The position numbers and the translations under genes were made by a program. Below are positions 1-64,000 of a DNA stretch of 64,000 nucleotides, one piece after another. The notes below the pieces were generated by a model. The model was not told the origin of the DNA. It did not search any database and saw nothing but the letters and a program-made list of their open reading frames with translations. The stretch's first letter is position 1; each line of letters starts with the position of its first letter. This DNA comes from Neoarius graeffei (taxonomy: Eukaryota; Chordata; Actinopteri; Siluriformes; Ariidae): positions 43,887,732 through 43,951,731 of the forward strand of contig NC_083587.1 in NCBI RefSeq assembly GCF_027579695.1, in the 5' to 3' direction.

Positions 1-76
1 CCCTGACTTTTGAACTTGTTGCTGGTAACAGTCTGGATCGTCTTTTTCATCTTTGGGGCACACAGCTTCCATTTAT
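1..76 (-). mobile_element. Tc1-like transposon A, middle fragment
   Basis: Read on the minus strand, this piece resembles the middle of the Tc1-type transposase found near 63400-63480 (the WPKDKKDHPDCYQ region). It is the part of element A cut off from its N-terminal half (10091-10560) by insertion of element B at a TA. The rest of the copy would lie left of the window. It is an old DNA transposon with no function expected. Confidence 0.6.
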
Positions 77-1064
77 TACTAACCCCATTTCCAGAAAAGT
101 TGGGATATTTTCCAAAATGCAATAAAAACAAAAATCTGTGATTTGCTAATTCACGTGAACCTTTATAACTGACAAAAATACAAAGAAAGGCTTTTCAGTA
201 GTTTTATTGACCAATTTAATTGTATTTTTAAATAAAATTAGAATATGTTGCCTTAAACACACTCAAAAAAGTTGAGACAGAGGCCAAATGAAGCTGAAAA
301 GGTTATAGGATATTCAAGCAACACCATTTTGGAAGATTCCACAATAAGCAGGTTAATTGGTAACATGATCAGGTATAAAAGGAGCAGCACCAAAGGCACC
401 CACCAGGAAGGCAGCAGGACCAGACAACATCCCTGGGCGGGCCCTCAGAGTATGTACCAATGAGCTGGCTGATGTTTTCACCACCATCTTCAACCTTTCC
501 CTTAGCCAGAGCACCATTCCCTCCTGCTTCAAGACCACAACCATTGTCCCTCTTCCCAAGAAGAGCCCACCCACCTGCCTGAATGATTATAGGCTGATAG
601 CACTCACTCCAATCATCTCAAAGTGCTTTGAGAGAATGGTACTGACCCACATTCAGAACAGCATACCGGAAACCCTGGACCCCCTGCAGTATGCCTACAG
701 GCCCAACAGGTCCACCTCAGATGCCATTGCTGCTGCCCTCCATTATGCCCTCTCCCACCTGGAAAACAAAGATTCTTACATCAGGATGCTCTTTTTTGAC
801 TACAGCTCTGCCTTCAACACGGTCATCCCCTACAAACTCATCTATAAACTGTCCACACTTGGTTTGCACCCCACCCTCTGTGACTGGCTCATCGACTTCC
901 TGACTGGCAGGCCCCAGGATGTCAAGATTGGTAATAGGACTTCATCAAGCATCATCACAAACATTGGCACCCCACAGGGATGCGTCCTCAGCCCCATCCT
1001 CTACACTCTGTTCACCCATGACTGTGTTGCCTCCCACAAGGACAACATCATCCTGAAGTTCGCG

Positions 1065-1266
1065 GACGACACCGCAGTGATAGGATGCATCACTGGCAGT
1101 GACGAAACAGCCAACAGGAGGGAGGTGGCCAGTTTGGTGTCATGGTGTGAGGACAACAACCTCACCTAACACCGCAGCAATAGGATGCATCACTGGTGGT
1201 GACGAAACAGCCAACAGGAGGGAGGTGGCCAGTCTGGTGTCATGGTGTGAGGACAACAACCTCACC
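1065..1266 (+). repeat. Tandem duplication inside the LINE RT
   Basis: About 100 bp following the FADD box occur twice in direct order, with a few differences between copies. This shows the duplication is not brand new. It destroys the RT frame. Confidence 0.8.
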
Positions 1267-1869
1267 CTCAACACGGACAAGACGAAGGAGATGATAGTGG
1301 ACATGAGGAAGGAGAGGAGACCTCATCGGCCACTGTTCATCCGGGAGCTTGAGGTGGAGAGGGTGAGCAGCTTCAAATACCTGGGTGTTCACATCAGTGA
1401 GGACCTCACATGGACACAACACCACACAGCTGGTTAGGAAGGCTCAACAGCAGCTGTACTTTCTGAGGAGGCTGAGGAAGTTTGGTATGTCGCCCAAGAT
1501 CCTCAGCAACTTCTACAGTTGCATGATTGAGAGCATCCTGACCAACTGCATCACTGTGTGGTACGGCAGCACTACAGCAATGGACCGCAAACGCCTGCAG
1601 AGGGTGGTGAAGACTGCTGAGAGGATCACCAAAACTCCACTGCCCTCTCTGCAGAGCATCTACCACCACAGAGGCCACAGGAGAGCTGCCTCCATCCTCA
1701 AAGACCCCACCCACCCCCAGCACAGACTGTTCACACTCCTACCCTCAGGCCGGAGGTACAGAAGTCTGAAATGTAAGACTGTCAGACTAAAGAACTCTTT
1801 CTTTCCCACTGCCATCAGACTCCTGAATAGCTGACAGGAGTCTATAACCATAGATTACCTCCCTGTAAA

Positions 1870-2065
1870 CTGTCCTTGACTGTTTACATCTGTTTACATT
1901 TGTTTGCACATTACTGCCCTTTTTGCTGCTGTTCTTTGACTGTTTACATCTGATTACATTGGTTGCACATATTTGCACATTACTGCCTTTTTGCTGCTGT
2001 TTCCTTGACTGTTTACGTCTGGTTACATTGTTTGCACATTCGCACATTACTGCCCTTCTGCTACT
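1870..2065 (+). repeat. LINE 3' UTR minisatellite, ~60-bp unit
   Basis: The unit contains the phrases ttgactgttta, ggttacatt, gcacattactgccc and tttgctgctg. It recurs about three times with small changes just before the A/T-rich end of the LINE. Confidence 0.75.
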
Positions 2066-2662
2066 ACATCTGATCATTGTCTTATTTTTGTATTACACTA
2101 CCTATTTTGCACTACATTTAACCTTTATTTTGTACTACACTGGGTGTTTTTGTTGCTTTTGTTTTTCTTTGCTTTTATTTTTGCACTATATTGCCTTACT
2201 TTGTATTACTTCTTTCGCCTATTTATTTATTTATTTATTTATTTGTAATTGGCATTCATGGTGGACAGCAAATTAAGAATTTCATTGGGCAAGTGGACAT
2301 GTCCTTACTGTGCATATGACAATAAACACTTTGAACTCTGAACTTGAACTCAAGCAAGGATGGGTCATGGCTCACTCCTTTGTTCCAAAATTCATGAGAG
2401 ATTTGTTAGTCAATATAAAAAGAACATTTCTCAATGCAAAATTTTAGGTATTTCAAAATCTACAGTACATAATATTGTGAAAAGATTCAGGGAATTCAGT
2501 GACATCTCAGTGCATAAAGGGCAAGGTTGGAAACCACTGTAGAATGTGTGTGACTTTTGAGCCCTCAAGTGGCACTGTCTGTGCAGCCATCATGCTAATG
2601 GGACAAATATAGACCCTTTTCAGTCATGTGACCTTCGTAAACGCGACCGCCATTTTGGACAT

Positions 2663-2965
2663 TGTAACGACCCTACGTGTGGGTGGAGCACAGAGGACGG
2701 CAGGACAGAGATCAGGTTTTATCAACTGGCTTTATTGCCACACTTTTCAGTCTAGCAATACTTTTTACAGAGACACACACACAACTGGCGTCTGGTTCAG
2801 GGTTGCGCCCCTCTGCTCTCGCTCTCCCTCCTGATATAGGGCGCAGTCACTGGGAAGACACACAAACAGGTTAATTGCTCTCAGGTGACGTGATTCTGCC
2901 ACTTACCTTCCCTGACTCCGCCCTCCTGTCACAGACCGGCGCTTGACCACGCCCCCGCTGCCACA
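2663..2965 (-). repeat. 3' LTR of the Gmr1-like element
   Basis: On the minus strand it begins TGTGGCAGCGG and ends CGTTACA, the TG...CA pattern. It matches the other LTR over its full length by eye. The stop codon of gag-pol lies inside it. Confidence 0.92.
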
Positions 2966-5900
2966 TACCCCCACCGCCCGACTCAGGCCGGGCGGCCGTC
3001 CGGCCTGCAGCCGACTCCCCCCCCCCTTGACGGGAGAGGAAGTCCGCCACGACCATCTGCGCCCCCGGCCTGTGGACCACCTTGAAATTAAAGGGTTGGA
3101 GCGCCAGATACCAACGGGTGATCCGCGCGTTGGCATCCTTCATGCGGTGGAGCCACTGGAGGGGCGCGTGGTCCGAACAGAGGGTGAAAGGGCGCCCCAG
3201 CAGGTAGTACCGGAGGGCGAGAACCGCCCACTTGATGGCCAGACACTCTTTCTCTATGGTGCTGTAGCGCCCCTCACGCACCGACAGCTTCCTGCTGATA
3301 TACAGGACAGGGCGGTCCTCCCCCTCCACCTCCTGGGACAAAACCGCCCCCAGCCCTCTGTCCGACGCATCGGTCTGCAACATAAAAGGGAGAGAAAAGT
3401 CAGGGGAGTGTAGAAGTGGCCCCCCACACAGTGCAGCCTTTACCTCTGAGAAAGCCCGCTGGCACTGCTCCGTCCACTGGACCGGATCTGGTGCCCCCTT
3501 TTTAGTGAGATCAGTCAGCGGGCTGGTGACGTCCGAATAATTAGGTATAAACCTGCGATAATAGCCAGCCAGCCCCAGGAACTGTCTCACCCCCTTTTTG
3601 GTCTTGGGCCTCGGGCAGGCCGCAATTGCTGCCGTCTTATTAATTTGGGGACGCACCTGCCCGTTGCCCAAGTGGAAGCCCAGATACCGTACTTCCACCC
3701 GCCCAATCGCACACTTCTTTGGGTTGGCTGTGAGCCCCGCTCGCCTCAGTGACCTAAGGACAGCCCTCAGATGTTCGAGGTGCCGCTGCCAGTCATTACT
3801 ATAGATGATTATGTCATCTAAATATGCTGCTGCATACGTGGCGTGAGGGCGGAGGACTCTGTCCATCAGCCGCTGAAACGTCGCGGGCGCCCCAAACAGC
3901 CCAAACGGAAGGGTGACGAATTGGTGTAAACCAAACGGTGTGGAAAAGGCCGTTTTTTCTCGGGATAGTGGAGTCAAGGGGATCTGCCAATATCCCTTCG
4001 TCAAATCCAGTGTCGAATAAAAGCGAGCAGTGCCGAGTCGATCGAGCAACTCATCAATACGAGGCATTGGGTACGCGTCGAATTTAGACACCGCGTTGAC
4101 TTTCCTATAGTCCACACAGAACCGGACCGACCCGTCGGCCTTGGGTACCAAGACCACCGGGCTGCTCCAGTCACTGTAGGACTCCTCGACGATGCCCATT
4201 TCGAGCATGGTCTGAAGTTCTTCCCGAACCACCTTTTTTTTGTGTTCGGGTAGCCTGTAAGGGCGGCTACGCACTACCACCCCCGGGGGCGTCTCTATGT
4301 GGTGCTCTATGAGGTTAGTGCGACCGGGCAGGGGCGAGAACACATCCGAAAACTCGGTCTGCAACTGGGCGACCTCCGTGAGTTTGGTCGGGGAGAGGTG
4401 GTCTCCACAGGGGACCGGAGAGGTACGCGATGCCAATGTCCCTTTTTGAACCTCCGGCCCCAGCTCCGCCTTCTCTGGAACTACCGACACCAACGCCACG
4501 GGGACCTCCTCGTTCCAGAGTTTAAGCAGGTTGAGGTGGTAAATCTGTAGCGCCCCACCCCTGTCCGTTCGCCTCACCTCATAGTCGACGTCCCCGACTC
4601 GCCGTGTGACCTCAAAGGGTCCTTGCCACTTGGCGATCAATTTGGAGCTCGACGTGGGCAACAGTACGAGTACCTTATCTCCCGGAGTGAACTCTCTAAG
4701 GCGCGTACCCTTGTTGTACAGGCGGGCTTGCCGTTCCTGGGCCTGCCGCAAATTCTCCTGAGTTAGGTGCGTGAGTGTGTGGAGTTTTGCGCGCAGGTCC
4801 ATAACGTACTGAATTTCGTTCTTACTTTGTGAAGGTCCCTCCTCCCAATTTTCCCGCAGCACGTCCAGGATGCCGCGCGGCTTACGCCCATATAATAATT
4901 CAAACGGGGAGAACCCCGTGGAGGCTTGGGGGACCTCTCGCACTGAGAACAGCAAGGGTTCGAGCCACTTATCCCAGTTACGTCCGTCCTCACTTACGAA
5001 TTTTTTAATAATATTTTTGAGGGTGCGGTTGAATCGTTCCACTAAACCGTCCGTTTGTGGGTGATACACGCTGGTGCGGATCGGCTTAATCCCCAATAAC
5101 CCATACAGTTCGCGCAGTGTTCGTGACATAAACGTAGTGCCTTGATCAGTCAGAATCTCTTTCGGGATTCCAACTCGGGAGATGACGCGGAAGAGTGCCT
5201 CGGCAATACTGCGTGCTGAGATATTGCGCAGAGGCACTGCTTCCGGGTATCGCGTTGCATAGTCCACCAGAACTAATATAAAGCGGTACCCTCGTGCTGA
5301 CCGATCTAATGGCCCGACGAGATCCATCCCAATTCTCTCAAACGGGGTCTCGATTAACGGTAGAGGGCGCAAAGGCGCTTTTGGAATGGCCGCTGGGTTT
5401 ACTAACTGGCATTCGCGGCATGCCGTACACCACCTACGGACATCGCCGCGAATCCCCGGCCAATAGAAACGGGCCATTATTCGGGCTAGTGTTTTATCCT
5501 GCCCCAAGTGTCCGGCCATGGGATTAAAGTGAGCCGCCTGGAATACCAATTCCCGGCGGCTCTTCGGAATTAAAAGCTGCGTGACTCGCTCTTTAGTTTG
5601 AGTGTCCTGCGTCACTCGGTATAATCTATCCTTCATAATCGCGAAGTAGGGGAAGGACGGGGTGGCGTTCGGCGGGAGCGTTTGACCATCGATTACTCTC
5701 ACTTGGTCAAACGCATGCCGCAGAGTCTCGTCTCGCGACTGCTCTAATGGGAAATCCGCGAGGGATTCCCCAAGAGAGAGAGGAGGAGCCGGCGGCTCCT
5801 CACTCTGACGCGGAGATGACGTAGACGGCTCTGTGACAGCTGCTCCCGCCAAAGCGACACCGGGACCTCCCCCTGTCAAATGGCAGGACCCACTCTCGAC

Positions 5901-7232
5901 TAGGCGTGTCATTAAACCCCGAAATCCCGGCCAATCAGTCCCCAAAATTAGAGAGTGGGTAAGGCGAGGATTAACCGCCGCCTTCACTATAAATTTTTCC
6001 CCTCTGAAAATAATGTGGACCGACACCAAAGGGTAGCTGTGAACATCCCCGTGCACACATAACACCTTCACCCCTTGTGCTCCCCCCAATGCCTCATTTT
6101 GAACCAGGCTTTGGCGAATTGAGGTCTGATTACAACCAGAATCCACCAACGCCTGATATGTAGCCCCTTGGATACTCACCGGTATGCGATACGCTCCGGC
6201 CCGATCGAGGGCGGCCTCTGGCGCGTCGGGGATCCGAACCACCGCGCCCACTTCCGTTGCCGTGCACTGCTGTTGAAGGTGGCCCAGCTCCCCGCAGCGC
6301 CAGCAAACCGGCCCGGGCTTTCCCTCTGCACCGGTGATCTGGGGCTCACTCACCTGAGGTGGGGGAGAGACAGACACAGAAGGGAGAAACGGGAGGGCAC
6401 CGCGGGTGCGGCGGGCCGGCTGGGGGGGTGCCGGCCCCCGCCTCCGCGGAGGGGGAATGGGGCAAGGACAGGACACAGGAGGAGGGGGAGAGAGAGAGAG
6501 AGAAGAGGAGAGAAGAGAAGATGCCATCTGCTGTCCTGCCGCCGGGACAGCCGCCAGATGATCCTCCGCCAGCTCGACTGCCTGATCCAGCGACGCCGGG
6601 CGGTGGCACTGGACCCACTCCGCGGTTCCGGCTGGTAAGCGGGCGATGAACTGTTCCAGTACCACCTGGTCGACGATTCCCTCGGCGTCGCGATCGTTGG
6701 CCCTCAGCCACCGCCAGCAGGCGTCCCGGAGCTGCTGGCCGAACGCGAACGGCCGGCCGACTTCCTCCAGTCGCAGCGCGCGGAAGCGCTGGCGCTGTTG
6801 CTCCGGTGTGCGCCCCACGCGCTGGAGGACGGCCCGGCGAAGGTCCGCGTAGGCCAGCCGGCGGTCGGCGGGGAGCTGTAGCGCGGCCAGCTGTGCCTCT
6901 CCCGTGAGCAGGGGGAGGAGGCGCGCCGCGCGCTGCTCCATCGGCCACCCCGAGGCTTCGGCGACCTGTTCAAACAACGTGATGAACGCCTCGGGGTCGT
7001 CCTGCGGGCCCATCTTGGTGACAATGAGGGGAGACGGGCCCGCGGCCGGAGCGCTGGTGGACCCCGCCGACGCGAGGAGATGCCGGAACGCCTCGCGATC
7101 TTCCTGCTGGGCCAGCACCAGGGCTTCGAAGCGCTGCTCCTGCTCCTTTTGGAGCGTGACGAGTGCCTGGTGCTGGCTTTGCTGAGCCGTGGCGAGGGCG
7201 TGGATCAGATCGGCGAACGGGGAGGATTCCAT
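2871..7232 (-). CDS. Gag-Pol polyprotein of the Gmr1-like element
   Basis: A single frame of about 1453 codons encodes the structural and replication proteins of the retrotransposon. I take the start at 7232 (MESSPFADL), the first methionine after the primer-binding site; the open frame itself extends upstream into the LTR. Visible order: Gag region (1-300), zinc knuckle CWRCGELGHLQQQC (about 310-323), aspartic protease VDSG (about 360), integrase HHCC zinc finger (about 570-610), integrase core D, D and E with 35 residues between the last two (TDQG near 695, VERF near 733), reverse transcriptase with FCVDYRKVN (about 1043) and YLDDIIIYS (about 1140), and RNase H TDASDRGLG (about 1288). Integrase before RT is the mark of the Gmr1 group. 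Gag and Pol share one frame, so separation would have to be proteolytic. It is an element protein, not a host gene. Confidence 0.9.
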   Translation of the reverse strand: MESSPFADLIHALATAQQSQHQALVTLQKEQEQRFEALVLAQQEDREAFRHLLASAGSTSAPAAGPSPLIVTKMGPQDDPEAFITLFEQVAEASGWPMEQRAARLLPLLTGEAQLAALQLPADRRLAYADLRRAVLQRVGRTPEQQRQRFRALRLEEVGRPFAFGQQLRDACWRWLRANDRDAEGIVDQVVLEQFIARLPAGTAEWVQCHRPASLDQAVELAEDHLAAVPAAGQQMASSLLSSSLSLSPPPPVSCPCPIPPPRRRGPAPPQPARRTRGALPFLPSVSVSPPPQVSEPQITGAEGKPGPVCWRCGELGHLQQQCTATEVGAVVRIPDAPEAALDRAGAYRIPVSIQGATYQALVDSGCNQTSIRQSLVQNEALGGAQGVKVLCVHGDVHSYPLVSVHIIFRGEKFIVKAAVNPRLTHSLILGTDWPGFRGLMTRLVESGSCHLTGGGPGVALAGAAVTEPSTSSPRQSEEPPAPPLSLGESLADFPLEQSRDETLRHAFDQVRVIDGQTLPPNATPSFPYFAIMKDRLYRVTQDTQTKERVTQLLIPKSRRELVFQAAHFNPMAGHLGQDKTLARIMARFYWPGIRGDVRRWCTACRECQLVNPAAIPKAPLRPLPLIETPFERIGMDLVGPLDRSARGYRFILVLVDYATRYPEAVPLRNISARSIAEALFRVISRVGIPKEILTDQGTTFMSRTLRELYGLLGIKPIRTSVYHPQTDGLVERFNRTLKNIIKKFVSEDGRNWDKWLEPLLFSVREVPQASTGFSPFELLYGRKPRGILDVLRENWEEGPSQSKNEIQYVMDLRAKLHTLTHLTQENLRQAQERQARLYNKGTRLREFTPGDKVLVLLPTSSSKLIAKWQGPFEVTRRVGDVDYEVRRTDRGGALQIYHLNLLKLWNEEVPVALVSVVPEKAELGPEVQKGTLASRTSPVPCGDHLSPTKLTEVAQLQTEFSDVFSPLPGRTNLIEHHIETPPGVVVRSRPYRLPEHKKKVVREELQTMLEMGIVEESYSDWSSPVVLVPKADGSVRFCVDYRKVNAVSKFDAYPMPRIDELLDRLGTARFYSTLDLTKGYWQIPLTPLSREKTAFSTPFGLHQFVTLPFGLFGAPATFQRLMDRVLRPHATYAAAYLDDIIIYSNDWQRHLEHLRAVLRSLRRAGLTANPKKCAIGRVEVRYLGFHLGNGQVRPQINKTAAIAACPRPKTKKGVRQFLGLAGYYRRFIPNYSDVTSPLTDLTKKGAPDPVQWTEQCQRAFSEVKAALCGGPLLHSPDFSLPFMLQTDASDRGLGAVLSQEVEGEDRPVLYISRKLSVREGRYSTIEKECLAIKWAVLALRYYLLGRPFTLCSDHAPLQWLHRMKDANARITRWYLALQPFNFKVVHRPGAQMVVADFLSRQGGGESAAGRTAARPESGGGGMWQRGRGQAPVCDRRAESGKVSGRITSPESN

Positions 7233-7258
7233 GGGGCTGCGGGTTTGGTGCTCCACTG

Positions 7259-7276
7259 TCCCGGGTTTCAGCACCA
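7259..7276 (-). other. Primer-binding site of the Gmr1-like element (tRNA-Phe type)
   Basis: Immediately next to the 5' LTR, the minus strand begins TGGTGCTGAAACCCGGGA. This is close to the complement of the vertebrate tRNA-Phe 3' end including CCA. The placement one base inside the LTR is standard. Confidence 0.8.
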
Positions 7277-7277
7277 C

Positions 7278-7580
7278 TGTAACGACCCTACGTGTGGGTG
7301 GAGCACAGAGGACGGCAGGACAGAGATCAGGTTTTATCAACTGGCTTTATTGCCACACTTTTCAGTCTAGCAATACTTTTTACAGAGACACACACACAAC
7401 TGGCGTCTGGTTCAGGGTTGCGCCCCTCTGCTCTCGCTCTCCCTCCTGATATAGGGCGCAGTCACTGGGAAGACACACAAACAGGTTAATTGCTCTCAGG
7501 TGACGTGATTCTGCCACTTACCTTCCCTGACTCCGCCCTCCTGTCACAGACCGGCGCTTGACCACGCCCCCGCTGCCACA
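7278..7580 (-). repeat. 5' LTR of the Gmr1-like element
   Basis: 303 bp, TG...CA on the minus strand, matching the 3' LTR throughout by eye. GACAT follows at 7581-7585. Its U3/R/U5 borders cannot be fixed from the sequence alone. Confidence 0.92.
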
Positions 7581-7610
7581 GACATGTAGTGGACTTCGGC
7601 TCGAATCAGT

Positions 7611-7890
7611 TTGAATGTGAGGAAGGCGACAAACGTAAAACATAAAAGAAAAAGGAGCGAGATGCAGAAAACACCTTCCCTATCCAGCGACGTAGGGCAT
7701 TTACAGGGCGAGCAGAGGGAGAGGTATTTGCAAAAATTGAGGTTAGCAGGCTTAGAGAACGACGTTTACCTGCTTCCACCAGGATTGTTCACTGATGTAC
7801 GGAAGTACACAAAGCCCTCGTCTTTACCTGACTTCGGCCCACATGATCTGTATACCTATGTCGTTAAAAACCCATTGCCATACACATACA
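7611..7890 (+). pseudogene. Coding remnant inside TIR element C
   Basis: An open stretch contains GLENDVYLLPPGLF and SLPDFGPHDLYTYV. I believe this resembles the N-terminal part of large fish and invertebrate transposon-associated proteins that carry SWIM and YqaJ-type nuclease regions, but I recall this only loosely. The frame runs into the palindromic GC-rich block at 7896 and loses meaning there. It is probably what is left of the element's own protein after internal deletion. The function cannot be stated. Confidence 0.4.
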
Positions 7891-7895
7891 CGCCA

Positions 7896-8182
7896 ACGTC
7901 CGAGGTTCCGGAGCGCGCTCCGGCTTGCTCCAGGAGTGCTCCGGCCGAGGTTACGGATCGCGCTCCGGCTTGCTCCGGAGCAAGCCGGAGCGCGCTGCTT
8001 AATTTGAGGGCAACCTCGGCCGGAGTGTGCTCCGGAACCTCGGCCGGAGCACTCCGGGAGCAAGCCGGCGCGCGCTGCTTAATTTGAGGGGAACCTCGGC
8101 CGGAGCACTCCGGGAGCAAGCCAGCGCGCGCTGCTTAATTTGAGGGAGAGCAAGCCGGAGCGCGCTCCGGAACCTCGGACGT
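7896..8182. repeat. GC-rich palindromic array
   Basis: The outer arms (7896-7930 and about 8149-8182) are inverted copies of a motif containing cgaggttccggagcgcgctc. Between them a ~56-bp unit (gcaagccggcgcgcgctgct ... aacctcggccggagcac) recurs about three times, and a perfect palindrome, ctccggcttgctccggagcaagccggag in effect, is centred near 7977. The block could fold into strong hairpins. GC content is far above the surroundings. Confidence 0.75.
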
Positions 8183-8187
8183 CGGCT

Positions 8188-8229
8188 CCGGCAGCTATTT
8201 ATACTGGATCCGGTGTAAATAGCTGCCGG
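8188..8229. repeat. Hairpin next to the GC-rich array
   Basis: The arms ccggcagctattta and taaatagctgccgg are inverted around ggatccgg. They form a stem of about 16 bp with a short loop. The stem may be part of the same mobile unit as the array. Confidence 0.7.
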
Positions 8230-9055
8230 ATCATAATTACAGTAAACTAGTAAATACAGTAAAGGAAAAACTTGAGACTGAAAGGTTTTAACAGTCATCC
8301 AAATGACTGAACGTAAACATTGCTACAGTAACATACCAGCTACTTGTTGACATTAGCTAGTCAACAATAGCTACTACAGAAGAACAAAGAGGTTACAATG
8401 GGTTATTTTAACCTATTTGGTTACACACTCGCCGCCACAGAATGTTAACAGCAATGTAATGCCTTTTCTGGCTAATTTTATTCGTCTTACCTCCAACAAA
8501 GTGGTCACTACACAAGCGTTGGTATGCCGAGGGCTGCCAATCTGTTAATGGCCGCTATCCATCTTCTCCGTCGGGATCCGATAAAATGATAAACCTTGCC
8601 TTGTTTGTTGATGGTTACTACATCCAGGTGCACAACAATATAGTGGCATGATGGAAGTCTTGCTGAAAGTAAACACTTTCTTTGCTGCCGTTCCTCAATG
8701 CTGGCTGTGGTAAACTACTGGTAGTACACGTCCAAAATGGCGGCCGCGTTTGTCGTGACGTCACGTGAAAAGGGTCCATAGCCACGTGGGCTTGAGAGTA
8801 CTTCAGAAAACCATTGTCCTTTAACACAGTCCATCACTGCATCCAGAAATATAACCTGAAACTGTATTACACAAGGAGGAAGTCATTCATCAATTCTATG
8901 CAGAAATGCTGTTGATTTCTCTGGGCCCAAACTCATCTCAGATGGACCTACGGTAAAGACAGTGGAAACATGTGCTGTTGTCAGATGTATCCACATTTTG
9001 GCTTGTTTTTGGGAAAACCAGACGTCAAGATCTCAGTGCCAAAGGTGAACATGAC

Positions 9056-9224
9056 TGTGGCAGTGAGGGTGTGGTCGAGCATCAGCTGTGAACGGCGAGG
9101 AGTCAGGTTGAACCAGCAGGTAACATCACAAGTTACACCTGTGTCTAATTACTGGCTATCTATTAACGTGCATCTCTGTGTGTCTTGCAGATGGCTAGTA
9201 ACAAGAAAGAGAGAGCTGCATTCC

Positions 9225-9273
<49 letters not shown>

Positions 9274-9379
9274 ATTCATATGCTAGGTGGTCACTGAAAA
9301 GTGAAAATAAAGAATAAATGCACCTATTCTGAAGCCTGCCTCCCAGTTCCTCTGTATCCCAACACAGGAAGTTGTTACA
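9056..9379 (+). mobile_element. Solo LTR related to the Gmr1-like LTR
   Basis: A 324-bp block begins TGTGGCAGTG and ends GTTGTTACA. It is flanked by the 5-bp duplication ATGAC (9051-9055 and 9380-9384). Both termini resemble those of the Gmr1-like element, and the internal phrase ggagtcagg is shared. No internal region is present, so this is what remains after LTR-LTR recombination. It holds a (TG)n tract (9229-9272) and AATAAA-type motifs near 9305-9315. It is older than the full element, judged by its divergence from it. Confidence 0.8.
9229..9272 (+). repeat. (TG)n microsatellite
   Basis: About 22 TG units inside the solo LTR. Confidence 0.95.
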
Positions 9380-10090
9380 ATGACCATCCAGTTTGTTATC
9401 AGAGAAAGGTGCAAAAGCCAGCATCTGTGATGGTATAGGGGTGCATCAGTGCCCACGGCATGGATAAGTTGCATTTGTATGAAGGTATCATTGATATCTT
9501 GGGGAATATATTGGAATTTTAGAGAGACATATTCATCAAGGAAATGTCTCTTCCCAGGAAGTCCATGCTTATTTCAGCAGGACAGTGCCAGGTCTCATTC
9601 TACATGGGCTACAACAGTGTGGCTTCATAGACACAGAGTGTGCATGCTTGATTGGCCTGCTGCCAGTCCAGATCTGTCTCCTGTTAAGAATGTATGGTGC
9701 ATCATGAACAGAAGAATCAGTCAACAGCAACCACGGACTATCGAGCAGCTGAAGTCTTGTATCAAGCAAGAATGGACAAAAATTCCAACTGCAACAATTA
9801 GTATCCTCAGATCTCATATGATTAAAAAGTGTTATTCAAAGGAAAGGTGATGTAATACAATGCTAATAGTGCCTCTGTCCCAACTTTTTCTAAGTGTGTT
9901 GCAGGCATCAAATTCTAACTTTGCTTATATTTACAAAATACAATTATGTTGGTCAGTAAAACTATTGAAAATCTTTTCTTTGTACTTTTATCAGTTAAAC
10001 AAAGGTTCACGTGAATTAACAAATCAATTATTTTTGTTTTTATTGCATTTTGGAAAATATCCCAACTTTTCTGGAAAAATGGGATTAGTA

Positions 10091-10565
10091 CAAAAAATAC
10101 CTGGAATGCTGATTTGTCTGACCACAATGCACATTTCCACTGTGTGATGGTCCATCCCAGATTCCTCTAAGCCCAGAGAAGTCAATGGCACTTTTGGACA
10201 CAGTTAACATAAGACTTCCTTTTTGCACAGCAAAGTTTTAACTGGCATTTGTGCATGTAACTCTGTATTCTAGTGCTTGATAAAGGTTTGCCAAAGTAAT
10301 CCTGAGCCCATGTGGTTATATCAGCTACAGATGAATGAGGGTTCTTGATGCAATGCCATCTGAAGGATCGGAGATCACAGGTATTCAGCTTAGGCTTGTG
10401 CCCTTGCCCTTTATGCACCAAAATTCCTCCACATTGCTTGAGTTGTTTAATGATATTATGTAATGTAAAGGGTGAAATATCCAAATCCCTTCTTATCTTT
10501 CTTTGACTAACATTGTTTTTAAACATTTCAATATTTTTCTCACGCATTTGTTGATAAACTGAAAA
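10091..10565 (-). mobile_element. Tc1-like transposon A, N-terminal half
   Basis: The minus strand encodes the start of a Tc1-type transposase: MREKNIEMFKNNVSQRK followed by helix-turn-helix text, the linker GQGHKPKL and a stretch to VNCVQKCH (10547-10182). Sequence to 10091 continues the same protein at lower quality and joins 1-76 once element B is removed. The near-identical N-terminus at 62558 (MHEKIIEMFKNNVPQ) shows both belong to one family. Confidence 0.75.
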
Positions 10566-11320
10566 ATCTTCATCCCATCTTTGCTCCTCCTGATTCTCAT
10601 GCCCTCGCCACTTTCATTGGCCCTGGGACTGATGCCAACATCAAGGGCCCCATTGATGAAGGACTCATCTGCCAGTTGGGGTTGGACCAGGTTCCTCTCT
10701 CTCTCTCCCGGTTCCAGCCAATGCCCTTGATGGTCATCTTCTGGGGACTATCACCCATCAGACCACTCCAGTCTGCATGCTCCTGTCAGACAACCATCTT
10801 GAGACCATCCAATTCCACATCTTGCGGTCACCTAACATCCCTTTGATCCTTGGGTACTCTTGGCTTCGATGTCACAACCCACATATCAACTGGATGACTG
10901 GTGCTATCTTTGGATGGAGTCCTTCCTGTCACCAGGTCTGCCTCAAGCATGCTGCTATGGCTTTGCACTTGCCTTCACCCATTTCTGTTCCAGATGTGTT
11001 GGGGGTCCCTCCTGAATACCATGACTTCAGGGAAGTGTTCAGTAAGGCCAAGGCTATGTTCCTGGTCCCTCACTGTCTGCATGACTGTGCCATTGACCTG
11101 CAGCCTGGCACATCCCCTCCCAAGGGATGCCTGTACTTCTTGTCCACCCCTGAGAGAGAGGCCATGGAGATCTACATCAATGACTCTTTGGCTGCTGGCA
11201 TCATCTGCCCTTCCTCCTCTCCTGCAGGGGCAGGGTTCTTTTTTGTGGAGAAGAAGGATAAGACTCTGAGGCCCTGCATTGACTACCAGGGCCTCAATGA
11301 CATTACCATAAAGAACCACT

Positions 11321-13148
11321 TAGTAGAGCAGATAAGCAGATGAATCGTGCACAAGATGATAAAAGCATGAAACTTTCAGGGTTTGTTCTTGAGGGCATAA
11401 CAATTAATTTAAGATCTGGAGGCACTCTCAGTTTGACCTTGGAGGTCAATTAGAGGTCATTGAGGTCATCAATAGGACATTTCTATGCATGAGAGCTGAA
11501 ATGGGTGTGTTTTTGGGAGCAATTTTGCTAAAAATGTACAGTAAGTATAAATATGCATGTATTAAGGCATAATCAAGTAAATAAACATAAATAGATATAC
11601 ACCCATAGAGGTAAATGAATGAAATAAACAAAAAACGTAATGATAATAACGTAAAATTGGGAAATGGCAGATGAACTGTAACTAATAGATACCCAGGTAA
11701 ACTACATAAATGTAATCATTAAACTGGAAGGATTTCTTATCTGTTAGTGAAAACAAAACAGAATTGTTCCACTTTCTTTCTGTTCAAATTGCTGCCATGG
11801 CATTAGCTCCTGGCAAAGAAGTATATGCCACAAACGAAAAAAATGTCCTCAGCTCTCCTGTTGGCTGTGATGTAAGTAATTTGGTTCCATGCACTCAAGA
11901 GGAGGCAGACACAAGGCTATTCCTTCATGTGGCAGATGCTGCTAAAAAGGGACTTAAGAATGTGTTAGTTAGAACAGTGGATTCAGATGTGATCGTCTTG
12001 GCAGTAGCTGTATTTCAGAAAGTTGACCTTGAAGAAATGTGGATAGCCTTTGGAACTGGTAGCACTTTCTGCTATATTGGCATCCACAAGGTGGTTGCTG
12101 CTCTTGGTCCTTCCACTAGTGATGCTTTGCTCACATTTCATTCTTTCACTGGCTGTGATACAACATCAGCATTCTGTGGCCGTGGTAAAAAGACTGCTTG
12201 GGACACGTGGCTTGTGTACCCAGAAGTCACGGAGGCTTTTCACGAAATGTTGCAAATGCCACAAGAACTGAGTGACCTGTCTTTGTCACAGCTGGAATGC
12301 TTTGTTGTTCTCATTTGTGACAGAACAAGTGCATGTGTAGGTGTCAATGAGGCACGGAAACATCTTTTCACACGAAAGTCAAGATCATTGGAAAACATCC
12401 CCCCTACACAAGCTGCTTTGAGACAACACATCAAACGAGCCATGTATCAGGCTCATGTATGGAACCTTGCCTTGGTTATTAGGCCCCAGTTGCCAAGTCC
12501 TTCAGACTGGGGATGGGTTAACAGTGACGATGGATGGCAGCCACTTTGGACAACACTACCTGAGGCCTCACAGTCGTGCTATGAGCTTTTGCATTGTGGT
12601 TGCAAAAAGGGCTGTTGTGGTCACTGCAAATGCAAAAAGGCAGAATTGAAGTGTACTGCCCTTTGTGCATGTTCTGGAGACTGCAATGATTAGAATACTC
12701 ACATTAGGCCTGTATCACTTGTATCACTCATTTGGAAGTCATTTTACAATTACAAAGTATATACTGCTTGGCAATATGCTACAAAATCATAAAAGTTGTT
12801 GAAATTGACATAACACATCATATATTTTAGAGTGACCTTCATCTTAACCTTGACTTCTAAGTGTAATATCACTATAAATGGACCCTCATGACCTAGAAAA
12901 ATGGAAATCCACATGTAATTACAATTTTTGTCACACTTATATGATAAAATGCCCCAATTTTTAATCCTGTCCATTGAAATTGCACATAACAAGGGTCGAT
13001 GACCTCTAAATGACCTCCAAGGTCAAACTGAGAGCGCCTCCAGATCTTAAATTAATTGTTATGCCCTGGAGAACAAACCCTGAAAGTTTCATGCTTTTAT
13101 CATGTTGTGCACAATTCTTATGTATATAGGGCCTTAACAGCTCTACTA
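11321..13148 (+). mobile_element. TIR DNA element carrying a FEN/PIN-like ORF
   Basis: Inverted repeats of about 130 bp bound the element: the left TAGTAGAGC (11321) pairs with the right GCTCTACTA ending at 13148, and the matching continues inward past gtgcac, gataaaagcatgaaac and gatctggaggc. ACT flanks both ends (11318-11320 and 13149-13151), a 3-bp target duplication. Removing the element restores a continuous gypsy RT reading at the junction, so the boundaries are well supported. It contains one long ORF (11764-12693). No DDE-type transposase was seen, so its mode of movement, or its partner, is unknown. Confidence 0.8.
11764..12693 (+). CDS. Transposon-encoded protein with FEN/PIN-like nuclease motifs and Cys-rich tail
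   Basis: A 309-residue open frame. I recognise the sequence as one of a set of repeated uncharacterised proteins in fish and invertebrates. Three blocks line up with the C-terminal half of FEN1/XPG-type nucleases: QEEADTRLFLHV (45-56), like the EAEA helix; TVDSDVIVLAVA (71-82), like the DxD block; and GCDTTSAFCGRGKKTAWD (120-137), like GCDYxxxxxGxGxxxA with its helix-hairpin-helix. The C-terminus (282-308) is rich in Cys (GCKKGCCGHCKC) and may bind zinc. The first two acidic residues of a full FEN fold are not seen, so the N-terminal part may be missing or spliced in from upstream. The start used is simply the first ATG. Enzyme activity is inference. Confidence 0.6.
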   Translation: MFHFLSVQIAAMALAPGKEVYATNEKNVLSSPVGCDVSNLVPCTQEEADTRLFLHVADAAKKGLKNVLVRTVDSDVIVLAVAVFQKVDLEEMWIAFGTGSTFCYIGIHKVVAALGPSTSDALLTFHSFTGCDTTSAFCGRGKKTAWDTWLVYPEVTEAFHEMLQMPQELSDLSLSQLECFVVLICDRTSACVGVNEARKHLFTRKSRSLENIPPTQAALRQHIKRAMYQAHVWNLALVIRPQLPSPSDWGWVNSDDGWQPLWTTLPEASQSCYELLHCGCKKGCCGHCKCKKAELKCTALCACSGDCND

Positions 13149-14417
13149 ACTATCCCTTCCTCTCGTCTGCTCTGCATTCGAGTTGTTGCAAGGGGTGACC
13201 ATCTTTACCAAGCTTGATCTCCACAATGCCTACCATCTAGTTTGGATCTGGGAGGGTGATAAGTGGAAGACCACCTTCAACACCGCTACTGGACATTACG
13301 AATACTTGGTAATGCCCTTTGGTCTTACTAATGCCCCTGCCATGTTCCAAGACTTGGTTCACAATCTGCTGAGGGACATGCTGATCATTATGTGTTTATT
13401 TACTTGGATGACATCCTCATTTTCTCCAAGTCTCATGAGTAGCATGTTCACCATCTCCAGCCCATCCTGCAGTGTCTCTTCAAAAACTCCTTCTTCGTCA
13501 AAGCTGAGAAGTGTGAGTTCCATGTCCTTTCTGTCTCCTTCCTGGGGTACATCGTGGCACAGGGCAGCATGCAGAATGGGCCCAGCCAATGTTTTGGCAG
13601 TCATCTCCTTGCCAGTTCTGGACTCCCACAAGCAGCTACAATGGTTCCTGGGGTTTGCCAACTTCTACTGCCACTTCATCTGCAACTATAGCTCCATTGC
13701 CACCCCTCTCACAGCTCTCAGTTCCTCCAAGGTGCCCTTCATTCAGCTGGACTTAAGCCACCCATGAAGCATTTCAGGCCCTCAAGTCCCAGTTCACCTC
13801 TGCTCCCATTCTCCAAGTACCAGATCGTGATCATCAGTTTGTCGTGGAGGTGGATGCCTCCAATGTGGGAGTGGGGGCTCTCTTGTCTCAACATGCAGGC
13901 ACCGACCAGACACTCCACCCCATGCCTTTTTCTCTTGGTGACTGTCACCTGCTGAGAAAAATTATGACATCAGCAACAGGGAGCTGCTGGCTGTCAAGCT
14001 GGCATTGGAGGAGTAATGACACTGGCTCGAAAGGACCAAACAACCCTTTTTGGCACAGACTGACCACAAGAACCTCGAATACAGCCAAACAGCCAAGACA
14101 CCTGACGCCTTGTCTCGCCTGTTCCAGAGAGAAAAGGATTCTGCTTCTGGGCCCAACTCCATCCTCCCTCCCCCCTCCATGGTCACCACCTTGGCCTGGG
14201 AAATTAAGGAGATAGTGAGGTCCACCACCAAGGGTCAGCCTGGGCCCAGTGCTTTCTCCCCTAACTGCCTGTTTGTCCCTCCGGCTCTGAGGTCTAATGT
14301 GCTCCAGTGGGCCCATGTCTCCAAGCTCACCTGCCACCCCAGGATCCAGAGAGCCCATGATCTTCTCCTTCAGCGGTTCTGGTGGGCCACCCTTGAAGAA
14401 GACACATGGAAACCATA

Positions 14418-14735
14418 GGTGCTAAAGAAGGCAAACGGACTTGCTTGAAATTCTTGAAGACATTTCACCTTTCATCTGAAAGGCTCCTTCAGCTTTGTCT
14501 GACTTGTAGGGATTTCCAGGTATTTATCCTCTAGTGGACCAAAAGCAACCCTAAGGAGAGTCATTGAGGTCTCATGGGTCATTGACCCTCTCAGTCATCC
14601 TGTAGGTGTTAGGGTCACTGGAGGCCAGGTGTGAACGGTACCTGGAACAACCCAATAGGCAAACAGAACTAAAGAAGCCTTTCAGATGATAAGTGAAACA
14701 TCTTCAAGAATCTGGACTTCATCACAGGCCTTCCC
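14418..14735. mobile_element. MITE-like repeat inside the gypsy fossil
   Basis: The left part (gaaattcttgaagacatttc acc ... ctgaaaggctccttcagc in outline) and the right part (aagaagcctttcagatga ... gaaacatcttcaagaat) are inverted copies of each other. This is a common fish repeat arrangement. It interrupts the integrase-side coding remnant. Confidence 0.6.
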
Positions 14736-15704
14736 CCATCTGATGGCAACACAACCATCCTCACTCTTGTTGACCACTTCAGCAAGATGGCCCACTTACT
14801 GCCCCTACCCAAACTCCCCTCGACCAAAGAGTGCCAGGTTGGTTCTCTTCAATGTCTTCTGGCTCCATGGCCTCCCTGTCAATGTGGTCTTGGATCAAGG
14901 GTTCCAGTTCATGTCTGTTTTCTGGAAGAAGTTCTGTGGTCAGCTTGGGGCCACTGTCAGCATGTCCTCCAGGTTCCACCCCCAATCCAGTAGCCAGATG
15001 GAGCATAAGAACCAGGAGATAGAGATGGCTCTCTGCTGCATGGTCTCCCAGAATCCCTCATCCTGGTCCCAACAGCCCTTGTGGGTCGACTATGCCCACA
15101 ACATCCTGACCAGCTCTCCCACGCGCCTTTCTTCCTTCCAATGCTCCTATGGGTACCAACCTCCTCTCTTCCTGGCTTTGGAAGAAGAGGTGTCCTCCCC
15201 GTCTCTCCAGGCCTTCATATGTCATTGCCGCTGAACCTGGGCCCAAGCATGAGCTTCCCTCCTTTTCTCTGCTGACTGTTACACCACCTCAGCCAAGTAA
15301 TGCTGCTCTCAAGCTCCCACCTACCATGTTGGCCAGAGGGTGTGGCTGTCTACCAGAGATCTTCCTTTACAGGTCGAGTCCAATTAGTTGGCACCTAGAT
15401 TCATTGGCCCTTTTGTCATTGGGAAGGTCATCAATCCTGTGTTGGTGAGGCTCAAGCTGCCCTGATCCATGCAGGTCCACATGATGTTCCATGTCTCCAG
15501 GATCAAGCCAGTCCAAGAGAGTCCACTTATCCCCACCGCTCCACCTCCACTATCTCCTCGCTTCATCATCAGGGGTCTCACCAACACTATTCACCACCTC
15601 ATTTTATCCCACTGTCCTGAGAGGGGCTCGGCACATCTCAGACTCCCACCTCATCAGGGAATTCCATCAGTAGCATCCTGACCAGCTCATTAGGAACTTG
15701 ACAG

Positions 15705-16365
15705 CTTCTGCTAATCCCCATCATAAAACACATCCTGCTTCTCCACCCAACACCTTGGACAAGGAAATGGACTGGTCAGGCTCTGAGGAGTTACCGTATC
15801 AAGGGCAACAATGACACTGATGTACAAAATCACACAGGTGTTGACTGTCATTCTCTGCACCTTACAACTGATTTTAAGTTTTTCTGTTATTTGTTGCTTT
15901 TATTCCCTAATATTCCTCTCATAATAGTGAAGACCTAATGTATGTCTGAACACAAAACAAGACAAATCATGTCCCTTCTTGAGTCTATTGTTAGCCCACA
16001 TATGGTTCACCGTTTGTCTACACGTACTTCACCATTAGCTCACACATGGTTCACTGTTAGCCCACACATAATTCACCGTTAGCTCACAAATAGTTCACCG
16101 TAAGCTCAAGCACACTTAATTGTTAGCTCACATAGTTTAGCCCTCACAGTTCACTATCATCTAGCTGATCTGTCTGTTACAGACCTAATTAATGCCTGAT
16201 TAATGTTATTGATGGTTATTATGCAGTTTACACTACTTTTGATAAGCCACATTTAATATCTGTGTCATGTCTGCTGGAGACATTTCACTAACACACCACC
16301 ACCAGGGGGCACCATCCCCTGAATTCTGAAGACACATCTTCGTTTGTCATGCTCATTTCTTGTTT
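15705..16365. other. Gene-free stretch, possibly the 3' end of the gypsy fossil
   Basis: I see no coding region. The stretch follows the integrase remnant and could include part of an LTR, but no partner LTR was found. It holds a 22-bp minisatellite. Confidence 0.4.
15990..16155 (+). repeat. 22-bp minisatellite
   Basis: Six or more units of the form gttagctcacacatagttcacc with substitutions follow one another in strict 22-bp register until about 16121, then decay. Confidence 0.8.
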
Positions 16366-16369
16366 TTAG

Positions 16370-16371
16370 TG

Positions 16372-16402
<31 letters not shown>

Positions 16403-16414
16403 TATATATATATA

Positions 16415-16470
<56 letters not shown>
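16370..16470 (+). repeat. (TA)n microsatellite
   Basis: Long TA run with short CACAC interruptions. Confidence 0.95.
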
Positions 16471-16473
<3 letters not shown>

Positions 16474-16754
16474 CCGAACACTTAGTCTACTGGTGAAGCA
16501 TTGCCTTTTTTTTTGAGTAATTTCTGAGGCATTTTATTCCTAATTGCAAAGGTCTTTCAGTATGACCTTTGCATTTTCTCCTGTTTTTTTTTTTGTTTAG
16601 ATCTCCAAGTGTTCTGAGTCCATCTGTTACAATTAGACAATAAGAAGGAGAGTTTTAATGCTTAAATGCAATTATCCTGAAGGCTGTATAGTATTGAATT
16701 TGATGGTGATCGATTCTTTAATCAGCGATTTGGAACAAATGTCATGATAAACAT

Positions 16755-17140
16755 AGTCATGTGAAAAAAATTACACCCTCTGCCATTCTGTGTGTTTATT
16801 TATCAGGGCCTAAATTGTGTGGTACTTACCAACTTCTATAAACAAATAACCTCAGGTGACAAAAAAAACCCACCCCCACCCCCACAGATTTCAACATGTG
16901 ATCATCCCCCCCCCCCCCCCGAAAAGTAAACCAACATTCAGAAATCAGGTGGGAAAAAATAAGTACACTCTTCCTACTTGCACAATAATTAAGAGAGTAG
17001 TTAGCAGTCAGGTGTTGCTAATATCAAGACATGTGACTACCTCTATAAAAGCATAATTTTTGGCAGTCTGGTGTTCTGAAGCACTCACGTGCGTATCTAC
17101 ATCATTCCAAGGAGAAAGGACTTGAGCCATGACCTCAGTG
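16755..17140 (+). mobile_element. Tc1-like 5' fragment
   Basis: The text runs from a TIR-like ttacaccctctgccattctg to the transposase start region. The latter reads IPRRKDLSHDLSE near 17104-17140, close to the MPRRKD start of a common Tc1 family. The rest of the transposase is missing. Confidence 0.55.
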
Positions 17141-17309
17141 AGTTGAAAACCAGGCAGAAATAGTTAAGTCAAGATAAGACTGCAGCTGGGAAGCATCCGC
17201 CAACAAAACCCAAGAGGTTTTACAGTAAAAGCTGTGTTAAAAGGTGGGTAAAAGGGGGCTACTTCAATGGACCTGTAGTTATCAAAGGTATTTGGGCCAA
17301 GGCAGGGCT

Positions 17310-17311
<2 letters not shown>

Positions 17312-17395
<84 letters not shown>

Positions 17396-17396
17396 A

Positions 17397-17431
<35 letters not shown>
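17312..17431 (+). repeat. (TA)n(TG)n compound microsatellite
   Basis: About 80 bp of TA followed by a TG run. Confidence 0.95.
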
Positions 17432-17433
<2 letters not shown>

Positions 17434-17560
17434 TCAAATGCATCTCTAGTTCTTTTTGCAAATGTTTTACCCAGAATTTTTTGGCCATAATTTAAAAGTG
17501 AAATTGGTCTGTACCTACCTATCTCCATATGGTCTTTCCATTGTTTAGGGATCACTGTGA
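17432..17560 (-). mobile_element. L1-like LINE fragment (RT upstream part)
   Basis: The minus strand reads PKQWKDHMEIGRYRPISLLN, the conserved block at the start of L1-type RT, then NYGQKILGKTFAKR. It is a short orphan piece. The L1 pieces at 20220-21720 lack this very part, so the copy may be rearranged. Confidence 0.7.
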
Positions 17561-17629
17561 TGATAGCTTCATTTTAATTTAATTTATTTAGCTTCACTAT
17601 AGTTAGATATATATGTACATACCTTATGG

Positions 17630-17842
17630 CTTGGAAATCACTTGCACCAATTACAGTGGCCCCATTGTACCTAATCTGCATGTCTTTGAACTGTGGGGGA
17701 AACCGGAACACCCAGAGGAAACCCATACAGACATGGGGAGAACATGCAAACTCCACACAGAAAGCCCCCCATTGGCATGAAGTTCAAACCCAGAACCTTC
17801 TTGCTGTAAGGCGACAGTGCTAACCACCGTGCCACCCATTAG
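17630..17842 (-). repeat. V-SINE-like copy, partial
   Basis: Central domain and tRNA-like head, minus strand. It is more diverged than most copies and lacks the 3' body. Confidence 0.75.
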
Positions 17843-18294
17843 TGGCTTGAGGAAGAGCTCCATCTTTGTATGCTTACAATATGCAATTACACAGTGGGCA
17901 GGGAAGCAGGTTGAGGTACAGCCTGAAGAGGTGAATTTTCAGTCTGCGCTTGAAGGTGGTCAGGGAGTCAGCAGTTCTGACCTCAATGGGAAGGTCATTC
18001 CACTAATAGGGAACCAGGATGGACAGCAGTCTTAAGCAGGCTGGGCAGGAGCGGAGAAGAGGAGGGGCCAGGCAACCAGTAGTCGCGGAGCATAGGGATC
18101 TGGCTGGCGTGTAGGGGCAGATCAGACTCTGGAGGTATGCTGGCCCAAAGCCCTTGACAGTCTGATATGCTAGCCCTGATGTCTTAAATTTGTTATGAGC
18201 TGTGATAGGTAGCCAGTGCAGGTCAGCAAACAGAGGGGTGACATGGGAAGAACAAGGGAGGTTGTAGATCAGGCAGGCTGCAGCGTTCTGGATG

Positions 18295-18660
18295 AGTTTA
18301 AACCAATGTACTTTTCAGGTAAAAGCTTTGCTATCCAGGCAGCAAGTTCTTCATCTTCCCATTTTTTACATAGTATAGGAAATTTACAGTTGGATATTAT
18401 TTTATATATTTTGCATAGGACTTTAGTAGAATATGAGATACTAAGAAGTTCTGAGGAGGTCTAATGTATTTTCATTTCGATTGATTTTAGAGTATATGAT
18501 GGATCAAGGTTGTTGGCATTTCAAGGAAATGTATAATCTGCAGTTTATTCTAGGAAGGATATAAATGTGTTGTTTCGACAGGGTAATGTCTTTTTTCTAT
18601 CCATACTGAAAATTTGGTATCTTTGCAGTGCTTGAGAAATCAGGGTTGTGCTATGTAGGA
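18295..18660 (-). mobile_element. L1-like LINE, C-terminal ORF2 remnant
   Basis: Degraded minus-strand coding text continues the L1-type protein remnant at 20220-20930. The two parts are separated by the hAT-like element at 18670-20208. Confidence 0.55.
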
Positions 18661-18727
18661 GTGTGTTCGCAGAGGTAGGTAGAGTAAGCTAAAGTAAAAT
18701 ATTTACTTTGCTCAAGTAAAATATTGT

Positions 18728-18729
<2 letters not shown>

Positions 18730-18776
<47 letters not shown>
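18730..18776 (+). repeat. (AAT)n microsatellite
   Basis: About 15 units. Confidence 0.95.
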
Positions 18777-18777
<1 letters not shown>

Positions 18778-18896
18778 GAATAAAAATACTTATCAGTATA
18801 ATGAGTTGAGTGTGAATAAAAAAGAATCTCATAAAATGACAACTCAAGTCATAATTTCATATGATGATTTATTGCATTTATAATGTATTACAGGGA

Positions 18897-19137
18897 TAGA
18901 ATGTTCTCCTCCTGCGTGGGTTTCCTCCCACATTCCAAAGGCATGCGGATTAGGTAAACTGGCTACTCTAAATAGCCCATAAGTGTGAATGTGAATGATT
19001 GTTTGTCTCTGTGTTAGCCATATGATAGATTGGCAGCCTGCCCAGGGTGTACCCCGCCTCTTGCCTGAAGTCAGCTGGGATTGGCTCCAGGGTCCCCCAT
19101 GACCTTGACGGTTAAGCGGTATAGATAATGGATGGAT
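18897..19137 (+). repeat. V-SINE-like copy, old and head-less
   Basis: Central domain and 3' body with a ggatggatg tail. Many substitutions and no tRNA-like head. It lies inside the hAT-like element. Confidence 0.75.
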
Positions 19138-19358
19138 GAATAATGTATTACATTCAAATGTATCAGAATATCAGTTATGCCCTAGATAAATGTAAGTGCT
19201 TGTCTAATAAAAACAACATAAATATGCTAATTCAAGTACTATTCCTAATAACAAAAATAAAAAGAAAAGTAAATATTTACCAAATAAAATAAATTAAGGC
19301 AATTTTGCCACAGTGTAGTTTCATAAATCTTCCAGGATAAAGGGAGCTGAGTAGAGCC

Positions 19359-19359
<1 letters not shown>

Positions 19360-19410
<51 letters not shown>
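19360..19410 (+). repeat. (TG)n(AG)n microsatellite
   Basis: Two adjoining dinucleotide runs. Confidence 0.95.
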
Positions 19411-19414
<4 letters not shown>

Positions 19415-19442
19415 GTGTATGTGTGTACATGTACACATGCTC

Positions 19443-19818
19443 ATCTCATCTCATCATCTGTAGCCGCTTTATCCTGTTCAACAGGGTTGCAGGCAAGCTG
19501 GAGCCTATCCCAGCTGACTACGGGTGAAAGGCGGGGTACACCCTGGACAAGTTGCCAGGTCATCACAGGGCTGACACATAGACACAGACAACCATTCACA
19601 CTCACATTCACACCTACGGTCAATTTAGAGTCACCAGTTAACCTAACCTGCATGTCTTTGGACTGTGGGGGAAACCGGAGCACCCGGAGGAAACCCACGC
19701 GGACACGGGGAGAACATGCAAACTCCGCACAGAAAGGCCCTCGCCGGCCACAGGGCTCGAACCCAGACCTTCTTGCTGTGAGGCGACATCGCTAACCACT
19801 ACACCACCGTGCCGCCCC
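19443..19818 (-). repeat. V-SINE-like copy, full length
   Basis: Tail (ctcatctcatc) to tRNA-like head (accgtgccgccc) on the minus strand. It lies inside the hAT-like element at 18670-20208. Confidence 0.92.
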
Positions 19819-20219
19819 TGTTGAAAAGCTAAGGTGAACAAAAAAAAAAAATAAAGCGCACATTTTTTGAAACCAATACAAAAGTCAAAACACTGTTTCT
19901 TCTTTTAAAACTTCACTCAGTCATTGTCTTGATCTTTGTCCATTTGTGTGTTCAAACTCCAGGAATCAAAGTGGTTGACATTGTAGAAGCTGTGCGAATG
20001 TGAATAAAAATAAATTTAATCAATTAAATAAAAGTAGCAAGAAGTGTGTAATGTAAGAGTGTAAGTTACACATTTTAAATTGTAAATGTACTCGAGTAAG
20101 AGTGAAAAGTATTATGCATTAAAACTACTCCTATAAGTACAATTTGTTGGAAAAAAGTTCTTAAGTACATAAAACAGAGTAAACGCAGCATGTTACTACC
20201 CACCTCTGGTGTTTGGTTA

Positions 20220-20930
20220 ATAGAAGTGTCAAGTTTGTGAGTTTCTAAAATTTCCACCAAGTTGTCAGAGTCGCTGCCATCATTTGGATTTTTGAAAGAA
20301 GGGTGGCATTTGACAGTTGAGATGATTACTGGTAGGCCTGAGATTTTGATTTCTTTGCATAGTATTTGTTATGCTGCTATCCATAGTTCAGTTTTCTGAT
20401 TAGGCTTTATCTATTTGATTATAGATTGGAGTTGGTTGGTAAGGTGCCTCTGTGCAGTATTTTTGTTGCAAGTTTGGGGCATCAAGTCCTCCATTAATTT
20501 TGGGTCTTTGTAGGGTTCACTGAAAATAAGTTACTTATTTTTGAAAGCATTGTCATTTTAATGGATGCTATTTTGCTGATGAGCGAGTGAAGGGAAGGTT
20601 TATCCAACATTGGAGGTCTTTAGTTATGGAACTCAATAATGGATTAAAGTTGAGTTTGTGTATGTATGACAGCTGGGAGGAAATTTTAATGTGGTAGGGA
20701 AAGTAGGCATCCTTGTCTAGTGCCTCTGTGCAGCATGAAACTTTGTGTTATTAATCCATTAGTGATAACTCTGGCCTTGGGTGATGTGTCGAGAATTTTA
20801 ATTCATCGAATAAACAATTCCCCAAAACCTAATTTATTAGTGGTAAGTAGGAATTTCCAGTTTACTTTGTTGAAGGTTTTCTCCGCATCAAGTGTTACTA
20901 TTGCTGATTTGAGATTTTTTTTTTTTTGTG
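20220..20930 (-). mobile_element. L1-like LINE, RT remnant
   Basis: Minus-strand text includes DAEKTFNKVNWKFL and further on GGLDAPNLQ, both typical of L1-clade ORF2. Several frame breaks and stops. It is the same insertion as 18295-18660. Confidence 0.75.
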
Positions 20931-20964
20931 ATGTGGCACCATCTAGTCTGTAAGACTTAGACAG

Positions 20965-21211
20965 AGTAGAGGGCTGTTCGCTAGGCACTGTTTCTGAGCT
21001 GAAGGAGAAGCTATATCTCACTTTCTCCTCTGGAGCCCAAGCCGCCGGCCAATGAAATCTTCAACTCACCTTCCCTGCCATAATCTCTACGGACACTGGG
21101 ATTAGGGTACAAGATCTCCATGTGGCCATGGCTGACAGGAAAGTGTGGCGCAATGTTGTAAGAGGAATCTTGGCCGAGGCCAAAGGATGATGATGATGAT
21201 GATGATGATGA
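20965..21211 (+). mobile_element. LINE 3'-end fragment with (GAT)n tail
   Basis: The last codons of a LINE ORF2 are readable (ADRKVWRNVVRGIL, 21129-21170). A (GAT)n tail at 21187-21211 follows. It interrupts the L1-like LINE. Confidence 0.6.
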
Positions 21212-21720
21212 AAGATCTCTTCAGGTCTTCTATTGGTTTATCTATGGCAGTTGCTTGTTCTTCAGTTAATTTGGAAAGCTTGATATTGTTTAGAAAAGGT
21301 CTTGATATCATCCATGTCTGGGTCCTCAAGTTATGAGTGTAGGTCTTGAAAAAAATGATCTAACTATATTATTAATTTCCACTGAGGTTTGTATGGTCTT
21401 TCTTTCTGAGTTCTTCATGGATGGAATTGTTGTTTTTGTTTTATTGCATCTAATGAGGTTTTTCTGGCAATTTTCCAGATTTCTTATTATATTCAAAGCT
21501 TTCATGCCTGAGTCTTTGTAGTAGAAATTGAGTTTATTCATTTACTAGGTCATTATATTTGAGTCTGAATTTCATTTATTTGGTTTCTGTGCTTTCTGTG
21601 AGATTCTTTGTCATCAACCTCTCTTCAATTGTTTTTTTTAATTTACTTTCTATTTCATTATTTTTTTCCTTCTATGTTTAATATTATTTTCCCTTTCACA
21701 ATAGCTTTCCCTATTTCCCA
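21212..21720 (-). mobile_element. L1-like LINE, pre-RT remnant
   Basis: The minus strand reads NNIKLSKLTEEQATAIDKPI, the segment between endonuclease and RT in L1-type ORF2. Further degraded text runs to about 21720. Confidence 0.65.
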
Positions 21721-21993
21721 TAGTAATATTGGTGGGGCAAAGAGATCAGAGCGCAACTGCTTGTTGTTTCTCAGGGAAATCACAGTGCAGCTGTGTATGC
21801 ATTTGAGATCAGAATGCTAACCACAGGCAGCAGATGGAGCAAACTTGTACTCAAAGCTGTTTTCTGTCAAGGTTAAAGACAGGATGTTATCAGCAAACTG
21901 GCATGCCGAGACAACCACACATCCCTTGACACTCTAGTGCTTCCAAGTCTCACTTCTGGTCATGTCCTCACACAAGGTTCCCATTGTCCTGCA

Positions 21994-22912
21994 GGGTATT
22001 CCAGAAAGCGCGTTTCATGAAAACTCTGAGTTTGTTAACCCTCAGACGAGGGAACCTCTCAGGTTCAGGTTCAGAAAGAGAGCTAACTCAAACACTGGGT
22101 CAGTTGTCACGGTAACTGACTCTGTAAAACTAACCTGGGGGTATTCCAGAAAGCAGGCTTAACAAACTCTGAGCCTAACCATGAACTTTGAGAACAATTT
22201 CATGAACCCTGAGACGGGAAACTGTTTTTTCCCAGAACAGCTGATCTGAGTTAGTTCAATCAACTCTGAGTATGTTCACTCTGAGGTAAGCATGTGTGTG
22301 ATGAATATGAAAAGGCATACTATGATTCACCATGGCAACTGGCAAGAAAAAAAGTCATCCTGCTTCTGGGGTTCCCAAAGTATGGTACGTGCACCCCTGA
22401 AGGTGCATGGACTGCCTCTAGGGGGTGCACAAGACAAAAAAAATTGTAATAGTGGAAATTAAAAATAATAATTTTTAAAAATCTAAAATAAATGGCTTGA
22501 AGTGCGGTTTTTAGTTTGTACTACAGTAAATTGAAACTTTATGATATTTTAGACTGTAATTATTACATACATCTAATCAGGGTCTCAAAATTCTCTCCTG
22601 ACGTAAGACTCTGCGAATTAATTCGGCTTCAACATCAATTGGGTTAACAAAGAAAGGACAGTCCATACCTAATAGCTGCTTCAACCTCAGCAGGTTGGAG
22701 GAGATAGTGAGAAACTCAGATTTTGTTAAAGAAAACCTGCCAGCAAGCAGATTAGGTTCACAAAGTCAGTTACCATGGCAACTGACCCAGAGTTTGAATG
22801 ACTTCTCTTTCTGGAATGGAAAACCCAGAGTTTCCCTCATCTCGAGTTTGTTACAATGACTGAGTAACAAGCACAATGTTCACTAAACTTGCTTTCTGGA
22901 ATACCCCTCTAC
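21994..22912. mobile_element. Harbinger-like TIR elements (partial plus full)
   Basis: The end motif ggtattccagaaagc occurs at about 21998 and again at 22139, and its reverse complement gctttctggaatacccc at about 22892-22910. The 22139-22910 pair bounds one element; the 21998 copy is a left-end fragment of the same family. These ends are common in fish and I recall them as PIF/Harbinger MITEs. A further repeat with gcacccctgaaggtgcatgg is inserted near 22370-22570. Confidence 0.6.
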
Positions 22913-23763
22913 CAGGCTTGTAGTACTCGAGTCTGACTCATGCCCTATTTTTAAGGACTCATGACTTGACTGGGACTTGAGCACTGACGACTTGGACTCA
23001 GACTCGTACATTAACTGCATTCGGACTCGTAAACTGGAGACGAGGACTTGGATTTTTTTCTTTATTTTTTGTAACATGCCATAATAATTTGGCATAAGAT
23101 ATTTATATCTACATTAATTTTTATGCTAATTTTGTGCAAGAGAATGCACATTCACCTGTTCATATGTCATGTTCAGGAACAAACTAATGTTAATGGCGCT
23201 AAAATGCCTGGAGAGAATGGCCTAGGATTGTCCGCTTTGCTTATACAGACTTCTCATGCAGTGGGAAAAAATGCACTGCTATGTGTTCCATATGTAGAAG
23301 AACTATCGAGGAGACGACGGGGACAACCTCGAACTGCAAAACTCCACCCAGAGAAGGAAGTGACACACTATGTTCATTGCTCTGTTGATAGCGAGGCTTG
23401 CTTGTTGACTGATGAACTAGCTAGTGTTAACCCTCTTTCATGTTATTTGCCCTGTTGATAGTGGGCGGGGCTTGCTAAGCGATGAACAAGCTTTTTATCT
23501 GGAACCTATGAACTAAAATGGGGCAGTCAAGCAGTAACGTTAGTCCAACACAGTAGCAGAGATGGTTTCACATAAAGGCAGCAGCAGCCACCGTCAAATG
23601 GTGCAGTTGGAGTCTTGTTCTCGGACTTGACTCGGCTCAATAGTGGACTCAACTCTGACTCGACTTGAAATTTTCTTTAATGACTTGGACTTGACTCGGA
23701 CTTGAACACTGGGGATTCGAGACTGGACTTAGTTTCGAGGTTTAGTGACTCAACTACAACACT
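22912..23763. mobile_element. hAT-like element with BED-finger remnant
   Basis: The inverted ends run from cttgtagtactcgagtc (22917 on) to gtgactcaactacaac (ending about 23763). On the plus strand near 23270-23335 one frame reads KCTAMCSICRRTIEETTG TTSN, a BED-type zinc finger start (CxxC) as in hAT transposases. The rest of the transposase is absent. Confidence 0.65.
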
Positions 23764-23814
23764 GCCCTCTCCTAGCTGGCAGTTTACAGTATGTTCACTG
23801 CCTGGACAAAAAAA

Positions 23815-24120
23815 AAAAATAGCTCACACACTCCAATATTTCATTGGACAACCTTTAGCCTTAATTATTTACTGTGATTATTATTCACTTTAGTATTCAC
23901 CATGGCATTGTTTCAACAACCTTATGCAACATCACAACATTTATTTCCATCCAGTGTTGCATTAATTTTCCACCAAGATCTAGTCTTGATGATGGGAAAG
24001 TCGAAACACTCTACAAAGTCTTCTCCAGCACATCCCAAAGACTTTCACTGGTGTTAATTTCAGGACTCTGTGGAGGCTAACTCATGTGAAAATGATTCTG
24101 CTACCTGAACCACTCTTTCA
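23815..24120 (-). mobile_element. Tc1-like transposase C-terminal fragment
   Basis: The minus strand matches the C-terminal part of a common fish Tc1 family; the text around catcccaaagactttca and ccaccaagatct is characteristic. It is broken by stops. Confidence 0.55.
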
Positions 24121-24859
24121 CAATTTGCTTCATCACTTGGTGTCTTCAGTCCCCAAACATCCCTAAACAAAGCACGGTGGCACAGTGGTGTAGTGGTTAG
24201 CACAGTGGTGTAGTGGTTAGCACTGTCGCCTCACAGCAAGAAGGTTCTGGGTTCGAGCCCAGTGGCTGATATGGTCCTTTCTGTGTGGAGTTTGCATGTT
24301 TACCCCATGTCTGCGTGGGTTTCCTCCGGGTGCTCCGGGTTCCCCCACAGTTCAAAGACATGTGGTTAGCTTAACATGGGGCAGCCATGGGCTGAAGTTG
24401 GGCTGAAGTGCCCTTGAGCAAGGCACCTAACCCTGAACTGCTCCCCAGGTGCTGTAGCATAGCTGCCCACTGGTCTGGGTATGTGTGTGTGCTCACTGCT
24501 GTGTGTGCATGTGTGTGTTCACTGCTTCAGATGGGTTAAATGCAGAGGTTAAATTTTACTGTGTGCTTGAGTGTACGTGTGACAAATAAAGGCCTCTTGG
24601 CTTAAATGTTGTGAGAAGGAGTGGCAACATTATAAAGTGGTAAATGCTTTACAGTCCCAACTTTTTTGGAATGTATTGCAAGAATCAAAACTGAAAAGTG
24701 TTTATTTTGAAAAAACAATAAAATTAATATGGTAAAACATTAAATAATGTACTGTTGAATTGTTTTGAGTGAAATACAGGTCAAAGATTATTTACAAATT
24801 GTTTTCAGTTCTAAATTCAATTTCAACATACCTTTCCAACTTTTTCTGATTTAGGGTTG
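24120..24859 (+). mobile_element. 3' end of a Tc1-like element of the A/B family, split by a SINE
   Basis: cttggtgtcttcagtc (24136) and gtaaatgctttacagtccc (24640) recur in the same order near 63825-63900. The right end tgatttagggttg precedes TA at 24860-24861. A SINE (24164-24601) sits between the two pieces. Confidence 0.65.
24164..24601 (+). repeat. SINE with V-SINE head and a different 3' body
   Basis: The tRNA-like head and central domain match the common SINE. After agacatgtggttag it changes to another 3' body (gcacctaaccctgaactgct ... gtgacaaataaagg). The A-box segment cagtggtgtagtggttagca occurs twice in tandem at 24183-24224. The minus-strand copy at 46141-46460 has the same 3' body. 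Confidence 0.85.
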
Positions 24860-24919
24860 TATATTGTCCCATGTAGTTTCTGTGTCTGCTGAACTTTTAT
24901 CTGTCTGTAGACTTGCTAC

Positions 24920-24920
<1 letters not shown>

Positions 24921-24979
<59 letters not shown>
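24921..24979 (+). repeat. (ATA)n microsatellite
   Basis: About 19 units. Confidence 0.95.
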
Positions 24980-24980
<1 letters not shown>

Positions 24981-25043
24981 TGACCTAGTAATATCGGTCA
25001 ATTCACTTCTAGCATGTTAAGGTTCTTAGTGTCTATCTCTCTT

Positions 25044-25729
25044 TAAAGTGCATATCACGTGTAAATTCAGGAGCAAGATCAATGTAATTCTCCTATTTTA
25101 TATTAAACTTTGGTCAAATATCCGTCACATTTTGCATTTTGTGCAATTTTTTTTACCTTGTGTAATACCAGAAAAATTCAGTTGAAATCAAGCCATTTGA
25201 GGAGAATTGGCCCGCCTCTGAAAAAACTTGGCATTTGGATTCCCCGGGAAACATTGATTTTTGTGACGTCACATACGGGACGCCTCCTTCTGAATCTTAC
25301 ATCAGCGCTGGTTTGTTTATGAGAAAACGACCTGGTGGTTTTCTGCAAATTTCTTCAACGTTATCATGTAATTATTAAAATGGCTAACAGATGTATCGTA
25401 GGAGGGTGCAGCAACATTACATTCTTCATCCAAAGGTGAAGTAACATTGCGCTCAGGTGATAATTCCATATTTCAATGCAAAATCGCTAGCTGCTAAACT
25501 TGGTCTACACAGGCTGTGCACTGAAACCGTGCAAGCTCTCGCAGCCTGCTGGCGCTTCCGCAGGTGACATCACGAATCTGACTCCAGACTCCCTTGGGAT
25601 TTTTCCAGACGCGTTTTTTTTTTTTTTTTTCTGCTGTAGACAGATGGCCTTGTGCAAAATTACCCTTCTGGATGAGTGTGTAAAGGGACATATTTTCCTA
25701 TAAAAAAACCCGAATTTGGTCCACTTTAA
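25044..25729 (+). mobile_element. TIR element with THAP-domain remnant
   Basis: The ends ttaaagtgcatatc and gtccactttaag are short inverted copies. From 25380 the plus strand reads MANRCIVGGCSNIT, the typical first residues of a THAP zinc finger (CxxxxC), followed quickly by a stop. THAP fingers head the transposases of P, Kolobok and some other families. The remainder of a transposase is absent. Confidence 0.5.
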
Positions 25730-25799
25730 GACAATCATATATCATAAGAGCCCCTAGTGGCCACTAGATGACTTGCAATGACTTTAACATAGGTGAGGC

Positions 25800-26520
25800 T
25801 ATCTCATAGTGATGGGGCCAATGAATCTTCGAAACCAAATGAGTCCAAAAAAGGTTAATTACTTGCATCTTTGTTTAACACAGTGCATGCTAGTGCCCCT
25901 GAGTTCAATACATATGTTTTTGTTACTGGTCATGTAATATGTGTGACTTATTTCTGTAGAAAGTGTGTAATGTTAATTATTAACAGAGTATTTTAACATA
26001 TGTAAAAACAATATATTTTGCTTATGAGACTGATGAATAAACATGCTTGTGTGACAGGACATGACGAGTTTCAAGACTTTTATTTAAGAAAAGTATTTGC
26101 TCAACAGCCTTGGGGCTCAATCTATATTCCTTTTCTTATTAACAATCTCCCCTGCCTTTGAAAATATATTCACATGGAACAAAAAAGGCTGAAATGCATA
26201 AAAACTACAGTGTTCATTGGTAAAGACTGAGATAAACTTTTTTTTTTGGTGATGCCCAGTAAACTTTCGTAAAACTAAAGCGCTCAATACAATACTATGC
26301 ACACGGAAATGCCATATAGTGGTTTGAAACCGTTTTAACTGCTTCTGAACCACTGATGACACAGTTATGTGGGTGTGTACAGAACAAAGCCTCTGTCACT
26401 ACTTGATCACATGACTTTGACACATCAATACAAGCTTTGAATCACAGCTTTCGGAAGCACTGCTTCTGCGTTTTCAAAGCAAGCTTTGAAGCTTCAGGTT
26501 CTCCGTTACATCATTATTAT
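25800..26520. mobile_element. Possible hAT-like non-autonomous element
   Basis: agtgatggggccaatgaatc at the left and tttgaagcttcaggttctcc at the right resemble the ends of a common fish hAT group. The internal sequence is A/T-rich with no coding potential. The boundaries are loose. Confidence 0.35.
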
Positions 26521-26753
26521 TTATTCATTTCCTATTTTTACCATTGTTGGCACCCTGAGGAAGGCTTGCTGAAGCTAATACGTGTTGGTGTTTCAGGTGA
26601 CTTTTAACATGTTTTCAGACCTCAAAATGAAGGCTTTTTAATTGGAAACAGGCCCACACAGTGTGGGGTGAGCTAATTTTGTTTGGCAACTACCTTGTTT
26701 TCTCTGCACGACGTTTTTTTCCAAAGTGTTTCCTCTGTGTACGGTCTGTGGTA

Positions 26754-27109
26754 CACTGTCAGAAAGAGGGGTAGAGTTGGAGTCCATTTCTGTCCCCCAA
26801 GGTACAGTCGACACTAATGTACCCTCTAGGGCTCATTATTGGACCTCAAGGTAACCACGTGTACCTTTTTAGGGCCATAAAGGTACATATATGTTCCCAA
26901 GTAGTATATAAAGAGTACAAATAAGTACCTTAGAGGGTACTGCCCTTAACGCTAAGAGCATCTTAACTCGGAGAGACAGCGTTCATTGTGTTGCTCACTT
27001 GACCATCTAATGATGATCTTTGTGCTGTAGTGCTTTTGGGAAACTCAGGCCCAGTGACAAGCCATTGTACCCCTAAAGGTACAGTAATGTACTTTATTTT
27101 CTGAGAGTG
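26754..27109. mobile_element. MITE with TA duplication
   Basis: The ends cactgtcagaaa and tttctgagagtg are inverted, and TA flanks each side. Further in, ggtacagt/actgtacc-type text recurs in inverted order. No ORF. Confidence 0.65.
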
Positions 27110-27114
27110 TATAA

Positions 27115-28300
27115 CTCAAAACTGACGTGCTACTGTTAAATGAAACAATCACTTTGAATTAACTCGCCCACAAAATTTGGTTCTGAGGACAAAAAAAATG
27201 CAAACCAATATGAACACTCTACCAGAGTTCTAGTCCATTCTCTTACAGCTCAAGAGCATGCAAATGAATGTTCATTAAGAATAATGTGTGTATTATTAAA
27301 ACATAATCATTCACTTGTAATATTTTTAATGTTAACATTATTTTTATAGTTAAATATTTTTTTCTAGAAAAACTTTCCCCAGCTATGTTTTTAATGAAGA
27401 AAATCACTAAAATTATTAAACGATCATTTGTTTGTAAAGGTATGTTCAAAATGAAACAGCTATTTTTAAAAATGTGATTACACACACACACACAAAGGGC
27501 TTTCCCCAGGAAAAAAAAATACATATCAGAGCAGTACTACTGATGTAGAGCCCGGTCTGGAGGGCCCTGAAGGCTGGTAAGGGAGTCCGGGGACATGCTC
27601 CCCAAGGGAGTAACTTTGATTTTGACATTGGTGGGGACACAAAAGTGATCCAAGGCAGAGCTTCCGAAAGGTGTTTTTTTTTCCATTAGCAATCATAATT
27701 TCATGTCATGCAGATCTTATAGGTTAACGCAGCTTTTGTTGAGTTTTTAAAGCTCGATGGAAACCCTGCACTTATATTCTTGACTTTGAAGAAGAATGAA
27801 CAAATGTCTCGTTTTTTGGGAGGGGGGCCGTCATCCATGATACTCAAGTCAGCATGCGAGTCGTAGGGCAAGCATGCATGGACATCGAAGTCTAGCTCAA
27901 TTTGTAGGCTGACGGAGAGTGGGGGGTGCGTGGGGTAGGTCAGGTGTGTACGTGTGAGATACGGGGGGTTGATGGGCGGGTCGTCACGGCTGCTGTGGGA
28001 AGTGTGCTGCTTTTACAGCAGATGGAGTGACAGCTGGGATAGCCAACCATGTAAGTTAGCGAGAAACAGGTAGCTAATCAGAGAATGATATTTACGTTAG
28101 AGGGGGGATTATTAGCAGTGTCATATATTTAACCCTCTGTGTGCCATATAATCATTGCTCAGGTTAGGACATCAGTTTTATTGATCGTGATTACACAGTA
28201 GCGGCTGAATATTGGTAGGGACACGTCCCTAGCGTCCCTACCCAAAATTATGCCCTAGATGCTCCCCCAGAAAAATTTTGAAATTAAAGACTTCAAATGG
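27115..28300. other. Gene-free stretch
   Basis: I see no coding region or clear repeat apart from a short (CA) run near 27480. Text near 28210-28255 (gggacacgtccctagcgtcc) resembles a dispersed fish repeat. Confidence 0.4.
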
Positions 28301-28670
28301 GGGCGGCACGGTGGTGTAGTGGTTAGCGCTGTCGCCTCACAGCAAGAAGGTCCTGGGTTCGAGCCCCGTGGCCGGCGAGGGCCTTTCTGTGCGGAGTTTG
28401 CATGTTCTCCCCGTGTCCGCGTGGGTTTCCTCCGGGTGCTCCGGTTTCCCCCACAGTCCAAAGACATGCAGGTTAGGTTAACTGGTGACTCTAAATTGGC
28501 CGTAGGTGTGAATGTGAGTGTGAATGGTTGTCTGTGTCTATGTGTCAGCCTGGCGACTTGTCCAGGGTGTACCCCGCCTTTCGCCCGTAGTCAGCTGGGA
28601 TAGGCTCCAGCTTGCCTGCAACCCTGTAGAAGGATAAAGCGGCTAGAGATAATGAGATGAGATGAGATGA
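28301..28670 (+). repeat. V-SINE-like reference copy with target duplication
   Basis: This copy shows the whole design. The tRNA-like head (about 28301-28370) has an A-box-like tggtgtagtgg and a B-box ggttcgagccc. A conserved central domain (gtttgcatgttctccccgtg) follows. The 3' body ends in gataatgagatgagatgag. The 12-bp flank gacttcaaatgg is present on both sides, which shows insertion by LINE-type retrotransposition. The central domain resembles that of fish V-SINEs such as zebrafish DANA. A short part of the 3' body (cctgtgatgac) is missing here. Confidence 0.9.
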
Positions 28671-28679
28671 GACTTCAAA

Positions 28680-29218
28680 TGGTGCATTCTGGTGGCATCT
28701 AGGGCTGATTTAGGCACTGTTCAACATTATTAAATTTTCTGGTTTTTACTTTGTCAAATATGCAAGGGGTAAAATTTAAAGGGCAACATTAGATTTGAAA
28801 TGAAAACACTTTGTAGCACGCCCCTTCATTTTCCAAATCCAGGATGCCAGGAACAGAATTGAGGTAAAATCACGCAACCGCGCCATCTAGCAACCAGAGC
28901 CTAGAACATGGTTTTATGTATGGTTGCGAATGGCAGTCATTGCACACAGCGAAACCCTTTATTTTCACTTCTGGGTTGAGTACCAGGACAGTCTAGACCT
29001 ACAGTATATATTAAAATATCTTCCTGTTTCTATAGTTATTACTCATTTTCAGAGGGGAATAGGAGATATTTAGGTGCAGAAAGTACTCTGCATTGTTCAA
29101 GTTATGGTATTGATTTTTGTGTGTGTGTGTGTGTGTGTGTGCAAGTGACAGCACGGCGCTGACATCATACAGCGAGGCAGAGTGCTGCGTATCTGTGCTT
29201 TGGGGAAAGCCCTGATAT
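28680..29218. other. Gene-free stretch
   Basis: I see nothing recognisable except a (TG)n run at 29117-29140. Confidence 0.4.
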
Positions 29219-29220
29219 AT

Positions 29221-29599
29221 CTCATCTCATCTCATTATCTGTAGCTGCTTTATCCTGTTCTACAGGGTCGCAGGCGAGCTGGAGCCTATCCCAGCTGACT
29301 ACGGGCAAAAGGCGGGGTACACCCTGGACAAGTCGCCAGGTCATCACAGGGCTGACACATAGACACAGACAACCATTCACACTCACATTCACACCTACGG
29401 TCAATTTAGAGTCACCAGTTAACCTAACCTGCATGCCTTTGGACTGTGGGGGAAACCGGAGCACCCGGAGGAAACCCACGCGGACACGGGGAGAACATGC
29501 AAACTCCGCACAGAAAGGCCCTCGCCGGCCACGGGGCTCGAACCCAGACCTTCCTGCTGTGAGGCAACAGTGCTAACCACTACACCACCGTGCCGCCCT
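29221..29599 (-). repeat. V-SINE-like copy, full length
   Basis: Tail to head on the minus strand, close to the consensus and hence young. Confidence 0.92.
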
Positions 29600-30423
29600 A
29601 TAGTAAAAACTTATAAAAAATAAATAAATAAAAACATATAAAGCTATTTGAATTAAATGTATAATTGAAAGCTGGGATTACAGTTCCAGCACTAACTACA
29701 AAAGATCATTGCTTGGAATCAGTTACATTAACCTAGTGAACTGGAGTCAAATAATTAACAATAATTATAAACTGGAGTCAGATATTTAATTGAATATTGG
29801 ATTCAGATATTTAAGTCATAAAGTTAAAACATGCATTTAATGTTTGACTGTGCCTATTTCCATCCTTGGTCATTGCAGTGAATTAAAGTAATATCATTTT
29901 ATACTTAGTCCCACAGCAAATGCACTTTCACTGTAGAACACTGTAAGTCTTTGTAACAAACACCTGCAAAAGGATGATATTTCCAGCATATTTTGCAACA
30001 ACATACTCAGATTTTTTTAGTAAACATTAAAATATGTGATGATGACAGGAACAGTGAACACTGATTAAACTTTGCTTTAACAGCATTCAAGTACAGAACT
30101 CCAACAGACACACACACAATTCCATAAATCACTTTCTGAAAGGTGGATATATTCCATTTAGCAAGTGCATACTCTGTTTGTTTTCAGTAAATGTTATTGA
30201 TTGGTTTGGGGATAGTTTTTCCAACACATATTGAACACCATAATTCTAAGACATAATTCTAAGGAATCCTGGATCATGATACACATTTGAATTTAATAAA
30301 TACAGTCAACATCAAGTAAGTGGGTTTTGCTGGTAGGATAGAATTGTACTACAAGATGCACCTTATCTGAGTATATATTCTGATGGAGCCATACACATGA
30401 GAGTGCTGTCAATCCCCCTCGAA
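29600..30423 (-). other. kcns2 3' flank, probably 3' UTR
   Basis: A/T-rich, non-repetitive sequence directly downstream of the kcns2 stop codon. ATTAAA-type signals on the minus strand occur (for example near 30291 and 29787), but I cannot choose the true poly(A) site. Confidence 0.4.
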
Positions 30424-31857
30424 CTACTGCAGTGACTCGTTCAAGCTGTGGTCACTGGGAAAACTGCGACTCATGTTGGATAGACTGGCCATTAGAGACT
30501 TCACTTTATGTGCATAATAGTTCCTCAAGTTCACTGAAGGTACTTCCTTAATGTCCCCACTAAAGTCACAGCTCCTCATGGCGATCTCCAACTGTTTCTG
30601 CCTCTTATAAAACAAAGAGAACTTGTTGAAAATGAGTGTGATGGGCAGCACCACCACCAAGATGCCAGCAAGGATGCAAGCTGAAGCAGTGAGTTTTCCG
30701 GCAATAGACCCTGGCACCACATCTCCATAACCCACTGTAGTCATGCTAACTGTTGCCCACCACCAGCAAGCTGGGATAGTAGTCAGCCCATCATTTTCCT
30801 CCTTCTCAATGGTATAGGCCATCACAGAGAAGAATGACACCCCCACTGCCAAATAGAGCAGTAGCAGACCCACTTCCCTGTAGCTGTTTTTCAGTGTTGC
30901 TCCAAGTGACCTTAAGCCAGTGGAATGACGTGCCAGTTTCAGGATTCTGAAGATTCGCATCAGCCTCAAGACCTGTGCTACACGTCCCAGGTTCTCCAGT
31001 GTAGGACGCCTCTCAGCCACTAATTCAATCAGTAGTGTGAGATAAAATGGTAGAATAGACACCAAGTCAATCACATTTAATGGGTGCTCAAAGAAATGGA
31101 GTAGGTCTGGTGCAACAACAAACCTGACAACCAGTTCAAACGTGAACCAGCCTATTCCAAAATGCTCCACTGTCTCAAAACGGGGGTCTTCCTGAAGCAG
31201 GCCTTCTCTGTTCAGAATGGCAAAATCACTCATGCTGTTCATGCACATGGTGGCTATGGAGCCCAGCACCACCAGGATAGAGAAAACACTAATGACCCGG
31301 CTAGACACAGAGTAGCCAGGATTATCCAGCATCAGCCAAACCTTCCTTCGGACTCTCCCAAGTGGCTGCTTGTCAAACTTGGTTGCATCACTATAGAATA
31401 CTAAAATCTCGTCAAAAGAAGAAGTAGTGCTGTCCTCATCACTTTTATCCTCCCACTCCTCCTGGTACGGCTCCATTTTTCTGCAGTGGTAGGTGCTGCT
31501 GCAACAGGAGTCAATGAAAAAGTCATTGATCCCCCAATACTCGATTTCCTGGGTAAATGAGAAAATGCAGAGTTCTTCCATAACATGCAAGCGGCCTGTG
31601 TTATAGAAATTCAAAACATAGGGGAAAAGTGCAGGATTTCGATCAAAGTAGAACTCCCTTTCGGTGTCATCGTAATCATCACACAGTTCCAGGATGGATT
31701 CTTTCGACTGGCATCGCAGTAAGCGGGCAAGTCGCGTCTCAGGGAAGCGACACAGTATGCTCGAGAGCAACCTCCTCTTGAAGCCTCCTACGTTGATGCG
31801 TATGGCACTATTCTCTGTATGAAACACATTGAAATCCTTGAGAGTGTGTGCAGTCAT
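30424..31857 (-). CDS. kcns2: Potassium voltage-gated channel modifier subfamily S member 2 (Kv9.2)
   Basis: Encodes a 477-residue electrically silent Kv subunit. It is known to join Kv2 subunits in the plasma membrane and alter their gating rather than form channels alone. Visible parts: T1/BTB tetramerisation domain (about 18-125; IRINVGGFKRRL, YFDRNPALFPYVL), six membrane segments (S1 about 186-207, S2 233-250, S3 261-278, S4 290-312 with VLRLMRIFRILKLARHS, S5 328-348, S6 391-412), and the selectivity filter TTVGYGD (about 373-379). S6 reads LPITLIF where Kv1-4 have PxP; loss of the second proline is typical of silent KvS subunits. The protein matches human KCNS2 over its whole length as I remember it, including the C-terminus. 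The coding region is one exon. I chose 31857 because it gives the mammalian length and an MTxxxLxD start with G at -3; an in-frame ATG at 31917 would add 20 residues. A good splice acceptor lies just upstream, so a noncoding first exon is likely. Confidence 0.95.
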   Translation of the reverse strand: MTAHTLKDFNVFHTENSAIRINVGGFKRRLLSSILCRFPETRLARLLRCQSKESILELCDDYDDTEREFYFDRNPALFPYVLNFYNTGRLHVMEELCIFSFTQEIEYWGINDFFIDSCCSSTYHCRKMEPYQEEWEDKSDEDSTTSSFDEILVFYSDATKFDKQPLGRVRRKVWLMLDNPGYSVSSRVISVFSILVVLGSIATMCMNSMSDFAILNREGLLQEDPRFETVEHFGIGWFTFELVVRFVVAPDLLHFFEHPLNVIDLVSILPFYLTLLIELVAERRPTLENLGRVAQVLRLMRIFRILKLARHSTGLRSLGATLKNSYREVGLLLLYLAVGVSFFSVMAYTIEKEENDGLTTIPACWWWATVSMTTVGYGDVVPGSIAGKLTASACILAGILVVVLPITLIFNKFSLFYKRQKQLEIAMRSCDFSGDIKEVPSVNLRNYYAHKVKSLMASLSNMSRSFPSDHSLNESLQ

Positions 31858-31917
31858 GGCTTGAAAGTCGCCGTAAGACTGACTATTGCAAGGATTAAAA
31901 TCCTTTCCACAAATCAT

Positions 31918-31950
31918 GAAGCCTTTTGGGTGAACTGACAAGAACGAACA
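31918..31950 (-). other. Probable splice acceptor ahead of the kcns2 coding exon
   Basis: The minus strand reads ttgttcgttcttgtcag followed by ttcaccc. This pyrimidine-rich tract ending in CAG is well placed to end a 5' UTR intron. Mammalian KCNS2 also has noncoding 5' exon sequence. Confidence 0.5.
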
Positions 31951-32139
31951 ATATCACTCGGTGTTTCTCTGGTAGGACAAATCCTCACTCTTTGACAGAG
32001 GTAAGAGTTGTGAAACTCATTCAAGAGCTTCGTAAGTCAACTGTCTCATATATGACTATAAATAACTACCTGGATGTTTTGCACTTTTAATAAATTGATT
32101 AGTTTGCTCTTAAATATCCTCCAATGGTATAATACATGC

Positions 32140-32600
32140 CATGGTCCCAGGTGTTTAAATGGTCGATTCACTCACTGTGTCAAAAGCTCCTTGCTTCGAG
32201 TGATTGCAATGATCTGAGTCATGAGTTGAGGTCTGGGGATGGAGCGCGCACCTCCCAGATGAACCGATGCCTGTGTGGATGGTCTGAGACGGAGGGGTTT
32301 CGTTCCAGCCTTCCAGCCTTCAGCCTCCAGTCACCAAACCGTCTCTTTGTTTTATGGCTGATCCTGGAAGATGACAGTCCTGAAAGATGTTATGCGTTCT
32401 ATTCTTTGTGTGTGATGGAGGCAGTGGCTGCGGATGGTTCGCATCCCGCGCTGCTCTGATCAAAAGGACAGATCTATTAAAACCGCTCCAGGGGTGCGCG
32501 AGCCGCTGCTGCTAATTCACCATGGCGACAGCAAGGAGGAAAATAGCGTCGGTCTGTCGTGCTGTTGGAAGAATATTATTCTATACACCTACAGCCTGAT
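32140..32600 (-). promoter_or_regulatory. Candidate kcns2 promoter and 5' exon region
   Basis: Non-repetitive sequence with more CpG than its surroundings (ggagcgcgcacc near 32240, ggtgcgcgagccgctgctgct near 32493 in part). It lies 0.3-0.75 kb upstream of the coding exon and on the side shared with nipal2. No TATA box is obvious. Placement is inference. Confidence 0.35.
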
Positions 32601-32651
<51 letters not shown>

Positions 32652-32656
32652 TTCTC
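32600..32656 (+). repeat. (CT)n microsatellite
   Basis: CT run with one GT interruption. Confidence 0.95.
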
Positions 32657-32659
32657 ATG

Positions 32660-33010
32660 GCGAATTAAAAGGGGGTTGACCAATAGGGTGCATCAGTTGC
32701 CCTCACTTTCATAAAATCTGATGCATTTTTGTTTGGGTGTTCCTTTTCACCAATAAAGACATCCTGTAAAATTTTTTGACCATATTCAAAAGTCTAATGG
32801 TGGCACCATGAGGTTCTTTTTTTTTTTTTTTTTTGCAAAAAACGCTTATTTTATGAGAGATCATGTTAAGAACCTTTGCAAGGGATTGAGAAGCATTAAT
32901 GTGATTCATAATACATTTGTATTGTTTAAAAGTAGTTGAACAATGATTCAATGAACAGCTAAAACTCAAACTGTGCTTGATAATATATTTAGAATATGTA
33001 CTAAAAATGT
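32660..33010. other. Gene-free stretch
   Basis: A/T-rich, with a T-run at 32817-32834. Nothing recognised. Confidence 0.4.
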
Positions 33011-33396
33011 GGGCGGCACGGTGGTGTAGTGGTTAGCGCTGTCGCTTCACAGCAAGAAAGTCCTGGGTTCGAGCCCCTGGGCCGGTGAGGGCCTTTCTGT
33101 GCGGAGTTTGCATGTTCTCCCCGTGTCCGCGTGGGTTTCCTCCGGGTGCTCCGGTTTCCCCCACAGTCCAAAGACATGCAGGTTAGGCTAATTGGTGGCT
33201 CTAAATTGACCGTAGGTGTGAATGTGAGTGTGAATGGTTGTCTGTGTCTATGTGTCAGCCCTGTGATGACCTGGCGACTTGTCCAGGGTGTACCCCGCCT
33301 TTCGCCCGTAGTCAGCTGGGATAGGCTCCAGCTTGCCTGCGACCCTGTAGAAGGATAAAGCGGCTAGAGATAATGAGATGAGAATGAGATGAGATG
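33011..33396 (+). repeat. V-SINE-like copy, full length
   Basis: Head to gagatgagatg tail. It is joined directly head to tail with the next copy. Confidence 0.92.
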
Positions 33397-33757
33397 TGGG
33401 CGGCACGGTGGTGTAGTGGTTAGCGCTGTCGCCTCACAGCAAGAAGGTCCTGGGTTCGAGCCCCGGGGCCGGCGAGGGCCTTTCTGTGTGGAGTTTGCAT
33501 GTTCTCCCCGTGTCCGCGTGGGTTTCCTCCGGGTGCTCCGGTTTCCCCCACAGTCCAAAGACATGCAGGTTAGGTTAACTGGTGGCTCTAAATTGACCGT
33601 AGGTGTGAATGGTTGTTTGTCTCAATGTGTCAGCCCTGTGATGACCTGGCGACTTGTCCAGGGTGTACCCCGCCTCTCGCCCATAGTCAGCTGGGATAGG
33701 CTCCAGCTTGCCTGCAACCCTGTAGAACAGGATAAGCGGCTACAGATAATGGATGGA
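33397..33757 (+). repeat. V-SINE-like copy, ggatggatg tail type
   Basis: Its body lacks the gtgagtgtgaatg step found in other copies, and it ends in ataatggatgg instead of gagatgag. It is thus a different subfamily from the copy it abuts. Confidence 0.92.
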
Positions 33758-33869
33758 TGTGCTCAAGTAGTTTAGATCTCCTACATTAGAATTCAGTCAC
33801 GCATGCTGGTTATGATACAACAGTGTTATATTACATTCATTAAAACACAATAACACTAAACATTTCTCA

Positions 33870-34217
33870 GGGCGGCACGGTGGTCTAAGTGGCTCGCACT
33901 GTTCTGGGTTCGAGCCCAGCGGCCGGCGAGGGCCTTTCTGTGTGGAGTTTGCATGTTCTCCCCGTGTCCGCGTGGGTTTCCTCCAGGTGCTCCGGTTTCC
34001 CCCACAGTCCAAAGACATGCAGGTTAGGTTAACTGGTGACTCTAAATTGACCGTAGGTGTGAATGGTTGTTTGTCTCAATGTGTCAGCCCTGTGATGACC
34101 TGGCGACTTGTCCAGGGTGTACCCCGCCTCTCGCCCATAGTCAGCTGGGATAGGCTCCAGCTTGCCTGCAACCCTGTAGAACAGGATAAAGCGGCTAGAG
34201 ATAATGGATGGATGGAT
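33870..34217 (+). repeat. V-SINE-like copy in duplicated unit 1
   Basis: Head deleted internally (ggtggtctaagtggctcgcactgttctggg). The tail is ggatggatgg. Confidence 0.9.
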
Positions 34218-34328
34218 GTGCTCAAGTAGTTTAGATCTCCTACATTAGAATTCAGTCACGCATGCTGGTTATGATACAACAGTGTTATATTGCATTCATT
34301 AAAACACAATAACACTAAACATTTCTCA

Positions 34329-34679
34329 GGGTGGCACGGTGGTCTAAGTGGCAAGCACTGTTCTGGGTTCGAGCCCCGTGGCTGGTGAGGGCCTTTCTGT
34401 GTGGAGTTTGCATGTTCTCCCCGTGTCCACATGGGTTTCCTCCAGGTGCTCCGGTTTCCCCCACAGTCCAAAGACATGCAGGTTAGGTTAACTGGTGGCT
34501 CTAAATTGACCATGAGTGTGAATGGTTGTCTGTGTCTATGTATCAGCCCTGCGATGACCTGGCAACTTGTCCAGGGTGTATCCCGCCTTTCACCCATAGT
34601 CAGCTGGGATAGGCTCCAGCTTGCCTGCGACCCTGTAGAACAGGATAAGCGGCTACAGATAATGGATGGATGGATGGAT
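34329..34679 (+). repeat. V-SINE-like copy in duplicated unit 2
   Basis: Same internal head deletion as the copy in unit 1, which shows that the duplication followed the SINE insertion. Confidence 0.9.
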
Positions 34680-34810
34680 GTGCTCAAGTAGTTTAGATCT
34701 CCTACATTAGAATTCAGTCACGCATGCTGGTTATGACACAACACTGATTCAGTTTTATATTGCATTCATTAAAACGCAATAACATTAAACATATAGATGT
34801 TATTTCTCAG

Positions 34811-34979
34811 GGCGGCACGGTGGTGTAATGGTTAGCACTGTCACCTCACAGCAAGAAGGTTCTGGGTTTTAGCCCAGTGGCTGGCGAGGGCCTTTCTGTG
34901 TGGAGTTTGCATGTTCTCCCCGTGTCTGTGTGGGTTTCCTCCGGGTGCTCCGGTTTCCCCCAAAGACATGCAGGTTTGG
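34811..34979 (+). repeat. V-SINE-like copy in unit 3, truncated
   Basis: Complete head and central domain. It stops after caggtttggcta. Confidence 0.85.
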
Positions 34980-34984
34980 CTAAT

Positions 34985-35334
34985 TACTTTGACAAAATAT
35001 CTTCAATGTCACATTACAATTCATGATCTTTGGCTTAGGATGTCACCGGATTGTTGTGGATTGTTATCAAACAATGTAATATCCATGAATGCGAAAATGG
35101 TGACTCGCACTTGGTACAGAGGCTTCTGGGAAGGGTGAGCCAGCCCCTTTAAAGCAACCCAGTCTTAACTACTATAACAGTGGTCTGTGGTTAAATTAAT
35201 TTCACTAAATTCAGGGCCACATCACAACATTCTATCGATTATTTTCCTATAATAACCACATGCACTGGCATGTTTTATTTATTACATACCTTACAACAAT
35301 AACCACAGTGACAGTGCTGTCATTTAATAATAAT
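34985..35334. other. Gene-free stretch
   Basis: Nothing recognised. Confidence 0.4.
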
Positions 35335-35335
35335 A

Positions 35336-35710
35336 ATCTCATCTCATTATCTGTAGCCGCTTCATCCTGTTCTACAGGGTCGCAGGCAAGCTGGAGCCTA
35401 TCCCAGCTGACTACGGGCAAAAGGCGGGGTACACCCTGGACAAGTCGCCAGGTCATCACAGGGCTGACACATAGACACAGACAACCATTCACACTCACAC
35501 TCACACCTACGGTCAATTTAGAGTCACCAGTTAACCTAATCTGCATGTTTTTGGACTGTGGGGGAAACCGGAGCACCCGGAGGAAACCCACGCGGACACG
35601 GGGAGAACATGCAAACTCCACACAGAACGACCTTCGCCGACCACGGGGCTCGAACCCGGACCTTCTTGCTGTGAGGCGACAGTGATAACCACTACACCAC
35701 CGTGTCGCCC
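35336..35710 (-). repeat. V-SINE-like copy, full length
   Basis: Minus strand, followed by an (ATA)n run at 35711-35760. Confidence 0.92.
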
Positions 35711-35815
35711 ATAATAATAATAATAATAATAATAATGAGATGAGATGATAATAATAATAATATTGCATTACTGCCTTACCAGGCAGTAATGCAATATTAA
35801 GATACTGTGCCACCC

Positions 35816-36198
35816 ATAATTAGCATTCATTATCCATAACTGCTTATCCTGTACAGGGTCGCATGCAAGCTGGAGCCTATCCCAGGTGACTATGGGCAAG
35901 AGGTGGGGTACACCCTGGACAAGTTGCCAGGTTATCGCAGGGCTGACACACAGAGACAAACAACCATTCACACTCACATTCACACCTACAGTCAATTTAG
36001 AGCCACCAATTAACCTAACCTAACCACATCTTTGGACTGTGGGGGAAACCGGAGCAGCTGGAGGAAACCCACGCAGACATGGGGAGAACATGCAAACTCC
36101 ACACAGAAAGGCCCTCACCGGCCGCTGGGCTCGAACCAAGAACCGCTGGGTTCTTGCTGTGAGACGACAGTGCTAACCACTACACCACCATGCTGCCC
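35816..36198 (-). repeat. V-SINE-like copy, older
   Basis: Minus strand, more diverged than its neighbour. The head contains a local duplication (gaaccaagaaccgctgggttc). Confidence 0.85.
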
Positions 36199-36199
36199 C

Positions 36200-37400
36200 A
36201 CCCATAATTAGTTTGTACTATTTGTAAAAATGTCATTTCTTTTCTGCTATCTGGCCTGCACCTAAATGTATTGATATATACTGTCACTAAAGCCATTACA
36301 CACACACAGTAAGCATAGTTGTGGTAGGCACAGGATGAGGCACTGAAATAATAGCTCCAGTGTCATGAAGTTAATGGCCAACCCCCTATCCAACAGCTTC
36401 AACCCACCCAGCAGTGTTGAAACCACCCTCCCCCTTCCCCCCATGTTCCTTAACTTCAAGTCCTGCAGAAGCACAGATCTCTATTGTCCGTTCATGCACA
36501 AAGACTCAGTTTGTACACACATGCATTTCAGTCTGTCGAAGACCTCTAGCACGGTCCTACCGGCAAAACTGTATGCTTCTTGGTACAAAGAAACAGCTTC
36601 TTTTAAGGTAGTGTTTTTATTTTATTACATTAACAATAACTCTGCTGTGTGACTTTTGGTATGAACATGAACGTGAATAGTTTAATGATGAATTGGTGCT
36701 GTGCAGTTTAACAGCTTTTTGATTCAGCCTTATGCTCTACATAGTCTAACATTAACCGTAGGCTCATTAGAAAACAGTTACAGTTATATTGCTGTTGTTC
36801 TCTTCAATGTAGGTTCACTGTTACCGTCATTTACAACACAGTGTATAGAGATTCATTTTCTTCTTATGCATCTTGGGAGCTACACCTGAATATTCACCAT
36901 GGAGGTAAACATTCAATCTACCAGTCAAAAAGCTTTGTCCAGTCGCAGTCAAAAATGTCCCTCCATTCTATAAGCCTAATCAAAACTAGAACGTTTCATC
37001 CCAAGAAATAATTGATTTACTAATTGCAGACAAAGTACCACAGCAGGCCTGTACTGTACTAAATCTCAATCTCCAGCTTCCGCTCAAACGATAATTAAAT
37101 CTAATCATATTATAGCCTCTGAAATGCATCTACTGTAATGCTGAATTTAGCTCCATCAGCTAAACTGAATATTAAACTCTCAGTTAACTAACATGATCAC
37201 CAATGGTAATGGGGAAAAAAACCCCAACAGATGCAATATACACACGAGCAAGTTTTGGAAGATATGTTTAAGAAGACACATTTATTTTAACCATAACCTC
37301 TAGTGTGAGTTAGACTTTAACAGATGCTTCTTTATCACAAGTGAGTGGCTCTGTTTTTTAACGTATGCTTTTTAAATCCTGGCAGTTTCATGTGGACAAC
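36200..37400. other. Gene-free stretch
   Basis: Apparently unique A/T-rich sequence. I checked it for the missing nipal2 first exon and saw no convincing candidate. Confidence 0.4.
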
Positions 37401-38002
37401 TATAACATGTCAACTCTTTAATGGAACATACAAGAATTCATAATCACATATCAGCTGCTTGGTCAAAATGGAGACAGATATCTAGTCTCTTGACGAATCA
37501 AGGAATTCCCCTAAAAAGTAGAGTACAAACGTACTGTGCATGCATTAGGCCCGTACTTATATACGGAGCAGAAACATGGCCGATGACTAGGAACCTTGAA
37601 AACATGGTGAAGAGATGTGATTACCGGATGCTCCAATATATGGCAAATATACATTGGGAAGAGGGAATATCAAGTGAGGAAGTGATAGAGAGATGTCAAG
37701 TGGAAAGCATACGGAATTTAATGAGAAGACAATGTTTGAGATGGTTTGGGCATATCAAAAGAAAAGAAGAGAGTAGTGTGGTATGGAAAGCAGCAGAAGC
37801 TGTAATTGATGGAAGATGCCCCCGAGGAAGGCCCCTGAAAACATGGAAGAAGTGTATAGAGGAAGATCTGAGGGAACTTAACCTCAAAGAAGAGATGGTC
37901 TATAACAGACTGAGATGGAGAACGCTCATAGCTCGTCCAACCCCATGAAATATGGGAACAAAAGGATGTTAAACGAAAAAGAAGAAGAAGAAGAAGAAGA
38001 TT
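37400..38002 (+). mobile_element. LINE 3' fragment with (GAA)n tail
   Basis: A 175-codon open frame (37421-37948) reads as the C-terminal part of a LINE ORF2 after the RT core: GAETWPMTRNLE, RCDYRMLQYM, RQCLRWFGHIKR and a final RWRTLIA. A short UTR and a (GAA)n tail at 37976-38000 follow. It is 5'-truncated. The clade is uncertain. Confidence 0.75.
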
Positions 38003-38124
38003 AGGTCTTGACATGAGGTTAGCAGAGCAGGCATTTCGACACATCGTTACACATTGTAAAAGTGAAATCTGTTAAAGAGTAACTTTTTTTAATATGATAA
38101 TCGCATTTATTATCATTAAGCCAT

Positions 38125-38482
38125 CAAATGAATCTTCTTCTTTTGGCTGCTCCCATTCATTCAGGGTCACCGTCGCGGATATGTTCCGTATATTTGATTT
38201 GGCATAGGTTTTACACTAGATGCCCTTCCTGATGCAACCCTCCTCAAATTATCCAGGCTTGGGACCAGCAGTAACACTGGGGTATTATACAACCCCAGTG
38301 GCTGGGCATTTTACCTAATCTGCATGTCTTTGAACTGTGGGGGAAAACAGAGCACCCGGTGGAAACCCACACAGATACCTTGCAAACACACAGAAAGGCC
38401 CCTGCCAGCCATGGAGTTTGAACACGGAACCTTCTTGCTGTGAGGTGACAGTGCTAACTACTACACCACCATGTCACCCACT
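38125..38482 (-). repeat. SINE with V-SINE head and a third type of 3' body
   Basis: On the minus strand the head and central domain are of the common type. The 3' body is different (about 38140-38290, including gatgcccttcctgatgcaac on the plus strand). Confidence 0.75.
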
Positions 38483-38728
38483 GAATAAAGATAGCAAGCC
38501 ACTGAGATTATGGCAAAAAATAATTACCTCTACTCAAAGAAAATTCAGATATTTTGTCCACTTAACTATGTCTGTATAAGGTTTTCATGCATGTAACTGG
38601 TCATTTCCTCTTTTAGTTGGAGTTCTATCAGGAGAGAGTTCTTTTGTTTTATAGGCACACCTGTATGCAGCTTAGAGTCATTTCCTTCATCTGAAGTCTC
38701 AGGTTTTATATTGTTATCTGAACCTTTG

Positions 38729-39106
38729 GGGCGGCACGGTGGTGTAGTGGTTAGTACTGGCGCCTCACAGCAAGAAGGTCCTGGGTTTGAGCCCAGTGGC
38801 CGACGAGGGCCTTCCTGTGTGGAGTTTGCATGTTCTCCCCGTGTCTGCGTGGGTTTGCTCTGGTTTCCCCCACAGTCCAAAGACATGCAGGTTAGGCTAA
38901 TTGGTGGCTCTAAATTGACCGTAGGTGTGAATGTGAGTGTGAATGGTTGTTTGTCTCTGTGTTGGCCCTGTGATGACCTGGCGATTTGACCAGGGTGTAC
39001 CCCGCCTCTCGCCCATAGTCAGCTGGGATAGGCTCCAGCTTGCCTGTGACCCTGTAGAACAGGATAAGTGGCTACAGATAAGATGGATGGATGGATGGAT
39101 GGATCT
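38729..39106 (+). repeat. V-SINE-like copy, ggatggatg tail type
   Basis: Full length, with a small gap in the central domain. Confidence 0.9.
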
Positions 39107-39109
39107 GAA

Positions 39110-39932
39110 CTTTTGGCTGCATTTCCCAAGTGGCGGTAATGTTGTTCTCTTGCCTCTTCAACTGGCTATTGAAGGAAGTGGAAAGCAGAAGGTGTTGTGG
39201 CATGGGTGATTTTTTTTTTCTGCTGACATAAAGTGGGTTGGAGAGTAGTCGTTCCTCTCTGGGGCTCAGCATACTTCTTTGCTGTCGTTTTAATCATGTT
39301 TCCATTCTTTCTCTTTCCGCTCTCATCTTTGTCACAGCAAATGAAAGACAAAATCACTAATAGTCTATGACACTCTTGTCTTTGGTGGTTTTTTTTTTCT
39401 GTCATAGGCTCTGTTTATTTACTCTTCAGACCACAATGACTTTACAGGAATATTATGTTTTCCCACCTTTTCTAGCTCTGCAATGGTTGTAATAATTTCA
39501 CTTTTAATTGTGATGATATAGCTAGTCTCTGCTTGGTCTCTAATCACAATGTACACCTTTTAAACCACTCTAGGATGAGCACACATTTTATAATCCGTTC
39601 TCTTTGTCAAGCTGTATGTATACTCATGTGCCCAATATGATTTATATTGTTTTGAACTGAATTTAATTCATAATTCACACTGCACTTTTTCTACAATGTT
39701 ATATTATGCTGTATACTTTTTTTAATGCTAGTTCAGGGTCTGATCCTGCTTAATACTTGACAGGATGGTATGTCTGTGGCAGCATACAGAAGATAAACTG
39801 GTGGCTAATCTCATCGCAAGAATTGAATCAACAGCTATGTAGTCTGAGTCTTGCCTAGTATGTTCAGCATCAATATACATTGTGGCTCATGATTATCCTA
39901 AATCACATGTCCCATTCTAGACACCTGTCTTG
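39110..39932. other. Gene-free stretch
   Basis: A/T-rich, nothing recognised. Confidence 0.4.
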
Positions 39933-39935
39933 TTA

Positions 39936-41357
39936 CAGTTGTGGTCAGAAGTTTACATACAGTGACATGAATGTCATCTTGGATATGAATGTCATGGCAA
40001 TATTTGGGATTTCAGTAGTTTCTTTGAACTGTTCTTTTTCTGTGGCAGAATGTACAGCATACATCTTTAATAAAAAAAACACTAGAATTTGGTGCACAAG
40101 TTTTTTTCTGAAATCAACACAGGGTAAAAATTATACATACAGGGTCAAAAATGTACATACGCTCACTTAGATTATTAATTCAGAGGTGCTGAAACTTCCA
40201 AAATGTCTCTTATCTTGCCAAGGCCGAGGTCTCTTAACTTCCTGTTAGTGATCGTGATTGACTACAGCTGGTAGCTTCTCTGTGCCTCCATAAAAAGGGT
40301 GTGTTTACAGCACTCATTGGATTGACCAATACACAGTAAAATGGGAAAGTCCAAGGAGCTCAGTGCAGATTTAAGAAAGAGGATAGCAGATATACACAAC
40401 TCCGGAATGTCTCTTGGAGCCATTTCTAAACAACTGCAAATTCCAAGATCAGTTCAAACAGTTGTATCCAAGTTATTGTGAGGTGTAGTCACTTTGCCAA
40501 GCCACTTTGCTTCAAGAAAACCCAAACTGTCACCCTCAGCTGAAAGGAAATTGGTTTGGATGGTCAGGGACAACCTGGGAACCACTATGGCACAGCCCTG
40601 CCATGAACTAGAAGCTGATGGATCACTAGATCACCATGGACTAAGAGGCTGCTATCCAAGAAATAACCCCCTGCTCCAAAATTGACACCTTCAAGCTTAA
40701 CTAAAGTTTGAAGCTGACCACACGGACAAAGAAAAAGTCTTCTGGAGGATAGCTGTATGGTCAGATGAGACAAAGATTGAGTTGTTTGGCCACAATGACC
40801 ACCGTGTACAGTACAGAGGGACACTATACCAGCTGGTGGTGATGGTAGGATCATCATGCTCTGGGGCTGTTTTGCTGCCAAAGGAACTGGTTCATTGCAC
40901 AAAGTGGATGGAATAATGAAGAAGGAGGATTACCTCAGTTCTTCAGCACAAACCAGCAGAAACTTGAACATGACTTGGGACTTGAGAGTTACAACAAGAC
41001 AATGAACCCAAACATGCATCAGAGCTGGTTGTAGAGGATAAAGCAGGCTAACATTAAGCTTAAAACAAGTCCTGACTTCAACCCTATTGAAAATATATGG
41101 GCCGTGCTTATAAGTCAAGTCCATGCCAAGAAAAAAAAATTAATTGAATTCTACCAATTCTACCATGAAGAGTCATGAAATATCCAACCAGAATTCTGTC
41201 AGAAGCTTCTTCATGGCAAACAAAAATGTTTGGTCAAGGTGAATCTTGCGAAGAGACATTTTACACAAATATTAGGTGTGCTGTATGTATATTTTTGACC
41301 CTGTGTTGATTTCAGAAAACCCAAAGAAAATTAAAAATTGTGCACCAAATTCTAGTG

Positions 41358-41431
<74 letters not shown>

Positions 41432-41563
41432 AGATGTATGCTGTACATTCTGCCACAGGAAAAAGAACAGTTCAAAGAAATTACTGAAAGCCCAAATATT
41501 GCCATGACATTCATATCCAAGATGACATTCATGTCACTGTATGTAAACTTCTGACCACAGCTG
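39936..41563 (+). mobile_element. Tc1-like transposon (IR/DR type), full length but dead
   Basis: Inverted ends cagttgtggtcagaagttt (39936) and aacttctgaccacagctg (ending 41563) are flanked by TA. The arms run about 220 bp, with inner direct-repeat copies (gtcaaaaatgtacatac near 40143; its inverse near 41281), the layout known from Sleeping Beauty/Passport-type Tc1 elements. The transposase starts at 40341 (MGKSKELSADLRKRIADIH) with a helix-turn-helix and carries on to about 41180 with stops and frame changes, so it is inactive. A (TTA)n expansion fills part of the right arm (41359-41430). Confidence 0.88.
41359..41430 (+). repeat. (TTA)n microsatellite in the right Tc1 arm
   Basis: About 24 units. 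The left arm has only a short A-run at the matching place. Confidence 0.95.
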
Positions 41564-41565
41564 TA

Positions 41566-42284
41566 CCTTGGATGGCCAAAGGCCAACTGGTTCCAGGACA
41601 ACTGGTATCCACTAGAGAATAGGACATTCAGCACATGTACAATCCTTATGCACAGTTCAGGCTTACGGTGACCTCACAGAAGTGCTCCCTACCACATGAG
41701 CAAATCACGCGATTTATCAGCATAGCACAAGATTCAGGTGTGATGATAGCTGATCAGGCTAGCAGCCATCAAGTCTGATTCTGGCTACTATTGAAGATAT
41801 TGGAAGTGCTGACTGCAGTTGTGGCAGTGGTTCCCTTGGACTTGATTGAACTAAGGGACTTTCAGAACCCCAGGTTTGATCAACATTTGCTCAGGTGACT
41901 GGGGCTTGCAGTGAGAGGTGTTTTGGCAGATTAAGGAAAATTTGACTGGACACAACTGGACTTACTGTAATTTTCAACTATGAGGGTGTGGAAACAATTG
42001 CTTATAGCTGTCATAACATAATTGATTCCAGGAAATAGCTTGTCTTGTGGATGTTCTGCGGCATTACACCACCCAGGCATTGATTAAATACTATATCAGC
42101 ACACCTCAAAGAGTTTTATTCCTCTTATGGTTTAAATTACACCAGACCCATTTGTGAGGCATTTTTCAGTTGTCTGTCTGGCATCTGTCTTTTGTTAATC
42201 AATGCAGCAATTTAGACCGGTAGTGCTTTAAGCATGTATTATGTCCATAAAAATGTAAGAGAAGCATTTTTATATACTTCAGTT
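41566..42284. other. Gene-free stretch
   Basis: Nothing recognised. Confidence 0.4.
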
Positions 42285-42285
42285 C

Positions 42286-42626
42286 TCATCTCATCGCATC
42301 ATCTCTAGCCGCTTTATCCTGTTCTACAGGGTGGTAGGCAAGCTGGAGCCTATCCCAGCTGACTACGGGCAAAAGGCAGGGTACACCCTGGACAAGTCGC
42401 CAGGTCATCACATAGACAACCATTCACACCTACAGTCAATTTAGAGTCACCAGTTAACCTAACCTGCATGTCTTTGGACTGTGGGGGAAACTGGAGCACC
42501 CGGAGGAAACCCACGCAGACAACATGCAAACTCCACACAGAAAGGCCCTCGCCAGCCACGGGGATCGAACCCAGACCTTCTTGCTATAAGGCAACAGCAC
42601 TAACCACTACACCACCGTGCCGCCCT
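42286..42626 (-). repeat. V-SINE-like copy with target duplication
   Basis: Minus strand. cttcagttct occurs on both sides (42275-42285 and about 42628-42638). Confidence 0.9.
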
Positions 42627-42629
42627 GCT

Positions 42630-43170
42630 TCAGTTCTGCTGCTGTTTTTTTATTTTTTATTTTTAGCACATAAGTGAGACAGAAGAGAAATCCACGCCTA
42701 TTTTGTTATATTAAAACATTGTCTTCAAAGACTAGGGAATTACTACTTGATGACAGCGACATCTTCCCATGCCATTGTTTATGCCATGAAGTTGTGATGG
42801 AATGAAAAGTGGAAAAAAAATCATTACTTATTTGCTGCTCTTGTCTGTGGCACAGGCATCCCCAATGTGTCTTTTCAGGTTATCATCTTGCTTCTGTCAC
42901 TCATTTCTTCCAGACCTGCTGCTATGTGGCTGAACTGTCACTTCAATCATTTCAGTAGTTTTTGTGGGGCACAAGCTTGCTGTTGCATTCTCAAATCTTG
43001 AAAATTGTGCTACAGAAATGGAAGCAGTGTAAATTGGTAAATGCATACATTCGATTACGTTTCGCTCATTCCGACATCTCGCTTGCTGTGTCAAATCGCT
43101 TTTATACCACAGCAATTTGCAAAATATTCCCATTTTTATTTATTATATGTTATACTTATAACTTACAACT
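42630..43170. other. Gene-free stretch
   Basis: Nothing recognised. Confidence 0.4.
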
Positions 43171-43171
43171 A

Positions 43172-43509
43172 GGGTGGCACGGTGGCGTAGTGGTTAGCAC
43201 TGTCGCCTCACAGCAAGAAGGTTCTGGGTTCGAGGCCAGCAGGGGCCTTTCTGTGTGGAGTTTGCATGTTCTCCCCATGTCTGCGTGGGTTTACTCTGGT
43301 TTCCCCCACAGACATGCAGGTTAGGTTAATTGGTGGCTATAAATTGACCGTGAGTGTGAATGGTTGTTTGTCTCTATGTGTCGGCCCTGCAATAACCTGC
43401 CGACTTGTCCAGGGTGTACCCCACCTCTTGCCCATAGTCAGCTGGGATAGGCTCCAGCTTGCCTGCGACCCTGTAGAACAGGATAAGCAGCTACAGATAA
43501 TGGATGGAT
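43172..43509 (+). repeat. V-SINE-like copy, ggatgg tail type
   Basis: Full length, with a shortened central domain. Confidence 0.88.
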
Positions 43510-43542
43510 ACTTATAACTATTTATGGTTATATTTATCATTG

Positions 43543-43906
43543 TGGCGGCACGGTGGTGTAGTCGTTAGCGCTGTCGCCTCACAGCAAGAAGGTCCTGGGT
43601 TCGAGCCCCGGGGCCGGCGAGGGCCTTTCTGCGTGGAGTTTGCATGTTCTCCCCGTGTCCGCGTGGGTTTCCTCCGGGTGCTCCGGTTTCCCCCACAGTC
43701 CAAAGACATGCAGGTTAGGTTAACTGGTGACTCTAAATTGACCGTAGGTGTGAATGGTTGTCTGTGTCTATGTGTCAGCCCTGTGATGACCTGGCGACTT
43801 GTCCAGGGTGTACCCCGCCTTTTGCCCGTAGTCAGCTGGGATAGGCTCCAGCTTGCCTGCGACCCTGTAGAAGGATAAAGCGGCTACAGATAATGAGATG
43901 ATGATT
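43543..43906 (+). repeat. V-SINE-like copy, gagatgag tail type
   Basis: Full length and close to consensus. acttataacta/tatcattg-type flanks are shared with the copy just upstream. Confidence 0.92.
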
Positions 43907-44740
43907 TATCATTGTTAATATAGGTCCTCTTTTATTGCAGATTTTTAAGCAATTTTTTTTTATTTATAGTTGATATATCTATAACTTCTGATTTAAAACA
44001 AATGCCAATTTTGCTTTGTAGATTGTTATTGAGGTGTTGTTTGCATCCACAGACACTTTAAATATATTGTGGTCCTGGAAGCTTTCTGATTGGCTTCCAT
44101 CGGCAGGTATTTAAATTGGTGGGGTGCTGGCTTTTTCTTGTCTCCCCTCCTCCTTTGTTTCTTTCCCTGTGTCTACCAACCCCTTTAATTCAGTACAAAT
44201 TGGTATAGAAGGTTGTTTCCAGATTACCAAACCTTAAACATATGGGGGGGGGGGGTGTTGTTGTTTTTTTTTTTACAAGGGCCCATTTTTCTATGTACTT
44301 GCATTAAATATAAAACTATTTGGTTTGGCAGAGTCATTCATCTAATACCTGAGAACTCCTGGAAAATCTCTGCAGTTGGCTTAGCTATATATGCATTCCT
44401 CAATATCAGTCCAAATCTAAAGTATATCCTGTTGCAATAGGGCTGCAAACAAATGTTGGATTGGGCTTGCAATTTTCTATTCCTTTCAAGTTTCATTTTG
44501 GACCAAATCTTTTAGAAGACTTAAATCTAGTATGGTCAAAACATAAAATGTGCATTTTCAAAATAATGTGAGCCAGTGTTTCTTGGTGGTGAGCAGTGGC
44601 ATAGCTACTGGTTGTGCATCTTGTTGGGTGGGGACATCAGACTAAAGTTGAAGTCCAGGCAACTTTATGGTTATGAGCTATGACGCGATTCGGCAGCAAG
44701 CAGTCGGAATTGAGAAGTGCTCCATTCTAAAGAATATTAG
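43907..44740. other. Gene-free stretch
   Basis: Nothing recognised. A G-run lies at 44245-44255. Confidence 0.4.
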
Positions 44741-44748
44741 AGAACAAT

Positions 44749-44882
44749 GTTACTTTAATGTAGGCTACACACAAAGTAACATTAATGTTAATTAAGACGA
44801 AGTTTATATTGTTAGTTTATACTAGCCTTGGTCTTTAATTAACATTAAGGTTACTTTGTGTGTAACCTACATTAAAATAACT
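44749..44882. repeat. Foldback repeat with ~48-bp arms
   Basis: The left arm (gttactttaatgtaggctac ...) and right arm (44834-44882) are inverted copies with a few mismatches, separated by about 35 bp. Confidence 0.8.
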
Positions 44883-44886
44883 GTGT

Positions 44887-45340
44887 TCCTGATCAAATCA
44901 AATCAAGTTTATTTGTACAGCGCTTTTAACAATAAACATTGTCGCAAAGCAGCTTTACAGAATTTGAACGACTTAAAACATGAGCTAATTTTATCCCTAA
45001 TCTATCCCCAATGAGCAAGCCTGTGGCGACGGTGGCAAGGAAAAACTCCCTCAGACGACATGAGGAAGAAACCTCGAGAGGAACCAGACTCAAAAGGGAA
45101 CCCATCCTCATTTGGGCAACAACAGACAGCCTGACTATAATATTAACAGTTTTAACAGGTATAACCCTCAACTGTCCTCATGGGGCCGTCCTTCACAGGA
45201 GTGGGGCGATAAAACTCCGACCAGACACAGGGCACCAGGATGGATCAAGCAGGTCCGAGGGGCAGAAGAGGCCAGCATCTCAATCCCAGGATCAACATGT
45301 AACTCAGAGGGACAGATTGGGGGGGGGGGGAGAGAAAGAA
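44887..45340. repeat. Dispersed fish repeat (aatcaagtttatttgtacagc type)
   Basis: Contains the familiar phrases cgcaaagcagctttacag, ggcaaggaaaaactccctca and agaggaaccagactcaaaag, which recur across many fish genomes. A partial relative begins at about 50152 (attttatttatatagtg). I cannot name its class. Confidence 0.6.
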
Positions 45341-45602
45341 AACACGTTGTTAGGTATGCCCTAAAAATGACAAGTATTAAATCTGTGTGGTAGGCTCGCA
45401 GAGATGAGAGTCTTTACATCAGGCATAACACACAATGGCATGTTAATATGATAAAAAAATATATCATGACCTGCTCTGGCTGGATGCTTGATTGGGTGCT
45501 GATCCTGGTTTTAGTGACTAATTCCTGTAACTGTTCAAATTGATGTTGTTTTGAGCCAATAAATTGCATTACCCCTTAAAAGCAAGTGTTCTAGACTGAT
45601 AA

Positions 45603-45981
45603 TCTCATCTCATCTCATTATCTCTTGCCGCTTTATCCTTCTACAGGGTCGCAGGCAAGCTGGAGCCTATCCCAGCTGACTACGGGCGAAAGGCGGGGTA
45701 CACCCTGGACAAGTCGCCAGGTCATCACAGGGCTGACACATAGACACAGACAACCATTCACACTCACATTCACACCTACGGTCAATTTAGAGTCACCAGT
45801 TAACCTAACCTGCATGTCTTTGGACTGTGGGGGAAACCGGAGCACCCGGAGGAAACCCACGCGGACACGGGGAGAACATGCAAACTCCACACAGAGAGGC
45901 CCTCGCCGGCCATGGGGCTCGAACCCAGGACCTTCTTGCTGTGAGGCGACAGCGCTAACCACTACACCACCGTGCCACCCT
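45603..45981 (-). repeat. V-SINE-like copy with 12-bp target duplication
   Basis: Minus strand. tagactgataat stands on both sides (about 45593-45604 and 45981-45992). Confidence 0.93.
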
Positions 45982-46097
45982 AGACTGATAATGTTGCCTT
46001 TAAATACTTTCTTATGAAATTTTTAATGTTGCAATGGATCATCGAGAAGTAGTTGGGAATGGTTTGAATGGAACCAAAATTTACATAGTTGTGTTCT

Positions 46098-46143
46098 CTA
46101 GAAGAAGAAGAAGAACAAGAAGAACAACAACAACAACAACAAC
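46098..46143 (+). repeat. (GAA)n(CAA)n microsatellite
   Basis: Two adjoining trinucleotide runs next to a SINE tail. Confidence 0.9.
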
Positions 46144-46460
46144 TTTATTTATCACACATACACTTAAGCACACAGTAAAATTCCTCTCTGCGTTTAACCC
46201 ATCTGAAGCAGTGAACACACACATACACACACATGTGAGCAATGAGCAAGCACACATACCCAGAGCAGTGGGCAGCCATGCTACAGCACCCAGGGAGCAG
46301 TTGGGGGTTAGGTGCCTTGCTCAAGGGTACTTCAGCCCAAGGCTGCCCCATGTTAACCTAACCGCATGTGTTTGAACTGTGGGGGAAACCGGAGCACCCA
46401 GAGGAAACCCATACAGATATGGGGAGAACATGCAAACTCCACACAGAAAGGCCCCCATTG
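46141..46460 (-). repeat. SINE with the acaaataaa-type 3' body
   Basis: Minus-strand relative of the copy at 24164-24601. The tRNA-like head is missing. Confidence 0.8.
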
Positions 46461-46610
46461 GCCTCTTATTCTCTCAAGCAGAACACTTCTAAATGCCAAT
46501 TGGTTGCTGCAGAACTGCATGAAAGTAAGAACTCAGTCAGTCAGTGTCTGTTTGCTTTGTGGTCCCTTTAAATAAAGTTTCCAAGACCAAGCATTTCAAA
46601 GGAACTTGTA

Positions 46611-46819
46611 CACTGTAAAAAAATATTTGTTGTTTTAACTTAAAAAAGTTAGTGCAAGGGCTGCCTTAAAATTTTGAGTTCACTGGAATTCACATAGTAA
46701 GTTAAATTGTTGTGAACTTACTATATTAATTTCAGTGAACTCAAAATTTTAAGGCAGCCCTTAAGGCAGCCCTTGCACTAACTTTTTTAAGTTAAAACAA
46801 CAAATCATTTTTTACAGTG
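46611..46819. mobile_element. Palindromic MITE with TA duplication
   Basis: The ends cactgtaaaaaaat and attttttacagtg are inverted and nearly the whole length folds back on itself (agttagtgcaagggctgcc pairs with ggcagcccttgcactaact). TA lies at both borders. One arm holds a 14-bp local duplication (ggcagcccttaa). Confidence 0.82.
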
Positions 46820-47256
46820 TAACAGTGTGTACTAAATATGCCAACACCAGAATCAGCCACAAACTCCATCTCCCAGAATGCACCATGGCCTTCAAACATG
46901 GCTGACACAGACTACACCTCCCACTTCACACAGCCACTGTCCCGTTCACTCACACCTGAATACTGACTGCTTGTACCTGGATGCAATCATGTGCATGCAC
47001 ACACTCACCCAATATATATAGCCCTCACAAACATTCCCACAATGCCCACAAAGTATTGTCTAGTGTTCCCTACCTGACATACCGTGTTTGTTGACAGTTT
47101 GGAATTCTCTGGTTCATGATCTTGTTTTTGGTTTCCTGTGGTATCATTTGCCTACCTGTTGGTTTTTTGGGTTTTTTTTTGGGGGGGGGGGTCAATAAAA
47201 GCTTGCAAACACAGCTGTTCTTGCTGGTATGATGGCATATTAGGGATATTTTAGGT
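46820..47256. other. Gene-free stretch
   Basis: No gene seen. A run of T and G lies at 47166-47192. Confidence 0.4.
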
Positions 47257-47257
47257 G

Positions 47258-47258
47258 A

Positions 47259-47322
<64 letters not shown>
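47258..47322 (+). repeat. (GAAA)n microsatellite
   Basis: About 16 units. Confidence 0.95.
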
Positions 47323-47329
47323 AATGCTG

Positions 47330-49318
47330 AGCAGAGGGATAGGGTAATAGTCTCAGAAAAAATCAGAATTTCTGAGATTACATTTATGAGAAACTGTGAT
47401 ATTCTCTGAGATTATAAAGTCATAAATTTGCCAGGAAAAACCTGTCCTAATATTTGAACATCCGATATTTGAACCTATTTGAACATAATAATATTTGAAC
47501 AGCCGATATTTGAACATTGAAACTGATTATATCACCCAGTATTGGTTTTTGTACTGTTATCAGCAGCCCGGGCCTGGCTAAGTTCCCATGCACGCAGTGG
47601 ATTGTGGGATATGTGAAAGAGGCAAATAAAAGAATAAAGCGCTAACAGATTTTCACCTACATTCCCCAGAATGCACTGCAGCCAGGAAGAATGTGACAGT
47701 TGCGCTTCTTGGATGCAATAGTAGATAAATGTATAAACTGCAGAGGTTTGTTTATCCGTGCTCTTTCTTTTTTGCCTTAGCTGTTTATAAATGTATAATT
47801 AGTGTGCAAGAGCAGTTTCCCGTTACATTCAGTGCAGGGATTCTTCTCATTTGCCCAAATCTATGTTACTTTGAAACAGCTAAGCTGAGAGTTATAGGAA
47901 ATGTAGTCTTTTCTCCTCAAAATATAAAATAATAAAGCTCTAAGAGAGTTTGAACTATATTTCCCAGAATGCATTGCAGTTGGGAAGCACGTAATTGTTG
48001 TTTTGGAGAATTCGTCCTTTTTACATATCCCACAATCCACTGTGAGGTTGGGAACTTCAGGTGGCCAGGCCCAGGCTGCTGATAATGGTACAAAAACCAG
48101 TATTGGGCTATATAATCAATTTCGATATTCAAATATTGGATGTTCAATTATTATGTTCAAATATTGGCTGTTCAAATATTATTACAGGTTTACATGGTCT
48201 CACAGATGTTTTTCAAGATTAATACTGCTCGAAATGATTGCACATTTACAATTAGTCATCAGTGTAAATGTACACTTAATGTTGTTGGCAAGAGTTATCG
48301 TGCTGAGTAGCTGGAACATGTATTTTGTGTAAACAATGTAGAGAGTGAAAGTGAAAGGGCTGTATGGGTGATAATATAAGGATGACTGATTAAAAGCTTC
48401 TGTGCTGACGAAAAATACCATGGAACCAGTAACTAGACATAAAAGCAAATTAATAACTCCGCATTTCAGCTTGCATCCGATATTTGAACATCCAAACTGG
48501 TGACAAATTGTAAATGTGCAATCATTTTGAGCAGTATTAATCTTGAAAAAATCCGTGAGACCATCCATCCATTATCTGTAGCCGCTTATCCTGTCCTACA
48601 GGGTCGCAGGCAAGCTGGAGCCTATCCCAGCTGACTACGGGCAAAAGGCGGGGTACACCCTGGACAAGTTGCCAGGTCATCACAGGGCTCACACATAGAC
48701 ACAGACAACCATTCACACCTACGCTCAATTTAGAGTCACCAGTCTTTGGACTGTGGGGGAAACCGGAGCACCTGGAGGAAACCCACGCGGACAACATGCA
48801 AACTCTGCACGGAAAGGCCCTCGCCGGCCACTGGGCTTGAACCCAGGACCTTCTTGCTGTGAGGTGACAGTGCTAACCACTACACCACCGTGCTGCCCTG
48901 TGAGACCATGTAAACCTGTAATAATATTTGAATAGCTGATATTTGAACATATTTAAACATAATAATATTTGAACCTCTGATATTTGAACATCGAAACTGA
49001 TTATATAGCCCAATATTGGTTTTTGTGCCATTATCAGCAGCCTGGACCTGGCCACCAGGGTTTCCCAACCATGCAGTGGATTGTGGGATATGTGTCGGGG
49101 CGAATAGCCAAGGTTTTTTTTGTTTTGCTTTGTTTTTGTTTTTTTAATTTTTTTTTAGGAAATCTGTGCCTTCTGGGATTAAAAAGTTTTGAGTTTTTTT
49201 CTCACAAATTTATGATTCAGAAAATAATCCAAGATTTTCTTATAAATTTATGACTTTAATATCAGAAAATCTGAGGGATTTTTTTTCTCAGAATATTATC
49301 CCCTCCCTCAACGCCATT
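47330..49318. mobile_element. Large foldback element, with inner copies and a SINE insertion
   Basis: Left text (ggtaatagtctcagaaaa ... aagtcataaatttg) returns inverted at 49200-49310 (aaatttatgactttaata ... gaatattatcccctccc). Inside, aatatttgaacatccgat-type text and tggattgtgggatatgtg appear at 47450-47620, inverted at 48010-48180, and again in the first orientation at 48920-49100. A V-SINE interrupts it at 48566-48898. The copy at 55429-55948 is a shorter relative. Confidence 0.65.
48566..48898 (-). repeat. V-SINE-like copy
   Basis: Minus strand, ggatgg tail type, with a gap in the body. It is inserted in the foldback element; ctgtgagaccatg-type flank recurs on both sides. Confidence 0.9.
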
Positions 49319-49685
49319 TTTTTAAACCTACAATGCCTCTGATACGCCTTCATACTGCTGCCTGACAATGTGACAGCAAATTTTCTTTGAATGCACAAAT
49401 TTAATATTATAGCTTGCTCAGGGCATAATTAGCACACTCGCAAAAATGCTATTTGGCATCATTTACTTGCTCTATGACTGAACGTAGTGCTTCATGGTCT
49501 GTTATTGGATTAATCCTTCATATTAATTATTAATAATTTCTCCTGCTCACTTGAAAATTGCATTCACAAAAATGGTGGGAAAAAAGACAAGAAATTTTAA
49601 TTCAAGTGTCTCTTATACTTGCTTTGTCACCTGCCAGTATGAATGCAGAGTCAATGTAATTGATACATATGTTGTGTATTTTCAG

Positions 49686-62081
<12,396 letters not shown>

Positions 62082-62298
62082 GTACCACAACATATTTGTT
62101 TCAATTAACCAACATAATCTTAATCCATAGCTGGTGAAAATAAAGTAGGGTATCGTAGACCATCTATACTATATAAAAAAATTTCTCATCAGATCCCATT
62201 GTCCTACAAATTGGCCACTGATCACAATTGTGCTTTATTGTATAGGATGAGATACAACCCTAAATCAGGAGTTGAGATGTATGAAAATGCAAATAGAA

Positions 62299-62300
62299 AA

Positions 62301-62356
<56 letters not shown>

Positions 62357-62357
62357 A
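62299..62357 (+). repeat. (GAAA)n microsatellite
   Basis: About 14 units. Confidence 0.95.
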
Positions 62358-62654
62358 ATGATTGCAACACATTCCAAAAAAAAATAAGTTGGGACAGGGC
62401 AATTTAGGGTTAGTAATGAGGTAAAACAATTAAATAATGATGAGATTTGAAATGGATGATGTCAACAGGTGATTATAATCATGATCTGGTATAAAATCAG
62501 TATCCGAGAAAGATCTAGTGTTTGAGGATGAGCAAAGAACCTCCTGTTTGTCAATAAATGCATGAGAAAATTATTGAGATGTTTAAAAACAATGTTCCTC
62601 AAATAAAGATAGGAAGGGATTTGGATATTTCACCCTCTACAGCATATAATACAC

Positions 62655-63055
62655 TGCAACCCTGCTATAATGAACTCCTTGGGGGACGTACAAATACCGA
62701 AAACTTGATAATACTCAAATGGACCGACTTGTCACATCAAACACTCAGGTTATATGCAAAATTTTAGTCATGTTCTCATCACAGATTTGTCCTTCCAAGT
62801 CACTATCTCAGTTCATTGACTGAGTTAAAGGATCACAAATGGATCTGATGATTTCTTCATCTGTTTTGGAAATGACAGAGGTTACCAGTGTATCGTTGTC
62901 ACTGTCCATCCACTGACTCACTATGATTTCTAAATATAAACAATTCAGTTGATTCATGTGTTGCAAACCACTGATGATGCCTTTTATGTTGCACTGTGCG
63001 GCTGGGCAGGGGTATAAATATGAACTTCGTTCATTATTTGCAAAAGTGCACTTAC
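62655..63055 (-). mobile_element. Pogo/Tigger-like fragment
   Basis: The left end gcaaccctgctataatgaac resembles Tigger termini. The minus strand near 62955-62820 reads VSQWMDSDNDTLVTSVISKT DEEI, like the C-terminal tail of pogo/Tigger transposases. It lies inside the Tc1-like element. Confidence 0.6.
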
Positions 63056-64000
63056 AGTGCATCATTAAACAATTCAAGGAATCTGGAGGAATTCCTTGCA
63101 TAAAGGCCAAGGGCGCAAGCCTAAGCTGAACACCCATGATCTCTGGTTCCTCAGACGGCACTGCATCAAGATCCATCATTCATCCATAGCTGATATAATC
63201 ACCTGAGCTGGGGATTACTTTGGTAAACCTTTGTCAAGCACTACAATACAGAGTTACATCCACAAATGCTAGTTAAACTTTATTGTGCAAAAAGGAAGCC
63301 TTATGTTAACTGTGTCCAGAAGCGCTGTTAATTTCTCTTGGCTTGGAGGCATCTGGGATGGGCCATCACACAGTGGAGACATGTATTCCAGGTTTTTTGG
63401 AAGACATGGATGTTGTGTGCTCTGGCCCAAAGACAAAAAGGACCATCCAGACTGTTACCAGCATAAAGTCCAAAATCCAGGGTCTGCCATCGAATGGGGT
63501 TGTGTCAGTGCCCTTGGTAAAGGTAACTTACACTTCTGTGATGGCAGCATTAATGCAGAAAAGTACATTGAGATTTTGGAGCAACATATGCTGCCTTCAA
63601 AACAACATCTTTTCCAGGAATATTTCAACAAGACAATGCAAAACCACATTCTACACACATTACAAAGGCATGGCTGTGGAAGAGGAGGGTGTTAGTCCCC
63701 TCTGTCCTCAATAGCGAATGTGTGGTGAATTTTGAAATGAAACATCAAAACAATGGGGCCTCATACTGTTACACACCTTAAGACCTGTTTGGAGGAAAAA
63801 ATGGGACAAAATAACACCATTTCATTGCTTGGTGTCTTCAGTTCCTAAACATTGTGTTGTAAGAAGGAATCGGAAAGTGGTAAATGCTTTCCCAACCCAA
63901 CTTTTTTTTTTTAATGGGTTGCAAGAATCAAAATTGAAGTGTTTATTTTGAAAGAAAATTCAATTAAATTCATGAGGTAAAACATCAAATAATGTGCTGT

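Follow-up and report, generated by a model that had tools for sequence, protein, structure and literature searches.

Can a DNA transposon be moved by a flap-endonuclease-like protein alone? The question is raised by a 1,828-bp element of Neoarius graeffei, which lies within the window, that is, the whole stretch of 64,000 nucleotides that was analysed (contig NC_083587.1, positions 43,887,732 to 43,951,731). An earlier note saw in the only protein of this element a FEN/PIN-type nuclease, and proposed either a little-described kind of mobile element or a deletion derivative that carries a passenger nuclease. We find the element to be largely ordinary: it is a shortened, non-autonomous copy, and the cut-and-paste transposon from which it derives is most likely of a kind already known. 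It has inverted ends and is bordered on either side by ACT:

11321-13148, plus strand: whole element, a DNA transposon of probable Academ type shortened by internal deletion
11318-11320, no strand: target site duplication ACT, left copy
13149-13151, no strand: target site duplication ACT, right copy
11321-11336, plus strand: outer terminal block of the left end, TAGTAGAGCAGATAAG
13133-13148, minus strand: outer terminal block of the right end, TAGTAGAGCTGTTAAG read inward
11332-11463, plus strand: inner inverted-repeat arm, left (132 nt, 92% complementary)
12996-13127, minus strand: inner inverted-repeat arm, right, beginning 10 bp further from its own end than the left arm
10660-11317, plus strand: left portion of the retroelement pol frame that the insertion interrupts (the target)
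13152-13764, plus strand: right part of the interrupted pol frame (RVT_1, E 1e-12)

The two inner arms bear out the inverted ends of about 130 bp claimed in the earlier note, and the outer blocks pair as well (11320-11336 with 13133-13149, 88%). Further copies were sought in the organism's own assembly (2.34 Gb in 38 contigs), where 23 of the best 40 scored, from 307 candidates, cover element positions 1-1825 or more unbroken at 94-100% identity, the window copy included. The counts of ends, duplications, deletion junctions and substitutions below come from a sample of 35 distinct places in this genome, which were best search matches or were hand-picked from match lists (L014 is in the sample; L035 is out, as it overlaps L042 and is the same place). 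Both ends are present in 27 of the 35, counting the window copy, and the 3-bp target duplication, which the earlier note had read correctly in the window, is perfect in 20 of these 27 and absent as a perfect duplication from the other seven. The more distant places L039, L040, L041, L042 and L056 also have a 3-bp duplication candidate at their chosen ends. Three matches within 1 Mb of a single contig (G000:C2:8726220, 9101281 and 9651564) have equal identity and equal stops, which suggests segmental duplication of one old copy.

The site of insertion could be recognised from its empty counterparts. When a 199-bp query, made by joining the two flanks minus one ACT, was searched against the genome, 38 of the best 40 scored (1,048 candidates) matched it unbroken at 74-85% identity, the remaining two being the window's own two halves. 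Since these matches run through without interruption, the insertion point is demonstrated, as the earlier note had held. The target is thus reverse-transcriptase sequence of which uninterrupted copies exist; by its motif we, like the earlier note, call it gypsy-type. Its left half gave no Pfam match at E 0.01.

The window contains other coding sequence as well. Positions 2874-7346 on the minus strand hold a retroelement frame of 1,491 aa that includes a SCAN domain; within this frame Pfam places the integrase upstream of both the reverse transcriptase and the RNase H. The frame resembles Gmr1-type gypsy elements. At 58767-60446 (plus strand) there is a reverse transcriptase frame that looks LINE-like by eye (RVT_1, E 4.5e-33), and 54418-54984 (minus strand) holds a Tc1/Tc3-like transposase remnant (HTH_Tnp_Tc3_2, E 1.4e-4, below its cut-off). 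A host-gene-like frame with BTB_2 and Ion_trans domains (30427-31953, minus strand) would, by its domain layout, encode a voltage-gated potassium channel subunit.

The coding part of the element consists of a single open frame:

11716-12690, plus strand: open frame, C-terminal part of the nuclease and Cys-rich tail (first ATG 11797, stop 12691-12693)
11899-11910, plus strand: EEAD motif, aligned by eye with FEN1 TEAEA
11980-11988, plus strand: DSD motif, aligned with FEN1 DMD/DYD
12151-12201, plus strand: GCDTTSAFCGRGKKTAW, aligned with FEN1 GCDYCESIRGVGPVTA
12595-12690, plus strand: Cys-rich, CXC-like tail, assigned from the sequence

The earlier note gave this ORF 309 residues; the frame is there, and its length is 325 aa, or 298 aa from the first ATG. 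The EEAD, DSD, GCDxxxxxxGxGKKxA and Cys-rich motifs named in that note are all present. Taken together, the ends, duplications, empty sites and ORF motifs lie far outside what chance would produce. Family searches returned little: the ORF matched no Pfam family at a maximum E of 10, Pfam XPG had no match either in it or in the six further proteins scanned, and the four matches of Pfam XPG_I across the whole genome fall at none of the listed places of ORF relatives. NCBIfam, used on four proteins, gave one match at chance level (E 0.052), and a PDB sequence profile search with the nuclease found no FEN chain, its sole match being an iron-binding protein at E 2.1. An AlphaFold2 single-sequence model of the window ORF (pLDDT 34) was unusable as a fold.

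The nuclease was also compared with FEN by profile. Our FEN profile combines a yeast Rad27 sequence with archaeal FEN sequences from 48 of 53 loci; L107, whose frame is shorter than 300 aa, and L122-L125 were excluded. In hhalign the nuclease scored 31.1 against this profile (E 0.0045, probability 8%), above each of 100 column-shuffled FEN profiles (maximum 24.7) and the reversed one (14.7). Confident alignment extends over 57 columns at and around the GCD motif; once the confidence limit is relaxed, the remaining groups of acidic motifs also line up roughly, in order. A forced global alignment of the two was meaningless and was set aside.

Relatives of the ORF were searched for in the organism's own genome and in viral and prokaryote collections. 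In the genome, 132 of 1,262 candidates were scored and yielded 133 matches, and those listed include many families, to 44% identity, with frames up to 571 aa. None of the pattern matches to relatives in the viral contig collection (35 and 121) or in prokaryote genome contigs (192) was confirmed. The families of L039-L041 and of L042 have an extra N-terminal stretch with two aspartate motifs, DGAA and WDTY/WDVY. These first two motifs (DGAA, WDTY) are gone from the window ORF, being located in a part that it has lost, and the ORF itself does not hold the full catalytic acidic set of FEN/XPG nucleases. That set is found in order in the complete relatives L041, L042, L068 and L069. Aligned with L068, L069, L070 and L056, the nuclease domain reads D, D, EEAD, DxD, GCD...G.GKK, with departures (the first motif is altered in L070, and L068 has GAD instead of GCD). 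With FEN1, XPG, EXO1 and GEN1 the nuclease shares the order D, D, an ExE-like motif, DxD, and a D followed by a glycine-rich motif; it is very remote from them, has an additional Cys-rich tail and is fused to a transposase. By motif order and the above-control, if weak, profile match, the domain is likely related to FEN/XPG, so this part of the original assignment stands for the domain, and the ORF in the window is short of its first two aspartate motifs.

What the window copy has lost can be seen in longer copies. L055 is 98.5% identical to element positions 401-1828 and has, upstream of the nuclease and running into it, a frame of 1,252 aa; a frameshift lies between its nuclease parts, and its left end is lost. 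(Upstream of the L055 gene, where that end would be, there is a repeat that looks tRNA-SINE-like by eye, and a TA run.) Three other copies, L061, L062 and L063, lead from the left end of the window copy (element positions 1-401) through the L055 leader into the beginning of the L055 gene, of which 109-162 codons, counted from the first Met, are present; L062 also ends with the right end of the window copy, and L067 combines the left end and the leader with part of the nuclease. These joins reach the N-terminal part of the gene, and the D-D-E region is seen, within the window family, in L055. Together, L055 and the left-end copies therefore identify the window copy as the parent minus about 4.05 kb, lost, transposase included, through one internal deletion, across which the following stretch runs:

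11714-11731, plus strand: stretch across the internal deletion junction, which falls between 11720 and 11722 with one ambiguous base

From these pieces a full-length copy of the window family would measure about 5.9 kb; none of the copies obtained from the window copy's own family combines both ends with a complete gene. The identical junction occurs in 23 of the 35 places, a share that is biased upwards, since the places were found by searching with the short element or with its ORF. The 12 places without it comprise five in other families (L036, L039-L042) and seven other versions of the window family; L028, L031, L018 and L037 retain part of the missing nuclease N-terminus. A search with an N-terminal query found frames of more than 1,000 aa in the same genome; one of 2,060 aa, at C12, passes through letters read as N. 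By comparison with the longer copies, then, the window ORF is a truncated C-terminal domain, left over from a large protein that joins transposase and nuclease.

These copies bear directly on the idea of a new class of mobile element that is moved by a FEN/PIN nuclease alone. The window copy, which has no other recognised protein, is what one would expect of it, and the earlier note rightly saw no DDE transposase there: no window frame of at least 40 aa matches a profile of the related transposase region. However, copies that share the left end of the window copy run into a transposase gene, and relatives have transposase and nuclease fused in one frame, so that such a class, with a nuclease-based transposition of its own, is in effect refuted by the longer copies and has a negligible probability. 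Of the other proposal, the deletion derivative is supported by the shared junction and the parent L055, whereas the nuclease is not a passenger but the shortened C-terminal domain of a transposase-nuclease.

The transposase region is best seen in distant families of the same genome. L056 has both ends, with 111-bp arms at 90% and a 3-bp duplication, over 6,812 bp, and its frame of 1,378 aa has its stop in the nuclease. In L068 (1,565 aa) and L069 (1,270 aa), both open at the edge of the locus, a single frame covers all three parts, the transposase region, the nuclease and the Cys tail; L070 is a diverged relative split over two frames. A genome search with the L056 transposase region scored 75 of 199 candidates and yielded 89 matches, and among those listed one is stop-free, within a frame of 1,612 aa. 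Four transposase regions were aligned, with identities of 26-27% to the first of them; 39 columns are invariant in all four, including D14 (DNxD), D188 and E404, and we infer that these three residues are likely the catalytic triad. Pfam DUF6589 matches four of five large proteins (L055, L056, L068 and L070; E 2.4e-5 to 1.4e-3) below its cut-off and does not match L069, and the CXC model of Pfam, TCR, matches L069 below its cut-off (E 8.6e-4) and L068 at chance level. A PDB profile search with the transposase region found no relevant chain. Pfam named no other transposase superfamily in six proteins at a maximum E of 10, although the HMMER filters remove the majority of matches whose E exceeds about 0.1; the models for Harbinger, CACTA and Zator, which we take to be other DDE superfamilies with Pfam transposase models, gave none. 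Near L042 a frame of 113 aa (2-340, minus strand) looks transposase-like by eye and has no Pfam match at E 0.01; as it lies about 600 bp beyond the element end, outside the chosen ends, it was ruled out as part of the element.

To which superfamily does the parent belong? With good confidence we read the window element as a non-autonomous, internally deleted DNA transposon of the cut-and-paste kind, and most probably as an Academ element of the AcademX type. The primary paper for the AcademX lineage is Kojima 2020. The terminal inverted repeats expected of Academ/AcademX are present in the element. In the accessible text of PMC10045372, AcademX has duplications of 3 or 4 bp and AcademH of 9 or 10 bp, and duplication size seems tied to the encoded protein, a nuclease in AcademX and a helicase in AcademH; the 20 of 27 two-ended places with a perfect 3-bp duplication agree with the former. 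A nuclease encoded together with the transposase, likewise an AcademX feature and there presumably of XPG type, is found in the relatives, and the window copy keeps its C-terminal part only. As far as the published description goes, AcademX is, like the family studied here, a nuclease-encoding DNA transposon with 3-bp duplications, inverted ends and a full size of about 6-7 kb, and the window copy differs from it in having neither the transposase nor the nuclease N-terminus. AcademH, placed in the same superfamily by the published account, differs in its longer duplications and its helicase (PMC10045372). The Kolobok lineages KolobokE, P and D, as described in the available part of PMC9587614, are likewise a DDD/E superfamily with differing accessory nucleases, but their nuclease types and transposase superfamily are others.

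An unlikely alternative is a DDE enzyme of another or an unnamed superfamily that gained a FEN-like nuclease independently of AcademX. Consistent with it, DUF6589 matches stay below threshold, and the terminal sequences are not the same from one family to the next. Our literature search gave no source that ties DUF6589 to Academ, and none of the ten papers it listed mentions DUF6589. The accessible parts of PMC4455052, PMC9587614, PMC9004415, PMC8290104 and PMC9783078 treat Academ as an accepted superfamily and describe no nuclease in it. Against this alternative, nuclease and 3-bp duplication together make up the AcademX profile of PMC10045372, zebrafish, medaka and stickleback carry Academ according to the accessible text of PMC4746887, the mean full length of bivalve Academ given in that of PMC10294476, 5,565 bp, is near the sizes found here, and Pfam suggested no other superfamily. 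We therefore regard the parent as a probable member of AcademX, placed there by the published description of the lineage. The earlier note would have counted full copies with an ordinary DDE transposase of a known superfamily as a refutation. That outcome is reached in part: the transposase gene is there, and the invariant residues and the published descriptions suggest its DDE chemistry and its Academ identity.

Is the truncated ORF itself still of use? Changes at non-CpG positions were counted in 30 copies of the window family (L036 and L042, at less than 93% identity, were set aside), and the ORF has accumulated 43 silent, 108 replacement and 5 stop changes, corresponding to an omega of 0.89-1.03 (kappa 2-4). 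Between the window copy and L042, over 317 codons, dN is 0.119, dS 0.91-0.97 and omega 0.12-0.13; for L041, both comparisons yielded no estimate because of saturation. The nuclease was thus constrained between the window and L042 lineages, and among the short copies there is no clear constraint on the ORF, which is a decaying remnant. The truncated ORF might instead be a selected product, for example a repressor or helper supplied in trans by short copies, for which the KP product of P elements is a precedent. Many copies do retain an intact frame, one junction is common to the 23 places (with the bias noted above), and the five stops are slightly scarcer than expected (stop/silent 0.12 versus 0.14-0.18). 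However, the short copies differ from their majority by only 0.84%, so their open frames require no selection, and the first two nuclease aspartates are absent. With omega near 1, we consider it very improbable that the truncated ORF is under selection for such a role.

The two ends of the element are not equally spaced. In the 19 window-family places with an end pair and an exact duplication, one inner arm lies 10 bp deeper in the element than its counterpart, each counted from its own end, and the offset is 10 in L039-L041, 10 in L042 and 9 in L056 (regions compared: window 11321-11380 and 13089-13148; L036, L039-L042 and L056). Automatic alignment of the arms of L036 gave 0, a gapped arm having hidden the offset, which is 10 when the ends are read directly. 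These are four families only, of which those of the window and L042 are closely related and not independent; the shorter end lies 5' of the gene in three families and on its 3' side in L036/L042. An offset of 9-10 bp is about one helical turn and may be relevant to the pairing of unlike ends. A spacing logic of this kind would resemble that of the 12/23 rule in V(D)J recombination or that of P elements with their unequal ends. It is a tentative and somewhat doubtful further step to suppose that the fused nuclease is integral to transposition, resolving branched or hairpin intermediates, and that the ends are deliberately unlike under a 9-10 bp rule.

Full copies of the parent, then, would encode one large protein composed of an N-terminal region, a D-D-E type transposase region, a FEN/XPG-like nuclease and a CXC-like tail. 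Supplied in trans by another copy, this protein would bind the inverted ends and excise the element, which would insert with a 3-bp stagger, and the nuclease domain would probably trim branched intermediates at the ends or the target. Internal deletion following excision is the usual source of non-autonomous derivatives, and in the present case one faulty repair after excision may have removed the 4.05 kb, leaving a shortened element that retained both ends and multiplied.

The apparent nuclease-only transposon is thus the remnant of a transposase-nuclease fusion, and a tempting lead is closed. Many related families exist in this one genome, some of them with long single-frame genes, and they offer material for asking why a transposase bears a domain resembling flap endonucleases, and whether it is of any consequence that the two ends differ in spacing by one helical turn.
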